Source of the DNA: Gammaproteobacteria bacterium
Lineage (GTDB): Bacteria; Pseudomonadota; Gammaproteobacteria; Burkholderiales; Gallionellaceae
Length of the DNA stretch: 64,000 bases
Reading direction: 5' to 3'
NCBI GenBank assembly: GCA_018814405.1
Contig: JAHIZO010000005.1
Location: forward strand, 360,684 to 424,683
Shown here: positions 1 to 64,000 of the stretch, one piece after another
Position numbering within the stretch: position 1 is the stretch's first letter
How the letters are laid out: the number at the start of each line of letters is the position of its first letter
Notes under the pieces: generated by a model
What the model saw: only the letters and a program-made list of their open reading frames with translations
What the model was told of the DNA's origin: nothing
Databases searched by the model: none
Translations under genes and position numbers: made by a program

Positions 1-484
1 CCATCATCACCACATTGGTGACCGGCCAGTTGCCATCCTCGTTCTTGCCCAACTCATGGTTGGCCCACCACACTTGGCCGATGATCTCGGCGGTGGACAG
101 GTTGCGGTTGAAACCCTGCTTGCCGGTGGAGCAGAACGCGCAATCCAGCGCGCAGCCCGCCTGCGTGGAGACGCACAAGGTGCCCCTGCCCTCTTCCGGG
201 ATGAACACCGTCTCTACCGCATTGCCTGTACCGACATCCAGCAGCCATTTGCGCGTACCGTCCGTAGCGGTCTCTTCGCGCATCACCTTGGGTGTCTGGA
301 TGCAGGCGATTTGCTTCAGTTTGTCGCGAAGAGAGATCGCCAGATCGCTCATCGCATCGAAATCGGACTCCCCGTTCTTGTAGATCCAGCGTAGCACCTG
401 CTTGGCGCGGAACGGCTTTTCGCCGTGTTCCGCGAACCAAGCGGTCATCGCAGCCGGTTCAAGATCGAGGAGGTTTTGCTTCAT
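1..484 (-). CDS. rlmN: RlmN, 23S rRNA (adenine2503-C2)-methyltransferase, N-terminal part
   Basis: The gene runs off the left edge, so only about the first 161 residues are present. RlmN is a radical-SAM enzyme that methylates C2 of A2503 in 23S rRNA and A37 in a group of tRNAs. Reading the minus strand from the ATG at 484 gives [17 protein letters not shown], then the radical-SAM cluster motif CALDCAFC (CxxxCxxC) at residues 111-118 followed by [11 protein letters not shown], which is characteristic of RlmN. The start lies 10 bases after the ndk stop, so the two are probably co-transcribed; this pair is common in betaproteobacteria. Identification is secure; the C-terminal half cannot be judged here. 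Confidence 0.95.
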
Positions 485-494
485 CTGCTATCGC

Positions 495-920
495 TTAGCG
501 AGAGTAGACGTTCAGTGCCGGGAAGAAGTAAGCGATCTCGACAGCAGCTGTTTCAGCCGCGTCGGAACCGTGCACTGCATTCGCATCGATGCTGTCAGCG
601 AAGTCAGCACGGATGGTGCCTTTGTCAGCCTTCTTAGGATCGGTTGCGCCCATCAGGTCACGGTTCTTCAGGATCGCGCCTTCACCTTCCAGCACTTGGA
701 TCATCACCGGGCCGGAGATCATAAAGCTCACCAGATCGTTGAAGAAAGGACGTGCTGCGTGCACGGCGTAGAAGCCTTCTGCTTCGGCACGGGACAGTTG
801 CACCATGCGCGCGGCGATGACCTTCAGGCCGGCACCTTCAAAACGGGAATAGATCTGACCGATGACGTTCTTGGCGACTGCATCGGGTTTGATGATAGAA
901 AGGGTACGTTCGACAGCCAT
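495..920 (-). CDS. ndk: Nucleoside diphosphate kinase
   Basis: Transfers the gamma phosphate of ATP to other nucleoside diphosphates through a phosphohistidine, balancing cytosolic NTP and dNTP pools. The 141-residue protein from [15 protein letters not shown] has the usual family length. It contains the N-terminal [10 protein letters not shown] strand, the kinase active-site segment NAVHGSD with the catalytic histidine at residue 117, and the conserved GATDP loop. The ATG at 920 is preferred over an in-frame start four codons upstream because GGAGAGAAGC sits directly before it. It is the first gene of an ndk-rlmN unit and has a recognisable promoter just upstream. Confidence 0.97.
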
Positions 921-967
921 GCTTCTCTCCAAATGATTATTGTGAATCAGAAAATTCTGAGGGCGCG

Positions 968-996
968 ATTCTAGCAGGGTTTACCTGCAATGTCGC
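968..996 (-). promoter_or_regulatory. Candidate sigma-70 promoter of ndk-rlmN
   Basis: On the minus strand GCGACA (996-991) is followed after 17 bases by TAGAAT (973-968). The -35 matches TTGACA at four positions and the -10 matches TATAAT at five. The predicted start near 961 leaves a leader of about 40 bases before the ndk ATG. Position and spacing are good, but this is pattern matching only. Confidence 0.5.
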
Positions 997-1064
997 AGCA
1001 CGGGCAAGGGAGAATAGCCAAGTCGGCCCGTTAAGCAACAGGCCAGATCAGACAAGGCAACTGA

Positions 1065-2345
1065 TTAATTAAACAGCAGATCCGGCAGGAACAAGCTGAT
1101 CTCAGGAATATAGGTAACCAGTGCAAGGAAAGTCAGCAATACCATCAGCCAAGGCAAAGCGGCATGGGTGACTTCCATGATGCTCATGTTGGTGATACCG
1201 CTGGTTACGAATAGATTCAGCCCAACCGGCGGCGTGACCATGCCGATTTCCATATTCACCACCATGATGATGCCCAGATGGATGGGGTCGATACCGAGCT
1301 GGGTGGCAATGGGGAAGAAGATGGGGGCGAGAATCAGGATGATGCCTGTCGGTTCCATGAAGTTACCGGCTATCAGCAGGATGACGTTGACCACCAGCAG
1401 GAACATCCAAGGCTCCATGCCGAATGCCACGATCTGCTCGGCGATGGTCTGCGGGATACGTTCTGTGGTCAGTACGTGGGCAAACAGCATGGCGTTGGCG
1501 ACGATGAACATCAGCATCACGGTGGTGCGGCTGGCATCGACGAACACCTCGGGCAGGTCCTTGAATTTAAGATCCTTGTAGATGAACACCGCCACAATCA
1601 AGGCGTAGACGGCTGACACGGCTGCCGCTTCAGTGGGAGTGAACACGCCGCCGTAGATGCCGCCCATGATGATGACCAGCAGCGCTAATCCCCACAATGA
1701 TTCGCGAAATTTACCCAAAACCTGACGCAATGGTGCGCGTGGCGTCGGTTCGATGTTCAGCTTGCGCACGCGCCAATGCACCGCTACCGCTAGCATCAAC
1801 CCCAGCATCAGGCCGGGAATCACACCAGCCATGAACATGCGTCCGACCGACACCTCAGTCACGGCTGCATACACCACCATCACGATGGAGGGCGGGATGA
1901 GAATGCCCAAAGTGCCGGAGTTACAGATCACCCCCGCCGCGAACGGCTTGGGATAGCCGCTGCGCACCATACCGGCGATGACGATGGAGCCGACCGCGAC
2001 CACAGTGGCCGGACTGGACCCTGAAACAGCAGCGAACAGCATGCAGGCCAGAATCGAAGCAATCGCCAGACCGCCGCGCAGGTGGCCAACTGCCGCAATG
2101 GCGAAATCCACCATGCGTCGCGCCACGCCGCCGGTGGACATCAGCGCACCGGCGAGAATGAAGAACGGGATGGCCAGCAGGGTGTAATGCTCGCTGGTCT
2201 CATAAAGCTTGATGGATAAAGAAGCCAATGAGTCGTTGGCAAAGAAGGCGATGGTCAACAGGCTGGACAGACCCAGACAGATAGCGACCGGCATGCCGAT
2301 GGCCATGAAGAAGAACAGACAGGAGAACAGGAACAAGGTATTCAT
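1065..2345 (-). CDS. dctM: TRAP transporter large permease, DctM type
   Basis: A 426-residue integral membrane protein with about 12 hydrophobic segments and the DctM-family look: an N-terminal LFLFSCLFFFMAIGMPVA segment, ICNSGTLGILIPPSIVM in the middle, and PPVGLNLFVTSG near the C-terminus. It is the large transmembrane subunit of a tripartite ATP-independent periplasmic transporter, which uses the sodium or proton gradient to import organic acids delivered by DctP. The start overlaps the stop of the small permease by four bases, so translation is coupled. The substrate is inferred as a C4-dicarboxylate or similar acid from the DctP partner; sequence alone does not settle it. Confidence 0.93.
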   Translation of the reverse strand: MNTLFLFSCLFFFMAIGMPVAICLGLSSLLTIAFFANDSLASLSIKLYETSEHYTLLAIPFFILAGALMSTGGVARRMVDFAIAAVGHLRGGLAIASILACMLFAAVSGSSPATVVAVGSIVIAGMVRSGYPKPFAAGVICNSGTLGILIPPSIVMVVYAAVTEVSVGRMFMAGVIPGLMLGLMLAVAVHWRVRKLNIEPTPRAPLRQVLGKFRESLWGLALLVIIMGGIYGGVFTPTEAAAVSAVYALIVAVFIYKDLKFKDLPEVFVDASRTTVMLMFIVANAMLFAHVLTTERIPQTIAEQIVAFGMEPWMFLLVVNVILLIAGNFMEPTGIILILAPIFFPIATQLGIDPIHLGIIMVVNMEIGMVTPPVGLNLFVTSGITNMSIMEVTHAALPWLMVLLTFLALVTYIPEISLFLPDLLFN

Positions 2346-2866
2346 TGTTTCTCCTCCTGCTTTAATTTAAGCGCTTCAGCCACTTCGTTGGCGAGTCGCA
2401 GGTGGTCTGCCTTGCCGCTGATCAGGTTGTACAGCACGGGCAGGAAACGCAAGGCCAGCAGCGTGAAACCGATGGGCAGGATGGCGCGCACCAGCCACAT
2501 CTGGATCGGCAGATCTTCCAACTCAATGCCGATCTTTTTCATCTTCATCACGTATATGAACGAACCGTAGATCACCATGCCCGCGTACAACATGCAGAAC
2601 AGCACGGCGATGATAGATACGGCGCGGCGCACTCGCGGGGTGAATATCTTGATCAGCGCATCGACACCGATATGCGCACCGACGCGCACACCGTAAGAGA
2701 TACCGATGAATATCATGAAGGCGAACAGGATGGTGGTGAGTTCCTGCGCCCAGGTGAAGCCGGAGTTGAACACATAGCGCATGACGACCTGCGCAAAGGT
2801 GAGCAGCGTCATCGCCGCCAGCAGAAGGGCGATCAGCCATTCGTCCAGTCGTTTCAATAACTTCAT
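2342..2866 (-). CDS. dctQ: TRAP transporter small permease, DctQ type
   Basis: A 174-residue protein with four membrane segments and the DctQ fold pattern (LDEWLIALLLAAMTLLTFAQ, then VMRYVFNSGFTWAQELT and GVRVGAHIGVDAL). It is the small subunit that forms the membrane complex with DctM. The ATG at 2866 is chosen because GGGAGACTGC precedes it and because a longer in-frame version would add a proline-rich, non-family N-terminus. It sits between dctP and dctM in the usual P-Q-M order, overlapping dctM by four bases. Confidence 0.92.
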   Translation of the reverse strand: MKLLKRLDEWLIALLLAAMTLLTFAQVVMRYVFNSGFTWAQELTTILFAFMIFIGISYGVRVGAHIGVDALIKIFTPRVRRAVSIIAVLFCMLYAGMVIYGSFIYVMKMKKIGIELEDLPIQMWLVRAILPIGFTLLALRFLPVLYNLISGKADHLRLANEVAEALKLKQEEKQ

Positions 2867-2921
2867 GCAGTCTCCCTGTGGCGCCCCCGTGCATGGCGGG
2901 GGCGTGCTCAATTCGGATCCG

Positions 2922-3971
<1,050 letters not shown>

Positions 3972-3977
3972 TCAAGC

Positions 3978-5300
3978 TTACGCCACCATTACAGATTGCT
4001 CGCCCTCCTCCGCCAAGAACGACGCAGCGACCGCCACACCGACCACGCATACGAGTTCTTCGCCGCAATACAGCAAGGGCAGCCGTTCGCGTTGCCAGGG
4101 CGGCACACCATGTTCCTGCAGCAGATTCTTCATGCTGCGTCGTGCCGCAAGCGGATGCGGACGCAGTGTCTCTCCGCCGTTGCGCAATCGCAGACTCACC
4201 TGCCCCTGTAACAATCTTTCTCGACTGATGCCTTGACCGACCACCGACGTGAAGTGGACGTCACGCTGTAGTGGCGACCAGAACAGGCTCGCTTCACCCC
4301 GCCATTGCAGCCGTAACATCGGATCGAATGCCGGCAACGTGTGCATCACATGGATTTGCCCACGATACCTGCGCACCTGCCACTCACCGAAATTCACACA
4401 GACATCAGCATTGTCGCGTGCGCCGCACAGCTGGCGCAGCATGTCATCCAGCTGCGCTTCCTGCGGCATCTGCGCGCCTTGAAGATGCAAATGATGGCGC
4501 AGCAGGTTCTTGCCGCGCGCATGGGACAAGCCCTCCAACTTTGCCACCGCCAGTATCTGTTCGCCCGCACCGTCTGCCCGCGCCACTTCATCCAAGATTC
4601 CGGCAGCCTCGGCAAAATGCTGCGCGCTGCGCCCCAGCGTATCGCGCCAGGCCGGAAAACGCTCCGCCAGCACCGGGAACAGGCGGTGACGCAGGAAGTT
4701 ACGCGGATAGCTGTCATCAGCGTTGCTTTCATCCTCTATCCATTCCAAATCATACTGTTGCGCGTAGGCGAGCAATTCCGTTCGTCCGATCTCGAGCATA
4801 GGGCGCAGCAACAGCTGACTGCCCTGCTCGCGCACCGACGGCATGGCGGAGACACCGCGCACTCCGGCACCGCGCAACAACTGCAGCATCAGTGTCTCTG
4901 CCTGATCGTCCGCGTGGTGGGCCAGCGCGATGTAGTGGCAAGCACTTTCGGCGAAAGCGGCATGACGCATTTTGCGCGCCGACGCCTCGATGCCGTGCGC
5001 TCCTTTGAGCGGCGCGATGTCGACGAATTTGATCTCCAGCGGAATGGCGTAGCGTTGGCACAGTTCAGTGCAAAACCTTGCCCATGCATCGGCATTGGGG
5101 CTGATGCCATGATGGACATGCATGGAGGAAAGGGTGAAGCCTAGTTTGGGAGCAAGACTATGGAGAACATGAAGCAGCACAACCGAATCCATGCCGCCGC
5201 TCAATCCGAGCAGCAGCTTGCTGCCCGCAGGCAGCAGCGGCGCCAGATGCGCCGCGACCCGGTCGTGGAAAGGATTCGAGTGAGAAGATGTGTGCGACAT
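3978..5300 (-). CDS. tilS: tRNA(Ile)-lysidine synthase
   Basis: An ATP-dependent enzyme that attaches lysine to C34 of the CAU-anticodon tRNA-Ile, switching its decoding from AUG to AUA. The 440-residue protein has the PP-loop SGGMDS at residues 34-39, a conserved HHGISPNADAW segment, and the ALAHHADDQAETLMLQLLRG motif of the N-terminal catalytic domain. A C-terminal TilS substrate-binding domain follows (SLRLRNGGETLRP). The length fits the longer proteobacterial form. It lies 37 bases downstream of accA on the same strand, a frequent betaproteobacterial pairing. The ribosome site is weak, so the exact start is less certain than the identity. Confidence 0.95.
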   Translation of the reverse strand: MSHTSSHSNPFHDRVAAHLAPLLPAGSKLLLGLSGGMDSVVLLHVLHSLAPKLGFTLSSMHVHHGISPNADAWARFCTELCQRYAIPLEIKFVDIAPLKGAHGIEASARKMRHAAFAESACHYIALAHHADDQAETLMLQLLRGAGVRGVSAMPSVREQGSQLLLRPMLEIGRTELLAYAQQYDLEWIEDESNADDSYPRNFLRHRLFPVLAERFPAWRDTLGRSAQHFAEAAGILDEVARADGAGEQILAVAKLEGLSHARGKNLLRHHLHLQGAQMPQEAQLDDMLRQLCGARDNADVCVNFGEWQVRRYRGQIHVMHTLPAFDPMLRLQWRGEASLFWSPLQRDVHFTSVVGQGISRERLLQGQVSLRLRNGGETLRPHPLAARRSMKNLLQEHGVPPWQRERLPLLYCGEELVCVVGVAVAASFLAEEGEQSVMVA

Positions 5301-5337
5301 CGACGAACGTCGCGTCAGAGCAGATGAGCCTCCATGA

Positions 5338-6306
5338 CTACTGGAGCTCGATCTCCTTGAACTTACCGTAGCCCATCAGACGTGTGAAGCGTGTCTGCAG
5401 CAGATCGTTGGTGGATTTTGCTTGGGCCTGCTTGAGCGCATCGGCCAAAGCCTTTTTCACACTGCCCATAGTCGCTTCGTAATCACGGTGTGCACCACCC
5501 AATGGTTCGCTCACGATCTTGTCGACCAAGCCGAGTGTCTTCAAACGTGTTGCTGTGATCGCCAGTGTCTCGGCGGCTTCCTCTGCCTTGCTTGCGCTCT
5601 TCCACAGAATGGAGGCGCAGCCCTCGGGAGAAATCACCGAATAGGTCGCGTATTGCAACATCAGCATGGCATCGCCGACCGCCACTGCCAGCGCACCGCC
5701 GGAACCACCTTCGCCGATGATGGTACAGATGATAGGCACGCGCAGTTCAGCCATCACGTACAGGTTGCGGCCAATGGCTTCAGACTGGCCGCGCTCTTCC
5801 GCGCCGACGCCGGGATAAGCGCCTGGTGTGTCGATGAAGGTCATGATGGGGATGCCGAACTTCTCCGCCAAGCGCATCAGGCGCATCGCTTTGCGATAGC
5901 CCTCGGGACGCGGCATGCCGAAGTTGCGATATTGGCGTTCTTTGGTATCGCGGCCCTTCTGGTGACCGATGACCATCACACTCTGGCCGTTGAAACGCGC
6001 CAAGCCACCCACGATGGCAGGATCGTCCGCATACACCCGGTCGCCGTGCAATTCTTCGAAATCGGTGAACAGGTGCTCGATGTAGTCCAGCGTGTAAGGA
6101 CGCTGCGGATGGCGAGATACCTGTGAGATCTGCCAAGGGGTGAGCTTGGCATAGATATCCTTGGTCAAGCTCTGGCTCTTCTTTTGCAAGCGGCTGATCT
6201 CGTCCGAGATGTCCAGCGCCGAATCATCTTGCACATAGCGCAGTTGCTCGATCTTGTTCTCCAGATCGGAGACCGGTTGTTCGAAGTCCAGGAAGGTCAG
6301 TTTCAT
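5338..6306 (-). CDS. accA: Acetyl-CoA carboxylase carboxyltransferase subunit alpha
   Basis: One half of the carboxyltransferase that moves the carboxyl group from biotin to acetyl-CoA in the first step of fatty acid synthesis. At 322 residues it matches the usual length of about 320. Clear landmarks are [16 protein letters not shown] at the start, [19 protein letters not shown], the [18 protein letters not shown] loop, and [12 protein letters not shown] in the active-site region. The partner accD is not in the window, as is normal. It is followed by tilS. Confidence 0.97.
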
Positions 6307-6335
6307 GTTTGCTATCTCAAAGGATCATTCACGGG

Positions 6336-6355
6336 CGGCATGATACAACATGCCG
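6336..6355 (-). other. Perfect hairpin upstream of accA
   Basis: CGGCATG and CATGCCG form a 7-base-pair perfect stem with a six-base loop about 30 bases before the accA start. Neither side is followed by a T-run, so it does not look like a terminator. It may be part of the accA leader or a protein-binding site; the sequence does not tell which. Confidence 0.4.
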
Positions 6356-6413
6356 TACAGCAAACCGAATGGGTTTGATCACTGCCATAAAGGAAATTCT
6401 ATTTATCAAGACC

Positions 6414-7955
6414 TTACTTGCCGAGCGAAAAGAAGCGGCGGATGGTTGCCAATATCTCTCCGGTGCTTTGCGTGATATCAGGACGATTTGAAACCGCATC
6501 GATATTCTGCTTTGCATCATTAAGCTCTGCCGTACGGACAGCCAGCATGTGCGACACCTCTTCAGCGATGGACGGCCGTGCGCGCAGTATCTCTTCGAAG
6601 GCTTCCTTGTCCAGCCGATAACATTCAACATCGTTCATCGCCATCACGGATGCACGGCGCGGCGCGCCGGTCAGTAATGCCATCTCGCCGAAGAAATCCC
6701 CCTTGTGCAGCATATTGAGTGTGCGGCGCTCGCCATTCTCGGCCTCGATGAATACCTCGGCTTCACCGCGAATGAGGATATAAAGTCCGTGCGACTGTTG
6801 TTCGCCCTGCCGTGTTATCAGATTGCCTTTGGCAAAAGGCGCAAAGCGCAGATGTTCGGCCAGCCACTTGAGCTCCTGCTCTGTCATGGATGAGAACAGA
6901 TCGATACGATGCAGCGTTTTTAGACGCAGCATCACCTCATGCTGGTGTTGCGCATCTTCGTATTTATCGTTCTCCTTGGTCAGATGTAGATGGCGCTCAT
7001 CCACCGCCAATTTCAGACCGGCGCGCTGCAACGAAGTCATGATGTGCCAGCGAATCATGGCGTCGGTCGGATCATCCGGCATCAGATCGGTCAACCAGTA
7101 GCGCATGGCATACCGCGCATAACCCTTGTCGTCCATATCCATCAGCACACAGTTGGGGGCCGGATTACTGGACACATTGGGGATGCTGGCCTGGAGAACG
7201 GCATCTTCCACCACACGTATCACCCTCGGTGCCGGTGCCTCCAGTGATACGTTGAACCATACCCAGCGCCGCCATTGCACCGGCTGGTCGGTACGCCGCC
7301 CCAGCACCATGAACTTGTTCTTCATCAGCTGCGAATTGGGGAATACCACTGTTTCCCAGTTGCGCGTCTCCACCAGCGTGGAGCGCCAACGGATATCGAC
7401 CACCCGGCCTGACAAGTCGTCCACCTTGATCCAATCGCCCACCTCGATGGAATTATCGAGTTGCAGGGCAAGCCCGCCCAAGATGTTGCCCAAGGTGTCC
7501 TGCATCGCAAAAGCGATCACCGCCGTGATCACCGCCGAGGTCGCGACGATGCTGCCCAAGTCCAAGCCGGCATAACGCAGACGCACCATGAACCATGCAA
7601 CATAGGCGATGATGACGAAGATATCTTCGGTGATGCGCGGCGGATTGAGTTTGATCTTGGGCAGGATCAGGCGAAACACCATCAACCCCCACATACGGAT
7701 CACCGCCACACCGGCACCGATCACCGCAACCTCGTGCAGGATGTCAGCCCCGCGCTCTATCGAGAGCGCATGCAGCACCCCCGAGATGAACAAGCCGAAG
7801 ACGCAGACAAAATAGAAAATGACGGTATTGAAGATACTGGGACGCGCCTCCCGCAGGAAATGATGCAGCAGGAAGAACAGGCCCAGCACCATCGCCAACA
7901 GAGGCAAGGACTCGGCCCCCCAGAAAACACTCATCACCTCGCGCCAAAAATTCAT
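6414..7955 (-). CDS. MscS-family mechanosensitive channel with C-terminal cyclic-nucleotide-binding domain
   Basis: A 513-residue inner-membrane protein. The first 150 or so residues hold several membrane helices. The MscS pore and beta domain follow (AFAMQDTLGNILGGLALQLD, then VGDWIKVDDLSGRVVDIRWR). Residues of roughly 345-460 form a cyclic-nucleotide-binding fold with the phosphate-binding-cassette-like FGEMALLTGAPRRASV. A short tail carries HMLAVRTAELNDAKQN. MscS proteins release solutes under membrane tension; the added domain suggests control by a nucleotide or a structural use of the fold. The ATG at 7955, with AAGGTGTGAGC before it, is preferred over an upstream in-frame start. Gating by a ligand is inference. 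Confidence 0.88.
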   Translation of the reverse strand: MNFWREVMSVFWGAESLPLLAMVLGLFFLLHHFLREARPSIFNTVIFYFVCVFGLFISGVLHALSIERGADILHEVAVIGAGVAVIRMWGLMVFRLILPKIKLNPPRITEDIFVIIAYVAWFMVRLRYAGLDLGSIVATSAVITAVIAFAMQDTLGNILGGLALQLDNSIEVGDWIKVDDLSGRVVDIRWRSTLVETRNWETVVFPNSQLMKNKFMVLGRRTDQPVQWRRWVWFNVSLEAPAPRVIRVVEDAVLQASIPNVSSNPAPNCVLMDMDDKGYARYAMRYWLTDLMPDDPTDAMIRWHIMTSLQRAGLKLAVDERHLHLTKENDKYEDAQHQHEVMLRLKTLHRIDLFSSMTEQELKWLAEHLRFAPFAKGNLITRQGEQQSHGLYILIRGEAEVFIEAENGERRTLNMLHKGDFFGEMALLTGAPRRASVMAMNDVECYRLDKEAFEEILRARPSIAEEVSHMLAVRTAELNDAKQNIDAVSNRPDITQSTGEILATIRRFFSLGK

Positions 7956-7984
7956 GCTCACACCTTTATTGTTTTGCGATGATT

Positions 7985-8968
7985 CTACACAGAATAGACA
8001 GCCAACGGCTGACGGTGACGCCATACTTTCCAACGGTCGCCGGCCTTCAGCTCAAAATGATGCAAAGCCTCTGCAGTGGGCACCTCGAGCGTGAGCGAAC
8101 GCAACTTGCCAGCCCCCAAAGCCTGCCAGACGACTTGCAACAGATCGCGCTGCATCACAAACAGATTCTCCCGCCATTGATACAGATCGTGCTGCCGTAG
8201 CGGCGCCAGCAGATTGCTTGTCAACCAGACACCGTGCTCGGACTCACTTCCCAGCATATCCGACAAACTATCGAACCGGCGCAAACCGGCCGCGCGCGCA
8301 AAAGCGCCCAAAGGTTCATCACCACCTGCCGCACCGAACATTGTGCTTAGCTCGCCGGGATGCCCGCCGCCCCACAACCATAGACTGCTGATCGGCGGCA
8401 GTCCTGCTGCAAGGCGTTTCTGATTCAGGACATGTCCGTGCAACAACATCTGCACCTCATTGCCCAATGACCTCCATCGCACTGCATCCCTACCCTGCGG
8501 CATCAACTCGCGCGCATCGCCCCATGCAGCACTACTCAGGGTGGGCATCATCACTTCGCCGACTTCAGCCATCTGCAGATACCAGCGCTGCGGGTGCGGC
8601 GCGTGGAAGCTGATGCCATCAACAGCAAAATGACCATTCAACATCTCGCAGAATGCGAGCGCCTCTGCGGCTTCACAGACAACATCGGGCCGCACCATCA
8701 CCTGCGCAGGCTGTCTTTGCAGCTCTACCGGATCGGCACACATCCATGCCGAGTCCGCCACTTCGAGACCGTCACCCGCCGCACGCAAGGGTGCCGGACT
8801 GACGACACCGAACAGCTCACACAGGCGCTGTTCGGTCGCGCTTGCGGGCAAAGTTTCATGCGTGGCGCGTGCCAACATCTTCTCTAGCAAAGAGAGTTCA
8901 GCTTGCGTATCGGGGGCGATCTCACGCGGCAGGATGAGGTCTGGGATGATGAGATGAAGATGTTCCAT
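7985..8968 (-). CDS. RpfE-type conserved protein (often labelled phosphoglycerate mutase-like)
   Basis: A 327-residue soluble protein, MEHLHLIIPDLILPREI at the start, with conserved WMCADPVELQ, MLNGHFAVDGISFHAPHPQRWYL (two parts of the same segment), RWRSLGNEVQMLLH and LWLWGGGHPGE. I recognise it as the betaproteobacterial and xanthomonad family annotated as regulatory protein RpfE type or as phosphoglycerate mutase; its biochemical function is not established. It has no signal peptide and no membrane segment. It lies divergent from lolC with a 73-base gap. Family assignment is fairly confident, function is not. Confidence 0.7.
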   Translation of the reverse strand: MEHLHLIIPDLILPREIAPDTQAELSLLEKMLARATHETLPASATEQRLCELFGVVSPAPLRAAGDGLEVADSAWMCADPVELQRQPAQVMVRPDVVCEAAEALAFCEMLNGHFAVDGISFHAPHPQRWYLQMAEVGEVMMPTLSSAAWGDARELMPQGRDAVRWRSLGNEVQMLLHGHVLNQKRLAAGLPPISSLWLWGGGHPGELSTMFGAAGGDEPLGAFARAAGLRRFDSLSDMLGSESEHGVWLTSNLLAPLRQHDLYQWRENLFVMQRDLLQVVWQALGAGKLRSLTLEVPTAEALHHFELKAGDRWKVWRHRQPLAVYSV

Positions 8969-9041
8969 GGCGGCGAGTTTAGCACTCGCACGCCTGCGCC
9001 TTGTGGCACACTAACGCCCGTAAAAATCACGGGAATTCCTT

Positions 9042-10283
9042 TTGCAACCCTTTGAACTTTTCGTCGGTCTGCGCTACACCCGCGCCAAGCGCCGCAACCA
9101 TTTCATCTCTTTCATCTCGCTGATCTCCATGCTGGGCATCGGTCTGGGTGTGATGGCGCTGATCGTGGTGCTGTCGGTGATGAACGGTTTCCAGAAAGAG
9201 ATACGGGCACGCATTCTCGGCATCACGCCTCACCTGCAAGTGATCGGCAGTGAAGGAATAACTGATTGGCAGCGCACGCTGGATACTGTCGCCACCCTTC
9301 CCGGCGTGCGTGCAGCCGCCCCCTATGTCACTGGTCAGGGTATGTTGTCGCAAGGTGATCGCGTGCAAGGCGTGATGGTGCGCGGCATCCTACCCGCTGC
9401 CGAACAGGATCTGATCGCGCTCGGCGACAAGATGAAGCACGGCACACTGGACAGCCTGCAGCAGGGCGAATACAACATCGTGCTCGGCGTCGATCTGGCG
9501 CGCTCCTTGGGTGCGCGCGTCGGCGATCCGCTGCTGCTGATCACGCCTCAGGGGCAATTCACCCCCGCCGGCATGCTGCCGCGCCTGAAGCAATTCAAAG
9601 TGAGCGGCATCTTCGAGATCGGCATGTCACCTTACGATAATGCATTGGCTCTGATCCATCTTAACGATGCACAGAAGCTCTACCGCATGAAAGATTCGGT
9701 CAGCGGCATCAGCGGCAGCGTCAACGATCTCGATCAAGCTCCACAGATTGCACGCGCGCTGGAAACAAAGATCCCCATCGACCTGTGGACCACCGACTGG
9801 ACGCGTCAGAACGCCAGCTATTTCGCGGTCGTGGCAATGGAAAAGAAGATGATGTTCATCATCCTGTCGCTGATCGTGTTGGTCGCCGCGTTCAACATTG
9901 TCTCCACACTGGTGATGGCTGTCACCGACAAGCAGGCTGACATCGCTATCCTGCGCACACTGGGTGCCTCGCCGCGCAGCATCATGCAGATATTCATGGT
10001 GCAAGGTGTGGTGATCGGCCTCATCGGTCTGGTGATAGGTGTGCTGGGCGGCGTGTTGCTGGCGGTCAACATCGGCATCATCGTGCCCTTCATCGAGAAT
10101 CTGTTCGGCGTGCAGTTCCTGGCCAAGGAGTTCTATTACATCAGCGAGCTACCTTCCGACTTGCGTCAGAGTGACGTGCTGACCGTTGCCGGCATGTCAT
10201 TCCTGATCAGCATACTTGCCACCCTGTATCCAAGCTGGCGTGCTTCCAAAGTGCAACCGGCGGAGGCATTGAGATATGAGTAA
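9042..10283 (+). CDS. lolC: Lipoprotein-releasing ABC transporter permease LolC/LolE
   Basis: A 413-residue inner-membrane permease that, with LolD, extracts outer-membrane lipoproteins and passes them to LolA. The N-terminal [20 protein letters not shown] segment leads into the first membrane helix, a large periplasmic domain follows, and three C-terminal helices carry [24 protein letters not shown] in the FtsX-like core. The start is TTG at 9042, weakly supported by GGGAATTCC; no better in-frame ATG exists nearby. Only one permease gene is present, so the complex is presumably a homodimer of this LolC/E protein, as in many betaproteobacteria. Its end overlaps lolD by eight bases. Confidence 0.92.
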
Positions 10284-10968
10284 GCAGAAATCTGAGATGG
10301 TCATCACTTGCCGCGACTTGACCAAGACCTATGCGCAGGGTGATCTAAGCGTCACTGTATTGAACGGTGTGAACCTCGAACTGGCCCGCGGCGAAAGTCT
10401 CGCCATCGTCGGCGCTTCGGGTTCCGGCAAGAGCACGCTGCTGCACCTGCTGGGTGGACTCGACAGCATCAGCAGCGGCAGTGTCCGCATCCTCGGGCAG
10501 GATGTTGCAGAGATGAACGAGACGCAGCGCGGTGAACTGCGCAATCGTTCACTGGGCTTCGTCTATCAATTCCATCATCTGCTGCCAGAATTCACCGCGA
10601 TAGAGAATGTTGCCATGCCGCTACTGATACGCGGCATGAAACCGGCTGATGCACATCCGCGAGCCATAGCGATGCTGGAACAAGTAGGGTTGGGACATCG
10701 TCTACACCACCACCCGACCGAACTTTCCGGCGGCGAACGTCAGCGTGTCGCGGTGGCGCGCGCACTGGTCACCCGCCCCGCCTGCGTACTGGCGGACGAA
10801 CCGACCGGCAATCTGGATCGCAGCAGTGCGCATGCATTGTTTGAGCTGATGCAGGAACTGAATGCGCAATTGCAAACCAGTTTCATCATCGTGACGCATG
10901 ATCTGGAACTGGCAGGCAAGATGCAGCGGAGTGTGCGACTGGTGGACGGCGTATTGACGTCTACTTGA
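10276..10968 (+). CDS. lolD: Lipoprotein-releasing ABC transporter ATP-binding protein LolD
   Basis: A 230-residue ABC ATPase: Walker [11 protein letters not shown]-loop [16 protein letters not shown], signature [15 protein letters not shown], and Walker [14 protein letters not shown] followed by the H-loop in VTHD. The [10 protein letters not shown]-type segment is typical of LolD rather than of other FtsE-like ATPases. It powers lipoprotein release by the LolC/E permease encoded directly upstream; the eight-base overlap implies translational coupling. Confidence 0.94.
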
Positions 10969-11012
10969 AGTGAACGACATAGACTGATCTGGCGAACCTC
11001 GCTTGAGGAGAA

Positions 11013-11555
11013 TCAATGATGCTCTGTGTGTCGCTTGCTGCGCTGATACCACTTCCATTGCACGGCCGATCGCCATGCGAAGCGCACTGCGAAATAGCCG
11101 ATGACCGCCAGCCCTATCGCCAAGACAGGCAAGCCAATCAGCAATGGCTCGCCCAATGTCACCACCCATTGCCACAGTTGCTCGAATCCATCTTTCCAGC
11201 TTAGCTCCGGAAACTCTTCGATCAGACCTTGTACAGGTGCACCCGTAACCAGCAATCCGATACGGTGTGCCAATAGATAGAGCGGAACGATGGTGAAAGG
11301 ATTTGTGTAAAGGGTCGTGGCCAGTGCGACAGGTAGATTGACGCGCAGCCACATCGCCAGAAACGCGGCCCCCAGCATCTGTAGCGGGCCGGGGATCAGA
11401 CCGCAAAACAGGCCAAGCGCCACCCCCCCTGCGACCGAATGGCGGTTCAAATGCCACAGGTTAGGATGTTGCAGCCAGTGGCGTACCGGCTGCAACCAAC
11501 GATTCTGCAACACCCCATCCCGCCCCGGCAGTCTTGTAAGAAAGAATTTGCGCAT
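11013..11555 (-). CDS. DUF2062 membrane protein
   Basis: A 180-residue protein with three or four hydrophobic segments and the DUF2062 pattern: HLNRHSVAGGVALGLFCGLIPGP near residue 37, then VNLPVALATTLYTNPFTIVPLY. The family is widespread in proteobacteria and its function is unknown. It is convergent with lolD and divergent from comEC, so it is probably transcribed alone. The start MRKFFLTRLPGR at 11555 fits the family. Confidence 0.82.
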   Translation of the reverse strand: MRKFFLTRLPGRDGVLQNRWLQPVRHWLQHPNLWHLNRHSVAGGVALGLFCGLIPGPLQMLGAAFLAMWLRVNLPVALATTLYTNPFTIVPLYLLAHRIGLLVTGAPVQGLIEEFPELSWKDGFEQLWQWVVTLGEPLLIGLPVLAIGLAVIGYFAVRFAWRSAVQWKWYQRSKRHTEHH

Positions 11556-11588
11556 GACGAGATTCTAATGCTCGGTTAGGCTTGCTGT

Positions 11589-13910
11589 ATGGTTTCCTTT
11601 GCACTCAGCTTCGCGCTCGGCGTCTGGATCCTGCAACAAATGGAGACACTGCCAGCGATACCAGCCTACTGGCCGCTGGCAATGCTTTGCCTGCTACTGC
11701 CGCGCACGCTGCCGCAACCATTGCGGCATGCCCTGCTGCTCTCTGGAGCCGCCCTGCTAGGCTTTTGCCATGCAGCCTTCGTCGCACAGACACATTTGTC
11801 CAATAGTCTGCCGGATGAATGGCAAGGCCGTAACATCTCACTGAGCGGTGTCGTCGCAGAGATGCCGCGCATACATGAACGCGGCCTGCGCTTTGCATTC
11901 GATGTGGAAAATGTCGAGACAATCGGCGCAACGGTCCCTCCCCGCATCCTGCTCTCCACCTACCAAACAGCAGGCAAAGCTGCACTTGATCTCCACGCCG
12001 GGGAACGCTGGCGTTTCACCGTGCGTCTGAAGCAACCGCATTCGACTCGCAATCCCTACACGTCCGACTTCGAGGCATGGGCGCTGGAACGGAATATTCG
12101 AGCCTCCGGCTACATCTACAACAAAGTCGCACCGCAAAGAGTCGATGCGACGGTATTCAGACCGGCTTACCTTGTAGAACGGCTGCGCGAATCGTTGCGC
12201 GAGCGCTTCCATGGGACTTTGCACGATGCACCCTATGCCGGAATTCTGGTCGCACTTGCCATCGGTGACCAAGCCAGCATCACGCAGGATGAATGGCGCT
12301 TGTTCACACGCACTGGCGTCAATCATCTGATGTCCATCTCCGGGCTGCACATCACCCTGCTGGCCAGTATGTTCTTTGGACTGACCTACTGGTTATGGCG
12401 ACGTAGCACACGGTTGACGCTGCGACTACCCGCGCGCAAGGCAGCTGCACTGGTCGGTGTCACCGTGGCGCTGGCATACAGCCTAATCTCCGGCTTCGAG
12501 ATACCCGCGCAACGCACCTTCTATATGTTGTCCACCTTTGCCGGCATGTTGCTGCTGTCACGCAATGTCGCCCCCAGCCAGATGTTGGCCGCTGCATTGC
12601 TGGTCGTGCTGCTACTCGATCCATGGGCGGTACTGGCACCCGGCTTCTGGCTTTCCTTCGGCGCAGTCGCGCTGATCTTCTACGTCTCGGCCAACCGACT
12701 CGGACGCCCGCATTGGTTGGTGGAATACGGAAAAGTACAGTGGGCGATGAGTATCGGCCTGATCCCGCCGCTGCTCGCCCTGTTTCAGCAGCTTTCATTG
12801 GTATCACCGCTGGCGAATGCTTTCGCCATTCCCATGGTCAGCCTGCTGGTGGTGCCGCTCACCTTGCTCGGCACAGTACCGATGTTCGATTGGACGCTGC
12901 ATCTGGCCCACTATGTACTCACGTTCTGCATGACCTTGTTACGTCTGCTAGATGACCTTCCCGTGAGCGTATGGACACAGCATGCCCCTCCGGTATGGGC
13001 CATAGCATCAGGGATATTGGGGGCGCTGTGGATACTGGCACCGCGTGGATTCCCTATGCGCGCATTCGGCATCATCCTGCTATTGCCGATGTTCCTCATC
13101 GAACCCGCAAAACCAGCCCCCGATTCGGCGCGCATCTGGGTGTTCGACGTCGGTCAAGGACTGGCTGTCGCGGTACAGACACAACATCACAGTCTGCTCT
13201 TCGACACCGGCCCTGACTATGCGGGCGAAGCAGACAGCGGCAACCGCATTCTGGTACCTGCTTTACGCGGATCGGGCATAGCCCGGCTGGACACAATGAT
13301 CTTGAGCCATGGCGATATCGACCATATCGGCGGCACGGATTCAGTGTTGCAAGCCATACCGACCGAGCATCTCTTAACTTCCATGGATGTGGACGACAGG
13401 CGGCTGGCTAGCATGCCAAACATCAGTCCTTGCCAAGATGGCATGCATTGGGATTGGGACGGCGTACATTTCGAAGTCTTGCACCCCTCAAAAACGGCGG
13501 GCGGCAAACGACACGACAACGACCAAAGTTGCGTATTGCGCATCAGCGCCGGTGAACAACATATCCTGCTCACCGGAGACATCGAAAGAAGGTCCGAGGA
13601 ACGGCTGTTACTGCATCACCCCGACAAGCTGCAAGCCAGACTGCTAATAGCACCGCACCATGGCAGCAAGAGCTCGTCTAGCCAGCCCTTCGTGGCCGCC
13701 GTCGCGCCCCAACATGTGGTGTTCACCGCGGGTTATCGCAATCGCTTTCACCATCCTCATCCCGAAGTCATCCGCCGCTATGTGCATCAGGGCAGTCATA
13801 TCATGCGTTCCGACCGTGACGGCGCCATCATCATCGACCTAAAGCCGTCGGGAATAGCGCTTGATTCCTTCCGCCATAGCCATCGTCGCTACTGGTCACA
13901 TTTGCCCTGA
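11589..13910 (+). CDS. comEC: DNA internalization competence protein ComEC/Rec2
   Basis: An inner-membrane protein that carries single-stranded DNA across the membrane during natural transformation. The 773 residues hold an N-terminal membrane segment, an OB-like DUF4131 region, the multi-helix competence domain (LMSISGLHITLLASMFFGL and QRTFYMLSTFAGM), and from about residue 510 a metallo-beta-lactamase domain with LSHGDIDHIGGTDS near residue 574. The full domain set and intact reading frame suggest a working protein. Other uptake genes are not in the window, which is common because comEC is usually isolated. The ribosome site at 11589 is weak. Confidence 0.94.
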   Translation: MVSFALSFALGVWILQQMETLPAIPAYWPLAMLCLLLPRTLPQPLRHALLLSGAALLGFCHAAFVAQTHLSNSLPDEWQGRNISLSGVVAEMPRIHERGLRFAFDVENVETIGATVPPRILLSTYQTAGKAALDLHAGERWRFTVRLKQPHSTRNPYTSDFEAWALERNIRASGYIYNKVAPQRVDATVFRPAYLVERLRESLRERFHGTLHDAPYAGILVALAIGDQASITQDEWRLFTRTGVNHLMSISGLHITLLASMFFGLTYWLWRRSTRLTLRLPARKAAALVGVTVALAYSLISGFEIPAQRTFYMLSTFAGMLLLSRNVAPSQMLAAALLVVLLLDPWAVLAPGFWLSFGAVALIFYVSANRLGRPHWLVEYGKVQWAMSIGLIPPLLALFQQLSLVSPLANAFAIPMVSLLVVPLTLLGTVPMFDWTLHLAHYVLTFCMTLLRLLDDLPVSVWTQHAPPVWAIASGILGALWILAPRGFPMRAFGIILLLPMFLIEPAKPAPDSARIWVFDVGQGLAVAVQTQHHSLLFDTGPDYAGEADSGNRILVPALRGSGIARLDTMILSHGDIDHIGGTDSVLQAIPTEHLLTSMDVDDRRLASMPNISPCQDGMHWDWDGVHFEVLHPSKTAGGKRHDNDQSCVLRISAGEQHILLTGDIERRSEERLLLHHPDKLQARLLIAPHHGSKSSSSQPFVAAVAPQHVVFTAGYRNRFHHPHPEVIRRYVHQGSHIMRSDRDGAIIIDLKPSGIALDSFRHSHRRYWSHLP

Positions 13911-13951
13911 ATTTAGGCGCTGAAGTGGTACACCGCCCGAATTCTCGCGCG

Positions 13952-13957
13952 TATAAT
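13952..13957 (+). promoter_or_regulatory. Consensus -10 element before the aminotransferase gene
   Basis: A perfect TATAAT lies 35 bases before the GTG start of the aminotransferase. No convincing -35 hexamer is seen 16-18 bases upstream, so either the promoter is activator-dependent or relies on an extended -10. It would give a leader of roughly 28 bases. Confidence 0.4.
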
Positions 13958-13991
13958 CTCCACCATCGTCCAACCCTCCCAAGGAAACATC

Positions 13992-15185
13992 GTGCCTCTC
14001 TCTTCGCGAGTTCAAGCAATCAAGCCCTCTCCTACCCTCGCTGTCACTGCCCGTGCAGCCCAACTAAAAGCAGAAGGTAAAGACATCATAGGACTGGGTG
14101 CTGGCGAACCGGATTTCGATACTCCGCAACACATCAAGGATGCGGCCATCGCTGCCATCAACAAAGGCTTCACCAAATACACCCCGGTTGGGGGCACGCC
14201 TTCACTGAAGCAGGCTGTCATTGATAAATTCAGGCGTGACAATGGACTGGAATACACCGCAAAGCAGATCCTGGTTTCCTGCGGTGGCAAACAGAGCTTC
14301 TTCAATCTCGCACTGGCCACGATCGACCCCGGCGACGAAGTCATCATCCCCGCGCCTTACTGGGTGTCTTATCCGGATATCGTGATCATCGCCGAAGGCA
14401 AGCCGGTGATCGTGCAAGCCGGTATCGAGCAGGGTTTCAAGCTGACCGCAGCCCAACTCGAAGCCGCCATCACCAGTAAGACCAAAATGGTCGTCATCAA
14501 CAGCCCGAGCAATCCCTCCGGCGCTGTCTATTCGCTGGAAGATTTCAAGGCTCTGGGAGAGGTACTGCGCAAACACCCGAACATCCTCATCGCCACCGAC
14601 GACATGTATGAACACATCGCGCTGACCGACGAGAAGTTCTGCAACATCCTCAATGCCTGTCCCGATCTGTACCCGCGCACCATGGTACTCAACGGCGTAT
14701 CCAAGGCTTACGCCATGACGGGTTGGCGCATCGGTTATGCCGCAGGCCCGCAAGACATCATCACTGCAATGACCAACGTGCAATCGCAAAGCACCTCCAA
14801 TCCGACTTCCATCTCGCAAGTCGCTGCGGAAGCTGCACTGAACGGCGATCAGGGCTGCATCACCCCCATGCTCAGAGCTTTCCGCGAAAGACATGAATTC
14901 GTAGTGAACGAGTTGAACAAGATACCCGGCCTGAACTGCATCAAAGCCGGTGGCGCTTTCTATGCTTTCCCCGATGCACGTGCCGCCATCAAGACTCTGC
15001 ACCAAAAAGGCACCATCAAAGAAGCAAGCGATATCGCACTTTCAGAATACCTGCTGGTGGAAGCAGGGGTGGCCGTCGTGCCGGGTTCGGCCTTCGGCAG
15101 CGAAGGTTACATGCGTCTCTCTTTCGCAACTTCGATGGAGAATCTACAGAAAGCGCTAGCGCGCATGGCAAAAGTACTGGCTTGA
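13992..15185 (+). CDS. Pyridoxal-phosphate aminotransferase, aspartate aminotransferase type (class I)
   Basis: A 397-residue fold-type I aminotransferase that most resembles bacterial aspartate/prephenate aminotransferases: GLGAGEPDFDTPQHIKDAA at the N-terminus, YWVSYPDIV, NSPSNPSGAVYS, the ATDDMYEHI strand, and the pyridoxal lysine at about residue 238 in NGVSKAYAMTGWRIGYAAGP. It should interconvert aspartate and glutamate with their keto acids; prephenate activity is possible. The start is GTG at 13992 with AAGGAAACATC before it, giving the family N-terminus MPLSSRVQAIKPSPTLA. An HDOD gene follows at once. Confidence 0.93.
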   Translation: MPLSSRVQAIKPSPTLAVTARAAQLKAEGKDIIGLGAGEPDFDTPQHIKDAAIAAINKGFTKYTPVGGTPSLKQAVIDKFRRDNGLEYTAKQILVSCGGKQSFFNLALATIDPGDEVIIPAPYWVSYPDIVIIAEGKPVIVQAGIEQGFKLTAAQLEAAITSKTKMVVINSPSNPSGAVYSLEDFKALGEVLRKHPNILIATDDMYEHIALTDEKFCNILNACPDLYPRTMVLNGVSKAYAMTGWRIGYAAGPQDIITAMTNVQSQSTSNPTSISQVAAEAALNGDQGCITPMLRAFRERHEFVVNELNKIPGLNCIKAGGAFYAFPDARAAIKTLHQKGTIKEASDIALSEYLLVEAGVAVVPGSAFGSEGYMRLSFATSMENLQKALARMAKVLA

Positions 15186-15187
15186 AT

Positions 15188-16144
15188 ATGGTAACTGAAC
15201 AACTGGAAGCTATCGCCACTGAGGTCGATGAAGCACTCAACTCGGGCCAGTTCGAACTACCGACCTTTCCCGATATCGCGATGAAGATTCGCGACCTGAT
15301 AGATGACCCGAATGTGTCTGCAGACCAACTGGTCAATCTATTGAGCGCCGACCCGGTCATTACAGCCCATATCATCAAAGCAGCCAACAGTGCTGCTGCT
15401 TCCGGCGGCAGTGTACGCGTAGATACAGTGCGCGCCGCAGCATCACGTCTCGGCTACCGCATGTTGCGCAATCTAGTGATCACGGTGACACTCAGCAAGT
15501 TATTCAAAGCTGGCAGCCCAATCATTGATCGAAAACTGAAGCAGCTATGGGAACGCAGCCGCATCGTAGCTGCCAACAGCTTTGTCATCGCCTTGCATCA
15601 ACGCCATTTGAAACCAGAACAAGCCATGTTGGCGGGAATGATCCACAACCTTGGCGCATTGCCTTTGTGTATCTACGCAGACCGTCATCATCCGCGACTT
15701 GATGCAGACGCATTGGATGCATTGTTGCGTCGCTTTAGCGCACGTGTAGGCGTCAAACTACTGGATAACTGGCATTTTCCTCAGGAAATGGTGGACGTGA
15801 TTGCAGGTTACGAAAATCTTCAACGTCAAAATGAAAATAATCTATCCGACTATACAGACGTAGTGACCGTTGCCAGCCTGCAATCAACGGGGACCGCCAA
15901 ATTCGTAGCTTGGAAAAATGTTTCCGCAGCAGCAAGGTTGGGATGCTCTCCCGAAAGTTGCTTCAGCTTCAATGAAGATTATGTAGACCAATTGAACATC
16001 GCGTTCGGTATGTTGGAGCTGCCTACTAGAACCGTCACACCAGCTCCCGTTCAAGAACCAGCGCCAACAATTTCCGTACCGAACAAACCAGAGGGAACTG
16101 AATCTTCCGGAATTTTGAGTATGCTGCGCAATATCTTCAAATAA
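15188..16144 (+). CDS. HDOD-domain signalling protein
   Basis: A 318-residue cytosolic protein dominated by an HDOD domain (FELPTFPDIAMKIRDLIDD, LSADPVITAHIIKAANSA, LGYRMLRNLVITVTLSKLF, MLAGMIHNLGALPL), the non-catalytic relative of HD phosphohydrolases used in bacterial signalling. It has a low-complexity proline-rich tail and a hydrophobic end (ILSMLRNIF). The ATG at 15188 is preferred over the TTG at 15182 that overlaps the aminotransferase stop. The ribosome site is poor, so translational coupling to the upstream gene is likely. Role and partners are unknown. It is convergent with the next gene. Confidence 0.85.
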   Translation: MVTEQLEAIATEVDEALNSGQFELPTFPDIAMKIRDLIDDPNVSADQLVNLLSADPVITAHIIKAANSAAASGGSVRVDTVRAAASRLGYRMLRNLVITVTLSKLFKAGSPIIDRKLKQLWERSRIVAANSFVIALHQRHLKPEQAMLAGMIHNLGALPLCIYADRHHPRLDADALDALLRRFSARVGVKLLDNWHFPQEMVDVIAGYENLQRQNENNLSDYTDVVTVASLQSTGTAKFVAWKNVSAAARLGCSPESCFSFNEDYVDQLNIAFGMLELPTRTVTPAPVQEPAPTISVPNKPEGTESSGILSMLRNIFK

Positions 16145-16149
16145 TAATG

Positions 16150-19131
16150 CTAGCGTGCTCGCAATTTGGGTTCGGACAAGGAGCCAGACAGTGTCAGTGG
16201 ATTGTTGCCAGAGCGCATCTTGATCTCCGAGTTGAATGCCCCCGCCAGTTCACCATCCGCTGCTGCTTCAAACGTGCCGGAAGCTTTCAACATGCCTGAT
16301 GTGATACGCACACTGCGGAAACGCACACGACCATTCTCAGCGACGAAAGAACCGTTCAACTCATCGAAGTGAGTTCGCCCGCCTACCAGATGCTCATGGC
16401 TCGCCAAACGAGCTGTCTCAACCATATCGATGCCATTGATGACACCGCGTTTTGCCTCGAACGAAGCATCGACTCTGATTGCATTTCCCAATTTTGAAAG
16501 CGATCCAGAACTGGCCGATAGCTCGCCGTCAATGAATACTTCACCAGACAAGCCATACCGAGGGAATAACTCAGCCAGTTCCATCGTCTTGGCCTGGATG
16601 CTCGCATCGAATTTCCAACCCTGACTCCAGTTCAATATTCCTTTGCCGGACCATATCCCGCCATAGGCGTGTGCATCCAGATCGGAAATATTGATCTCGT
16701 TCGCATTTATCTCGCCCCGTGCATTGAATGAACTGAATGTAGCAGAAGGCAATAACGGTAGTGCACCATCGCGAATACCAAACGCAATCTGGGTACGGTT
16801 CGCTACTGCCTTGAGTTCCACATTGAATTTCTCATCCTCGCTATGCAGCGCCAAGCGTGAGAATACGCCCTGATCAAAGTCCGCACCGCCTTGCAACAGG
16901 GGAACCGATATTTCATCAGAGACAAGCTTCAAGTTGCGCAAGGTCACATGCGCCAGAGGAAATTGTGCATCCCCCCCCATACCGTTGAGCCATACGACAA
17001 TCTGCTCCAAATCCTTTCCACTTACAACCACATCCTGCAACGTCACATCTTTGATCATCTTGCTTTCAGACAATAGCGAAAGAAGGTCAAAGTTCAACGT
17101 GGCCGCAGGTGCAGTCACTTCTCCTGTTGCGCCGACTTTTACATCGACCAGCTCTATCTTTGGCATAGGCAGCAGAGAAGCGCTCATGCTACCGACCTTC
17201 ACCGGTTGCTTGAAGCGTTCTGACAGTCGCTGTTCCAGCGGCGCGATATATTCCTGCATAGGCCAGAACACAGGCAGCGCGAATAACGCAATGATTCCGA
17301 GCACCAAGATACCTGCCGCGATTTTCCCCAACGGGAGTGGAGTGCGGCGACGAGTCGTTGTCGACTTCTGCTTGGACTTCGCTTTGGCCAAAGCAGCATC
17401 CTTGGCAGCTTGTGCAGCATCCAGTTTGCTCTGCTGCTCGGCACGCTGCTCGGCTTCAGCCCAAGCACTCTCTTGCTCGGCAGCCAGCGCCTGCTCTTCT
17501 TCCAAGGCCCGTGCTTCTTGCTCTGCCCGTAATCTTTCAGCTTCCTGTTCAGCTTTTAGGCGTGCCATCTCGGCGGCGATATCCTGCTTCGCTTCCGGCT
17601 CCTCCTGCTGAACTGACTTTTCAACAGCAGATACTTTTTTAGTCTCAGATGATGAGGATTGCGCGAGTTCATCGGCATCCGTGCTGGCATCCATGGAGTT
17701 CAAAGCCGTCAGATCTATCTGGAATCCGCCTGCTGCCGCATCTTTTTTCGATTTGTCTTGCGCCGTCTTTGCAGCATCAGCTTCAGATTTCTTGCGTGCT
17801 ACTTCTGCCTCAGCTTTTGATCGCTCCGTCGCCTCCTGCTCGGCTGTAGCGCGCGCAGCTTCTTGCTCTTCTTTAATTCGAGAAGCTTCTGCTTCCGCCT
17901 TTTCTCGTGCGGCGGCTTCCGCTTCCAACTTGATTCGTGCCGCCTCTTCATGCTCAGCTTTGATACGAGCAGCGTCTTCCTCGGCTTTCACACGAGCCGC
18001 CTCTTCGGCCTTGACTCGCTCCGCAGCCTCTTGTTCTTCCTTGATACGCGCAGCCTCAGCTTCAGCTTTCAGTCGTGCGGCCTTCTCTTCTTCAGCTTTG
18101 GCACGTTCGGCAGCGTCTTGTTCAGCTTTGATACGCGCAGCTTCCTCTTCAGCTTTGATACGTGCAGCCTCTTGCTCTGCTTTCAATCTTGCTGCTTCCG
18201 CCTCCTGTCGCTGCCGCTCCTCCGCTAGTGCCTTAGCTTCTGCTTCTGCTTTCGCCTTGGCTGCCTCCTGCTCCAATCTTAAACGTGCAGCTTCAGCTTC
18301 TTCTTTAGCCCTGGCTTCCGCATCTGCCTTGGCCTTTGCTGCAGCTTCCTGCTCCGCTCTGATCCGCTCAGCTTCTTGCTCGGCCTTGATACGGGCGGCC
18401 TCTTGTTCAGCTTTGATGCGCGCAGCTTCCTGTTCTGCTTTTATTCTTGCCGCTTCAGCTTCCGCCTTGATACGTGCAGCTTCAGCTTCCTGTCTGGCTC
18501 GTTCTTCCGCTAGCGCTTTGGCTTCCGCCTCAGCTTTTGCCTTGGCAGATTCCAATTCAGCCTTGATGCGAGCCGCTTCCTGCTCAGCTTTTAACTTGGC
18601 AGCTTCCGCTTCGGCTTTTGCTTTGGTAGCAGCTTCAAGCTCCGCCCTGACACGAGCGGCCTCTTGCTTTACACGTGCCTCTGCTTCCGCCTTGGCTTGC
18701 GCATCGGCTTCGGCCTTTTGTTTAGCTGCTTCTTGACTTGCCTTCAACTTTTCCGCTTCCTGCGCGGCTTTCGCACTAGCTGCCTCAGCAGCCAAAGTGG
18801 CAGGATCAGGTGCAACGAACATGCTGGTGAAATCCAACTCTTCACCAGCCTGTTCGACTTTTGGAGTGACGACTTTCGGCGCAACGACTTTAGGAGCGAC
18901 GATCTTTGGGCCGGCATGCACTTTGGATTTGTCGCGAATCAACTCGGAATCGATCAAGCTCTGGATGATGTCGGGCAGGTCGCCGCGAAGACTTGGCGGG
19001 GCATGCTTGATGACTTCAGCGTAAGTGGATTCGCCATCTATCAGCAGTAGCACACGCTTCATATCTCCGGACATACCGGAAACTTCGCTCTCGCCCTTGC
19101 TGGTTTTTATTAATATAGTTTTCTTATCCAT
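16150..19131 (-). CDS. Long Ala/Glu/Lys coiled-coil protein with one membrane segment and an AsmA-like C-terminal domain
   Basis: A 993-residue protein of unusual layout. Residues 1-95 form a small domain (MDKKTILIKTSKGESEV, MKRVLLLIDGESTYAEVI). Then come a linker of PKV repeats and about 450 residues of charged helix rich in KAEAEA, RIKAEQEA and similar repeats, broken near residue 477. A single hydrophobic segment follows around residues 600-626 (AAGILVLGIIALFALPVFWP). The last 370 or so residues resemble AsmA-family proteins (LEQRLSERFKQPVKVGSM, GMLKASGTFEAAADGELAGAF). AsmA-like proteins act in envelope lipid homeostasis; here the helix should be cytoplasmic and the AsmA part periplasmic. 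The second ATG at 19131 is chosen; 19140 is also possible. Function unknown. Confidence 0.78.
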   Translation of the reverse strand: MDKKTILIKTSKGESEVSGMSGDMKRVLLLIDGESTYAEVIKHAPPSLRGDLPDIIQSLIDSELIRDKSKVHAGPKIVAPKVVAPKVVTPKVEQAGEELDFTSMFVAPDPATLAAEAASAKAAQEAEKLKASQEAAKQKAEADAQAKAEAEARVKQEAARVRAELEAATKAKAEAEAAKLKAEQEAARIKAELESAKAKAEAEAKALAEERARQEAEAARIKAEAEAARIKAEQEAARIKAEQEAARIKAEQEAERIRAEQEAAAKAKADAEARAKEEAEAARLRLEQEAAKAKAEAEAKALAEERQRQEAEAARLKAEQEAARIKAEEEAARIKAEQDAAERAKAEEEKAARLKAEAEAARIKEEQEAAERVKAEEAARVKAEEDAARIKAEHEEAARIKLEAEAAAREKAEAEASRIKEEQEAARATAEQEATERSKAEAEVARKKSEADAAKTAQDKSKKDAAAGGFQIDLTALNSMDASTDADELAQSSSSETKKVSAVEKSVQQEEPEAKQDIAAEMARLKAEQEAERLRAEQEARALEEEQALAAEQESAWAEAEQRAEQQSKLDAAQAAKDAALAKAKSKQKSTTTRRRTPLPLGKIAAGILVLGIIALFALPVFWPMQEYIAPLEQRLSERFKQPVKVGSMSASLLPMPKIELVDVKVGATGEVTAPAATLNFDLLSLLSESKMIKDVTLQDVVVSGKDLEQIVVWLNGMGGDAQFPLAHVTLRNLKLVSDEISVPLLQGGADFDQGVFSRLALHSEDEKFNVELKAVANRTQIAFGIRDGALPLLPSATFSSFNARGEINANEINISDLDAHAYGGIWSGKGILNWSQGWKFDASIQAKTMELAELFPRYGLSGEVFIDGELSASSGSLSKLGNAIRVDASFEAKRGVINGIDMVETARLASHEHLVGGRTHFDELNGSFVAENGRVRFRSVRITSGMLKASGTFEAAADGELAGAFNSEIKMRSGNNPLTLSGSLSEPKLRAR

Positions 19132-19213
19132 GTCGCCCATTGTAATTGGATTGGATTTAGATACACAGCGCCTCGTCACGCATCAATAATACATAAATAT
19201 TTCTACATCAATG

Positions 19214-19242
19214 TTGACCGAATGCCCTTCTGCCGCTAGTAT
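19214..19242 (+). promoter_or_regulatory. Promoter of tRNA-Asn
   Basis: TTGACC (19214-19219), a 17-base spacer, and TAGTAT (19237-19242) give a near-consensus sigma-70 promoter. The predicted start near 19249 is nine bases before the mature tRNA 5' end. Confidence 0.75.
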
Positions 19243-19257
19243 AGCGCCCGCATCAAA

Positions 19258-19333
19258 TCCCTGATAGCTCAGTCGGTAGAGCGACGGACTGTTAATCCGC
19301 AGGTCCCTGGTTCGAGTCCAGGTCGGGGAGCCA
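19258..19333 (+). tRNA. tRNA-Asn (GTT anticodon)
   Basis: A 76-base cloverleaf with encoded CCA. The acceptor stem TCCCTGA pairs with TCGGGGA (one T-G pair), the D arm is GCTC-AGTCGGTA-GAGC, the anticodon loop CTGTTAA gives GTT, the T loop is TTCGAGT, and the discriminator is G. The outermost anticodon-stem pair is an A-C mismatch. It is transcribed alone from its own promoter and is followed by a terminator. Confidence 0.97.
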
Positions 19334-19350
19334 GAACATAATTGCACTTA

Positions 19351-19374
19351 GGTCACCTTTAGGGGTGGCCTTTT
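19351..19374 (+). terminator. Rho-independent terminator of tRNA-Asn
   Basis: GGTCACC (19351-19357) pairs with GGTGGCC (19364-19370) across a six-base loop, with one T-G pair, and is followed by TTTT. It ends the tRNA-Asn transcript 41 bases after the CCA. Confidence 0.75.
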
Positions 19375-19543
19375 GCATTTCTGGGTACAGGAAAATTCAA
19401 AGCGTCTGCAGCTCGATTCAGTTTCAGTGTGGGCGGCAGGTGGTCTGCAATCTGATGCCATGCTGAAATTCTGCATAGCTCCGAAGTAAGAAAAAATTCA
19501 GCTAACTTAACTTCCAGATGATTGAGGACGATCAGATACAAAT

Positions 19544-19726
19544 CTAATGCGCAAGCAAGAGGAAAGCTTGCGCGCCAAACACCAACAGAAACCATACTCC
19601 CCAACGGGAGCCTTCTACAAAAGCGTCGTTGACAGTTTGCCCCGGATTGCGATCCAAGATGATGCCTGAAATTAGAATCAGTATTCCTATGCCAATGCCA
19701 CTTACTACAATCCAGAATTCACTCAT
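19544..19726 (-). CDS. Small two-helix membrane protein, unknown
   Basis: Sixty residues with two hydrophobic helices: VVSGIGIGILILISGIILD near the N-terminus and GVWFLLVFGAQAFLLLAH at the C-terminus, joined by a polar hinge containing NPGQTVNDAF. The ATG at 19726 is preceded by AGGAGGGGTGT, among the strongest ribosome sites in the window, which makes it very likely to be a real gene. I do not recognise a family. It lies alone between two tRNA genes on the opposite strand to tRNA-Asn. Confidence 0.68.
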   Translation of the reverse strand: MSEFWIVVSGIGIGILILISGIILDRNPGQTVNDAFVEGSRWGVWFLLVFGAQAFLLLAH

Positions 19727-20016
19727 ACACCCCTCCTGCACGATAGTCGCGTGACAAGCTCAGAGAAACGGCGCTTGGTTCGCCTCTGACACTAGACACT
19801 TTGACTGGAGAACCTGCTGGGCTACCGCAGTGGATGAAATATCACTCAAGCAAACTGACAAGTCCATATGCCGTATGGCCTATATATATGCATATATACA
19901 AGCATATATATTCGACTTTGACTTATACGTATTCCCCTCAAAGAGTATCGGCTCAGCTACTGATTCTCAGGCTATTGCAGTGCGCATAGCGGCACGGTTT
20001 TGGCGATACAAACAAA
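19727..20016 (+). other. Gene-free stretch with an AT-rich inverted repeat
   Basis: No convincing gene is seen. The notable element is an inverted repeat: ATATATATGC (19882-19891) and GCATATATAT (19902-19911) are perfect 10-base arms around a 10-base AT-rich spacer. Its base composition differs sharply from its surroundings. It could be a protein-binding site or easily melted DNA; no replication or recombination gene is close by. Confidence 0.5.
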
Positions 20017-20046
20017 AATGACCTAGGCAATTACGCCTAAGTCATT
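20017..20046 (-). terminator. Terminator of tRNA-Lys
   Basis: Read on the minus strand, AATGACTTAGGC pairs with GCCTAGGTCATT (12 pairs, one mismatch-like A-C position) around a six-base loop and is followed by TTT. It begins eight bases after the tRNA-Lys 3' end. Confidence 0.8.
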
Positions 20047-20053
20047 GTCTATA

Positions 20054-20129
20054 TGGTGGGTCGTGCGGGGATCGAACCTGCGACAAACGGATTAAGAGTC
20101 CGCTGCTCTACCAGCTGAGCTAACGACCC
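20054..20129 (-). tRNA. tRNA-Lys (CTT anticodon)
   Basis: A 76-base cloverleaf on the minus strand with encoded CCA. The acceptor stem GGGTCGT pairs with ACGACCC, the D arm is GCTC-AGCTGGTA-GAGC, the anticodon loop CTCTTAA gives CTT, and the discriminator is A. One T-stem pair is an A-C mismatch. It reads AAG codons. Promoter and terminator flank it closely. Confidence 0.97.
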
Positions 20130-20142
20130 GGAAGAGCCGCGC

Positions 20143-20170
20143 ATTTTATGGACGCTCCCGAATATGTCAA
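20143..20170 (-). promoter_or_regulatory. Promoter of tRNA-Lys
   Basis: On the minus strand a consensus TTGACA (20170-20165) is followed after 16 bases by TAAAAT (20148-20143). The start should fall near 20136, about seven bases before the mature tRNA. Confidence 0.75.
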
Positions 20171-20211
20171 GATTTTCCTAAAGGTCTCACCGTTACTTTC
20201 CCAAACAACTG

Positions 20212-20229
20212 TGAAGAATATATTCTTCA
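20212..20229. promoter_or_regulatory. 18-bp perfect palindrome, candidate operator for the efflux operon
   Basis: TGAAGAATATATTCTTCA is a perfect inverted repeat with no spacer. It lies 155 bases upstream of the RND efflux operon start and 42 bases upstream of the tRNA-Lys -35. Its size and symmetry suit a dimeric repressor or activator. No regulator gene lies next to the operon, so the protein that would bind it is unknown. The core promoter of the operon is not evident. Confidence 0.5.
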
Positions 20230-20383
20230 TAGATAGCGGAACTAATTCGCCAGATTGCCACCTATAGCACGCCCTTGATAATAGAAAAGTCAGTAGATTT
20301 CATATGGTCTTCAGACATCTCTCTTGTATTACTGTACTTCAAAAACCCAACCACCGTTGCGCCACACCGGAGAAGTCGAAACA

Positions 20384-21478
20384 ATGAAAAAATTTTCCAT
20401 CGCCATCCTGCTCCTGTCTCAACTCATCACCAGTGTTCAAGCACAAGACATCGTATTGACTGAAGAGCAGGTCAACAAGCTGGGCATCATGATTGCGCCC
20501 TTACCGGCGCAAGCGAACGGCGAGATCGCTGGCATGCCGGCACAAGTGGTCATACCGGGAGACCAGCTCTACACCATCAGCACCCCGTTGTCCGCGATGG
20601 TGGAACAAACACTGGTAGGCGTGGGGGATCCGGTAAAGAAGGGGCAGGTATTGGCGAGATTGCAAAGCCCGGCTTTCATTGAGGCCCAGCGCAGTCTGCT
20701 GCAGGCGCACATGCAAGACCAACTCACCACGGAAAATCTCAAACGCGACCAGGAACTCTGGAAGGACGGCATCATCGCCGAGAGTCGTTTGCGTGCGACG
20801 CGCAGCCAGCACAACGAAGCTAAAGCCGTTCTGAATGAACGACGTCAAACATTGAAACTGTTCGGAATGTCCCACACGGAGATCGAACAGCTTCTTTCCG
20901 GAAATGAATTGAGCAGCCGACTTTCGATCACTTCTCCGATCAGCGGTGTCATTCTGGATAAATCCGCAAGTTCAGGGCAGCGTCTGGATGCCGCCACACC
21001 CATATTCAAGGTGGCAAAACTAAGACCGCTTGGACTGGAGATCCAGGTTCCCTTGTCCAGTTCGGGTAATATCAAAGTCGGCGCGGCCATCACTATCCAC
21101 GCCTATTCGGCAAGCGGCAAAGTAGCCGCTATCGGTCGCAGCCTGAGCGGTGGCAGTCAAACGATCCTGGTGCGCGCCCTCATCGACAAAGGGACCGAGC
21201 ACCTGCGCCCCGGTCAGTACGTGGAGGCGAGCATCACTACCGTTGGCAGCAACATGAAGCAGTGGAACATTCCGAACAGTGCGCTGGCACGCTTGGGAGA
21301 TCAGCCTGTCGTATTCGTGAAGACAGCCACCGGATTCCGTGTCACAAAGGTCTCGGTGAAGTTGGAAGGTGCTCAGCGCAGTCTGATAGACGGCGATTTC
21401 AAGGGAGACGAGATGATCGCTGTGCAGGGCGTCTCGACACTTAAATCCGGCGCAATGAACAACAGCGGAGCCGAATGA
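20384..21478 (+). CDS. Efflux RND transporter periplasmic adaptor subunit
   Basis: A 364-residue membrane-fusion protein that bridges the RND pump and the outer-membrane channel. It has a signal peptide (MKKFSIAILLLSQLITSVQA), a lipoyl/barrel-sandwich half (TISTPLSAMVEQTLVGVGDPVKKGQVLARL split over the region), a helical hairpin around EAQRSLLQAHMQDQLTTEN, and the returning lipoyl half ITSPISGVILDKSASSGQRL. It is CzcB/CusB-like. The ATG at 20384 has GGAGAAG before it and gives the signal peptide, whereas the longer upstream reading does not. It overlaps the pump gene by four bases. Confidence 0.92.
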   Translation: MKKFSIAILLLSQLITSVQAQDIVLTEEQVNKLGIMIAPLPAQANGEIAGMPAQVVIPGDQLYTISTPLSAMVEQTLVGVGDPVKKGQVLARLQSPAFIEAQRSLLQAHMQDQLTTENLKRDQELWKDGIIAESRLRATRSQHNEAKAVLNERRQTLKLFGMSHTEIEQLLSGNELSSRLSITSPISGVILDKSASSGQRLDAATPIFKVAKLRPLGLEIQVPLSSSGNIKVGAAITIHAYSASGKVAAIGRSLSGGSQTILVRALIDKGTEHLRPGQYVEASITTVGSNMKQWNIPNSALARLGDQPVVFVKTATGFRVTKVSVKLEGAQRSLIDGDFKGDEMIAVQGVSTLKSGAMNNSGAE

Positions 21479-24400
21479 TGCTATCGAAGCTGGTGGAATT
21501 CGCGCTGACCCAGCGCATGCTGGCGGCTGCCTTGACGCTGCTGTTGATCGGTGCCGGCGTGTCCGCTTTCCGCGAACTGCCCATCGATGCCTTCCCCGAT
21601 GTATCGACCACTCAGGTCAAGATCATCATGAAAGCCCCCGGCATGACGCCGGAAGAAGTCGAAGCGCGCATCGTCGCACCGATCGAACTGGAGATGCTGG
21701 GTATCCCTGATCAGCGCGTGCTGCGCTCGATCTCCAAATACGCCATAGCCGACATCACCATCGACTTCAATGACAGCACCGACATCTATTGGGCACGTCA
21801 GCAAGTCGCTGAACGATTGAACAATGCGATGCGCGACCTGCCGGCTGATGTGTCGGGCGGTCTGGCCCCCATCACCACCCCGCTGGGTGAGATGTTCATG
21901 TTCACGGTGGAAGGGGAAGGTGTGTCGCTGGAAGAACGTCGCACCTTGCTGGATTGGACCATCCGCCCCGCCCTGCGCACCTTACCCGGTGTGGCTGACG
22001 TCAATTCGCTGGGCGGTCTGGCGCGCAGTTTCGAGGTCGTTCCAGACCATAACGCACTATCAGCCCGCGGCATCTCCTTTGCCGAGTTACAGGCAGTGAT
22101 CGAAGCCAACAATCGCAACGACGGCGCAGGTCGCATCAGCGATGGCGACGAATCACTTCTGGTGCGTGCCGAGGGCAGCATCCGCAGTCTGCAGGATCTG
22201 CGCGACATCGTCATCGTCGTCAGCCATGGCAATCTGATTCGCGTCAGCGACGTGGCACAGGTGCGCATCGGCAGTTTGACCCGTTATGGCACGGTCACCA
22301 AGGATGGCAAAGGTGAAGCCGTCGAGGGGCTGGTGCTTGGCTTGCGCGGTGCAAATGCGCAAAAGGTCGTGAACGGTGTGCGTGCCAAACTAGCCGAGAT
22401 CGCCCCTACTCTGCCAGCAGGCGTGACAACCAAAGTGTTCTATGACCGGGGCAGTCTGGTCGAGCGCGCCGTCGGCACCGTCTCCAAAGCACTGGGTGAA
22501 GCCATCATTCTGGTGGTCATCCTGCTGGTACTCTTCTTGGGCAATCTGCGCGCCGCGCTGGTGGTCGCGCTCACCCTGCCACTGGCGGTGTTGTTCACCT
22601 TCATCCTGATGGGCGAGTTCGGCATGTCGGCCAACCTGATGTCGCTTGGGGGTCTGGCCATCGCGATCGGTATGCTGGTCGATGCGGCGGTGGTGGTGGT
22701 GGAGAACATCATCAATCACCTCGCGCACCGCCGCGAACACATCCCGCATCTGCATGTGATCTACCGTGCAGTTAAAGAAGTTATCACCCCCGTCGCAGCC
22801 GGTGTCGCCATCATCATCATCGTGTTCCTGCCGCTGATGACGCTGCAAGGACTGGAAGGAAAACTGTTCATTCCGGTCGCAGTCACCATCGTGTTCGCAT
22901 TGTTCGGTTCACTGCTGTTGTCGCTGACTTTCGTGCCCATGCTGGCTTCTTTCCTGCTCAAGACTGCCAGTCATGAAGAACCCTGGCTGGTACGCAAGGC
23001 GATGGCTATCTATATGCCACTGCTGCAACGCGCGCTGGACAAGGAACGTATCGTCATCGTCAGCGCGATCACTTTGCTGTTAGTCACCGGCGGCATCTAC
23101 ATGCAACTGGGCAAGACTTTCATGCCGGAGATGGATGAAGGCGACATCATCATGCAGACCTCCAAGCTGCCATCGATCAACATCGAGCAGACGGCCGAGC
23201 TGGATAAACGCATCCAGGCCGCCATTCTGGAACAGGTACCGGAAGTGCAAGGTATCGTCTCGCGCGCCGGCGCAGACGAACTGGGCCTCGATCCGATGGG
23301 GTTGAACGAGACCGACAACTTCCTCGTGCTCAAACCACAGAAAGAATGGCGCAACAGCGACAAGAACGCCATCGTTGACGACATCCGCAAAGTGATGGAT
23401 GACTTCCCGGGCATCGAATATGGCTTCACACAACCCATCGCCATGCGCGTATCGGAGATGCTGACCGGCGCCCGCGGTGATGTCGCCATCAAGCTGTTCG
23501 GTGCCGACTTGAACATTCTGAATGACCGCGCAGAGAAGATTGTCAAAGCACTGGAAGGCATCCAAGGCAGCGAAGATGTGTTCACCGTACAGAACAGCGG
23601 CGTGCAGTATTACCGCGTCATCATTGACCGTCTGGCCGCCGGACGCATGGGACTGAACGTGGACGACATCGGCGTAGCCTTGCGCAGCCAGATCGAAGGC
23701 CAGCAACTGGGCACTGTCATCGAAGACGGTCGCCGCACGCCGCTGATCATGCGCGGAAAAGAAGATATCCGGCTCTCTCCCGCGCTGTTCTCAGCCCTCA
23801 AACTGCCCCTGCCTAATGGCGAGGCTGTCCCGCTTTCTGTCGTGGCTAAACTGGAACGTGCAGACGGCCCGGTCAAGGTAGATCGTCAGGATGGCCAGCG
23901 CATGGTTGTTATTCAAAGCAATGTGCGCGGGCGCGATCTGGTCGGATTCGTTGAGGAAGCAAAAGCCGCAGTCGCCTCGCAGGTCGACATGCCAACCGGT
24001 TATCGACTGACTTGGGGCGGACAGTTCGAGAACCAACAGCGTGCAGCAGCACGACTCGCCGTGGTCATCCCAGTCGCGCTTGGCATGATCTTCATGCTGC
24101 TGTTCGCCACCTTCGGCTCGGTGCGCCAAGCGGCGCTGGTGTTGACCAACATCCCGTTCGCGTTGATCGGTGGTGTGTTCGCGCTATGGATAAGCGGTGA
24201 ATATCTGTCGGTCCCCGCCTCGGTCGGATTCATCGCGCTGCTGGGTATCGCGGTACTGAATGGCGTAGTGATGGTGTCTTACTTCAATCAGTTGCACGAT
24301 GAAGGACTGTCGCTGGCCGATGTGGTGTTCGAGGGCGCAAAACGCCGCCTGCGTCCGGTGCTGATGACAGCCAGCATCACGGCCTTTGGCCTGCTGCCGG

Positions 24401-24552
24401 TACTGTTCGCCACCGGCCCCGGCTCCGAGATTCAGAAACCATTGGCTATCGTCGTCACCGGCGGCCTGATCAGTTCGACCTTGTTGACGCTGATCATGCT
24501 GCCCATCCTGTATCGCCGTTTCGGCTTGGAGAAACCCAAGGTGCAAGCATGA
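21475..24552 (+). CDS. Heavy-metal-type RND efflux pump (CzcA/CusA family)
   Basis: A 1025-residue inner-membrane proton antiporter subunit. It shows the RND duplication with two large periplasmic loops and the heavy-metal-type start LVEFALTQRMLAAALTLLLIGAGV followed by FRELPIDAFPDVSTTQVKI. The fourth transmembrane helix carries AIGMLVDAAVVVVENI with the acidic residues of the proton relay. The helix sequence places it in the HME group but does not let me name the metal. It is the second gene of a four-gene operon in which every junction overlaps by four bases. Confidence 0.92.
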   Translation: MMLSKLVEFALTQRMLAAALTLLLIGAGVSAFRELPIDAFPDVSTTQVKIIMKAPGMTPEEVEARIVAPIELEMLGIPDQRVLRSISKYAIADITIDFNDSTDIYWARQQVAERLNNAMRDLPADVSGGLAPITTPLGEMFMFTVEGEGVSLEERRTLLDWTIRPALRTLPGVADVNSLGGLARSFEVVPDHNALSARGISFAELQAVIEANNRNDGAGRISDGDESLLVRAEGSIRSLQDLRDIVIVVSHGNLIRVSDVAQVRIGSLTRYGTVTKDGKGEAVEGLVLGLRGANAQKVVNGVRAKLAEIAPTLPAGVTTKVFYDRGSLVERAVGTVSKALGEAIILVVILLVLFLGNLRAALVVALTLPLAVLFTFILMGEFGMSANLMSLGGLAIAIGMLVDAAVVVVENIINHLAHRREHIPHLHVIYRAVKEVITPVAAGVAIIIIVFLPLMTLQGLEGKLFIPVAVTIVFALFGSLLLSLTFVPMLASFLLKTASHEEPWLVRKAMAIYMPLLQRALDKERIVIVSAITLLLVTGGIYMQLGKTFMPEMDEGDIIMQTSKLPSINIEQTAELDKRIQAAILEQVPEVQGIVSRAGADELGLDPMGLNETDNFLVLKPQKEWRNSDKNAIVDDIRKVMDDFPGIEYGFTQPIAMRVSEMLTGARGDVAIKLFGADLNILNDRAEKIVKALEGIQGSEDVFTVQNSGVQYYRVIIDRLAAGRMGLNVDDIGVALRSQIEGQQLGTVIEDGRRTPLIMRGKEDIRLSPALFSALKLPLPNGEAVPLSVVAKLERADGPVKVDRQDGQRMVVIQSNVRGRDLVGFVEEAKAAVASQVDMPTGYRLTWGGQFENQQRAAARLAVVIPVALGMIFMLLFATFGSVRQAALVLTNIPFALIGGVFALWISGEYLSVPASVGFIALLGIAVLNGVVMVSYFNQLHDEGLSLADVVFEGAKRRLRPVLMTASITAFGLLPVLFATGPGSEIQKPLAIVVTGGLISSTLLTLIMLPILYRRFGLEKPKVQA

Positions 24553-24860
24553 AAGAAATGAATTGTTGTCTGACGTTGGTCTGTCACAAATCGCAAGAAG
24601 AACGACTAGTCGACCAATTGCTCTCTCACCCGGACTGGGTGCGCGGCTTCTCGATCAAGCATATAGAAGGTGGTAGCCAGAAGGAAAAACTGCCCAGCAT
24701 GCTGGAACAGGTGCGCGGCCGTTCCCAGCGCGTCCAGTTCGATTCTGTGATGAATCTCGAGGATGCCAAACTATTGATCGCCCACTTGAAGCAGGCGGAG
24801 CCCAATAATGAGATCGCCTACTGGCTGGTACCGGTGCTCGATTTCGGGAGATTGGCATGA
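24549..24860 (+). CDS. DUF3240 family protein
   Basis: A 103-residue small soluble protein (CCLTLVCHKSQEERLVDQLL, then HIEGGSQKEKL and a C-terminal YWLVPVLDFGRLA). I recognise it as DUF3240, a ferredoxin-like or PII-like small domain repeatedly found inside RND efflux operons. Its position between pump and outer-membrane gene, with four-base overlaps on both sides, indicates production in step with the pump. A regulatory or metal-sensing role is plausible but undemonstrated. Confidence 0.8.
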   Translation: MKEMNCCLTLVCHKSQEERLVDQLLSHPDWVRGFSIKHIEGGSQKEKLPSMLEQVRGRSQRVQFDSVMNLEDAKLLIAHLKQAEPNNEIAYWLVPVLDFGRLA

Positions 24861-26116
24861 AATATCTGAGCAAAGCACTTGCCACGTCATACCTCTGCTT
24901 ATCTGCATCGTTCTGCTATGCCGCAGCGGACCTGCCACCGCATTCCCAAGTGGATCGTGCGCTGGACGAACACATCCTGGTGCTCAATGCACAGGCCGGC
25001 ATGCAGATCGAACAGAGCGAGCAGCGCAAGCGCGACACCGGCGAGTATGAATTCACCCTGCACGGCGCGGCATACCGCGACCGCTTGCTGGAAGGCAACG
25101 TCCAGAATGATTACCGTGATTGGGAGATCGCAATCGAACGTCCGATCCGTCTGCCCAATAAAGTATGGATAGACAGCGACATAGGTGCGGCCGCCCTCGC
25201 GCGCGGGCAACATGCTTTGGGCGATGCGCGCCATGAAGCATCGCGTCTACTGCTTCGCCTGTGGTTCGCCTGGCAACGCGAACAAGCGCAGCTCATACAG
25301 TGGCAAGCCCAGCTGGACATCCTGCAGCAACAGGCGGCGATCACAGAAAAACGTATCAAGGCTGGCGATGCGCCGCGTATGGAGCTGAACCAAGTCAACG
25401 CTGCCGCTGCAATGTCCGCAGTCTCCGTGCGACAAGCCAAACTGCGCGCGACACTTGCCGCCGACGAATTGAAACGGCAGTTCGCAGCGCTTTCCCTGCC
25501 GGACAGGCCAACGCTGGTTGAACCGCAGGCCATAGTGCAACCTCTCGCTTACTGGCATGACATCATGTTGGATCACAATCACGAGATCGGTTTGGCCATG
25601 GCCGAAGCCGACTTTCAAAGCGGGCTTGCTGAACGCGCCAGTGCCGACCGATTGCCCGACCCGACGCTGGGTCTGAAATACACTTCCCTGCTCGACCGAA
25701 AACAGCGCGTCGCCGGACTGTATGTCTCGATCCCGCTGGGCTATAGCGCCCGTTCGGCGAATGCCGACAGTGCCGCTGCACAGGCACGCATCGCGGCAGA
25801 CCAAGCGCAGGCGTTGCAACGCAAAGTGGAAGGCGACATCTACCATGCCTATACCCATGCGGTCAGCAGCTACGAGATCTGGCTGCAAGCCGGCACTGCT
25901 GCCATCGCCTTGCGCCACAACGCAGACCTAGTCGCCCGCGCCTACAGTCTGGGTGAAAGCAGCCTTGATGTGACGCTGATCGCCCGGCGTCAGGCACTGG
26001 AAGCAACACTGGCCGAGACATTGGCGCGGCTGGATGCCAATGAATCGCGCTATCGCTTATTGCTGGACGCCCATCAATTGTGGACCAGCGATAACAATGC
26101 GCACACACCTCACTGA
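24857..26116 (+). CDS. TolC-family outer-membrane efflux protein
   Basis: A 419-residue protein with a signal peptide (MKYLSKALATSYLCLSASFCYA) and the two OEP repeats of long helical hairpins: QREQAQLIQWQAQLDILQQQ in the first half and ADRLPDPTLGLKYTSLLDRK followed by LYVSIPLGYSARSANADSA in the second. It should form the outer-membrane duct for the RND pump encoded upstream (CzcC-like). It is last in the operon; the order adaptor-pump-DUF3240-channel differs from the common CBA order. Confidence 0.88.
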   Translation: MKYLSKALATSYLCLSASFCYAAADLPPHSQVDRALDEHILVLNAQAGMQIEQSEQRKRDTGEYEFTLHGAAYRDRLLEGNVQNDYRDWEIAIERPIRLPNKVWIDSDIGAAALARGQHALGDARHEASRLLLRLWFAWQREQAQLIQWQAQLDILQQQAAITEKRIKAGDAPRMELNQVNAAAAMSAVSVRQAKLRATLAADELKRQFAALSLPDRPTLVEPQAIVQPLAYWHDIMLDHNHEIGLAMAEADFQSGLAERASADRLPDPTLGLKYTSLLDRKQRVAGLYVSIPLGYSARSANADSAAAQARIAADQAQALQRKVEGDIYHAYTHAVSSYEIWLQAGTAAIALRHNADLVARAYSLGESSLDVTLIARRQALEATLAETLARLDANESRYRLLLDAHQLWTSDNNAHTPH

Positions 26117-26217
26117 GACGCGCCTCATCTTGATATTGATCTGACGATAACAACAGCGCTGGCTGAGTCAGGTAGAATCTGACGGAGAACAATTCTGCCG
26201 ATTCAATTGATTCAGTT

Positions 26218-27432
26218 ATGCGCAAAAGAATCCCTGTAAAAAATGTCAAGATCGGCATGTTTATCCATGAGCTTTGCGGAAGCTGGATGGATCATCCGTT
26301 CTGGCGAAAATCCTTCCTGCTCGATAAAGATGCCGACCTGAATACACTGTTCACCTGCGGCATTCAGGAAGTGTGGATCGATCCTGCACGCGGCCTTGAT
26401 GTCGAAGGTGACGTCGCTGCCGTATCAGACGAAGAAGCCGAGCGCGAGATCGCAGCCGAGTTGGATCGCATCAGCAAAGCCAGACCCCAGACCGAAGCCC
26501 GAGTCTCCCTGCATGACGAACTGGTACGCGCGCGTCAGCTGCAAGCAAAGAGCAAAGCCGCGGTCACCTCGATGTTCCAGGAAGCCCGCATGGGCAACGC
26601 CATCAAGGTCGGCGAGGCCGCCCCGCTGGTGGAAGAGATCAGCAAGTCCATCACGCGCAACCCGGAAGCATTCTTAAATCTTGCCCGGCTCAAGACACAA
26701 GACGATTACACCTATATGCACTCTGTCGCGGTATGCGCACTGATGATCGCATTGGGCAAACAGTTGGGACTGGATGCGGACGAACTGAAGGAAGCAGGCT
26801 TGGCCGGCTTGCTGCATGACGTTGGCAAGATGATGGTGGATCAGGACGTACTCAACAAACCGGGCAAGTTGACCGACGAAGAGTTCGAGCTGATCAAGGG
26901 CCATCCCCGCAAAGGCTGGGAGCTTCTGCAAGGTTCCAGCGACATCACCGCTACCGCGCTGGATGTATGCCTGCACCACCACGAACGCATGGACGGTAAA
27001 GGCTATCCGGACAAACTGGCCGCCGAGCAGATATCCCTTTTCGCGCGCATGGGCGCGGTATGCGACGTATATGATGCCCTCACCTCCAACCGCTGCTACA
27101 AGAACGGCTGGGAACCGGCCGAGACCATCCGCAAGATGGCCGAATGGCGCAACGGCCATTTTGACGAGCGCGTGTTTCAGGCCTTCGTAAAGACCATCGG
27201 CATCTATCCTTCGGGCACGCTAGTAAGGCTCAAGTCAGGAAGACTCGCTATAGTCATGGAGCAAACAGAGAAAAGCCTGCTCACACCTATCGTCAAAGTC
27301 TTCTTTTCGACCAAGTCCAACGAACCGATCATGCCTGAAATGCTAGACTTGGGACGTTCGCAGGAAAGTATCGTCAGTGCAGAAGATCCGATCAAGTGGG
27401 GCTTTGACCTGAAGCAGATCACCGGCATATAG
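26218..27432 (+). CDS. HD-GYP cyclic-di-GMP phosphodiesterase with N-terminal DUF3391
   Basis: A 404-residue cytosolic protein. Residues 1-130 are the DUF3391 domain (KRIPVKNVKIGMFIHELCGSW). The HD-GYP domain follows, with YMHSVAVCALMIALGKQLGL, the metal-binding HD in GLLHDVGKMMVD, CLHHHERMDGKGYPDKL for the GYP loop, and DVYDALTSNRCYK. All key residues seem intact, so cyclic-di-GMP hydrolysis is expected. No Shine-Dalgarno sequence is visible before the ATG, but the N-terminus is the family standard. It opposes the GGDEF proteins at 55.5 and 61.7 kb. acs starts 24 bases downstream. Confidence 0.92.
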   Translation: MRKRIPVKNVKIGMFIHELCGSWMDHPFWRKSFLLDKDADLNTLFTCGIQEVWIDPARGLDVEGDVAAVSDEEAEREIAAELDRISKARPQTEARVSLHDELVRARQLQAKSKAAVTSMFQEARMGNAIKVGEAAPLVEEISKSITRNPEAFLNLARLKTQDDYTYMHSVAVCALMIALGKQLGLDADELKEAGLAGLLHDVGKMMVDQDVLNKPGKLTDEEFELIKGHPRKGWELLQGSSDITATALDVCLHHHERMDGKGYPDKLAAEQISLFARMGAVCDVYDALTSNRCYKNGWEPAETIRKMAEWRNGHFDERVFQAFVKTIGIYPSGTLVRLKSGRLAIVMEQTEKSLLTPIVKVFFSTKSNEPIMPEMLDLGRSQESIVSAEDPIKWGFDLKQITGI

Positions 27433-27456
27433 CAATCAACATCAAGGGAGAAACAA

Positions 27457-29424
27457 ATGTCCAACATCCAATCCGTGTTGCATGAGAACCGTGTATTCAA
27501 GCCTACTGACGATTTTGTCAAACAGGCCAACGTTTCAGGCATGGATGCTTACAAGGCGATGTGCACCGCAGCCGAAAAAGACTACGCGGGCTTCTGGGCC
27601 GATCTGGCACGCGACACCATTGAATGGCACAAACCGTTCACCAAGACACTGGATGAAAGCAAGGCTCCCTTCTACAAATGGTTCGAGGACGGCGAGTTGA
27701 ACGTCTCCTACAACTGCCTCGACAAGCATCTCACTACCCAACCGAACAAGACCGCCATCATCTTCGAGGCGGACGACGGCAAAGTCACCAACGTCAGTTA
27801 TAAAGAATTGCACGGCCGCGTCAGCCAGTTCGCCAACGGGCTCAAATCGCGCGGCATCAAGAAAGGTGACCGCGTCATCATCTATATGCCGATGAGCGTG
27901 GAAGCCGTGGTCGCGATGCAAGCCTGCGCCCGTATCGGTGCCATCCATTCCGTGGTGTTCGGCGGCTTTTCCTCCAAGAGCCTGCATGAGCGCATCACCG
28001 ATGCACAGGCAGTCGCGGTCATAACCGCCGACGGCCAATACCGTGGTGGCAAAGCGATGGCATTGAAGCCCGCCGTGGATGAAGCACTGACACTCGGCGG
28101 TTGCGAGGGCGTGCACACCGTGATCGTCTATCGCCGTACCGGTGCTGACATCGAACTGGATGAAGATCGCGAAGTCTGGTGGCACGACCTGTTCAACAGC
28201 CAGTCTTCCGTGTGCGAACCGGAATGGGTGGGTGCCGAGCATCCGCTGTTCCTGCTCTACACTTCCGGCTCCACCGGCAAGCCCAAGGGCGTACAGCATT
28301 CCACCGGCGGCTACCTGCTGGGCGCGATGGCCTCGCTCAAATGGGTGTTCGATTACAAGGATTCCGACATCTTCTGGTGCACCGCCGACGTGGGCTGGAT
28401 CACCGGCCATAGCTATGTCGCTTACGGCCCGCTGGCAATGGGCGCGACCCAGGTCATCTTCGAAGGCGTGCCGACCTTTCCGGATGCAGGCCGTTTCTGG
28501 AAGATGATCCAGGACCACAAGGTCACCACCTTCTACACCGCACCGACCGCGATCCGTTCGCTGATCAAACTGGGCGGCGAACTACCCAAGCAATACGACC
28601 TGTCCAGCCTGCGTCTGCTCGGCACCGTGGGCGAGCCGATCAACCCTGAAGCATGGATGTGGTACTACGAGACGGTTGGTCAGAGCCGCTGTCCTATCGT
28701 GGACACATGGTGGCAGACCGAGACCGGTTGCCACATGATCGCCCCGCTGCCCGGCGCGATGCCGATCAAACCCGGCACCTGCACTCTGCCGCTACCCGGA
28801 ATCATCGCCACCATCGTCAACGAAGCCGGCGATGAGGTGCACGATGAACACGGCGGCTTCCTGGTCATCAAGAAACCTTTCCCGTCACAGATCCGCACCA
28901 TCTGGGGCGACCCGGAACGTTATAAGAAGAGCTATTTCCCGGAAGAGATGAAGGGTGCCTATCTGGCGGGTGACTCGGCGCACCGCGACGGTGACGGCTA
29001 CTTCTGGATCATGGGCCGTATCGACGATGTGCTGAATGTATCCGGCCACCGTCTCGGCACCATGGAGATCGAATCCGCACTGGTTTCCAATCCGTTGGTG
29101 GCGGAAGCAGCCGTGGTCGGCAAGCCACACGAAGTGAAAGGCGAGTCCGTGGTTGCCTTCGTGGTGCTCAAGGGTTCACGTCCGGCCGATGCTGCAGCAG
29201 CCAAGAAGCTGGTTGATGAACTGCGCAGTTGGGTCGGCAAAGAGATCGGCCCCATCGCCAAACCGGATGAGATCCGATTCGGCGAAAATCTGCCCAAGAC
29301 CCGCTCCGGCAAGATCATGCGCCGCCTGCTGCGTGCCATCGCCAAGGGTGAAGAGATCACTCAGGATGTCTCGACTTTGGAAAACCCAGCCATTCTGGAG
29401 CAGCTTAAAGAAGTCATTAAGTAA
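27457..29424 (+). CDS. acs: Acetyl-CoA synthetase
   Basis: Activates acetate to acetyl-CoA through acetyl-AMP. The 655-residue enzyme has the P-loop-like [15 protein letters not shown] near residue 267, [13 protein letters not shown], the A8 hinge [20 protein letters not shown], and the C-terminal [11 protein letters not shown] whose lysine (about 618) is the usual acetylation control site. AAGGGAGAAACAA precedes the ATG. The 24-base gap after the HD-GYP gene suggests a shared transcript; a strong terminator follows. Confidence 0.97.
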
Positions 29425-29432
29425 CAAGAAGG

Positions 29433-29460
29433 TGGCCGGTATCCATTGCCGGCCATTTTT
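29433..29460 (+). terminator. Rho-independent terminator after acs
   Basis: TGGCCGG (29433-29439) pairs perfectly with CCGGCCA (29449-29455) and is followed by five T residues. It lies nine bases after the acs stop. Confidence 0.9.
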
Positions 29461-29532
29461 CTAACCAAACGAAGTCAATGAAATATTGGTGCAAAACCCC
29501 TAACAAGTGTTGTATCACCGCCCTATTCCGAA

Positions 29533-29561
29533 TTGACGCACCACACCCCCTCCGCTAACAT
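29533..29561 (+). promoter_or_regulatory. Promoter of the lytic transglycosylase gene
   Basis: TTGACG (29533-29538), a 17-base spacer, and TAACAT (29556-29561) form a good sigma-70 promoter with a predicted start near 29568, leaving about 26 bases to the GTG start. Confidence 0.6.
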
Positions 29562-29593
29562 CATCACACTTCAAAATTCAAAGAAAGCCGCTC

Positions 29594-31309
29594 GTGCGAC
29601 TTAACAAGCTGTTCCTAATATTACTGCTGCTTCCCCTCTCATTTGCTCAAGCAGCGGAAGATTCAAATCCCACTCAAGATTCACCTATCAATCTGGCACT
29701 AGCTGCTGATACCGATCTCACGATATCGACATCGCCAATAGACCTGACACAGCCACCTGCCCCGATTCGTGAAGCACTTATCGTAGCGCCTGAATATATC
29801 CTCGAAGGCCAGGATCAATCCGTCATAGCCGCAAGTGAGGCAGAATATTCCGAGCTGTCCGCACTGGCCGATGAAGATGTCTGGCAGCGCATCCGCAGTG
29901 GTTTCGCCATGAAACCGCTTAACAGCCAACTCATCAAGCAACATGAGAAGTGGTATGCACGCCACCCGGAATATGTATTGCGCATGAGCGAACGCGCGAA
30001 TCGCTATCTGTACTACATCGTAGAAGAGGTAGAGCGACGCGGCATGCCTACAGAGATCGCACTGCTTCCCATCATCGAGAGTGCATTCAATCCCGGCGCG
30101 AACTCTGTCGCCAGTGCTTCAGGTATCTGGCAGTTCATCCCTTCCACCGGCAAACACTTCGGCATGGAGCAGAATTGGTGGTATGACGGCCGCCGCGACA
30201 TCATCGGCGCGACCAATGGCGCGCTCGACTATCTGGAGAAGCTGCATAAACAGTTCGGCGACTGGGAGTTGGCACTGGCCGCATACAACTGGGGAGAGAA
30301 TGCCGTCGCGCGTGCGCAAGCCCGTAACCGTAAATACGGCAAGCCGACTGACTATTCACATCTCAAGATGCCGCGCGAAACACGCAACTACGTACCCAAA
30401 CTGCTCGCCATCAAAAACATCGTCAGCGATCCCGAGAAGTACAAGTTGACCCTAACGGCGATCCCCAACCGTCCCTATTTCGAGGCTGTGACGCCCTCCA
30501 AACCGATGGATGTGAAAATCGCAGCGGAGTTGGCAGAAGTATCTATCGAGGAATTCCTAGCCCTCAATCCGGGGCACAACCGTCCCGTGATCCTACAAGA
30601 TCAAGCAGAAGTATTGCTATTACCGGTCGATAAAGTCGCGGTATTTCGTACCAATCTAGAGAACAACGACCAACGACTGGTTTCCTGGCGTGCTTATGAA
30701 TCGAATAAAGGGGAGTCTTTTGCAGATATTGCGAACAACTTCGACATTTCTCTGGAGCAACTACGCAAGGCAAATGGATTATCGAAATATGCCCGATTGA
30801 GTAACGGTCAGACTTTGCTGGTTCCAGCAGGCGCAGAAGAGGAAGACAACGCGTTCTCGCCTTTCAACATGCATGCCACAGCAGTGCAAGAGATGTCCGG
30901 TTTCCGTTATGTCGTGCGCAGAGGCGATACCATCTCAGGCATTGCTCGCAAGTTCAAGATAAGCCAACGCAGCCTGATCGCCATGAACAATGGCCGCAGC
31001 TTCCTGCGCATAGGCCAAAAGTTCACTATCATGCCTGGCAGTTCACGCCGTACCTCTTCACGGATAAGCAGCAAAGGGATTTATGTGGTGCGCAGCGGAG
31101 ACACTATCTCGGGTATCGCTCGCAAGTTCGGCATCAGCCAGAGTAGCCTGATCGCTCTGAACCACGGACGTAGCTTCATACGCGTAGGTCAGAAGTTCTC
31201 TATTCCGCCCAGCAACGTACAGCAAGCCTCTGCACAGACAAACAGCAAAGTAATGAAGGTCGCAAATCACGGGAAGAAGCAGCACCAGATCACCAGCTAT
31301 CAGCGCTGA
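29594..31309 (+). CDS. mltD: Membrane-bound lytic murein transglycosylase D-like, with LysM repeats
   Basis: A 571-residue exported enzyme that cleaves the glycan strands of peptidoglycan. It has a signal peptide (KLFLILLLLPLSFAQA), a family-1 transglycosylase domain with the catalytic glutamate in ALLPIIESAFNPGANS and SASGIWQFIPSTG, and three C-terminal LysM modules. The first LysM is divergent (KGESFADIANNFDISLEQL); the last two are near copies of each other (GDTISGIARKFKISQRSL and GDTISGIARKFGISQSSL). The signal peptide lacks a clear lipobox, unlike enterobacterial MltD. The start is GTG at 29594. It is convergent with and slightly overlaps the next gene. Confidence 0.92.
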   Translation: MRLNKLFLILLLLPLSFAQAAEDSNPTQDSPINLALAADTDLTISTSPIDLTQPPAPIREALIVAPEYILEGQDQSVIAASEAEYSELSALADEDVWQRIRSGFAMKPLNSQLIKQHEKWYARHPEYVLRMSERANRYLYYIVEEVERRGMPTEIALLPIIESAFNPGANSVASASGIWQFIPSTGKHFGMEQNWWYDGRRDIIGATNGALDYLEKLHKQFGDWELALAAYNWGENAVARAQARNRKYGKPTDYSHLKMPRETRNYVPKLLAIKNIVSDPEKYKLTLTAIPNRPYFEAVTPSKPMDVKIAAELAEVSIEEFLALNPGHNRPVILQDQAEVLLLPVDKVAVFRTNLENNDQRLVSWRAYESNKGESFADIANNFDISLEQLRKANGLSKYARLSNGQTLLVPAGAEEEDNAFSPFNMHATAVQEMSGFRYVVRRGDTISGIARKFKISQRSLIAMNNGRSFLRIGQKFTIMPGSSRRTSSRISSKGIYVVRSGDTISGIARKFGISQSSLIALNHGRSFIRVGQKFSIPPSNVQQASAQTNSKVMKVANHGKKQHQITSYQR

Positions 31310-31614
31310 GCTGAATCCCCCGCCGGCAACCATCTGTTTGCCAAACTACGGATCACAGCAAGCCCTTTCCATAATCCAAAGGACGTACGCGCCATCCGCC
31401 AAGCCTCGCGCCGACGTCTGAAGAGCGCAGCTGTCAACAATCCCAATACCAATCGTTGGTGTCGCAAGAAGCGGAACACCGATATGCCCTTGTCAGCCAG
31501 GCTGAAAGCCCCTTGCCAGCGCATACTTAGATCCGCTAGCTGTGCACGCTGATCCGCAATCAGACCCTGCAATTCAGCCCGACGCAAACGTATCTCAAGC
31601 AAACGATTATTCAT
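31300..31614 (-). CDS. YqjK-like protein
   Basis: A 104-residue basic protein (MNNRLLEIRLRRAELQGLIADQ) with a weakly hydrophobic middle (RLVLGLLTAALF) and an arginine-rich tail. It resembles the YqjK family found after YqjE. It starts inside the end of the YqjE gene (eight-base overlap) and is last in the DUF883-YqjE-YqjK operon. Its stop overlaps the convergent transglycosylase gene by ten bases. Function unknown. Confidence 0.75.
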   Translation of the reverse strand: MNNRLLEIRLRRAELQGLIADQRAQLADLSMRWQGAFSLADKGISVFRFLRHQRLVLGLLTAALFRRRREAWRMARTSFGLWKGLAVIRSLANRWLPAGDSAQR

Positions 31615-31987
31615 CGAACGCTCCCAGCTCGTGACGATCCCTGCGCAGCTCGGCCAGACTGGCCGAAAACAACACAGGGGGCTGATGCAGCAAACGCCGC
31701 AACGACAAGGCACAAAGGCCGGATATCACAAAGAACGATAGCGCAAGGACGGAAATCGCCAGCAAAGGATGATCGTGCCAGAAAGCGGCAACCACGAAGA
31801 TGGCAAACAACACCGCCGCCATGCAAACAAAGAATACGGCAAGTAATGCAAGAACCAGCATGCGTATCAAACGCATGCGTTCTTCTTCCCATTCGTTCGC
31901 CAGCAATTCCAGCCTTGTTGAAACGATACCGAGCGCGGTGCTCAGCAACCGTTTCAACGAGACGAACAGTCCACCTGTTTCAGACAT
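31607..31987 (-). CDS. YqjE / phage-holin superfamily III-like membrane protein
   Basis: A 126-residue protein with two strong hydrophobic segments (MLVLALLAVFFVCMAAVLFA and LLAISVLALSFFVISGLCAL) after an amphipathic N-terminus (LLSTALGIVSTRLELLANEW). This is the YqjE pattern. The family is linked to envelope or stress conditions in enterobacteria, but no activity is established. It lies three bases after the DUF883 gene and overlaps the YqjK gene. Confidence 0.82.
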   Translation of the reverse strand: MSETGGLFVSLKRLLSTALGIVSTRLELLANEWEEERMRLIRMLVLALLAVFFVCMAAVLFAIFVVAAFWHDHPLLAISVLALSFFVISGLCALSLRRLLHQPPVLFSASLAELRRDRHELGAFDE

Positions 31988-31990
31988 GGA

Positions 31991-32320
31991 TCAGCGGCTG
32001 CGACCGATCAGCATCCCAAGCAGCAAACCTACACCTGCTGCAACGCCGACTGCCTGCCATGGATTGTCATGCACGTATTCGTCCGTCGCTTTCGCAGCGA
32101 CTTTTGTGCGTTCCAGCACTGCATGCTCGGCTTCTTCCAATCGAACCTTGGCCACAGCCAGATTCGCTTTGGCTCTTTCGCGTAATGAAGCTGCTTTTTC
32201 TCCAGCCTGATCGGCTGTCGCTTTCAGCAACTCTTCTGCATCGGCCACCACTGCCCGCATGTCGCTTGCCAGTTTTTGTTTGCTTACGTCGTAGGCTGAA
32301 TTCACCGCTTTCGTGCTCAT
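31991..32320 (-). CDS. DUF883 protein (YqjD/ElaB family)
   Basis: A 109-residue protein: a long amphipathic helix (VVADAEELLKATADQAGEKA) followed by the family C-terminus DNPWQAVGVAAGVGLLLGM with a single tail-anchor helix and IGRSR at the end. Enterobacterial relatives (YqjD, ElaB) sit in the inner membrane by the tail and bind ribosomes in stationary phase; that role is only inferred here. GGAGCGAATC precedes the ATG. It is first in the three-gene operon, with a good promoter upstream. Confidence 0.88.
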   Translation of the reverse strand: MSTKAVNSAYDVSKQKLASDMRAVVADAEELLKATADQAGEKAASLRERAKANLAVAKVRLEEAEHAVLERTKVAAKATDEYVHDNPWQAVGVAAGVGLLLGMLIGRSR

Positions 32321-32398
32321 GATTCGCTCCTAAAGATCGATTAAAAGGGAACAAGCTCAATGTCAGAAGCCCTTTTACCACTCTGACACCACAGCTTC

Positions 32399-32427
32399 TT
32401 TTTATGCCTGCACAGCGGAATTGTCAA
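32399..32427 (-). promoter_or_regulatory. Promoter of the DUF883-YqjE-YqjK operon
   Basis: On the minus strand a consensus TTGACA (32427-32422) is followed after 17 bases by TAAAAA (32404-32399). Its -35 lies two bases beyond the stop of the ABC ATPase gene. The leader of about 70 bases holds a hairpin with arms GTCAGA and TCTGAC. Confidence 0.65.
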
Positions 32428-32428
32428 T

Positions 32429-34423
32429 TCAATTTGGCTCCGACGGAAACAGGTGACAACACACACCATGCGTTACTTCACCTACATATGTCATATCAGG
32501 AAATCTTTTGGCGCATACAGACATGGCCTGCGGGCAACGCGGCGCGAAATGGCATCCTATGGGAGGATTAGCAGGCGATGGCAGCTCGCCTTCCAGACGC
32601 ACATACTCCTTGCCGGCACCATCGATACGCGGCACCGCAGAGAGCAAAGCCTGTGTGTATGGATGCTTGGGCGCACGCATCACTTCTCGGGTCGTGCCGC
32701 GCTCGACGATACGCCCCAGATACATCACGCATACCTCTTGCGCGAGATATTCCACTACCGCCAGATTGTGTGTGATGAACAGATAACTCAGCCCCAACTC
32801 CTGCTGCAATGATTTCAACAAATTCAATATCTGCGCCTGCACCGACACGTCCAGCGCGGAGGTCGGCTCGTCACAGATCAGCAACTTGGGCGACACCGCC
32901 AAGGCTCTCGCGATTGCGATGCGCTGACGCTGCCCGCCGGAGAATTCATGCGGGTAGCGCCACTTGCTATCTCGCGCCAGCCCGACCTTATCAAGCAACT
33001 CATCGATATACGACTGTCGCTCGGTACTGTCGTTGCCGATAAGCAAGGCTGCCATACCCTCCTCCAATATCTCAGCTACGCGCATCTTGGGATTGAGCGA
33101 GGCATACGGATCCTGAAACACCATCTGCATCCTGTTGCGGTGCGCATCACCTTGCAACAACTCGCCTTCGAAACGCACACTGCCCGATGTCGGCTGATTC
33201 AATCTCAGCAAGGCCTTGCCCAGCGTCGTCTTGCCGCAACCGGATTCACCCACCAGCGCCAATGTGGAGCCTTGCGGAATGGAGAGTGACACACCGTCCA
33301 CCGCCTTCACCTGCCCGACCTCGCGCTGCAACAGACCTTTCCGTATCGGGAAATAGACCTTGAGATCATCGACTTCAAGGATCGCGGATCGTGACTCGCG
33401 GATCGCGCAAGGCTGCACAGATCCCTCGCTGTCCTGCTGCCCCCTCTCTATTCCATCACCTCGATCCTCATTCCCAACGTATAGATGGCATCTCACGCCT
33501 CTGCCATCCACCGTAGTCAATTCCGGCGTCTGCTCATGACACAGGCCCCAGGCACGATTACAGCGCGGTGCAAAACGACATCCCTGCGTAACGCTGCCAA
33601 GCGGTGGCACGCTGCCGGGGATCGCAGCCAACGCCTGACCACTACGTTGCGCATCCGGCAGAGCGGCGAACAGTTTCTGGGTGTATGGATGCAAGGGTTT
33701 TGCAAACAACTGCTCACGAGTCGCCTGCTCTACGATCTGTCCCGCATACATCACGCCCACGCGGTGCGCATTCTCTGCCACCACGCCAAGGTCATGGGTG
33801 ATGAGCAACATCGCCATGCCACTCTTCTGCTGCGTCTCGCGCAACAGTTGCAGCACCTGCGCCTGTATCGTCACGTCCAGTGCGGTGGTCGGTTCATCGG
33901 CGATCAGCAACTTTGGTTCACCAGCCAAAGCCATCGCGATCATCACGCGCTGCTTCATGCCACCCGACATCCGGAACGGATATTCGTGTGCGCGCCGTGC
34001 CGCGTCAGGAATGCCGACCTGTGACAACAACTCGATGCTGCGCACAAGCGCCGCATCGCCAACCATATCTTTATGCAACGCCAGAACTTCAGCGATCTGC
34101 TCACCCACCGTCATCACCGGATTCAGGCTCAAACCCGGCTCCTGGAAGATCATCGCCATCCGGCCGCCACGTATATCCCGCATCTCTCGTTCGCTCAGTC
34201 GATCCAGTGCGATCTCGCCTAAACGTATCTCGCCGGCACTATTCTCCACACCGTCCGGAAGCAGTTTCAAAAGCGATAGCGCTGTCATGGATTTCCCGCA
34301 ACCGGATTCACCCAGCAACGCGAAAGTCTCACCCGCCGCTATCTCGAACGAGATGCCATCCACAATGCTGGCGCCATCACACAGACGGGTAGTGAGATCA
34401 TCGACCTTGAGCAATCTCGTCAT
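32429..34423 (-). CDS. Peptide-type ABC transporter, fused double ATP-binding protein
   Basis: A 664-residue protein made of two complete ABC ATPases in tandem, as in YejF/GsiA-type proteins. Each has Walker A ([18 protein letters not shown]), signature ([30 protein letters not shown]) and Walker B ([24 protein letters not shown]). Both also carry the oligopeptide/dipeptide C-terminal region with clustered cysteines ([28 protein letters not shown]). It energises the two permeases encoded upstream, overlapping the second by four bases. A long linker containing [14 protein letters not shown] joins the halves. Import of short peptides is inferred from family. Confidence 0.92.
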
Positions 34424-35772
34424 GCCTTGCCCTCCGTCCGGTTCAATCGCGGATCGAAAGCATCACGCACCGCATCGGCGAGCAGATTGGCCGCCAATAC
34501 CAATATCAACATAAATACGAAGGCCGATGCCAATGACCACCACACCATGGGCTCGCGCCCCATCTCCAAACGCGCGCCATTGATCATGGTTCCGAACGAG
34601 ATCATGGAAGGATCGACACCGACACCGACGTAAGACAGCACCGCCTCGGCCAGCACCAGCGCAGAGAAATCCATCACCAGCGCGATGAGGATGATGTGCA
34701 TCACATTGGGCATGATGTGTCGCGACAGGATGCGCATGGATGACACGCCGAACGCCTGTGCCGCCTGGATGTATTCCATCTCGCGCAGTTTTAGTGTCTC
34801 GCCGCGCAGCAAGCGGCACAGACCGGTCCAACTGGTCAGACCAAGGATCAAGCACAGCGCCACCAGGCGCATATCGGCACGAGCTGCCGAGGTATCGAAC
34901 CATTCCGGATGCGTATCGATGGTCACCTGCATCATCAGCACCGCCGCCGCGATCAACAGCACACTGGGGATGGAACTCAACACGGTATAGATGTACTGGA
35001 TGACATCATCCACCCAGCCCCGGAAATAACCTGCCGCCACACCGAGGAACAAGGCAAGTGGCAAGGTCACCAGCGTGGTCAGTGTGCCGATGATGAGGCC
35101 GGTGCGTATGCTCTTGAGTGAGAGATAGAGCACGTCCTGCCCCACCTTGTCCGTCCCCAGCACATGGTAAGCATTGGCGAGATCGATGCCAGCACCGGCC
35201 AACGTGGCGAATACCACCAAGGCGATCTGCACGGGCAGCCGCGGCACACGCCGCCCCAGCAACCAAGCCAGCAGGCAGCCGAACAGAAACCCAACCACGC
35301 CACCATTGGCGACTCGCTTCAACACATCCATGTTTCGTTGCGACTCATGCGCCAGATGCACCCCGCCGTATTGCAATCTGGGATATTCGCGCACTACGTT
35401 GCCTTGCGCATCGGTCATGCTTTCCTTGGCATACAGATGCAAGGCGAACGGTGCTGAATAAGTCTTTTCAGTTCGCGTGCGCAAGGGGCCGACCAGTGTG
35501 TCGAACGCACTCAGCACTTCCGGCGAATATACTTTTTCGCCATTGCTGCTTTGCGGCAATGCAGCACGATAGTGCAAGGTATCCAGCAGCCCGATAACAA
35601 GGAACACCGACAACACCAGCATCGACACCAGCGCCACATTGCTGCGTGCCACGCGCTTCCATGGCAGCATCAAGTGCTCGCGCTTGCGTATGTAGAGTGC
35701 CGCCATGACGATCACCCCCACCAGCAGGAACACCAGTGCGTCGCTCCACAAGACTACAGGGATGAAACTCAT
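34420..35772 (-). CDS. Peptide-type ABC transporter permease (DppC/YejE-like) with long N-terminal extension
   Basis: A 450-residue membrane protein. The C-terminal 280 residues are a DppC-like permease (GTDKVGQDVLYLSLKSIRTG, and the EAA loop AAQAFGVSSMRILSRHIMPN). Before it lies an extension of more than 100 residues containing an extra helix pair and a periplasmic stretch (HYRAALPQSSNGEKVYSPEV, ALHLYAKESMTDAQGN). Relatives such as E. coli YejE are shorter, around 340 residues. The extension may contact the solute-binding protein. Four-base overlaps at both ends couple it to the other subunits. Confidence 0.88.
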   Translation of the reverse strand: MSFIPVVLWSDALVFLLVGVIVMAALYIRKREHLMLPWKRVARSNVALVSMLVLSVFLVIGLLDTLHYRAALPQSSNGEKVYSPEVLSAFDTLVGPLRTRTEKTYSAPFALHLYAKESMTDAQGNVVREYPRLQYGGVHLAHESQRNMDVLKRVANGGVVGFLFGCLLAWLLGRRVPRLPVQIALVVFATLAGAGIDLANAYHVLGTDKVGQDVLYLSLKSIRTGLIIGTLTTLVTLPLALFLGVAAGYFRGWVDDVIQYIYTVLSSIPSVLLIAAAVLMMQVTIDTHPEWFDTSAARADMRLVALCLILGLTSWTGLCRLLRGETLKLREMEYIQAAQAFGVSSMRILSRHIMPNVMHIILIALVMDFSALVLAEAVLSYVGVGVDPSMISFGTMINGARLEMGREPMVWWSLASAFVFMLILVLAANLLADAVRDAFDPRLNRTEGKA

Positions 35773-36746
35773 GACAACTTCACCCGCGGATCAACCACCG
35801 TGTAGGAGATGTCGGTCAAGATCAGACCTGCGATGTACAGCACCGAACCCAGGAACACCATCGACCGCACCACGCTGAAGTCCTGTGCATTGATCGCATC
35901 GATGGTGTAACTACCCAGACCGGGGATGCCGAAGAAAGACTCGGTGAGCAGACTACCCATGAACAGCAGCGGGATCACCACCACCACACCAGTGAGGATG
36001 GGAATCATCGCGTTCTTCAATACATGGGTGAACAGCACACGCAACTCGGACAGACCTTTGGCGCGCGCCGTACGCACATAGTCCTTGCTGATCTCGTCAA
36101 GGAAGATGGTGCGATACCAGCGGCTGCTGGAACCGATGCCGCCGACTACGCCGATGATGATTGGCAACACCACGAACTTGAAACTATCCATCCCGCCTAT
36201 GTAGCCGGAGATAGGCACCAGATGCCACAACTTGCTCACCAGAAACTGGCCGCCGATGATGTAGAACAAGCCAGAGATAGACATCAGGAATACGCATAGT
36301 GCCACCCCCGCCATGTCCAATGCCGTGGCGCGGAACAAAGTCATCAGCAGCGCAAAGCTGACATAGACCACGAGCCCGATGAGGAAGGTCGGCAGCGCGA
36401 TGGCCAGACTCGGCCCCATGCGTTGGGTGATCTCATGACTGATGCTGCGGCCATCGTCCGAATAGCCAAAATCGAACACGAACATGCTGGCTGACTTGTT
36501 CCAGAAGATGGTGTCGGTGAAAGTCCCCGCGCTATCGGCAGCCGTATTGAGGAACAGCGGCTTGTCGTAACCACGCTGTTGCTTCCACTTGTCGATGGCT
36601 TCCGGCGTGACGCGCTTGATGCCAAGCTGCATGCGCGCCATATCATCCGGCGTGTTGACCACGAAGAACAGCGCGAAGGTGAGCAGATTCACCCCGATCA
36701 GAATAGGGATGGCGTATAGGATGCGGCGAATAAGATAAGCGATCAT
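35769..36746 (-). CDS. Peptide-type ABC transporter permease (DppB/YejB-like)
   Basis: A 325-residue six-helix permease starting MIAYLIRRILYAIPILIGVN, the standard DppB opening, with the family EAA region LRVLFTHVLKNAMIPILTG and a closing LTDISYTVVDPRVKL. It pairs with the DppC-like permease encoded next. It is the first gene of the permease-permease-ATPase run, but the matching solute-binding gene is not adjacent: it lies 6 kb upstream on the same strand at 42838-44958. Confidence 0.92.
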   Translation of the reverse strand: MIAYLIRRILYAIPILIGVNLLTFALFFVVNTPDDMARMQLGIKRVTPEAIDKWKQQRGYDKPLFLNTAADSAGTFTDTIFWNKSASMFVFDFGYSDDGRSISHEITQRMGPSLAIALPTFLIGLVVYVSFALLMTLFRATALDMAGVALCVFLMSISGLFYIIGGQFLVSKLWHLVPISGYIGGMDSFKFVVLPIIIGVVGGIGSSSRWYRTIFLDEISKDYVRTARAKGLSELRVLFTHVLKNAMIPILTGVVVVIPLLFMGSLLTESFFGIPGLGSYTIDAINAQDFSVVRSMVFLGSVLYIAGLILTDISYTVVDPRVKLS

Positions 36747-36834
36747 GTCAGGTCGCTATTGTACGGGAAACAGTTGGTTGCCAAACGTCTGCACTGGGCA
36801 GAAAATGCATTCACAACGCAATGAGGAGGACGTC

Positions 36835-37476
36835 ATGCAAATAGAAGTCTGGTCGGACGTGATCTGCCCCTGGTGCTATATCGGCAAACGCAAGTTGGAG
36901 ATGGCGCTGGCAAGATTCCCGCATTGGGAAAGTGTACAAGTGATCTGGCGCAGTTTCGAGCTGGATGCCGATGCACCGCGCAACCCGACCGGCACACTGA
37001 ACGAGATGCTCGCCCAGAAATATGATGTCACCCTCCAAGAAGCCGAAGCAATGAACATCCGAGTGACTCAGGCCGCCAAAGAAGTCGGCCTTATCTACCA
37101 TCTGGAAAGCGCACGCCCCGGCAACACCTTCGACGCCCATCGCCTGCTACACTTTGCCGCCTCACGCCAACTGGATGATGTCGCATCCGAACGTCTGATG
37201 CAGGGCTACTTCTCTGAATCACTGGCAGTCGGTGACATTCATGCACTGGCGCGACTCGCACCAGAATTCGGCATCACTGAACATGAGGCACTTGCAGTGC
37301 TGGAAAGCAACGACTACGCCGATGCGGTACGGGCGGACGAAGCGCGTGCCACGGAGTTCGGCATCACCGGCGTGCCCTGCTTCGTCATCGATGAGAGCAT
37401 CGTCATCGCCGGTGCACAGCCTGTCGAAGTGTTCGCTGAAACGCTGCTGCAGGCATGGCAGGAATCACACAGCTAA
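36835..37476 (+). CDS. DsbA-family oxidoreductase, FrnE-like
   Basis: A 213-residue cytosolic thioredoxin-fold protein: IEVWSDVICPWCYIGKRKLE with a CPWC active site at residues 12-15, and the cis-proline strand FGITGVPCFVIDE near the C-terminus. FrnE-type proteins catalyse thiol-disulfide exchange or isomerisation, some linked to oxidative-stress survival. There is no signal peptide. The ATG at 36835 follows an excellent GAGGAGGACGTC. It stands divergent from the ABC permeases and convergent with dipZ, at the edge of the redox block. Confidence 0.9.
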   Translation: MQIEVWSDVICPWCYIGKRKLEMALARFPHWESVQVIWRSFELDADAPRNPTGTLNEMLAQKYDVTLQEAEAMNIRVTQAAKEVGLIYHLESARPGNTFDAHRLLHFAASRQLDDVASERLMQGYFSESLAVGDIHALARLAPEFGITEHEALAVLESNDYADAVRADEARATEFGITGVPCFVIDESIVIAGAQPVEVFAETLLQAWQESHS

Positions 37477-37482
37477 AACCAC

Positions 37483-39132
37483 TCAAGCACCAAACGTGAA
37501 GGCGTAGATCTCCAGCCCCGGTTGCTGCGCTTCTACTTCCAGCACGCCGCGTTGCATCTCACGCTGATCGATCAACTCGTACAGCGTGTTGCGATCCACC
37601 GTCAGTTTGCCGCTCGGTGCATCCTTTCCTGCCAAGGATGCAACCGGCTTCCCGTTCAAATCGATCTTCACATCGATTGGTTTGCCACTGGCGGAACCGA
37701 GCACTAGAAATACCTTGCGCGCATTGAAATCCAGTTTCAGTTTGGCCCCCGCTGAAGTGGAGACACTGTTTTCCAAACCTATCTTCCAGTCACCAGACAA
37801 GGCCCAATGGTCCTCACCCAGGGTTGCGGGCAAGCTGTATCGCTTGCTCGCATCAGAAGCCACCTCTTCCGGACTTGCGAAATTGCGACCACGCGCATAA
37901 CCCAGATAGGTCTCAGGCGTCTGCGTCTCGGCAAAGGTCGGCAACGCTTCTGAGGTCTGCGCGACCTTCTCGCCCAAACCCAGCAGGTAACGGATGTTGT
38001 TCTCCGTCACGTCATACTGGCCTTCACCGAAATGGGTGTAGACCACCTTGCCCTCGCGGTCTATCAGGTAGTGCGCAGGCCAGTAGCGATTGTCGAAGTT
38101 GCTCCAGGTATCAAGCTTGTTGTCCTGCGCCACCGGATACCGGATACCGTGCTCAGCGATAGCCGCCTGCACATTGGCCGTCTTCTTCTCGAATTCGAAC
38201 TCCGGCGCGTGCACGCCGACGATGACCAGTCCCTGTTCGCGATACTTGCGATCCCAAGCAGTGATATAGGGCAAGGTGCGCACACAGTTGATGCAGGAGT
38301 AGGTCCAGAAATCGACCAACACCACTTTGCCTTTCAGCCCCGCCATCGTCAGCGGTTCCGAGTTGAGCCATTTGTCGATACCCACGAATTCAGGTGCAGC
38401 ATAGGGTTTGTCCAGACCGTGTTCCAGTTTCAGTTCGCCACGCGCGATCTCGACACGCTGCGATGACATGAACAAAGTGTCGATGTTCGCGCCGGAAGCG
38501 ATCCAAGCCACCGAAACCAAGATCAGCACACCGAAACCGCGCCGCACCGTTGCTGCATGCCGCGTCAAAAAGCCCAGTCGCTGAACGAGTTTCCTTCCCG
38601 TCAGCGCGATGATGAGCATGGGCACGCCCGCACCGATGCCGAACGAAAGAATGACCAGATTGCCTGCGAAGTCGCTCTGCTGACGGATCACCTGCACCAG
38701 CACTGTCGCCAAAATAGGCCCCGCGCACGGCGTCCACACCAAACCGATCAGCGCGCCGATGCCGATACCACTCAGCAGGCCCTCGCCTTTGCTTGATGCC
38801 AGATCGTTACCCAGATTCGCCGCGCCCTGCGTCAAAGCGCTAAAACGTTCAGATAGTTTTTCCGACAACAGCACCAGACCGAACAATGCCAGCAATACCA
38901 GCGACACATCGCGAATCACATCCAGATCGAGGCCCAGCAGCGCCACCAATTCGCGCGCTGCAACAGCGAACAAGCTGAACGCCAGAACGAAACCGATGAT
39001 GATGCCGTAAGGCCTGCGCTTGCCACCGTCTACCGAGGCAGCCAGCACCAGCGGCAACACCGGCAGGATGCAGGGCGACACGATGAGCGCCAGCCCTTCG
39101 AGGAAGGCGAGACCGATATCGAGCAGATTCAT
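37483..39132 (-). CDS. dipZ: DipZ-type thiol-disulfide exporter (CcdA domain fused to thioredoxin-like and C-terminal domains)
   Basis: A 549-residue fusion. Residues 1-240 are a CcdA-like membrane domain that carries electrons from cytoplasmic thioredoxin; its cysteines lie in LIVSPCILPVLPLVLA and GLVWTPCAGPILATV. A redoxin domain follows with YSCINCVRTLPY (CxxC) near residue 282. The last 130 residues form the DipZ C-terminal beta domain (KLDFNARKVFLVLG). It should deliver reducing power to the periplasm. It starts one base after the secreted msrB stops, so the obvious client is that MsrB, and probably the secreted MsrA nearby. The client relation is inference from position. Confidence 0.9.
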   Translation of the reverse strand: MNLLDIGLAFLEGLALIVSPCILPVLPLVLAASVDGGKRRPYGIIIGFVLAFSLFAVAARELVALLGLDLDVIRDVSLVLLALFGLVLLSEKLSERFSALTQGAANLGNDLASSKGEGLLSGIGIGALIGLVWTPCAGPILATVLVQVIRQQSDFAGNLVILSFGIGAGVPMLIIALTGRKLVQRLGFLTRHAATVRRGFGVLILVSVAWIASGANIDTLFMSSQRVEIARGELKLEHGLDKPYAAPEFVGIDKWLNSEPLTMAGLKGKVVLVDFWTYSCINCVRTLPYITAWDRKYREQGLVIVGVHAPEFEFEKKTANVQAAIAEHGIRYPVAQDNKLDTWSNFDNRYWPAHYLIDREGKVVYTHFGEGQYDVTENNIRYLLGLGEKVAQTSEALPTFAETQTPETYLGYARGRNFASPEEVASDASKRYSLPATLGEDHWALSGDWKIGLENSVSTSAGAKLKLDFNARKVFLVLGSASGKPIDVKIDLNGKPVASLAGKDAPSGKLTVDRNTLYELIDQREMQRGVLEVEAQQPGLEIYAFTFGA

Positions 39133-39133
39133 A

Positions 39134-39622
39134 TCAAGCCTTTTCCGGTACGAACTTCAGCACCGCACCGTTGTTGCAATAACGCAGGCCAGTCGGCTGC
39201 GGACCGTCTTTGAACACATGGCCGTGATGGCCACCGCAGCGTGAACAGTGATATTCGGTGCGCGGGTAAATCAACTTGTAGTCGGTGCTGGTCTCGACCG
39301 CACCGGGCAACACATCGTAGAAACTGGGCCAGCCGGTACCGCTATCGAATTTGAAACGCGAAGGGAACAATGCCTGATCGCAACCGGCACAATGGAACAT
39401 GCCCTTGCGCTTCTCTTTGTCCAGCGCGCTGGTGAAAGCACGCTCGGTACCTTCCCGGCGCAAGATGTCATATTGCTGCGGTGTCAGTTTCTGCTTCCAT
39501 TCCGCATCGCTCAAGATCAACTTGCTACCGCCTTCAGCCGCGAACACGTTGCGTCCGAAAGCGGGCAGTAACATCAGCCCCGCGCCGCTTGCCGCGAATG
39601 AAATGAATGTGCGTCTATCCAT
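39134..39622 (-). CDS. msrB: Exported peptide-methionine (R)-S-oxide reductase MsrB
   Basis: A 162-residue MsrB with a Tat-type signal (MDRRTFISFAASGAGLMLLP). It keeps both zinc CxxC pairs (FHCAGCDQ and YHCSRCGGHHGHVF), the [10 protein letters not shown] active-site region and the catalytic cysteine in GLRYCNNGAVL. It reduces the R form of methionine sulfoxide in proteins; the signal places it in the periplasm, unlike the cytosolic paralogue at 50726-51118. The ATG at 39622 has GAGGTGATCCC upstream. It lies between the Met-rich protein gene and dipZ, which supplies a substrate and an electron donor in one operon. Confidence 0.93.
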   Translation of the reverse strand: MDRRTFISFAASGAGLMLLPAFGRNVFAAEGGSKLILSDAEWKQKLTPQQYDILRREGTERAFTSALDKEKRKGMFHCAGCDQALFPSRFKFDSGTGWPSFYDVLPGAVETSTDYKLIYPRTEYHCSRCGGHHGHVFKDGPQPTGLRYCNNGAVLKFVPEKA

Positions 39623-39691
39623 GGGATCACCTCTATCTGTTGATTCCTGCATCGCTCCGGTCGCAACCCGCGCCACGACCGGCCACCATCC

Positions 39692-39997
39692 TTACTTCAT
39701 GCGTTGCATCGAGCCGTGTTCCATATTTTCTTCTTTCATCATCGCTTCCTTCTTCATCTTCTGTTCTTGCTCTTTCATCTTCATCGCCTTCTTTTCCTTC
39801 TCAGTCAGCTTTTTCTCCATCTTGTCCTGCTTCATCATCTTGTCTTCCTTGTGCTCCATACGCATGGCACCCTGCTCCATGGCCTTATCCGACTGCTTCA
39901 TTTCCATGGCACCATGCCCCATCTCTTCCATGGCCACTGCGGTAGTGCCGGTGGCAGCCAGACAGAGAGCGAGCAATGCTGTGTGAAGTTTGTTCAT
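39692..39997 (-). CDS. Secreted methionine-rich protein, MrpX-like
   Basis: A 101-residue protein with a cleavable signal peptide (residues 1-22, MNKLHTALLALCLAATGTTA then VA). The mature 79 residues contain 18 methionines, many lysines and glutamates, and no cysteine, tryptophan or tyrosine: GHGAMEMKQSDKAMEQGAM and KKAMKMKEQEQKMKKEAMM are typical. It looks like an extended helical oxidant trap rather than an enzyme. A methionine-rich periplasmic peptide, MrpX, controlled by SigF/NrsF, is described for hypochlorite scavenging in Azospira; the neighbours here match that logic. AAAAAGGAGAAACAA precedes the ATG. It is first in the operon mrpX-msrB-dipZ. Homology to MrpX itself is unproven because composition dominates. 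Confidence 0.85.
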   Translation of the reverse strand: MNKLHTALLALCLAATGTTAVAMEEMGHGAMEMKQSDKAMEQGAMRMEHKEDKMMKQDKMEKKLTEKEKKAMKMKEQEQKMKKEAMMKEENMEHGSMQRMK

Positions 39998-40088
39998 TTG
40001 TTTCTCCTTTTTCGTATGATGGCATCATGCTGACCGATGCCGGTGGCAACCCATGCATGGAATGGCTTTGACGCCCCGTGCACCCATT

Positions 40089-40116
40089 GATTCGGAACCT
40101 GCGTAAAAATAGTTAC
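40089..40116 (-). promoter_or_regulatory. Candidate ECF (SigF-type) promoter for the Met-rich protein-msrB-dipZ operon
   Basis: On the minus strand GTAACT (40116-40111) is followed after exactly 16 bases by CGAATC (40094-40089). The same arrangement, GTAACC-N16-CGAATC, lies before the msrA operon at 41450. From memory it also resembles the GTAACC-N16-CGAA element reported for Caulobacter SigF. The start would be near 40082, 85 bases before the Met-rich protein ATG. The -35 lies just ahead of the divergent sigma factor gene. Confidence 0.75.
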
Positions 40117-40120
40117 AGGC

Positions 40121-40663
40121 ATGACACAAAAATCTTCCGATCTGGAACAACTGATGCATAGGTCGCTGCAAGGCGAGCAGCAGGCTTACGCCGATCTGTT
40201 GCGAGAGAGTGCACGCCTGTTGCGGCCATTCCTGTCAAAGCGTCTGCGCTTCGAGCATGAAGTGGACGACGTGCTGCAAGAGATATTGATCTCGGTACAC
40301 AAGGCCCGCCACACCTACGACGGCCAGCGTCCCTACAAGCCCTGGCTATACGCCATCGCCCATTTCCGATTAAAAGACCACCTGCGCATGCACTACGCCG
40401 ACCACCTGCGTCATGCCGAGGACATCACCGATCTGGAAAATATCTTGCATGACGATGTAACCGAAACCGCCATCAGCTACGAATCCATCAGCGGAGAGAT
40501 CGAAAAACTCCCCGAGAAACAGGCCACCATCCTGCGTCTGATGCACCAACAGGGTTACACCGCAAAAGAGACCGCGGCTCAGATGGGCATGAACGAATCG
40601 GCGGTGAAGGTCGCCGCCCATCGGGCCTACAAAGTATTAAGACAAAAACTGGAAGAGAAATGA
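40121..40663 (+). CDS. sigF: ECF-type RNA polymerase sigma factor, SigF-like
   Basis: A 180-residue two-domain sigma factor. Region 2 contains FEHEVDDVLQEILISVHKARHTYDG and YKPWLYAIAHFRLKDHLR (each part of the -10-binding domain). Region 4 contains LPEKQATILRLMHQQGYTAK and ETAAQMGMNESAVKVAAHRA with the helix-turn-helix. Its partner anti-sigma gene overlaps it by four bases. It probably reads the GTAAC-N16-CGAATC promoters on either side. The ribosome site is weak; a TTGATT-N17-TAGTTA pair at 40087-40115 could even give a leaderless message. The pairing with NrsF makes the SigF subgroup assignment likely. Confidence 0.88.
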   Translation: MTQKSSDLEQLMHRSLQGEQQAYADLLRESARLLRPFLSKRLRFEHEVDDVLQEILISVHKARHTYDGQRPYKPWLYAIAHFRLKDHLRMHYADHLRHAEDITDLENILHDDVTETAISYESISGEIEKLPEKQATILRLMHQQGYTAKETAAQMGMNESAVKVAAHRAYKVLRQKLEEK

Positions 40664-41295
40664 AAGACATAGAACAACTGGTGAACCAACTGAGCAGCGA
40701 GGCGAAGCCGATCCGCCCTGCCCCCTCGCCTTGGATGCTCAGCCTGAAATGGTCCGGCGCGGCGCTGGCCTATCTGCTCGTGGCGCTGGCTGCTTCCGGC
40801 TTGCGTACCGATCTGGCGCTTGCACTGCAACATCCGCTGTATGTCGCGGAGATGCTGCTGCTGCTACTGATCCTGCTCAGCACCACACTCGGCTCAGCAC
40901 TACTCGCCTTCCCCGACCTGCACCAGAAGCGCGCACTGGCCTACACGCCAATTGCCCTGTTCGTCTTGTTCATCCTGCTGCTGATATTCGCGTGGCGCGC
41001 CGACGCACCGCCCGCCCCCTTCCCCGTGCACAGTTTTGAATGCACGCTGGACATCACCCTCATCTCGCTGCTTCCCGCCGCACTAGCATTCTTCGCCCTG
41101 CGCGGCTACGCCAGCACCCATCCAAACTGGGCAGGCAGCTTCGCATTACTCGCCGCATTCAGTGTCGGTGCGATCTGGTTACGTCTCTACGAAGTGAACG
41201 ACTCCATCCTGCATGTGGTGCAGTGGCATTACCTGCCGATGGTGGCGGTGGGATTGCTCGGTTGGTTCGCCGGAAGAAGATTGCTGAACTGGTAA
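40660..41295 (+). CDS. nrsF: NrsF-family (DUF1109) membrane anti-sigma factor
   Basis: A 211-residue membrane protein with a short cytoplasmic N-terminus (MKDIEQLVNQLSSEAKPIRP) and six hydrophobic helices, the DUF1109 pattern. NrsF proteins hold SigF-type sigma factors at the membrane and release them on oxidative signals. Cysteine is scarce: one is seen in the periplasm-facing HSFECTLDITL segment, a region where family members carry conserved cysteines, so sensing by thiol chemistry is possible. GGAAGAGAA precedes the ATG, and the ATGA overlap couples it to the sigma gene. Confidence 0.87.
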   Translation: MKDIEQLVNQLSSEAKPIRPAPSPWMLSLKWSGAALAYLLVALAASGLRTDLALALQHPLYVAEMLLLLLILLSTTLGSALLAFPDLHQKRALAYTPIALFVLFILLLIFAWRADAPPAPFPVHSFECTLDITLISLLPAALAFFALRGYASTHPNWAGSFALLAAFSVGAIWLRLYEVNDSILHVVQWHYLPMVAVGLLGWFAGRRLLNW

Positions 41296-41449
41296 TACGG
41301 CTTCAGCATTGCCCCGCCTACTCCTTCCGACATTCCCGCCCCCCTCCAAATAGCCCAACTATTACCGCGCCAAGCAGCAGCGACCAACACATCTGCGCGC
41401 CCTTTGTCTCGATGTGGTTTGGGTGGCGCCGAAATCTCCAAAATAATTT

Positions 41450-41477
41450 GTAACCATTTTTCTTACTCCGCCGAATC
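41450..41477 (+). promoter_or_regulatory. Candidate ECF (SigF-type) promoter for the small protein-msrA operon
   Basis: GTAACC (41450-41455), exactly 16 bases, then CGAATC (41472-41477). It repeats the element at 40089-40116 with one base changed in the -35 and the same spacing. The start would be near 41484, giving an 86-base leader before the ATG at 41570, nearly the same as the 85 bases of the divergent operon. Confidence 0.78.
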
Positions 41478-41569
41478 CGGTAGTACGGAGGTTTGGCATA
41501 CAAAGCTTCGTGACTCAGCCCCGACTTTGCGTCGGTTTAACGATACATCCCTAATTAAAGGAGCTCGTC

Positions 41570-41761
41570 ATGAACGTTTCATCCGCAAACAGCAGCTACG
41601 CAAGCCAGACATTACCAATTCATCCGCCGCAACAGGAGAATGTTCAACAGCAACCCGCCACCCCTGCTCCAAGTCCTGCTTCAAGTCCCGCCGTCAATGC
41701 GGCACCGACTGTCAATACCAGCGGACAGACGGTGGGGCAGTTGATCAATATCTCGGCCTGA
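41570..41761 (+). CDS. Small low-complexity protein, unknown
   Basis: Sixty-three residues, MNVSSANSSYASQTLP at the start, a Pro/Gln/Ala-rich middle and a C-terminus GQTVGQLINISA. It has no signal peptide or hydrophobic helix. AAAGGAGCTCGTC gives it a strong ribosome site, and it is the first gene after the ECF-type promoter, so it is very likely translated. Its N- and C-terminal motifs resemble those of the proteins at 42447 and 53875. Function unknown. Confidence 0.68.
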   Translation: MNVSSANSSYASQTLPIHPPQQENVQQQPATPAPSPASSPAVNAAPTVNTSGQTVGQLINISA

Positions 41762-41823
41762 ACTGGCATTAACCAGACGATGGCTTCTTGCGTTTATCTT
41801 TGACTGACTATGGGGAGGTGATG

Positions 41824-42432
41824 ATGTTGAACATTCGAAAGATTCTCGGCATCCTTCTCTTTGTAACATGTATGTCGAATACGGCTCAGGCTGCAGCCAA
41901 AGAACAAACTGCAGTGTTTGCAGGCGGTTGCTTCTGGGGGGTGGATGCGGTTTTCAAACATGTAAGAGGCGTAAGTGAAGTGGTTTCCGGCTATGCGGGA
42001 GGCGATGCAACTACGGCGCACTACGATCAGGTCAGCCATGGCAATACCGGACATGCTGAAGCGGTACAGATTCATTTTGATCCAGAACAAGTTTCGTTTC
42101 AGCAATTGATGCAGGTGTTTTTCAGTGTGGCGCATGACCCGACGCAACTGAATCGTCAGGGACCGGATCGGGGCAGCCAATACCGTTCGGCGATATTCCA
42201 TACTGATGCACAGCAGCAGAAAATGGCGAATAGCTATATCCGGCAACTTACAGCGGATCGGGTATTCGAATCACCCATCGTCACGCAGGTGGTGCCGTTG
42301 CAGCGGTTTTATCCAGCTGAAGCGTATCACCAGAATTACTTGGCATTGCATCCGACACAGCCGTACATCGTGGTGCACGATATGCCAAAGCTGCTGCAAT
42401 TGCGCATACAGTTTCCAGCGTTGTATCGATAG
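41824..42432 (+). CDS. msrA: Exported peptide-methionine (S)-S-oxide reductase MsrA
   Basis: A 202-residue MsrA with a signal peptide (MLNIRKILGILLFVTCMSNT then AQA) and the catalytic motif AVFAGGCFWGVDAVFKHV. Further family landmarks are GYAGGDATTAHYDQVSHGNT and HDPTQLNRQGPDRGSQYRSA. It reduces the S form of methionine sulfoxide, here in the periplasm. With the exported MsrB it covers both stereoisomers. The second of two tandem ATGs is preferred because GGAGG lies five bases before it. It follows the small protein by 62 bases, probably on one transcript driven from 41450. Confidence 0.93.
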   Translation: MLNIRKILGILLFVTCMSNTAQAAAKEQTAVFAGGCFWGVDAVFKHVRGVSEVVSGYAGGDATTAHYDQVSHGNTGHAEAVQIHFDPEQVSFQQLMQVFFSVAHDPTQLNRQGPDRGSQYRSAIFHTDAQQQKMANSYIRQLTADRVFESPIVTQVVPLQRFYPAEAYHQNYLALHPTQPYIVVHDMPKLLQLRIQFPALYR

Positions 42433-42446
42433 ATTTCAAGCATGCG

Positions 42447-42797
42447 ATGATAGGCGCAATCGGATCTTCTTCCGCTTATGCAGCACAATCTCCCGCTTCC
42501 ACAGCGGGATTGGAAGCGCAACTTAGCCGTTGCCGCCAGCAATTGTCGGAAGCCGTCAATTGCGCGTCCTACAACACTCGGGAAGGCAAAAATAAAGCGC
42601 AAGCCATATCCAACAGGATCGGGGAGTTGGAGGGGCGTATCGAACAGATACGAAATAACTCCGCACAAACCAAAGATATCAATTCGGCCGAGAATCTTCC
42701 TGCCAACGAGAAGACGCTTGCTTCGTCAACACAGGATGCTGTGACGGGAACCATCGATTCTGGAGTACTGGGAACACGCCTGAATGTGTATGCCTAA
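42447..42797 (+). CDS. Small protein of unknown function
   Basis: A 116-residue protein: MIGAIGSSSAYAAQSPASTA, then a helical part with two cysteines (LSRCRQQLSEAVNCASYNTR) and an amphipathic helix (AQAISNRIGELEGRIEQIRN), ending GVLGTRLNVYA. The start lies 14 bases after msrA; the ribosome site is poor, so coupling to msrA is likely. The ends resemble those of the small proteins at 41570 and 53875. No known family is recognised. Confidence 0.6.
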   Translation: MIGAIGSSSAYAAQSPASTAGLEAQLSRCRQQLSEAVNCASYNTREGKNKAQAISNRIGELEGRIEQIRNNSAQTKDINSAENLPANEKTLASSTQDAVTGTIDSGVLGTRLNVYA

Positions 42798-42837
42798 ATC
42801 GCTGAGCTCGCCCCCCAGTGGTTTAGAACACCGCCTG

Positions 42838-44958
42838 TCAGCTAGCCTGCTCCCGCCGTTTCAACACCCGCCATATCCACCATCCAAACAATACGACCAA
42901 TGCTGCACCGAGCAGCAGCGGCCAATACACCGGCTGGTTCCATTCATGTCGTTTCTGCTCGCGCTGCGCCGCATCCACGCGCCAGTATTTGAGCTTGTTG
43001 TTGGCCATGATGTTGGGTTTGATATTGTGCAGCCAGCTATGTTGCAGCACATAGCTCTTGGGATGATAGCCCCATAGCCATGGGGAATCACGGCGCAGCA
43101 CTTCCAGCATGCGATCGATGATTGCCAAACGATCCGGGCCACTCTCCATATTCTTCATACGCTCGAACAGGCGATCGAACTCAGCGTTACTGTAATTGCT
43201 GGCGTTCTCGCCAGTGAATTTCACTTTGCCTTGCGGACCGTGCAACAGAAAGAAGAAGTTCTCCGGATCCGGATAGTCGGCGTTCCAGCCGTAATAGAAC
43301 ATCTGCGTGTCGCCGCGCCGAATCTTGTCCTGGAAGCGGTTGTAGTCGGTGCTGCGCACGTCGAGTTGCACGCCGATCTTGTCGAACTGTTTGCGTATCC
43401 AGTCGAGGCGCGATTTGTTGCCGACACCGTTGGCGGTGGTATCAAGATGGATGACCAATGGCTGCTTTGTCTTTGCATCCACACCGTCCGGATAGCCGGC
43501 CTGTGCCAACAGTTTCTTCGCTTCTGCGATGGGTTTGCGTTTAGCTTCACCATTCACGCAGTCGTACACATAGTGATTGATGCCCGCACAGCCAGCGCGA
43601 TAACCGAAGATGCCGGGCGGGATGGGTGACTGCGCGGCGATGCCGCGACCGTTGGCGAAGATGGAGATGAACTCTTCGAAATCGACCGCGATGGCGATGG
43701 CGCGACGCAACTTGGTGGCGCGTGCCGAATCACCGCCCACCACCGGATCGAGCCAGTTGAAGCCGGTATACATGGTGGAGGTGGAGACCGAGGTGGAGAG
43801 TTTGATGCCCTGCTCCCGCATCGCAACGCTGACGTTCGCTTCACCGCCGACACTGACCTGCACCGCCTGGTCGAAACTGTCCGAACTGATACCCGAGGCG
43901 TCGTAATAACCTTGCAGGAATTTGTTCCAGTAAGGGATGGTCTCTTTTTCCAGCGAGAACACGATCTGCTTGATCAGCGGTAATTTCTTGCCCGCATCCT
44001 TCAACAGTCCTGCCGCTGCATCACCCGCCTCGCCTTCGCTCGGATATCGCTCGCTGTCGTAATACGGATTCTTGCTGAGCACCATGCGCTTGTTCGGATC
44101 GTTCTCGGAAAGATAATACGGCCCGCTGCCTATGGGCCACCAATCTAGCGAGAGGTTGCGCTCCTTCATGCCGGCTTGTGCATAGAAGCGCACTGCCTCT
44201 TCCGGCATGGGGGCGAAGAACGGCATCGCCAGCCAATAGGTGAATTGCGGATATTTACCTTTGACGGTGATGCGATAAGTGGTGCTATTCACTACTTCCA
44301 CACCGGGCAAGGGATACGCGTTCAGATCGAGGAAATCATCCGGCTTAGCCTTGCTCGCCGCCTGCAATGCGGCGGCATAGTCCTTGAGCCCGACGATGTA
44401 TTCCATCATCACGCCCGCGATCGGCGTATGCAACTGAGGGTGCACGAGACGCTTGATCTGGTAGACGTAGTCCTCAGCGGTGACGGTGCGCGTACCCTTT
44501 TCGGCAAAGTCGCTCAGACTGTATATACCATCAAGATCGCCGGCTTTGAGATACAGATTGCTCGGCACCAATGCCGGATGCGGCTGATAACGCATATAGG
44601 GTTTGATGCGGATCTCATACACGCTGTATGCGATCCGCGAATCGCGCACTGTCAGCGGCAATTGTTTGTGATTCGCATCGAAGTAACTCACACGCGGCAT
44701 ATCGCTGCCAGCCAACGGCACTAGCTGATAAGGGCGCTTCAAATAATGGTATTGCAGGGGCGGTGAATAGATGTTCGCCAGGAACTCGTATTCGTTCTCG
44801 CTATAGGCCTGTGCCGGATCAAGATGCTTGGGACGCTCGGTAAAAGCGGTATAGAGGATGGATCTACCATCAGCATCAGTTGCATAAGGAGAGTTCCACA
44901 GCGCGCCATCGCAGGCGGTGAGCAACAACAAAGACAGGACTAGCCACAAGGATTTCAT
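42838..44958 (-). CDS. Extracellular solute-binding protein family 5 (peptide type), lipoprotein with C-terminal membrane helix
   Basis: A 706-residue binding protein. The N-terminus MKSLWLVLSLLLLTAC has a lipobox (LTAC). A family-5 peptide-binding domain follows (TAFTERPKHLDPAQAYSENE; KLRRAIAIAVDFEEFISIFA; YYGWNADYPDPENFFFLL). The last 30 residues contain a hydrophobic helix (WPLLLGAALVVLFGWWIWRV) and a basic end. A lipid anchor plus a C-terminal helix would tether the protein at both ends. In direction and type it fits upstream of the permease-permease-ATPase genes at 32.4-36.7 kb, from which the redox block separates it. The substrate is unknown. Confidence 0.88.
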   Translation of the reverse strand: MKSLWLVLSLLLLTACDGALWNSPYATDADGRSILYTAFTERPKHLDPAQAYSENEYEFLANIYSPPLQYHYLKRPYQLVPLAGSDMPRVSYFDANHKQLPLTVRDSRIAYSVYEIRIKPYMRYQPHPALVPSNLYLKAGDLDGIYSLSDFAEKGTRTVTAEDYVYQIKRLVHPQLHTPIAGVMMEYIVGLKDYAAALQAASKAKPDDFLDLNAYPLPGVEVVNSTTYRITVKGKYPQFTYWLAMPFFAPMPEEAVRFYAQAGMKERNLSLDWWPIGSGPYYLSENDPNKRMVLSKNPYYDSERYPSEGEAGDAAAGLLKDAGKKLPLIKQIVFSLEKETIPYWNKFLQGYYDASGISSDSFDQAVQVSVGGEANVSVAMREQGIKLSTSVSTSTMYTGFNWLDPVVGGDSARATKLRRAIAIAVDFEEFISIFANGRGIAAQSPIPPGIFGYRAGCAGINHYVYDCVNGEAKRKPIAEAKKLLAQAGYPDGVDAKTKQPLVIHLDTTANGVGNKSRLDWIRKQFDKIGVQLDVRSTDYNRFQDKIRRGDTQMFYYGWNADYPDPENFFFLLHGPQGKVKFTGENASNYSNAEFDRLFERMKNMESGPDRLAIIDRMLEVLRRDSPWLWGYHPKSYVLQHSWLHNIKPNIMANNKLKYWRVDAAQREQKRHEWNQPVYWPLLLGAALVVLFGWWIWRVLKRREQAS

Positions 44959-45025
44959 GACGCGAGAGTTTAGCCGAAAGGCACTGCTTCACGGTAACAT
45001 AACGCAATAAATTCCAAGGTGGACG

Positions 45026-46060
45026 ATGATGAACACAGACTGGCAAAGTTTTTTGGCAAACAAGCATGCGAACCTTAACGAAGGTGTGGTGCATGATTTC
45101 GGTGATGCGGCGGCAGAGCGCGTTGCTACCGAGACGGGCGACATCCTGTGCGACCTGTCACAGTTCGGCTTACTCCAAGTGAGCGGCGTGGATGCTCAGA
45201 CCTTCCTGCAGAATCTGCTATCGAACGACATCCGCGATATCGACAGCGGACGCGTGCAACTTTCCAGCCTCAACAATGCCAAGGGCCGCATGCTGGCTAG
45301 CATGTTGATCTGGAAACAAGGCGATGACTACCTGTTACAGATACCGCGCGGACTGTGCGAGGCGATTCGCAAAAAGCTGTCCATGTATGTGCTGCGTTCC
45401 AAAGTGAAGATCAATGACGTGAGCGATGAGAAGGTCTGTATCGGACTCAGTGGCGACAATGCACTCTCTGCCTTGCAAGGGCTTTATGCCGACTTGCCGA
45501 CTGACAGCATGGCTGTCGTGCAAGCTGCTGATGCGACTTTGATCCGCCGCGATGCGCGCCGAGTGCAGATCATCACCGATGTCGTGCGTGCGACCGATAT
45601 CTGGCAATCATTGAGCAGCAAAGTCACACACGCTGGTTCACCCTGCTGGGATTGGCTGGATATCCGCGCCGGTGTGCCGTTCATCCTGCCACAGACACAG
45701 GAGGCCTTCGTGCCACAGATGGTCAATTTCGAACTCATCGGTGGAATCAATTTCAAGAAGGGTTGTTATCCGGGTCAGGAGGTCGTGGCACGCATGCATT
45801 ACCTCGGCAAAGCGAAGCGCCGCATGTATCTGGCACGCGTGATGATCGATGCTGCGCCGCAGCCCGGCGACAAGGTGTTCAGTGCCGCCGACCCGGCGCA
45901 GCACTGCGGTGAAGTGGTGAACGCGGCGCATGCTGCACATGGCGGTTACGAGATGCTGGTGGTGGTGCAAACTGAAGCTGCGGATGCTTTCCCGGTACAT
46001 CTCAGTGCATTGACCGGCCCGCGTCTTGAGTTCGAAACACTGCCCTACGAGTTGCCGTGA
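45026..46060 (+). CDS. ygfZ: YgfZ, folate-binding protein for iron-sulfur enzyme maturation
   Basis: A 344-residue GcvT-like protein with the diagnostic signature KGCYPGQEVVARMHYLG near residue 245. YgfZ binds tetrahydrofolate and helps assemble or repair certain [4Fe-4S] enzymes such as MiaB. The N-terminal domain has LCDLSQFGLLQVSGVDAQTF and LLSNDIRDI. AAGGTGGACG precedes tandem ATG codons. It is divergent from the solute-binding protein gene and overlaps the following membrane protein gene by four bases. Confidence 0.94.
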   Translation: MMNTDWQSFLANKHANLNEGVVHDFGDAAAERVATETGDILCDLSQFGLLQVSGVDAQTFLQNLLSNDIRDIDSGRVQLSSLNNAKGRMLASMLIWKQGDDYLLQIPRGLCEAIRKKLSMYVLRSKVKINDVSDEKVCIGLSGDNALSALQGLYADLPTDSMAVVQAADATLIRRDARRVQIITDVVRATDIWQSLSSKVTHAGSPCWDWLDIRAGVPFILPQTQEAFVPQMVNFELIGGINFKKGCYPGQEVVARMHYLGKAKRRMYLARVMIDAAPQPGDKVFSAADPAQHCGEVVNAAHAAHGGYEMLVVVQTEAADAFPVHLSALTGPRLEFETLPYELP

Positions 46061-46725
46061 ACCTGCCGGCCACACTGTTCGCTCATGGGTGGCTGTGGCT
46101 GTTCGACCTGTTGTTCGCAGCATTCCTCTATCACGCACTGAACAAGGCTGACTGGCGACATTTGCTGGACAACAAGATCATGACCAATGCGCTGGTCGGC
46201 TTGGTCATCGGCGCGTTCGTATTCTGGCAGTTCAATGCTGGCATACGCCCCGGTTTCAATTTCCACATCCTCGGTGCGACGCTGTTCGTGCTGATGTTCG
46301 GCTGGCAGATCGCCAGTGCCACACTCTCGCTGATCATGCTGGTTTCCTTCTTCAAAGCTGGGGCGGATTTGGTTGCGCTCGGCATCAACGGTCTGCTGAT
46401 GATTGCCATCCCAGTGCTGTTCACGGAATGGCTGTTGCGCTTCAGCCAGCTCAACCTGCCAAAGAATCTGTTCTTCTATGTGTTGTGGAACGGCTTCATC
46501 TGCGCCGGACTGTCCATCGTGCTGAATGTGGCGGCGACAACTTTGCTGTTGCTGCTGCTCAGTCACTACACATGGGCCGAGGTGCAACATCACTATCTGA
46601 TCGCCGCGCCCATCATCATGCTGACCGAAGCCTTTATGACCGGCATGCTGATCACTGCCTTCACGGTGTTCCAGCCGGAGGCAGTGAAGAACTTCAGCGA
46701 TGCGGAATATCTGGACGGGAAGTAA
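46057..46725 (+). CDS. CbiM-like energy-coupling factor family membrane protein
   Basis: A 222-residue protein with about six membrane helices, resembling the CbiM family of energy-coupling-factor permeases, which import cobalt or nickel. The FNFHILGATLFVLMFGWQIA segment and APIIMLTEAFMTGMLI near the C-terminus fit that family. Typical CbiM proteins start with a metal-binding MHIPDG, which is absent here, so metal transport is doubtful. The GTG start overlaps the ygfZ stop. No ATPase or small subunit lies next to it. Confidence 0.75.
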   Translation: MNLPATLFAHGWLWLFDLLFAAFLYHALNKADWRHLLDNKIMTNALVGLVIGAFVFWQFNAGIRPGFNFHILGATLFVLMFGWQIASATLSLIMLVSFFKAGADLVALGINGLLMIAIPVLFTEWLLRFSQLNLPKNLFFYVLWNGFICAGLSIVLNVAATTLLLLLLSHYTWAEVQHHYLIAAPIIMLTEAFMTGMLITAFTVFQPEAVKNFSDAEYLDGK

Positions 46726-46730
46726 TAGCG

Positions 46731-47168
46731 TTAACGAGGTTTAAGTTCGAGCGTCATCTTGATGTGCGGCAAGCCCGCATCCATGAACGGCTCTCCTTCA
46801 GTGGAAAAACCGAATCCCTGATAGAACGGCACGGCTTGCACTTGTGCATCGACATCCACGAACTGGTATTTGCGTGATCGCGCCTCGTCCAACAAAGCTT
46901 CCATGATCGCCGTACCGACTTTTTGTTTGCGCCATGGCTGCATCACGGCGATGCGACCGATATGTCCGTTAGTCAGGATACGTCCGCAGCCGACTGCATC
47001 ACCGGTGAGACTCAGCGCCAAAGCATGGCGGCAAGTCTCGTCGAATTCATCCCATTCCAACTCTTCCGGCACACTTTGCTCACGAATGAACACCGCTTCG
47101 CGAATCGCCTTCAGCAATGGTTCGCCATCATGCCAACACACCAGACTGACCGTGAAAGGATTGCCCAT
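46731..47168 (-). CDS. GNAT family N-acetyltransferase
   Basis: A 145-residue single-domain acetyltransferase of the ElaA/YjcF-like type: IREAVFIREQSVPEELEWDE, GCGRILTNGHIGRIAVMQPW and the acetyl-CoA loop RKQKVGTAIMEALL, ending in FYQGFGFSTEGEPFMDAGLPH. The substrate is unknown. The ATG at 47168 is chosen because AGGAGGTGAGG sits before it; the GTG two codons upstream is closer to that site than is usual. It is convergent with the CbiM-like gene. Confidence 0.88.
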   Translation of the reverse strand: MGNPFTVSLVCWHDGEPLLKAIREAVFIREQSVPEELEWDEFDETCRHALALSLTGDAVGCGRILTNGHIGRIAVMQPWRKQKVGTAIMEALLDEARSRKYQFVDVDAQVQAVPFYQGFGFSTEGEPFMDAGLPHIKMTLELKPR

Positions 47169-47185
47169 CCTCACCTCCTAAGTCG

Positions 47186-48222
<1,037 letters not shown>

Positions 48223-48241
48223 TCATCTAACGGAGTATTGA

Positions 48242-48697
48242 ATGCCAAACAAGCCAGTCACCGATTTCATCTTACCCGCCACCGGCGGTGTCGAATTCAA
48301 CCTTTACCCTATCCGCAGCAAGTCTCTGGTCATCTATTTCTACCCCAAGGACAACACCCCGGGATGCACCACCGAAGCTCAGCAATTCCGCGACCTGTAC
48401 GCCGAATTCAAAAAGGCCGGTTGCGAGATCTTCGGCGTCTCGCGCGACAGCATCAAGTCACACGAGAACTTCAAAGCCAAGTTCACCCTTCCGTTCGAGT
48501 TGCTGTCTGATGCAGAAGAGATCGCGTGCAACATCTTCGGCGTGATCAAACAGAAGAAACTGTATGGCAAAGACGTACGCGGGATCGAGCGCAGCACTTT
48601 CGTGCTTGATGCCAAGGGCATGATCCGCAAGGAATGGCGCGGCCTGAAAGCTGATGGCCATGCGCAGGATGTCCTGTCATTCGTTCAATCACTATAA
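48242..48697 (+). CDS. bcp: Thioredoxin-dependent peroxiredoxin Bcp
   Basis: A 151-residue peroxiredoxin of the BCP/PrxQ group reducing hydroperoxides in the cytosol. The active site is FYPKDNTPGCTTEAQQFRDL with the peroxidatic cysteine at about residue 41. The resolving cysteine five residues later, present in E. coli Bcp, is missing, so this is a 1-Cys form or uses another cysteine (GCEIFG or IACNIFG). phoH follows eight bases later. Confidence 0.93.
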   Translation: MPNKPVTDFILPATGGVEFNLYPIRSKSLVIYFYPKDNTPGCTTEAQQFRDLYAEFKKAGCEIFGVSRDSIKSHENFKAKFTLPFELLSDAEEIACNIFGVIKQKKLYGKDVRGIERSTFVLDAKGMIRKEWRGLKADGHAQDVLSFVQSL

Positions 48698-48705
48698 GGA
48701 AAAAC

Positions 48706-50118
48706 ATGAACGCCCGTAAAACCTCGTCGAACAAAACCACCAAGCTGTTCGTGCTGGACACCAACGTACTGATGCATGACCCCACCAGCTTGTTCCGTTT
48801 TGAGGAACATGATGTCTATCTGCCGATGTTCGTGCTGGAAGAGCTGGACAACAACAAGAAGGGCATGACCGAAGTCGCACGCAACGCACGCCAGGCCAGC
48901 CGCTTCCTCGACAATCTGGTCAGCGAATCCGAGGACAATATCGATCAGGGCGTGGCACTTGATGCGCTGGGCAACAAGAACGCGACCGGCCGACTATATC
49001 TTCAGACCGAGTTCATCACGCATGAGCTGCCCCAGAACTTAGCCAACGGCAAGGCCGACAATGCCATCCTGGCCGTGGTCGCCCACATGCACAAGCATCA
49101 GGAGGAACGTCAGGTCACGCTGGTCTCCAAAGACATCAACATGCGCATCAAAGCGCGTGCCTTGGGACTTTCAGCGCAGGATTATTTCAACGACAAAGTG
49201 TTGGAAGACACCGACCTGTTGTATGCCGGCACACGCGAACTGCCCGCAGATTTCTGGGAGACGCATGGCAAGGACATGAAGTCCGGCACGCAGGGTAGCC
49301 AGACTTTCTACAGCATCAAAGGTCCGATGTGCCGCGACATGCTGGTGAACGAGTTCGTCTATCAGGACAACGCGGACAATCCGTTCTATGCCGTGGTCGC
49401 CGCGCAGAGTGAAGACACCGCCACCCTGCTCACACTGACCGATTACACGCATAGCAAGAACGCGATCTGGGGCATCACCGCACGCAACCGCGAGCAGAAC
49501 TTCGTCTTGAATTTGCTGATGAACCCGGAGATCGATTTCGTCACCCTGCTCGGTCAGGCCGGCACCGGCAAGACACTGCTCACACTGGCAGCAGGCCTGA
49601 TGCAGGTACTGGAACAGAAGATCTATTCCGAGATCATCATGACACGCGTCACCGTGTCGGTAGGCGAAGATATCGGCTTTCTGCCCGGCACCGAAGAAGA
49701 GAAGATGTCACCCTGGATGGGCGCGCTGGACGACAACCTGGACGTGCTCAACCAGTCCAGCGATGAAGGCGGCGAATGGGGCCGTGCCGCGACGCGCGAC
49801 CTGATCCGTTCACGCATCAAGATCAAGTCGCTCAACTTCATGCGCGGCCGCACCTTCCTCAACAAGTTCCTCATCATCGACGAAGCGCAGAACCTGACGC
49901 CCAAACAGATGAAGACCTTGATCACACGTGCCGGCCCCGGCACCAAGGTGGTGTGTATGGGCAACATCGCGCAGATCGATACCCCCTACCTGACGGAAGG
50001 CAGTTCCGGTCTGACCTATGTGGTGGATCGCTTCAAAGGTTGGGCACACAGCGGTCACGTCACGCTGCAACGTGGTGAGCGTTCGCGTCTGGCGGACCAT
50101 GCGGGTGAAGTTCTTTGA
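48706..50118 (+). CDS. PhoH family protein with N-terminal PIN domain
   Basis: A 470-residue cytosolic protein: an N-terminal PIN ribonuclease domain (KLFVLDTNVLMHDPTSLFRF, LVSKDINMRIKARALGL) followed by a PhoH P-loop ATPase domain with Walker A LLGQAGTGKTLLTLAAGLM near residue 283 and Walker B FLIIDEAQNLTPKQMK. PIN-PhoH proteins are thought to be ATP-driven RNA helicase-nucleases. It lies in the bcp-to-yciI run; its stop overlaps the next start by four bases. Confidence 0.92.
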   Translation: MNARKTSSNKTTKLFVLDTNVLMHDPTSLFRFEEHDVYLPMFVLEELDNNKKGMTEVARNARQASRFLDNLVSESEDNIDQGVALDALGNKNATGRLYLQTEFITHELPQNLANGKADNAILAVVAHMHKHQEERQVTLVSKDINMRIKARALGLSAQDYFNDKVLEDTDLLYAGTRELPADFWETHGKDMKSGTQGSQTFYSIKGPMCRDMLVNEFVYQDNADNPFYAVVAAQSEDTATLLTLTDYTHSKNAIWGITARNREQNFVLNLLMNPEIDFVTLLGQAGTGKTLLTLAAGLMQVLEQKIYSEIIMTRVTVSVGEDIGFLPGTEEEKMSPWMGALDDNLDVLNQSSDEGGEWGRAATRDLIRSRIKIKSLNFMRGRTFLNKFLIIDEAQNLTPKQMKTLITRAGPGTKVVCMGNIAQIDTPYLTEGSSGLTYVVDRFKGWAHSGHVTLQRGERSRLADHAGEVL

Positions 50119-50729
50119 AACTGATTGGCTCCAATACCAGCCCTTACGTGCGTAAAGCACGTCTGGTGCTGCTGGAGAAAGGCATCACGCACGATTACGT
50201 GGTCGATCCACCCAGCGATCCGAACAGCGAGGTGTATCACGTCAATCCGCTGGGACGCATCCCTGCCCTGATCCTGGATGACGGCGAATGCATCTTCGAT
50301 TCCGTAGTGATAGCGGAATATGCCGACACGCTGAACGACAGCCCTATCCTCATTCCCCGCAACGATGCCTTGGCGCGTATGCGGGTGCGGCGCTGGGAAG
50401 CATTGACTGACGGCATCATGGATTCCGCCGTCGTGGTGCGCAACGAAGTGACGCGCCCACCAGCAACGCAACTGGCCGCGACGCTGACACTGCACAACAA
50501 CGCCATCACCCACACCCTGCAACACATCGCCGCGCAGCTTGGCACGCGCGACTGGTGCGAGGGCGATGCGCTCACGCTGGGGGACTTGGCATTGGTCAGC
50601 GCGCTGGCCTATCTCGACCTGCGCCAACCGGAACGCGACTGGCGCGGCGCACATCCCAACTTGGCCGAATGGTTCGGGCGCATGCGCGCACGGCCCGGCA
50701 TCCAACTCTCATTGGCTGACAATAAATGA
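50115..50729 (+). CDS. Glutathione S-transferase family protein
   Basis: A 204-residue GST with the thioredoxin-like N-terminal domain ([40 protein letters not shown]) and an alpha-helical C-terminal domain ([17 protein letters not shown]). The SPYVRK site resembles the serine/cysteine-type bacterial GSTs such as YibF. The start is TTG at 50115, overlapping the phoH stop, with GGGTGAAG upstream. The substrate is unknown. Confidence 0.9.
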
Positions 50730-51118
50730 ACGACATCGATAAATCTGAAGAAGAGTGGCGTGAAGAACTGACGCCCGAGCAATACGAGATCTGCCGCAAG
50801 GGCGGTACCGAAGTCGCCTTTACCGGCGAATACTGGGATTGCCACGACATCGGCATCTACCGTTGCGTATGTTGCGGCGCGCCGCTGTTCGATTCCGAGA
50901 CCAAGTATGAATCGGGCACCGGCTGGCCCAGCTTCTGGCAACCCGTGCGGGAGGAAGCCGTCGAGTACAGCGACGAAGATCCGCTCGGCATGGGGCGCAT
51001 CGAAGTCGGCTGCGCGAACTGCGGCTCTCATCTGGGCCACGTGTTCGAGGACGGCCCCGAACCGACAGGCTTGCGTTACTGCCTCAATTCCTCCTCGCTG
51101 GCATTGGATCGCTCATGA
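50726..51118 (+). CDS. msrB: Cytosolic peptide-methionine (R)-S-oxide reductase MsrB
   Basis: A 130-residue MsrB without a signal peptide. Both zinc CxxC pairs ([11 protein letters not shown] and [18 protein letters not shown]), the [11 protein letters not shown] region and the catalytic cysteine in [13 protein letters not shown] are present. It repairs oxidised methionines inside the cell, while the paralogue at 39134 works outside the membrane. Four-base overlaps connect it to the GST and yciB genes. Confidence 0.95.
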
Positions 51119-51660
51119 AGATCCTATTCGACCTTTTCCCGGTCATCCTGTTCTTCATCGTGTTCAAAGTCGCCGGTGTGTTCGCCGCCACGGCAGCCGC
51201 CATTGCCGCCACCTTCGTGCAGGTTGCCTGGGTGAAATATCATCACGGCAAAGTCGATACCATGCTGTGGGTGAGCCTAGGCATCATCACCGTGTTCGGC
51301 GGCGCGACCTTGCTGCTGCATGACGAGACTTTCATCAAATGGAAGCCGACCATCCTCTATTGGTTCTTCACGGTGACACTGTTGTTCTCCGCCCTCGTGC
51401 TGAAGAAGAACCTAATGCGTGCGCTGTTGCACGAGAAGATGACGCTACCCGACTTCGTCTGGCACCGTCTCAATCTTGCCTGGAGCGGGTTCTTCGCCCT
51501 GCTGGGCATCCTCAATCTGTACGTCGCTTTCAATTTCAGCACCGACGCCTGGGTGAACTTCAAGCTGTTCGGTGCCACAGGCATCATGCTGGTGTTCATT
51601 CTCGTGCAGGCGGCGATGCTGGCCAAACATGTAGAAGAAGAAGACCACAAGGAGCCTTGA
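51115..51660 (+). CDS. yciB: Septation protein A / YciB intracellular septation family
   Basis: A 181-residue inner-membrane protein with about five helices, starting [20 protein letters not shown] and containing [20 protein letters not shown] and [20 protein letters not shown], all typical of YciB/IspZ. The family affects cell-envelope synthesis and division. A negatively charged end ([10 protein letters not shown]) closes it. It is coupled to msrB by a four-base overlap and yciI follows at once. Confidence 0.94.
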
Positions 51661-51661
51661 C

Positions 51662-51964
51662 ATGCTGTATGCCATCTTCGGCCAAGACGTGAATAACAGC
51701 CTGCCGCTACGCCAAAGCGCACGCCCCGCGCATCTTGAGCGTCTGGAAAAATTGCAAACCGAGGGACGCCTGCTGATGGCGGGACCATTCCCTGCCGTGG
51801 ATGCCAATGACCCCGGCACTGCCGGATTCACCGGCAGCCTGATCGTCGCCGAATTCGCTTCGTTGCAAGCCGCCAAAGACTGGGCCGCCGCGGACCCGTA
51901 TGTCGCTGCAGGCGTCTATGCGCAAGTCGAGGTGCGCCCCTTTAAACAAGTCTTCCCCCGCTGA
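51662..51964 (+). CDS. yciI: YciI family protein
   Basis: A 100-residue ferredoxin-like-fold protein with the YciI features: [30 protein letters not shown] and [20 protein letters not shown]. The HxxxL segment and the aspartate before PY fit the proposed active site. It follows yciB by one base. The function of the family is unclear. Confidence 0.92.
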
Positions 51965-51990
51965 ACACACGCCCTGCCCTGTGCTATATT
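51962..51990 (+). promoter_or_regulatory. Candidate promoter of the parvulin gene
   Basis: TGAACA (51962-51967), 17 bases, and TATATT (51985-51990) form a moderate sigma-70 match overlapping the yciI stop. The start near 51997 would leave about 47 bases before the ATG. Confidence 0.4.
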
Positions 51991-52043
51991 TCGCGCCGGA
52001 CTTTAATACCCATCCTATTAACTAACGTTCAAAGGAAAGAAAC

Positions 52044-52829
52044 ATGCTGAATTTCTCCCGATTCGCCCTGATGTCGGCTCTGCTGCTCGCCACTGGCGCG
52101 CAAGCCGCTGATGCCGACAAACCTGTCGCACTGGTGAATGGCGTGGCGATCCCGCAGTCTCGCGTCGATCTGCGCGTCAACGTCGCAGCAGCCCAAGGCG
52201 GTCAAACCGACTCCGAAGAACTTCGCAAAGCTATCCGCGAAGACCTGATCAATCTGGAAGTGCTGTCTCAGGCTGCCGACAAGCAAGGCTTGGAGAAAAA
52301 GGCCGATACCAAACAACAACTGGAACTGGCCCGCCAATCCGTGCTTGCCAGTGCTTTCGTACAGGACTTTGTAGAGAAGAATCCCGTAGATGAAACCCTG
52401 CTGCAGCAAGATTACGAAACCATGAAAGCGCGCGTCGGCAACAAGGAATACAAGGTATCCCACATCCTCGTTGCTACTGAAGACGAAGCCAAGGCCATCG
52501 CCAAACGCGTGATGAAGGAATCCTTCTCCAAAGTCGCCAAGCAAAAATCGAATGATCCTGGCTCCAAAGACAAAGGTGGCGATTTGGGATTCACCGTTCC
52601 GGGAAATTTCGTACAACCCTTCGGTGAAGCTATCCTCACACTGAAAAAAGGCGAGATCAGCGCACCGGTGCAGACCCAGTACGGCTGGCACATCATCAAG
52701 CTGGAAGACACGCGCGATTTGAAAGTGCCGACCTATGAAGAGATGAAGCCTCGCTTGGAGCAGCGCCGTAAACAGGAAGCGGTGCAAAAGGCCATCGCAG
52801 ACTTGCGCAGCAAGGCACGCATCGAATAA
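52044..52829 (+). CDS. Periplasmic parvulin-type peptidyl-prolyl isomerase
   Basis: A 261-residue exported chaperone/isomerase with a signal peptide (MLNFSRFALMSALLLATGAQ then AA), an N-terminal SurA-like helical part (VNGVAIPQSRVDLRVNVAAA), and a parvulin domain with VSHILVATEDEAKAIAKRV, DKGGDLGFTVPGNFVQPFGE and QTQYGWHIIKLED. It is PrsA/PpiD-like and should help outer-membrane or periplasmic proteins fold. AAAGGAAAGAAAC precedes the ATG. A strong terminator follows. Confidence 0.93.
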   Translation: MLNFSRFALMSALLLATGAQAADADKPVALVNGVAIPQSRVDLRVNVAAAQGGQTDSEELRKAIREDLINLEVLSQAADKQGLEKKADTKQQLELARQSVLASAFVQDFVEKNPVDETLLQQDYETMKARVGNKEYKVSHILVATEDEAKAIAKRVMKESFSKVAKQKSNDPGSKDKGGDLGFTVPGNFVQPFGEAILTLKKGEISAPVQTQYGWHIIKLEDTRDLKVPTYEEMKPRLEQRRKQEAVQKAIADLRSKARIE

Positions 52830-52849
52830 CGCCACCCCGTGCGGCGATC

Positions 52850-52878
52850 AAAAAGGACATCCTTGCGATGTCCTTTTT
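52850..52878 (+). terminator. Rho-independent terminator after the parvulin gene
   Basis: AAAAAGGACAT (52850-52860) pairs perfectly with ATGTCCTTTTT (52868-52878) around a seven-base loop. The A-run and T-run make it usable in both directions. Confidence 0.92.
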
Positions 52879-52983
52879 ATTTCACGAGCACTCGATTGCC
52901 GGATAACACCTGATTCCACGTTGACAGCCTCAACGCACTCGCCCTAAAGTTCGGTCATCCCACCCATTGCAAGGAATGTGCAC

Positions 52984-53781
52984 ATGTCTCATAGCTTATC
53001 TTCACTGACCCTCGCTGCGACTTTGGTGCTCATTAGCGGCGCAGCCCTCGCCTCGTCATGCGACCCGAGTGAAGCGGATGTCACCGACACCAGCATCATG
53101 CATTACCGAGAATCCAAATGTGCACGCAAAACCATTGAACAGGCAAAGGAAAAGTTCGATGAAGGGGTGACGCTGGAAAAACGCGGTGAGATGTCCCGCA
53201 TGTGCAGCAACTTCAACTCAGCCCTGATGCAACTGGAGCAATACCGCAGAGGTGATTGGCGTGACAACTATTCTCGTGTCGCAAAAGAAGTCGATGAAGA
53301 TTTCGCCGATCGCCTCGCCCGCTTTGAAAAGACCATTTGCCCGCAGAAGATCCAACTCTATCGCCACCTCTCGAGCAAAGGCGATGCCTGGGCGATGTTC
53401 CGTCTGGGCAGCAGCTACGCCAAGGGAATCGGCGTTCGCCAGAATGACACCGAGGCATTGAGCTGGTTTCAGCAGGCTGCGGATCGAGATCATCCCGATG
53501 CCTATATGGCACTCGGCATGATGTACAGCGACGGCATGGCTTTCGCTCCGGACTACCCCATTGCCTTTAACTGGTTCTCCAAGTCGGCTGAATTGAACAA
53601 TGCCGAAGCCCAATTCCAACTGGGCGGCATGTATCGCAAGGGCATGGGCGTGGAAAAAAGCCCCAAGCAGGCAGTCGAGTGGTACCGCAAGGCCGCAGAA
53701 CAAGGCCATGAGGGTGCCAAAGCGCGCCTGAAAGAGATGTATCGAGCCAAGGAAGCCAAGGAGCCGCTGTTCGGATACTGA
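52984..53781 (+). CDS. Exported Sel1-repeat protein
   Basis: A 265-residue protein with a signal peptide (SLSSLTLAATLVLISGAALA) and an N-terminal cysteine-containing region (SSCDPSEADVTDTSIMHYRE). Three Sel1-type repeats form its second half (AMFRLGSSYAKGIGV, AYMALGMMYSDGMAF, AQFQLGGMYRKGMGV). Sel1 repeats mediate protein contacts. The partner is unknown and it appears to be a single-gene unit. The ATG at 52984 is placed eight bases after AAGGA; a GTG two codons earlier is too close. Confidence 0.85.
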   Translation: MSHSLSSLTLAATLVLISGAALASSCDPSEADVTDTSIMHYRESKCARKTIEQAKEKFDEGVTLEKRGEMSRMCSNFNSALMQLEQYRRGDWRDNYSRVAKEVDEDFADRLARFEKTICPQKIQLYRHLSSKGDAWAMFRLGSSYAKGIGVRQNDTEALSWFQQAADRDHPDAYMALGMMYSDGMAFAPDYPIAFNWFSKSAELNNAEAQFQLGGMYRKGMGVEKSPKQAVEWYRKAAEQGHEGAKARLKEMYRAKEAKEPLFGY

Positions 53782-53813
53782 CAAACATGCGATCCACCTT
53801 CAAGATCAACTAC

Positions 53814-53842
53814 TTGAACATATCCTGCACGAGGCGTATGCT
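53814..53842 (+). promoter_or_regulatory. Promoter of the small protein gene at 53875
   Basis: TTGAAC (53814-53819), 17 bases, TATGCT (53837-53842). The -10 is also the left arm of a small hairpin (TATGCT-TCTA-AGCATA). The predicted start is near 53849. Confidence 0.55.
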
Positions 53843-53874
53843 TCTAAGCATAGATTCACGCAGGGAGTAATGCC

Positions 53875-54264
53875 ATGCTTACCGCATCTTCTTCTCTTTC
53901 CCTGAACACTGGTGGCTACACACAGCAGCTCCAGCAGCAAGCCCAACGTTCAGTAGATCAAGCCAGCCAGAAGGCGCAATCTTTGCAAAGTCAGGCGCGT
54001 GCCGCACGTTCGGATGCCGAACGCGCTCAGCAGAATGCCAACGAACTTGAAGTTAGAGCTGGTCAAGCACAATCAGAAGCCAGCCGTGCCGCAGCAAGCA
54101 CTCAATCAGTCTCCAACGTCGAAATATTTCGGGTACAGCCACCCGTTTCTTACGACCAGCTACCCGAGCAAATCGCTTCTGCCAAGGCAGATACCTACTC
54201 TGCACTAAACACTAGCAACACTTCCAGCGCCAACGTCGGTTCGGTCGTCAACACAACTGCTTAA
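53875..54264 (+). CDS. Small Gln/Ala-rich helical protein, unknown
   Basis: A 129-residue protein. After MLTASSSLSLNTGGYTQQLQ comes a helical, heptad-like stretch (QASQKAQSLQSQARAARSDA) of about 60 residues, then a polar region and the end SSANVGSVVNTTA. No signal peptide or membrane helix. GGGAG precedes the ATG, a promoter lies upstream and a strong terminator follows, so it is its own transcription unit. It shares its terminal pattern with the small proteins at 41570 and 42447. Confidence 0.7.
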   Translation: MLTASSSLSLNTGGYTQQLQQQAQRSVDQASQKAQSLQSQARAARSDAERAQQNANELEVRAGQAQSEASRAAASTQSVSNVEIFRVQPPVSYDQLPEQIASAKADTYSALNTSNTSSANVGSVVNTTA

Positions 54265-54270
54265 CAAACA

Positions 54271-54309
54271 AAAAAGCCGCACAACGCAAAACGCGTGTGC
54301 GGCTTTTTA
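54271..54309. terminator. Bidirectional terminator between the small protein gene and djlA
   Basis: A long stem, AAAAAGCCGCACA pairing with TGTGCGGCTTTTT, with an inner loop, has an A-run on one side and a T-run on the other. It can end both the plus-strand small gene and the minus-strand djlA transcript. Confidence 0.92.
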
Positions 54310-54318
54310 ACGTCCGTC

Positions 54319-55092
54319 TTACATCCCGCGCTGTTTACTCACCGTGTCGTAAGCGAGCTGAATATCTTTTGCCTGCTCGGTCGCCACCTTGATCATATCT
54401 TCCGGCAAACCCTGCCCCATCAGTTTGTCCGGATGGTATTTGCTCATCAGCTTGCGGTAGGCACGCTTCACTTCCGCATCGCTATTTTCTTTGCTCACAC
54501 CCAATGCCTTGTAGGCATCTTCCAGCGCGGTCTCGCTGTTCGCCTGACCACCGGCGAAGTGCGTCTGGTTCACCACCATATCCAGTAAACGCTTGAACGC
54601 TTCCGGACCATAGCCAAGATGTCCGGCGATCTCGGTCAGCAGTTTCTCTTCTTCAGGATGATATTCGCCGTCCGCCATCGCCATCACGATCAGATAGACC
54701 AGCAGCATCTCTTTCAGATGATGGGTATGGCCGCATACCGACATGAACTTCTTGCAGATCGCATACACGTCGCCATCGCCCGACGCACCCTGCTTGAACA
54801 GCGCGATGGCCTGCTGGCGATGCTCGGGCGTCATGCCCAGTTTCTGCATCAACACCTCGGCATGCGCAATCTCCGCTTCCGACACACGCCCGTCCGCCTT
54901 GGCCAGCTTGCCCATGGCGATGAACACAGTTTCCAGAAAGACCGCCTGGCGCAACGCAGCATGCAAAGGATTCAACGCGCCCTGACCGAATGCACGGATA
55001 CGGTCAATGATCGCTCCGAGGATCAGACCGAGGAACGCACCCAACCAACCCAATAATAAATAGCCGACTACGACACAGATAAGTTTGAACAC
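54319..55092 (-). CDS. djlA: DjlA-like membrane-anchored J-domain co-chaperone
   Basis: A 257-residue protein with one N-terminal membrane helix (LICVVVGYLLLGWLGAFLGL), a TerB-like helical domain (IAMGKLAKADGRVSEAEIAH; MAMADGEYHPEEEKLLTEIA), and a C-terminal J domain (DAYKALGVSKENSDAEVKRA) with the HPD motif in MSKYHPDKLMG. It should stimulate DnaK ATPase at the inner membrane. The domain order matches DjlA. Confidence 0.92.
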   Translation of the reverse strand: MFKLICVVVGYLLLGWLGAFLGLILGAIIDRIRAFGQGALNPLHAALRQAVFLETVFIAMGKLAKADGRVSEAEIAHAEVLMQKLGMTPEHRQQAIALFKQGASGDGDVYAICKKFMSVCGHTHHLKEMLLVYLIVMAMADGEYHPEEEKLLTEIAGHLGYGPEAFKRLLDMVVNQTHFAGGQANSETALEDAYKALGVSKENSDAEVKRAYRKLMSKYHPDKLMGQGLPEDMIKVATEQAKDIQLAYDTVSKQRGM

Positions 55093-55312
55093 AATGACTC
55101 CAAGAACGATTTTAATTAAGTGACAGCGCAGCCATTATACCGGCGACAAGATGCCCATTTAAGGTGATGCTCTGCCGCACGACCGATATCAATGCCCCCC
55201 TTCCCCCCGCGTTCTGCGCTATTTCAAAACGCACAAAATCAACTTGGATAGCAGGTGCGACACCCGCAAATACCATTATCAATAAATGGTTATTTATCAT
55301 CCAAACGGGCCA
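55093..55312 (+). other. Gene-free region between djlA and the CHASE-GGDEF promoter
   Basis: No coding sequence is convincing. The first part is the djlA upstream region. A C-rich stretch (CCCCCCTTCCCCCC at 55195-55208) is conspicuous and could in principle pair with the G-rich ribosome site at 55478-55489, but it lies outside the predicted transcript. AATAAATGGTTATTTAT-type AT-rich DNA lies just before the promoter. Confidence 0.4.
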
Positions 55313-55341
55313 TTGACACAAATGTATCAAGCACATAGAGT
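55313..55341 (+). promoter_or_regulatory. Promoter of the CHASE-GGDEF gene
   Basis: Consensus TTGACA (55313-55318), 17 bases, TAGAGT (55336-55341). The predicted start near 55348 coincides with the first base of the GACTTGCAG block of the leader. The same promoter design precedes the gene at 58069. Confidence 0.75.
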
Positions 55342-55348
55342 CTTCTTT

Positions 55349-55489
55349 GACTTGCAGATTCGCTGAACTCACATTTCGCCGCATGTACGGTGGAGGAAGG
55401 ACATCGAGAATACCGGACAGGAGGCTGGCGCAAGAGGGCATCCCCGCAGAGGGATGAATTCACTTGTTGTCTGCTCCAAAGGGGGGCTT
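55349..55489 (+). ncRNA. Candidate structured 5' leader, copy A (unrecognised cis-regulatory RNA)
   Basis: About 141 bases between the predicted start and the GTG start codon. Blocks shared in order with the leader at 57923-58068 are GACTTGCAG (55349-55357), CCGCATGTACGGTG (55379-55392, one base different), ACAGGAGGCTGGCGCAAG (55417-55434, identical), a local hairpin of different sequence (CATCCC/GGGATG, 55439-55456), and AAAGGGGGGCTT (55478-55489), the ribosome site ending right at the start codon. This looks like a riboswitch-type leader acting on translation. I could not match it to GEMM, cobalamin, TPP, glycine or guanidine consensus sequences. Ligand and structure are unknown. Confidence 0.6.
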
Positions 55490-57859
55490 GTGTCTGCAAA
55501 GCAACTTGAAAGATCAGCCATGCACCTCATGGCTGATGTGAAACATTTTTGTAAGTATGCCTTTGTGGTCATGCTCGCAGGCTTGGCTCTCACTATGTTC
55601 TTCAGCTATGAAGCAAAGGTCGATACCGACAAGATCACGCTCGAACACTTTGACGCAGATGCCGATGAGATGCGCATGCACTTGCTGGAAACACTTTCCT
55701 CCCATGAACAAGTACTGCTTGGTGCTGCTGCACTCTTCGACTCCTCTTCCGAAGTAAGTCGCGATGAATGGCAGCGCTATGTCAATCGCATACAACTGAA
55801 TGATCACTTCAAAAGCGTGCAAGGCTTAGGCTACGCACATTGGATACCGCCCGGCCAACTCGCGTCGCACATCGCTTCGGTACGCCGCGAAGGGTTTCCC
55901 GATTACGATGTCTGGCCCAAGCAGAACAAAAACGCATATTCCTCCATCGTCTATCTGGAGCCGTTCACTGGACGTAACTTGCGCGCATTCGGCTACGACA
56001 TGTATTCAGAACCCACCCGTCGCGCTGCAATGGAACGTGCGCGCGACACGAATAGCGCAGCACTTTCCGGAAAAGTGAAGCTGGTACAAGAGACCACAGA
56101 GGATGTGCAGGCGGGCACGCTGATGTATCTTCCCCTCTATCGCAAAGGAATGCCATACGAAACCGAAGCCCAGCGTCGTGTCGCCCTCTATGGCTGGGTG
56201 TATAGCCCCTTTCGTATGAAAGACATGGTTGAGCATGCCCTGAGTGATACCAAGCCGGAAGACAGGCACTCGCATCTTCAGCTCAGCATCCATGATGGAA
56301 GGGAAATCAGTGCAGATACCGAGCTCTACTCCAACAACGTACAGAATAGTCAAGCAACAGAGCCCGTCACCATCGAGAAGCGACTCGAATTCGGCGGAAA
56401 AGAATGGACGCTGGTAACAAAGTTTTATGATCTTAAAGGGTCTGGCTTGGACTACAGCAAAGCCAAGACGATCTTCTTCAGCGGCACCCTGACCAGCATC
56501 CTGCTGTATTTCCTGATCACGGCACTCACACAGTCACGTGCCGCACTGAACAAAGCCGAGATAGCAGTCTCAGAATTGCGCAAGAGTGAAGAGAACCTGC
56601 GCGTGTTGGCCAAGAACGAATCCGTACTGATCTGGCTAGCCACCCCTGACAAAAAGTGCACTTATTTCAATCAGGTGTGGCTGGACTTCACAGGGCACAC
56701 AGTGGAACAAGAGTTGGGAGATGGATGGGTGGCGGGTGTCCACCCTGATGACCGTGAGAGTTGTCTGCACACTTACATCCTGGCCTTTGATGCTCGGCGC
56801 GAATTCACATTGGAATATCGTCTACTCCATCACAGCGGAGAATACCGATGGATCGTCGACCATGGTGTGCCAAGGTTCGATAACAAAGGCGTGTTCCTCG
56901 GCTATATCGGCAGTGGCGTCGACATCAATGACCGCAAGAAATCCGAAGCGCAACTGCAGCTATCCATGTTCGCCATGGACAAGGCTTTCGACGCCATCTA
57001 CTGGCTGGATAAAGATGGTTGTATCCGCTACGTCAACAATCAAGGATGCAAGACACTTGGCTATAGCCGGGAAGAACTGATGCAACTATGCATCCCTGAC
57101 CTTGACCCGGACTTCCCCGTCGCTCAATGGATGACTCACTGGGAAGCGCTCAAACATGACAAGTCACAGCTTTTCGAGACGCGTCACCGGCGCAAGGATG
57201 GCAGCATCATTCCGATCGAAGTCTCAGCCAATCATGTCAAACTGGGCGAGCTTGAATACAATATCGCCTTCTGTCGCGACATCAGCAAGCGCAAAGAGAT
57301 CGAACAGGAGATATATTCCCTTGCGTTCTTCGATCCGCTCACCCACCTCCCCAACCGACGCATGCTGAGTGACCGGCTATCCAAGTCACTTGCCAACAGC
57401 AAACGTAACGATGCATACGGCGCCCTGCTGTTCATCGATCTGGACAATTTCAAGCCTATCAACGACCAATGCGGGCACGAAGTCGGCGATCAGTTGCTGC
57501 TCGAAGTCGCACGGCGCCTTAACACTACTGTGCGCGAGATCGACACCGTAGCGCGCTACGGCGGGGACGAATTCGTGGTGGTCCTCGGCGACCTATCCAG
57601 CAGCCAGGACGAGATGAAGAAACAGGCTCACTTCGTCGCAGAAAAGATCGCCGCCACCTTGGCTGAGCCCTATCAACTGACGCGAGTCCGGAGTGTAGAG
57701 AAAGTTTCCGTCGTGCATGAATGCACCAGCAGCATCGGCATCACACTATTCGACGGCAAGACAGACAATCAATACGACATCATCAGCCGGGGAGACAGTG
57801 CCATGTATCAAGCCAAAGAAGCTGGGCGGAACCAGATACACATGTACACGCCCATGTGA
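55490..57859 (+). CDS. CHASE-PAS-PAS-GGDEF membrane diguanylate cyclase
   Basis: A 789-residue sensor enzyme. An N-terminal helix (AFVVMLAGLALTMFF) is followed by a periplasmic CHASE domain (VQGLGYAHWIPPGQLASHIA; DVQAGTLMYLPLYRKGMPY), a second helix near residue 330, two PAS domains with PAC motifs, and a GGDEF domain with ARYGGDEFVVVLGD near residue 691. The inhibitory RxxD site (REID) sits five residues before GGDEF, so product inhibition by cyclic-di-GMP is expected. The start is set at GTG 55490, not the upstream in-frame ATG at 55454, because AAAGGGGGGCTT lies directly before it and the ATG would fall inside the conserved leader. The periplasmic signal is unknown. Confidence 0.9.
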   Translation: MSAKQLERSAMHLMADVKHFCKYAFVVMLAGLALTMFFSYEAKVDTDKITLEHFDADADEMRMHLLETLSSHEQVLLGAAALFDSSSEVSRDEWQRYVNRIQLNDHFKSVQGLGYAHWIPPGQLASHIASVRREGFPDYDVWPKQNKNAYSSIVYLEPFTGRNLRAFGYDMYSEPTRRAAMERARDTNSAALSGKVKLVQETTEDVQAGTLMYLPLYRKGMPYETEAQRRVALYGWVYSPFRMKDMVEHALSDTKPEDRHSHLQLSIHDGREISADTELYSNNVQNSQATEPVTIEKRLEFGGKEWTLVTKFYDLKGSGLDYSKAKTIFFSGTLTSILLYFLITALTQSRAALNKAEIAVSELRKSEENLRVLAKNESVLIWLATPDKKCTYFNQVWLDFTGHTVEQELGDGWVAGVHPDDRESCLHTYILAFDARREFTLEYRLLHHSGEYRWIVDHGVPRFDNKGVFLGYIGSGVDINDRKKSEAQLQLSMFAMDKAFDAIYWLDKDGCIRYVNNQGCKTLGYSREELMQLCIPDLDPDFPVAQWMTHWEALKHDKSQLFETRHRRKDGSIIPIEVSANHVKLGELEYNIAFCRDISKRKEIEQEIYSLAFFDPLTHLPNRRMLSDRLSKSLANSKRNDAYGALLFIDLDNFKPINDQCGHEVGDQLLLEVARRLNTTVREIDTVARYGGDEFVVVLGDLSSSQDEMKKQAHFVAEKIAATLAEPYQLTRVRSVEKVSVVHECTSSIGITLFDGKTDNQYDIISRGDSAMYQAKEAGRNQIHMYTPM

Positions 57860-57886
57860 TCGCCAAGATCACCAGAACACCCGCCA

Positions 57887-57915
57887 TTGACAGCATCCGG
57901 ACTTCCCCCTACATT
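57887..57915 (+). promoter_or_regulatory. Promoter of the secreted protein gene at 58069
   Basis: Consensus TTGACA (57887-57892), 17 bases, TACATT (57910-57915). The predicted start near 57922 coincides with the GACTTGCAG block, exactly as in the upstream copy. Confidence 0.75.
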
Positions 57916-57922
57916 CACGCCC

Positions 57923-58068
57923 GACTTGCAGTTCGTCCAAAGTACATCGCACCGCATGCACGGTGTGGGGCCAAAGGCGGAATCCCCGGAACAGGAGGCT
58001 GGCGCAAGAAAAATTCCCGCTCTGAGCGGGATAGCCAGATCGAACCAGTTCGCAACAAAGGGGGCTTC
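57923..58068 (+). ncRNA. Candidate structured 5' leader, copy B
   Basis: About 146 bases from predicted start to ATG. It repeats the blocks of copy A: GACTTGCAG (57923-57931), CCGCATGCACGGTG (57952-57965, able to fold as ACCG/CGGT), ACAGGAGGCTGGCGCAAG (57991-58008), a hairpin TCCCGCT/AGCGGGA (58015-58031) enclosed by CTGGC/GCCAG, and AAAGGGGGCTTC (58057-58068) directly before the ATG. The hairpin sequence differs from copy A while a hairpin persists, which suggests structure is conserved rather than sequence. Confidence 0.6.
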
Positions 58069-58959
58069 ATGATTCACCGCATCGTGTTTTTTGCGCTATT
58101 CAGCTTCATACTTAACGCATTCGCATTGGACCAAACAGACAGCGGAAACTATGCCGTCGTCCATCGCGACGGCCACATCACCGACTTCACCTTCTTCGTC
58201 GCACATAGCGAAGGCCAGTGGAACGTCGAGCAACGCCAGCCGGACGGCACATGGGTCAGCGCCACCTGTTCCCGCAACTGCATGCTGAAAGAGTCCACAA
58301 CACGCGACCTCGCCCGTTTCTTTAGCGAAAACGAACTGAACGAGACACGCCCTTCCTGCGTACATAACAATGCTTTCGCATTCTGCCGCCAAGACGCCAT
58401 CTTCCGTCCCGGCGAAAAGGAATACACACTCGTTGCACTGATGATGACGCGCCCTATCCAGATTCAACTCAAAAAGCTCGATAGCGGATGGAAAGACACC
58501 CAAGGCCGTGCCCAACCTGACTCTGATTCCAGAAAAGCACTGAATGGTTTCGGCGGCTGGCTGCTCGTGACCTCAGACAATGATTGGCCAACAAAATGGC
58601 AGACGCAGCCGGATGCCATTCCGCACTTCAGCATGGCCGACACCATCACCAAGGGCCAACCTCTCTACGCTCTCACCTTCTTCAGCAACCCCAAACTCAA
58701 TGATCATGGCGATGCCGATATCAGTTGCGACATTGAACTGCGCAAGCCTGACGGCAGCGCATCATTCCAGCAGACCGATACCACCTGCTTCAAAGGCACG
58801 CTCCAAGGCCAACCGAACTATCTCTACCTCTCTGCACCAACCATCAAATTCATAGGCGAGCAGAACGACCCGAACGGCGTGTGGCAAGTCAACATCACGC
58901 TAAAGGACAACATCGGACACACCAACCTTCCACTCAAGACATCGTTTATCCTACAGTGA
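58069..58959 (+). CDS. Secreted protein of unknown function
   Basis: A 296-residue exported protein with a signal peptide (MIHRIVFFALFSFILNAFA) and no membrane helix afterwards. The mature part has paired cysteines (ATCSRNCMLKES; PSCVHNNAFAFCRQDA; ISCDIELRKPDG) and ends in beta-rich sequence (GVWQVNITLKDNIGHTNLPL). I do not recognise the family; the C-terminus could be an immunoglobulin-like domain. The start follows the AAAGGGGGCTTC element of leader B. It shares that leader only with the CHASE-GGDEF gene upstream, suggesting response to the same internal signal. Confidence 0.75.
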   Translation: MIHRIVFFALFSFILNAFALDQTDSGNYAVVHRDGHITDFTFFVAHSEGQWNVEQRQPDGTWVSATCSRNCMLKESTTRDLARFFSENELNETRPSCVHNNAFAFCRQDAIFRPGEKEYTLVALMMTRPIQIQLKKLDSGWKDTQGRAQPDSDSRKALNGFGGWLLVTSDNDWPTKWQTQPDAIPHFSMADTITKGQPLYALTFFSNPKLNDHGDADISCDIELRKPDGSASFQQTDTTCFKGTLQGQPNYLYLSAPTIKFIGEQNDPNGVWQVNITLKDNIGHTNLPLKTSFILQ

Positions 58960-58979
58960 CCCACTGAAGGAACACTCGC

Positions 58980-59246
58980 ATGGAAATGAAGAAGATCACC
59001 TCCGGCAAGCTGCGCGCCATCGGCTACGATGCACGGGCGCGCATCCTGCAAGTTCAACTCGACAACGGCGATGCATTGCAATATCTTGGTGTCGGAGAAG
59101 ATTTGTGGCGCAGGCTCAGCAGTTCGGGAGCAGCTTGGAGCTTCTTCCGTGACAATATCGAAGAAGAGTTCACAGTCAAAAAAGTATCGGCCTATGCGCC
59201 GACGGGCAAGAACCCGCTGGATGAACTGTTCGGCCCGGGCCAATAA
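58980..59246 (+). CDS. KTSC domain protein
   Basis: An 88-residue protein with the KTSC-type pattern: KKITSGKLRAIGYDARARIL, then LQVQLDNGDALQYLGVGEDL and FFRDNIEEEFTVKKV. The family is small, of unknown role, sometimes linked with lysyl-tRNA synthetase or RNA-binding proteins. AAGGAACACTCGC precedes the ATG and it follows the secreted protein gene by 20 bases, so it may share its transcript. Confidence 0.85.
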   Translation: MEMKKITSGKLRAIGYDARARILQVQLDNGDALQYLGVGEDLWRRLSSSGAAWSFFRDNIEEEFTVKKVSAYAPTGKNPLDELFGPGQ

Positions 59247-59295
59247 ACACAGAACGCATCGTGACCGACCCTTTCAATGAAATAAGGAGGAAACC

Positions 59296-59454
59296 ATGAG
59301 CCAGTCCGACCAAGATTCCATCATCATCAGCGAAGAAGGCGAACACGACGGCAAGACAGTCATCCTGCAACGCTGCCCCAAGCACGACCTAGTATTCCTG
59401 CCGAGCGAAGGTTGCCCGGAGTGTGCCAAGGAAAAAGCCGCCGCAGACGCGTAA
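59296..59454 (+). CDS. Small zinc-ribbon-like protein, unknown
   Basis: Fifty-two residues read from the ATG at 59296: MSQSDQDSIIISEEGEHDGK, then a CPKH...CPEC arrangement (RCPKHDLVFLPSEGCPECAK) and a short Ala/Lys tail. The C-x2-H-x10-C-x2-C spacing suggests a zinc-binding knuckle. AATAAGGAGGAAACC is a near-perfect ribosome site, which is the main evidence that it is translated. It lies between the KTSC and rhodanese genes in the same direction. No family recognised. Confidence 0.65.
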   Translation: MSQSDQDSIIISEEGEHDGKTVILQRCPKHDLVFLPSEGCPECAKEKAAADA

Positions 59455-59477
59455 TCTCCCCACGTATCGAGCGAAGC

Positions 59478-60053
59478 ATGACCGAATTCAACATCACCGT
59501 GGGCCTGCCCACGGTTGCCGTGCTGCACCACGGCACTGCCATCACCATCCGGCGCGAACAAGACCCATCCGCCACCATCCGCGCCGAATACGCCCCCGTC
59601 GCCCGCGCCTGCCCGCCCTACTGCATCCAACCGATGCGCTTGGCTGAAGGCGTCGAGACATTCGGCGAGCTGGAAGTATTGGACTTGCTTAAGCGCATCA
59701 ACGATGGCGACAAGCAGATCATGGTGATCGACTCGCGTACCCCGGACTGGTACGAGAAAGTCACCATTCCCGGCGCGGTGAACATCCCCTACGCGCAGAA
59801 TATGGCCGGCCATGCGACCGACCTGCCCGCAGTGAAAAGAACGCTTGTGGAATTGTTCGGCGTGAAAGAGAACAACGGCAGCTACCATTTCGGCGACGCC
59901 CTCACCCTCGCCATCTTCTGCAACGGCCCCTGGTGCGGACAGACCCCCAACTACATCCGCACCCTGCTTGAGCTCGGCTACCCGGCTGATAGATTGAAGT
60001 GGTATCGCGGTGGCATGCAAGACTGGTGCTCGCTCGGGCTCACCACCGCCTGA
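59478..60053 (+). CDS. Rhodanese-domain protein
   Basis: A 191-residue protein whose last 130 residues form a rhodanese domain: MVIDSRTPDWYEKVTIPGAV, NIPYAQN, and the active loop AIFCNGPWCGQTPNYIRTLL with the catalytic cysteine near residue 145. An N-terminal 60-residue part (ATIRAEYAPVARACPPYC) carries two more cysteines. Sulfur transfer or a sulfur-relay role is expected, the acceptor unknown. The ATG at 59478 follows GAGCGAAGC. It is convergent with the methyltransferase gene. Confidence 0.88.
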   Translation: MTEFNITVGLPTVAVLHHGTAITIRREQDPSATIRAEYAPVARACPPYCIQPMRLAEGVETFGELEVLDLLKRINDGDKQIMVIDSRTPDWYEKVTIPGAVNIPYAQNMAGHATDLPAVKRTLVELFGVKENNGSYHFGDALTLAIFCNGPWCGQTPNYIRTLLELGYPADRLKWYRGGMQDWCSLGLTTA

Positions 60054-60062
60054 TCATTCGTC

Positions 60063-60719
60063 TTACTTCAAGGTCAGCAGAAAGATGTTCTCCTGCATGC
60101 GTGTCACACCCCGCGCCTTGAAACGCGGCTCCCGATCCAGAATATCCACCTGCTTCAACAGCTCGATCTTCGCATACTGCTTATATAGCGCGCGCACCTC
60201 TTCCACCGACACCGCGAACGGCGGACCCGGCATCTCCTCCTGCGGATAATCGAAAGTCACCAACAACACCTGCGTACCGGACGGCAATATCTCCGCCAGA
60301 TGCTGTGCATAACGTTCACGCATCTCCAGCGGCAAGGCCACCAACGATGCGCGGTCATACACCGCATTCACGCGTGCCATATCTTCTTTGCGCAGATCAA
60401 AGAAATCCCCGCACAGGATGCGCACGCCGTCAGCCTCGCAGCATTCGAACTTATCGGTGCGCGTATGCGTGGGTGACTGGCCTTGCTCGGTAAAGAAATC
60501 ACGCACCGCAATGGCACTCAGCTCCACTCCCAGAACCGTGTGCCCCAGCTCGCGCAGCCACACCATATCCAGACTCTTGCCGCATAATGGCACGAACACC
60601 TCGCCATCCTGCGCAGACTTCAGCGTCGGCCAAAATTGCTGCAGATATGGATTGATATCATTCTGATGGAAACCGATCTCCGCACGCTCCCACCGCTCCA
60701 GCCAAAATTCTTTTTTCAT
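60063..60719 (-). CDS. Thiopurine S-methyltransferase (TPMT) family protein
   Basis: A 218-residue SAM-dependent methyltransferase with the TPMT layout: FWLERWERAEIGFHQNDINP at the N-terminus, VFVPLCGKSLDMVWLRELGH (the SAM-binding region), VNAVYDRASLVALPLEMRER and QVLLVTFDYPQEEMPGPPFA. Bacterial members methylate thiopurines and often tellurite or selenite. The ATG at 60719 has GAGGCGTGAAC before it. It appears to be transcribed alone. Confidence 0.93.
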   Translation of the reverse strand: MKKEFWLERWERAEIGFHQNDINPYLQQFWPTLKSAQDGEVFVPLCGKSLDMVWLRELGHTVLGVELSAIAVRDFFTEQGQSPTHTRTDKFECCEADGVRILCGDFFDLRKEDMARVNAVYDRASLVALPLEMRERYAQHLAEILPSGTQVLLVTFDYPQEEMPGPPFAVSVEEVRALYKQYAKIELLKQVDILDREPRFKARGVTRMQENIFLLTLK

Positions 60720-60802
60720 GTTCACGCCTCATCAAATAGATACCCACTGGCCATAACCGAAGTGTAGCAACACTGCTGATATTCAAAACCATGCTCATTT
60801 CA

Positions 60803-60831
60803 TTGACAGTCACAACTGCCGCGCCTACAGT
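60803..60831 (+). promoter_or_regulatory. Promoter of the PAS membrane protein gene
   Basis: Consensus TTGACA (60803-60808), 17 bases, TACAGT (60826-60831), the same architecture as the promoters at 55313 and 57887, including the CA before TTGACA. The predicted leader of about 113 bases does not share their conserved blocks. It contains AAGGGAAAAAC and CGCAAACTAGGCC, which only loosely recall a GEMM-type core. Confidence 0.65.
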
Positions 60832-60950
60832 TCAAGCATCGATGCGCACAACGCACATCACAAGCACGGTCTGTTAAATAAGGGAAAAACACTCGATCGC
60901 AAACTAGGCCGGTGAAATCTGCGTTGCAGTCAAACAATAGCGAGGCCATC

Positions 60951-61559
60951 ATGTCCGATCTTTCATCTGCACAACGAACCAAACCAAAGAAAGACACCAT
61001 CCAGTCGGTTAAAAGGCTGCTGCTCATTCTGATCGGAGCGGTATTCGTCAGCGAAGCGCTCGTGATGGAAGTGATGCGCCTGCTCCCCTCTATGAGCCGA
61101 GTCGGCAACACATTGTTGGATGCCACCTTGCTATCTCTGCTGCTCTTCCCCTTCTTCTACCTGCTGATCTTCAGGCCCCTGATCAGACGCATCGCTGAAT
61201 CCAAACTGATCGAGGACGATCTGCGCATCGCCGCTGTCGCTTTTGAGATCAAAGACCCCTGCGTCATCACCGACGCCGATGCAAACATCATCCGCGCCAA
61301 CCAAAAGTTCCTGGCCAAGAGCGGTTACAGCATGGAAGAGATCGTCGGAAAGAATCCGCGCATCTTCAAATCCGGCCTGCATGACCAACAGTTCTATGAA
61401 CAAATGTGGAGGCGAATAGAGGAAAGAGGTTCCTGGTGCAACGAGATTCGTATCAAGAACAAAGACGGTCGCATCCTCCATCCCTTCTGGCTCACCATCA
61501 CCGCCATCAAGGACGAACAACAGAAAACCACGCACTACATCGGCATCTACAACTTCTGA
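60951..61559 (+). CDS. Membrane-anchored PAS protein lacking an output domain
   Basis: A 202-residue protein with two N-terminal helices (LLLILIGAVFVSEALVMEVM; TLLSLLLFPFFYLLIFRPLI) and a PAS/PAC domain (AVAFEIKDPCVITDADANII; YSMEEIVGKNPRIFKSGLHD; PFWLTITAIKDEQQKTTHYI). The frame stops at GIYNF, exactly where the PAC motif usually continues into ITERK and an output domain such as GGDEF or EAL. No continuation is seen in the next 140 bases in any frame. It may be a genuine short sensor or the front end of a truncated one. The ATG at 60951 has GCGAGGCCATC upstream. Confidence 0.8.
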   Translation: MSDLSSAQRTKPKKDTIQSVKRLLLILIGAVFVSEALVMEVMRLLPSMSRVGNTLLDATLLSLLLFPFFYLLIFRPLIRRIAESKLIEDDLRIAAVAFEIKDPCVITDADANIIRANQKFLAKSGYSMEEIVGKNPRIFKSGLHDQQFYEQMWRRIEERGSWCNEIRIKNKDGRILHPFWLTITAIKDEQQKTTHYIGIYNF

Positions 61560-61698
61560 CAGCGGAAAAGAATAACCTCCATGTATCTAGCATGGACATG
61601 CACAGATAGGGATAACAGCGATATTCAACATCAGCAACGGATGCCATACCTTTTCTGGCAGTCTTCCCCGCATTCAGGAATCCCCCCCCTGCCGCACA

Positions 61699-63315
61699 TC
61701 ACTGCACCGCCGTTTCCACCCTGTTTCGCCCCTTGTCTTTCGCTGCATAGAGCGCGCTGTCGGCACGGCCAAGCAAAGTGTCGAGTGATTCGCCTGATAC
61801 TGCCATCTGGGCCACGCCAAAACTGGCGGTGATCTTTCCAGCTTCCAGTCCGCCCAGCCCGCTTCCGCAAAGTTGCAGCCGCAGTTCTTCGCAAAGGCGT
61901 CGGGCTTCCTCACTATCGGTTTCGGGGAAGACCAACAGGAACTCTTCACCGCCGAAGCGGAAGGCCAAGTCTGAGGTACGCAGCCGGTTCATGATCAGTG
62001 CGGCGGCATCGACCAGCACGCGGTCTCCTACCAGATGCCCGTGGGTATCGTTGATCAGCTTGAAGTGATCGAGGTCCAGAATGGCAATGGCGATAGTTCG
62101 GTCATGCCTGGTCGCGCTGGCATATTCCTTCTGCAGGAATTCGTCGAGGTAGTGCCGGTTGTACAGCCCGGTCAGTTCGTCGTGCGCCGCCATATCCCGC
62201 AAGGTGGCGGTCTGCTTTGCGATCATCTTTTCCAGACTGAAAGTGGCGCGGCGCAGCGCGAAGAACAGCATGGTCTCGATCAGCAGGAATGCAATCACCG
62301 CATAGGTGACGTTAAAGGACAGGTCGCGCTGGAGTTGCTGAATGTCTTTCTCAACATCCATCCACGCCATGACGGTGCCGATCGGCGGGCGCTGCGGGTC
62401 CTGTTGCGCTAGGTAGTCACGCAAAGGGAAAGCAGTGAATGCCAGATGGCGCTCGCCGAGCTTGAGCCAGAGTGTACCTTTCTGTTCAACCAGTCGCGCG
62501 ATCTGCGCATTGGCGAGTAGTTCGCGCACCTCGGGATGCAGGGTGGCTTCGACGATGTTGCCGTTGAGCGCCGGGTTCTCTTGCTTCAATCTTTCCAGAC
62601 GGTCCGGGAAATAAGTGTCGCTCAGGTGCGACATCGAGAGCAGCACGGCGAACTTGGCCTGACTCGGTTTTTCCAGCAGTTCGAGCAGGGTGCGGAACGA
62701 GGTGCCCGCTTCCAGCACGCCGATGAATCGCGAATCGCCGGCATGCTGACCGTTGAGGAACACCGGCGTGACACCGCGGATGCCGCAGATGATGCGTCCG
62801 CACTCGAAGCCTTTGGTCGGGCGTTGGTCGCGCAAGGCATGGAAGATGGTGTGGCGCACACCATCCAGATCGTCGCCGAAGCGGTCGGTGGCATGCACAC
62901 GCAAGAACGAGGTGGCGTTGCTGCCAAACTGAAAATGCAACTGACGGGTGTCGTAGTGCTCGCGCAGTTCCTGCCAGGGGGTGTTGATAAGCTTGAGCAG
63001 ACGTTCACGGGCCAGTTTGGCGCGCGGGCCGCCTGCCCCCCCACCTTCATGTTCCGCCGCGAGCCGCCCCTGATGAAAGGCCAGTTGGACTTCGGGCATG
63101 GAGGCGACGAATGTGGCGGTCTGCTGCATGCTCAAGGCAGTGTTGCCCATCTCGACTTCGAACAAATTACGCAGATGGGTGGCACGTTGTTCCAAATGAC
63201 CCTGGAAACGCGCCTGTTCTGCCCGATAGTTGATCCAGACGAACAATGCATCGCTCACGATCAGGATCAGACTTAGCCAAAGAAAGACTTTGGCGCGTAC
63301 CGATAGATTCGACAT
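61699..63315 (-). CDS. Membrane diguanylate cyclase with periplasmic sensor domain
   Basis: A 538-residue protein: N-terminal helix (VFLWLSLILIVSDALFVWI), a large periplasmic double-Cache/DAHK-like sensor (RQLHFQFGSNATSFLRVHAT; IRGVTPVFLNGQHAGDSRFI), a second helix near residue 345 (VTYAVIAFLLIETMLFFALR), and a C-terminal GGDEF domain with HDELTGLYNRHYLDEFLQKE and AFRFGGEEFLLVFPE. The active site is GGEEF, a functional variant. The RxxD inhibitory site (RTSD) lies five residues upstream. It should make cyclic-di-GMP in answer to a periplasmic ligand. It follows purL on the same strand by 75 bases. Confidence 0.92.
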   Translation of the reverse strand: MSNLSVRAKVFLWLSLILIVSDALFVWINYRAEQARFQGHLEQRATHLRNLFEVEMGNTALSMQQTATFVASMPEVQLAFHQGRLAAEHEGGGAGGPRAKLARERLLKLINTPWQELREHYDTRQLHFQFGSNATSFLRVHATDRFGDDLDGVRHTIFHALRDQRPTKGFECGRIICGIRGVTPVFLNGQHAGDSRFIGVLEAGTSFRTLLELLEKPSQAKFAVLLSMSHLSDTYFPDRLERLKQENPALNGNIVEATLHPEVRELLANAQIARLVEQKGTLWLKLGERHLAFTAFPLRDYLAQQDPQRPPIGTVMAWMDVEKDIQQLQRDLSFNVTYAVIAFLLIETMLFFALRRATFSLEKMIAKQTATLRDMAAHDELTGLYNRHYLDEFLQKEYASATRHDRTIAIAILDLDHFKLINDTHGHLVGDRVLVDAAALIMNRLRTSDLAFRFGGEEFLLVFPETDSEEARRLCEELRLQLCGSGLGGLEAGKITASFGVAQMAVSGESLDTLLGRADSALYAAKDKGRNRVETAVQ

Positions 63316-63390
63316 CCTACTCTCCTCGTGCTGCTTGTCCGAGCATGTACGCCCGTTTATATTTTCGTTCTGAACTGCCTGCAGCTATTC

Positions 63391-64000
63391 TCAACCTACC
63401 CACTTCCTCGCATTCTGGAACATGCGCAGCCAAGCGCCATTCTCTTGCCAGTCTTTTGGATACCAGGAGTTCTGCACGGCACGGAACACACGCTCGGGGT
63501 GCGGCATCATGATGCTGAAGCGACCGTCGGCGGTGGTGAGTCCGGTGATGCCTTGCGGCGAACCGTTGGGGTTGAGCGGATAGGTGGTGGTCGGCTTGCC
63601 GTAGTGGTCGATGTAACGCAGGGTGACCACTTCTTGTGCGGCGTGCAGGCGCTTGTTGTTGCCGAAGTCGGCGAAGCCTTCGCCGTGTGCGACGACGATG
63701 GGCATGCGGCTACCGGCCATGCCGTCGAACAGGATGGAGGGCGATTCCTGCACTTCCACCATTACAAAGCGCGCTTCGAACTGCTCGGACTGGTTGCGAC
63801 CGAAGTGCGCCCAGTTGTCCGCACCGGGGATGATCTCGTGCAGGTTGCTCATCATCTGGCAGCCGTTACACACACCCAATGCGAAGGTGTCGTTGCGATT
63901 GAAGAAGGCTTCGAATTCGTCACGCGCGCGCGGGTTGAACAGGATGGACTTGGCCCAGCCCTCGCCCGCACCCAGCACGTCGCCGTAGGAGAAACCGCCG
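63391..64000 (-). CDS. purL: Phosphoribosylformylglycinamidine synthase, C-terminal part
   Basis: The gene enters from the right edge; about the last 203 residues are present. They form the glutaminase (class I amidotransferase) domain of the large single-chain enzyme: [18 protein letters not shown] at the border, the nucleophilic cysteine in [14 protein letters not shown], and the His-Glu pair in [18 protein letters not shown]. This domain supplies ammonia for the fourth step of purine synthesis. The end, NARKWVG, is the usual PurL terminus. Confidence 0.96.

Follow-up and report, generated by a model that had tools for sequence, protein, structure and literature searches.

The window (the whole stretch of 64,000 nucleotides that was analysed) features a gene block that is read here, with a probability of about 0.72, as an ECF16 sigma factor/variant NrsF regulon for periplasmic methionine repair with DipZ electron supply and a methionine-rich sink. 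The variant NrsF would hold the ECF16-type sigma factor at the membrane, and envelope oxidant stress would free it for transcription of two operons from TGTAAC-N17-CGAA sites. In periplasmic proteins, exported MsrB would reduce the R-sulfoxide and exported MsrA the S-sulfoxide, while a very Met-rich secreted protein would soak up oxidant and have its own methionines repaired by the same enzymes. DipZ would give the dithiol, with electrons running from cytoplasmic thioredoxin through the CcdA-like membrane part and the periplasmic CINC thioredoxin domain to MsrA and MsrB. A lineage with iron, nitrite and sulfur oxidisers among its members would have a periplasmic Met repair that is thiol-driven (DipZ-fed), not molybdenum-driven, behind one ECF promoter.

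Organization of the Locus

The genome is 2.38 Mb in size and 98.68% complete, and it belongs to the Gallionellaceae; the bacterium has iron oxidisers among its relatives and, judged from the nearest named ones, is Sideroxydans-like. The features of the block are as follows.

36835-37476, convergent with dipZ: FrnE/DsbA-like gene at the left edge of the range (ORF and family scan)
37483..39132, minus strand: DipZ (DsbD_TM, Redoxin and Thioredoxin_10 matches)
39134..39622, minus strand: MsrB, Tat-type, predicted to be exported (PF01641 (SelR), 152 bits; TIGR00357 above cut-off)
39692..39997, minus strand: Met-rich secreted protein of 101 aa, MrpX/BcrX-like by composition (ORF; signal by eye)
40090..40117, minus strand: ECF16-type promoter site of the Met-rich/msrB/dipZ operon, TGTAAC-N17-CGAA (published consensus, PMC8315932)
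40121..40663, plus strand: ECF sigma factor, SigF-like (Sigma70_r2 and r4_2 domain matches)
40660..41295, plus strand: NrsF-family anti-sigma factor (PF06532, 137 bits; cut-off 26.8)
41449..41476, plus strand: ECF16-type promoter site of the msrA operon, TGTAAC-N17-CGAA (published consensus, PMC8315932)
41570..41761, plus strand: Pro/Gln/Ala-rich ORF of 63 aa, first gene of the msrA operon (ORF call)
41824..42432, plus strand: MsrA, exported as judged from a signal peptide assigned by eye (PF01625, 205 bits)
42447..42797, plus strand: FlxA-like protein of 116 aa, starting 14 bases past msrA (PF14282, weak at 24.3 bits, below the cut-off of 26.3)

This layout agrees with the first-pass annotation, which had described a sigma factor and a DUF1109 protein whose genes overlap by four bases, a divergent minus-strand operon of a Met-rich protein, a Tat-type MsrB and a DipZ that starts one base past the MsrB stop, and a signal-peptide MsrA in a second operon. 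Signal peptides were assessed by eye and with a crude script, and the family scans of MsrA covered 41830-42432. The 63-aa ORF has no relative in related loci by blastp. The FlxA-like protein is a recurring neighbour: of the 80 named loci, 8 have a relative of it, which in 3 cases adjoins MsrA. The FrnE-like gene was rejected as a block member, being convergent with dipZ and having no family-type site in front. A scan for sigma-70 promoters and terminators gave 2 promoter-like and 5 terminator-like hits, where shuffled sequence gave 4.0 and 5.1 on average, and was discarded.

Promoter Sites and the Probable Regulon

The published ECF16 promoter, (T/C)GTAAC-N17-CGAA, is found upstream of both target operons, which supports the earlier proposal that they form one regulon. 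A 12-base motif taken from the two window sites occurs twice genome-wide, both times at those sites (reversed control, 1). A stricter motif, GTAACYWTTTN12CGAA, was built from 63 divergent sites, including that of the window and excluding the msrA-operon site, and it has 2 occurrences in the genome, exactly the two operon sites. In 20 genomes (this one and 19 relatives), from whose loci the 63 motif-building sites partly come, it occurs 37 times, with a reversed control of 0 in all 20. The divergent site is present in 63 of 77 loci and missing in 14, and its spacing is N17 in 63/63 where 16-18 were permitted; the 77 loci are what is left of 81 sequences after dropping L104 and L157 (short flank) and L109 and L161 (no complete sigF). 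No site of this type precedes the sigma operon itself in any of the 77 loci, a count of exact cores that a weaker site would escape. The sigma gene has its own site in 0/21 members of the NrsF clade vs 20/25 of the sister clade, again counting exact cores only and with the short L068 dropped. An ECF-like match within sigF (40457, N18) was attributed to coding conservation and disregarded.

Inspection of 31 of the 37 sites in the 20 genomes placed 24 in front of genes for MsrB, MsrA, DipZ or a Met-rich protein, a number that includes the msrA operon of the window. The remainder lie before bufferin-like genes (3), spondin-like genes (3) and no clear gene (1), and on this account the stress may be metal. 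The CC2748, CC2907 and CC3254 targets of Caulobacter SigF are presumably of the bufferin type. Bufferin-like genes of the relatives (DUF2282-like or EGKCG-type precursors) were named by eye from the description in an excerpt of PMC12452194. A mainly copper or other metal response, in which the Met-rich protein would bind Cu(I), as would the bufferin-like peptides of relatives, and Msr and DipZ would mend collateral Met and thiol oxidation, is somewhat unlikely. It would account for the three bufferin-like precursors behind the same promoter and for further bufferin-like first genes among the named loci, and it is in keeping with the response of Caulobacter SigF-NrsF to Cr and Cd (PMC3511200) and with a predicted face of the clade NrsF on which His, Glu and Cys do not vary. 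However, the large share of sites that precede Msr, DipZ or Met-rich genes speaks against it, the ORF and family scans found no bufferin-like gene behind the window's two sites, and related systems respond to hypochlorite or H2O2 (PMC8315932, PMC3420878).

The Methionine-Rich Protein

The Met-rich protein has a 22-residue signal (by eye) and 18 Met in 79 mature residues, and the binomial probability of at least 18 is 9e-13 for an assumed background of 2.5%. A strict test for secreted Met-rich proteins is passed by 2 of 456 window ORFs of at least 50 aa, the other one being marginal (8/76), and the protein has no Pfam or NCBIfam match. Differences at codon positions 1/2/3 are 13/8/23 against L083 (100 codons), 19/6/27 against L160 (101 codons) and 15/9/29 against L082 (101 codons); since position 2 changes least in these three near orthologues, the ORF is a real coding frame. 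Judged by composition and promoter site, the product is a probable secreted Met-rich protein under SigF/NrsF.

The protein could instead be a structural or charge-rich (Met/Lys/Glu-rich) secreted protein and no sink, so that the block would serve periplasmic MetSO repair only. This is unlikely, as Met is retained while the sequence drifts (18/27, 17/21 and 17/24 Met columns in common with the three near orthologues) and MrpX and BcrX provide precedents (PMC8315932, PMC5748585). It does fit the distribution of the strict Met-rich ORF, which is not universal and occurs in just 29 of 80 related named loci, whereas Msr and DipZ are commoner. Among 62 loci with 5 kb flank, the window included, MsrB is found in 39, DipZ in 34 and MsrA in 33, and 17 have no MsrA, MsrB, DipZ or MsrP-like gene nearby. 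Co-occurrence in related genomes had been set beforehand as a test, and by these counts the neighbourhood is often conserved. Because of the same difference in frequency, repair seems to be the more central of the two functions, and the regenerating sink that had been proposed is partly supported.

Repair Enzymes and DipZ

The MsrB has a twin-arginine start (DRRTFIS), zinc CxxC pairs and the RYC catalytic Cys. It has Thr at the position that we take to be the usual place of the resolving Cys, and it lacks the extra Cys in the zinc loop that 31/49 aligned MsrB proteins have. The catalytic Cys is kept in 49/49 aligned MsrB and 42/42 aligned MsrA proteins, and in the mature part of MsrA the catalytic Cys (GGCFWG) forms the sole Cys column (42/42). 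Msr enzymes without a resolving Cys require an external dithiol. With the catalytic Cys kept and a conserved resolving Cys missing, MsrA and MsrB would need a dithiol from outside. MsrP/YedY (PF00174) has no match in the 98.68% complete genome, while the control matched in 9 of 14 genomes; thiol enzymes must therefore do the repair, in line with the earlier suggestion of a route different from YedY. Since a second MsrA is encoded beyond the window and another MsrB at 50726-51118, the block is not the sole source of repair.

DipZ consists of a DsbD/CcdA-like TM domain, a thioredoxin domain with CINC and a C-terminal Thioredoxin_10 domain. It matches the DipZ structure 2hyx (E 1.3e-59), 2hyx and 5cyy cover residues 244-548, and its four Cys are kept in 34/34 aligned proteins. 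The C-terminal domain is found in 15/20 NrsF-clade genomes vs 19/280 others in the order sample (Fisher p 2.7e-12, kinship ignored). DipZ/CcdA proteins elsewhere act in cytochrome c maturation and general disulfide reduction, and such a role, with DipZ adjoining msrB by operon convenience only, is very unlikely here given the dithiol need of Msr enzymes without a resolving Cys and the position of DipZ. In 14 of the 15 clade genomes having both, the gene follows a SigF site on its own strand at a distance of 1.2-2.2 kb, and in the fifteenth it appears to be split by a contig end.

Comparison with Known Systems

The first-pass annotation knew of no description of this exact combination, which was overstated, since Bradyrhizobium EcfF-OsrA (PMC3420878) and the perchlorate islands (PMC4623255), as described in the available excerpts, come close. 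The theme of the block is known elsewhere, and what seems to set the block apart as a variant is how it is supplied with electrons, how it is wired and how it would sense stress. In Bradyrhizobium an ECF16 sigma factor and a DUF1109/NrsF anti-sigma factor stand over three MetSO reductases, one of them predicted to be periplasmic, and the DsbD-core Bll1027 and thioredoxin Bll1026 of the regulon are proposed to feed electrons to Msr (PMC3420878). That regulon is spread over several loci and its DsbD core and thioredoxin are separate, unlike the DipZ fusion of the window, and the available excerpts of PMC3420878 mention no Met-rich member. Azospira SigF/NrsF-MrpX-YedY1 shares sigF/nrsF, a Met-rich peptide and a periplasmic MetSO reductase with the window; however, it uses YedY/YedZ (PMC4623255, PMC5748585). 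Two perchlorate islands also hold msrA and msrB homologues with predicted export, as in the window (PMC4623255, PMC5748585), whereas DipZ and DsbD are absent from the excerpted account of the islands in PMC4623255.

In Brucella BcrS/AbcS-BcrXQP the operon of a Met-rich peptide is likewise divergent, shares its promoter type with the window sites and is inducible by HOCl, but the reductase is MsrPQ and the sigma operon is autoregulated (PMC8315932). The regulons of EcfF-OsrA and BcrS-AbcS are backed by experiment (PMC3420878, PMC8315932). Caulobacter SigF-NrsF has an anti-sigma factor of the NrsF family and GTAACC-N16-CGAA promoters; it differs in its targets, CC2748 and the CC2907 and CC3254 operons, and in the similar promoter that precedes sigF itself (PMC3511200). 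Haemophilus RpoE2-MsrAB (PMC7907618) and Neisseria MsrAB (PMC3420878) likewise place a periplasmic Msr under an ECF sigma factor, but the MsrAB is fused and the anti-sigma factor is of another family. Sulfite as the signal, taken from Sinorhizobium RpoE1/RpoE4, was rejected because those are ECF26 with another anti-sigma factor (PMC3511301).

SigF, NrsF and the Putative Sensor

SigF proteins of the named related loci share 58-92% identity with the sigma factor. NrsF has six predicted TM helices (AlphaFold2 mean pLDDT 91.3) and scores 42.9 bits against the NCBIfam AntiSigF_NrsF equivalog, below the curated cut-off of 300. A PDB sequence search gave 0 matches at E 0.1 and Foldseek with the model 0 at E 0.001, so the fold yields no ligand clue. 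The two conserved Cys of ECF16 anti-sigma factors, C129 and C179 in Bradyrhizobium OsrA (PMC3420878) and in Brucella (PMC8315932) and C131 and C181 in Caulobacter (PMC3511200), contrast with the single C128 of the window NrsF. An alignment of 69 clade members, made up of the window protein and those of 68 among the 80 named loci (the other 12, being incomplete, near-identical or cut, were omitted), shows no variation at C128, E178, H185, W189 and H190. The position of the second Cys is Glu in 21/21 clade proteins of the order set and 69/69 of the alignment, counts that must not be summed because loci L034-L079 of the order set and L082-L161 of the named set partly come from the same contigs, and it is Cys in 26/26 sister-clade proteins. 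L080, whose NrsF match is under the cut-off, was left out of all clade counts, as were five further such matches. By sequence, the sigma gene without its own site and the invariant Glu (His nearby) in place of the second Cys look like marks of a distinct variant.

A tentative and somewhat unlikely reading is that this clade, which is centred on the Gallionellaceae, senses envelope stress by a new chemistry: the two-Cys switch would be replaced by a putative site on the predicted periplasmic side, formed by His124, Cys128, Glu178, His185 and His190, that could bind haem or a metal (Cu, Fe or Zn), and positive sigma feedback would be lost, which might give a graded, non-amplifying Met-repair response suited to microaerophiles with Fe(II)/Fenton chemistry. 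The site was placed from the helix boundaries of the predicted model, and H154 was left out as it falls on the predicted cytoplasmic side. In Caulobacter a single change of either conserved Cys still permitted induction (PMC3511200), which means that not every NrsF has to sense through its second Cys. This result and the order set, where H190 is His in 20/21 proteins, count against a new sensor. The clade gives natural NrsF proteins without a Cys thought to sense oxidants, and what NrsF senses becomes directly testable because two natural sensor types can be compared.

A plasmid search with NrsF gave no match at 1e-5. A class-level search of 369 genomes with the clade profile matched 8, of which 3 exceed 300 bits; two of these, G015 and the genome of the window, belong to the same order, and with only G467 outside it the clade looks rare beyond the order. 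Crude fixed-offset translation of six of the class-level loci (L196, L199-L203) yielded usable sequences from L199, L200 and L202, whose residues in the second-Cys column are C, H and C. Additionally, two Rhodocyclales bins (L111 and L128) fall in the NrsF clade of the window.

Genes and Repair Route

The block is real. Every part named in the first-pass annotation, an ECF sigma factor (SigF-like), the NrsF anti-sigma factor, a Met-rich, putatively secreted protein, a Tat-type MsrB, DipZ and a putatively exported MsrA, was recovered in place by open reading frames and family matches, in a genome of 2.38 Mb that is 98.68% complete. The finer claims also hold: the sigF and nrsF reading frames share four bases, the start of DipZ follows the msrB stop by one base, and the Met-rich protein features 18 Met per 79 mature residues. 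DipZ is identified by three domains and by a match to a solved DipZ domain.

Two neighbors were noted. A FrnE/DsbA-like thioredoxin-fold protein (36835-37476, plus strand) is convergent with dipZ and lacks a promoter site in the window; in the relatives' loci L082, L083 and L160 its gene is located toward the end of the same operon, with msrA intervening in L083 and L160. A FlxA-like protein (42447-42797) recurs near MsrA or Met-rich regulon genes in L084, L087, L088, L089, L101, L103, L108 and L131.

The block is a thiol-driven form of the known SigF/NrsF methionine-cycling theme. PF00174 has no match anywhere in the window's genome, so no MsrP/YedY was found there; the genome encodes two MsrA and two MsrB proteins. 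The MsrA proteins of these loci have a single Cys column in the mature part (42/42). Among 49 aligned MsrB proteins the catalytic Cys is present in all and the zinc CxxC pairs in 44, the SGTGWPSF place holds no conserved Cys, and 31 carry an extra zinc-loop Cys that the window's MsrB lacks. DipZ retains four Cys in 34/34 aligned sequences. Msr enzymes without a resolving Cys require an external dithiol, and DipZ would be the obvious source for these MsrA and MsrB proteins, its electron supply being putative. The mechanism first proposed is likely correct in outline, its link to hypochlorite being tentative.

The second MsrB (50726-51118, plus strand, 130 aa) shows no signal peptide by eye and is probably the cytoplasmic one. 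The second MsrA (L194, about 1408-1992; G000:C9:263711) carries an additional Cys close to its C-terminus; of its two possible starts, one would include a signal peptide.

Promoter Sites

The ECF16 consensus from Brucella is given as (T/C)GTAAC-N17-CGAA (PMC8315932, in part) and a Caulobacter promoter as GTAACC-N16-CGAA (excerpt of PMC3511200). Two sites in the window, initially spotted by eye with the Brucella motif already in mind, fit this pattern:

40090-40117, minus strand, TGTAAC-N17-CGAA, 5' of the Met-rich operon
41449-41476, plus strand, TGTAAC-N17-CGAA, 5' of the msrA operon

The 12-base form TGTAAC-N15-17-CCGAAT has two matches genome-wide (reversed control 1), which are no independent proof because the form was derived from those two sites. 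The looser GTAAC-N15-18-CGAA gives 5 matches in the window versus a shuffle mean of 1.1. A more stringent form, GTAACYWTTTN12CGAA, was derived from 63 divergent sites (62 in relatives plus the window's own), leaving aside the msrA-operon site and sites distant from sigF. It matches exactly twice in the window's own genome (reversed control 0) and 37 times in 20 genomes including that one, versus 0 reversed, counts that are not wholly independent because some source sites sit in those genomes. The block's genes are very probably co-regulated.

The first gene behind 31 inspected sites encodes MsrB in 9 cases, a Met-rich protein in 7, MsrA in 4, DipZ in 3 and the window's 63-aa ORF ahead of msrA in 1; one site has no clear first gene. 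The others are what we take, by eye, to be DUF2282-like (2), EGKCG-type (1) and spondin-like (3) proteins. The DUF2282-like and EGKCG-type products (in the relatives L163, L182 and L188), labeled by eye as bufferin-like precursors, hint at a copper link; the spondin-like secreted proteins, a tentative label, are in three relatives (L169, L171 and L173). In the relative L179 the msrA gene following such a site (from 1500 on) appears split over two reading frames; either the gene is disrupted or the sequencing is at fault. A GTAAC-N18-CGAA match within sigF (40457-40483; 19 of 21 clade loci of the order set) probably reflects conserved codons.

Known Systems and the Putative NrsF Sensor

The combination had been proposed as undescribed, which is overstated, since related systems come close. 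Bradyrhizobium EcfF-OsrA governs a regulon of three MetSO reductases plus a DsbD-core protein and a thioredoxin; an electron path from the latter two to the reductases was proposed by its authors (PMC3420878, in part). Perchlorate islands of two strains carry MsrA and MsrB predicted to be exported, alongside sigF/nrsF/yedYZ/mrpX (excerpt of PMC4623255). Brucella has a divergent Met-rich operon with MsrPQ (PMC8315932, in part). A literature search combining DipZ with Msr terms returned no use of the word DipZ among the matches listed.

The fresher part of the finding is the differences in sensor and wiring. All 47 NrsF proteins compared from the order (the window's plus those of 46 loci) have the first conserved Cys, whereas the second is present in 26/26 of the sister clade and 0/21 of the window's clade. 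The sigma-strand promoter site is found at 20/25 sister-clade loci versus 0/21 (reversed-motif controls 1 and 0). The window's clade therefore has neither the second Cys nor the usual site for self-activation. No description of this joint absence was found in the literature searched, which lay outside the ECF-classification papers; the NrsF comparison covered the order set and the named clade loci. The H2O2 response of Bradyrhizobium OsrA requires the second Cys (PMC3420878, in part), whereas induction in Caulobacter survives a single change of either NrsF Cys (excerpt of PMC3511200).

C128, E178, H185, W189 and H190 are invariant in 69 aligned clade NrsF proteins and H124 is present in 68; in the order set H190 is present in 20/21 clade members. 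The sister clade has mainly T/S, C, C, F, W and Y at positions 124, 128, 178, 185, 189 and 190. The AlphaFold2 model features six long helices (mean pLDDT 91.3); judged from helix ends, H124, C128, E178, H185 and H190 may lie near one face, which published topologies would place in the periplasm.

Conservation among Relatives

The nearest named relatives of the window's NrsF are from Sideroxydans sp. bins (78 and 81%) and one Gammaproteobacteria bin (85%). A clade NrsF profile gathered 80 named loci, mostly Gallionellaceae or Nitrosomonadales; with the window, 77 were judgeable for sites. The neighborhood is often conserved: a site opposite the sigF strand is found at 63/77 loci, with N17 spacing in 63/63, and at least one of the MsrB, DipZ, MsrA or MsrP-like genes at 45 of the 62 loci with a 5 kb flank (39, 34, 33 and 4, respectively). 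The MsrP-like label comes from blastp with a 257-aa protein ~30% identical to E. coli MsrP. No site lies on the sigF strand at the 77 judged loci, and 11 of them have one directly 3' of nrsF.

The first gene is Met-rich at 17 of the 62 flanked loci, and a strict Met-rich test is positive at 29/80. The Met-rich gene is thus rarer than MsrB, DipZ and MsrA, and the repair enzymes recur more consistently than the supposed sink. A further window ORF (23097-23585, minus strand) passes the secreted Met-rich test marginally (8 Met in 76).

Of the 300 genomes in the order sample, 34 encode the DipZ C-terminal domain (33 above cut-off), among them 15 of the 20 bearing the window's NrsF clade. In 14 of these 15 DipZ lies 1.2-2.2 kb 3' of a same-strand site; in the fifteenth it appears split at a contig end. 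The same NrsF clade is also found in two Alphaproteobacteria bins and one Rickettsiales bin (L154, L155, L156), with DipZ, MsrA and MsrB in L154 and L155, a placement that suggests transfer or binning error.
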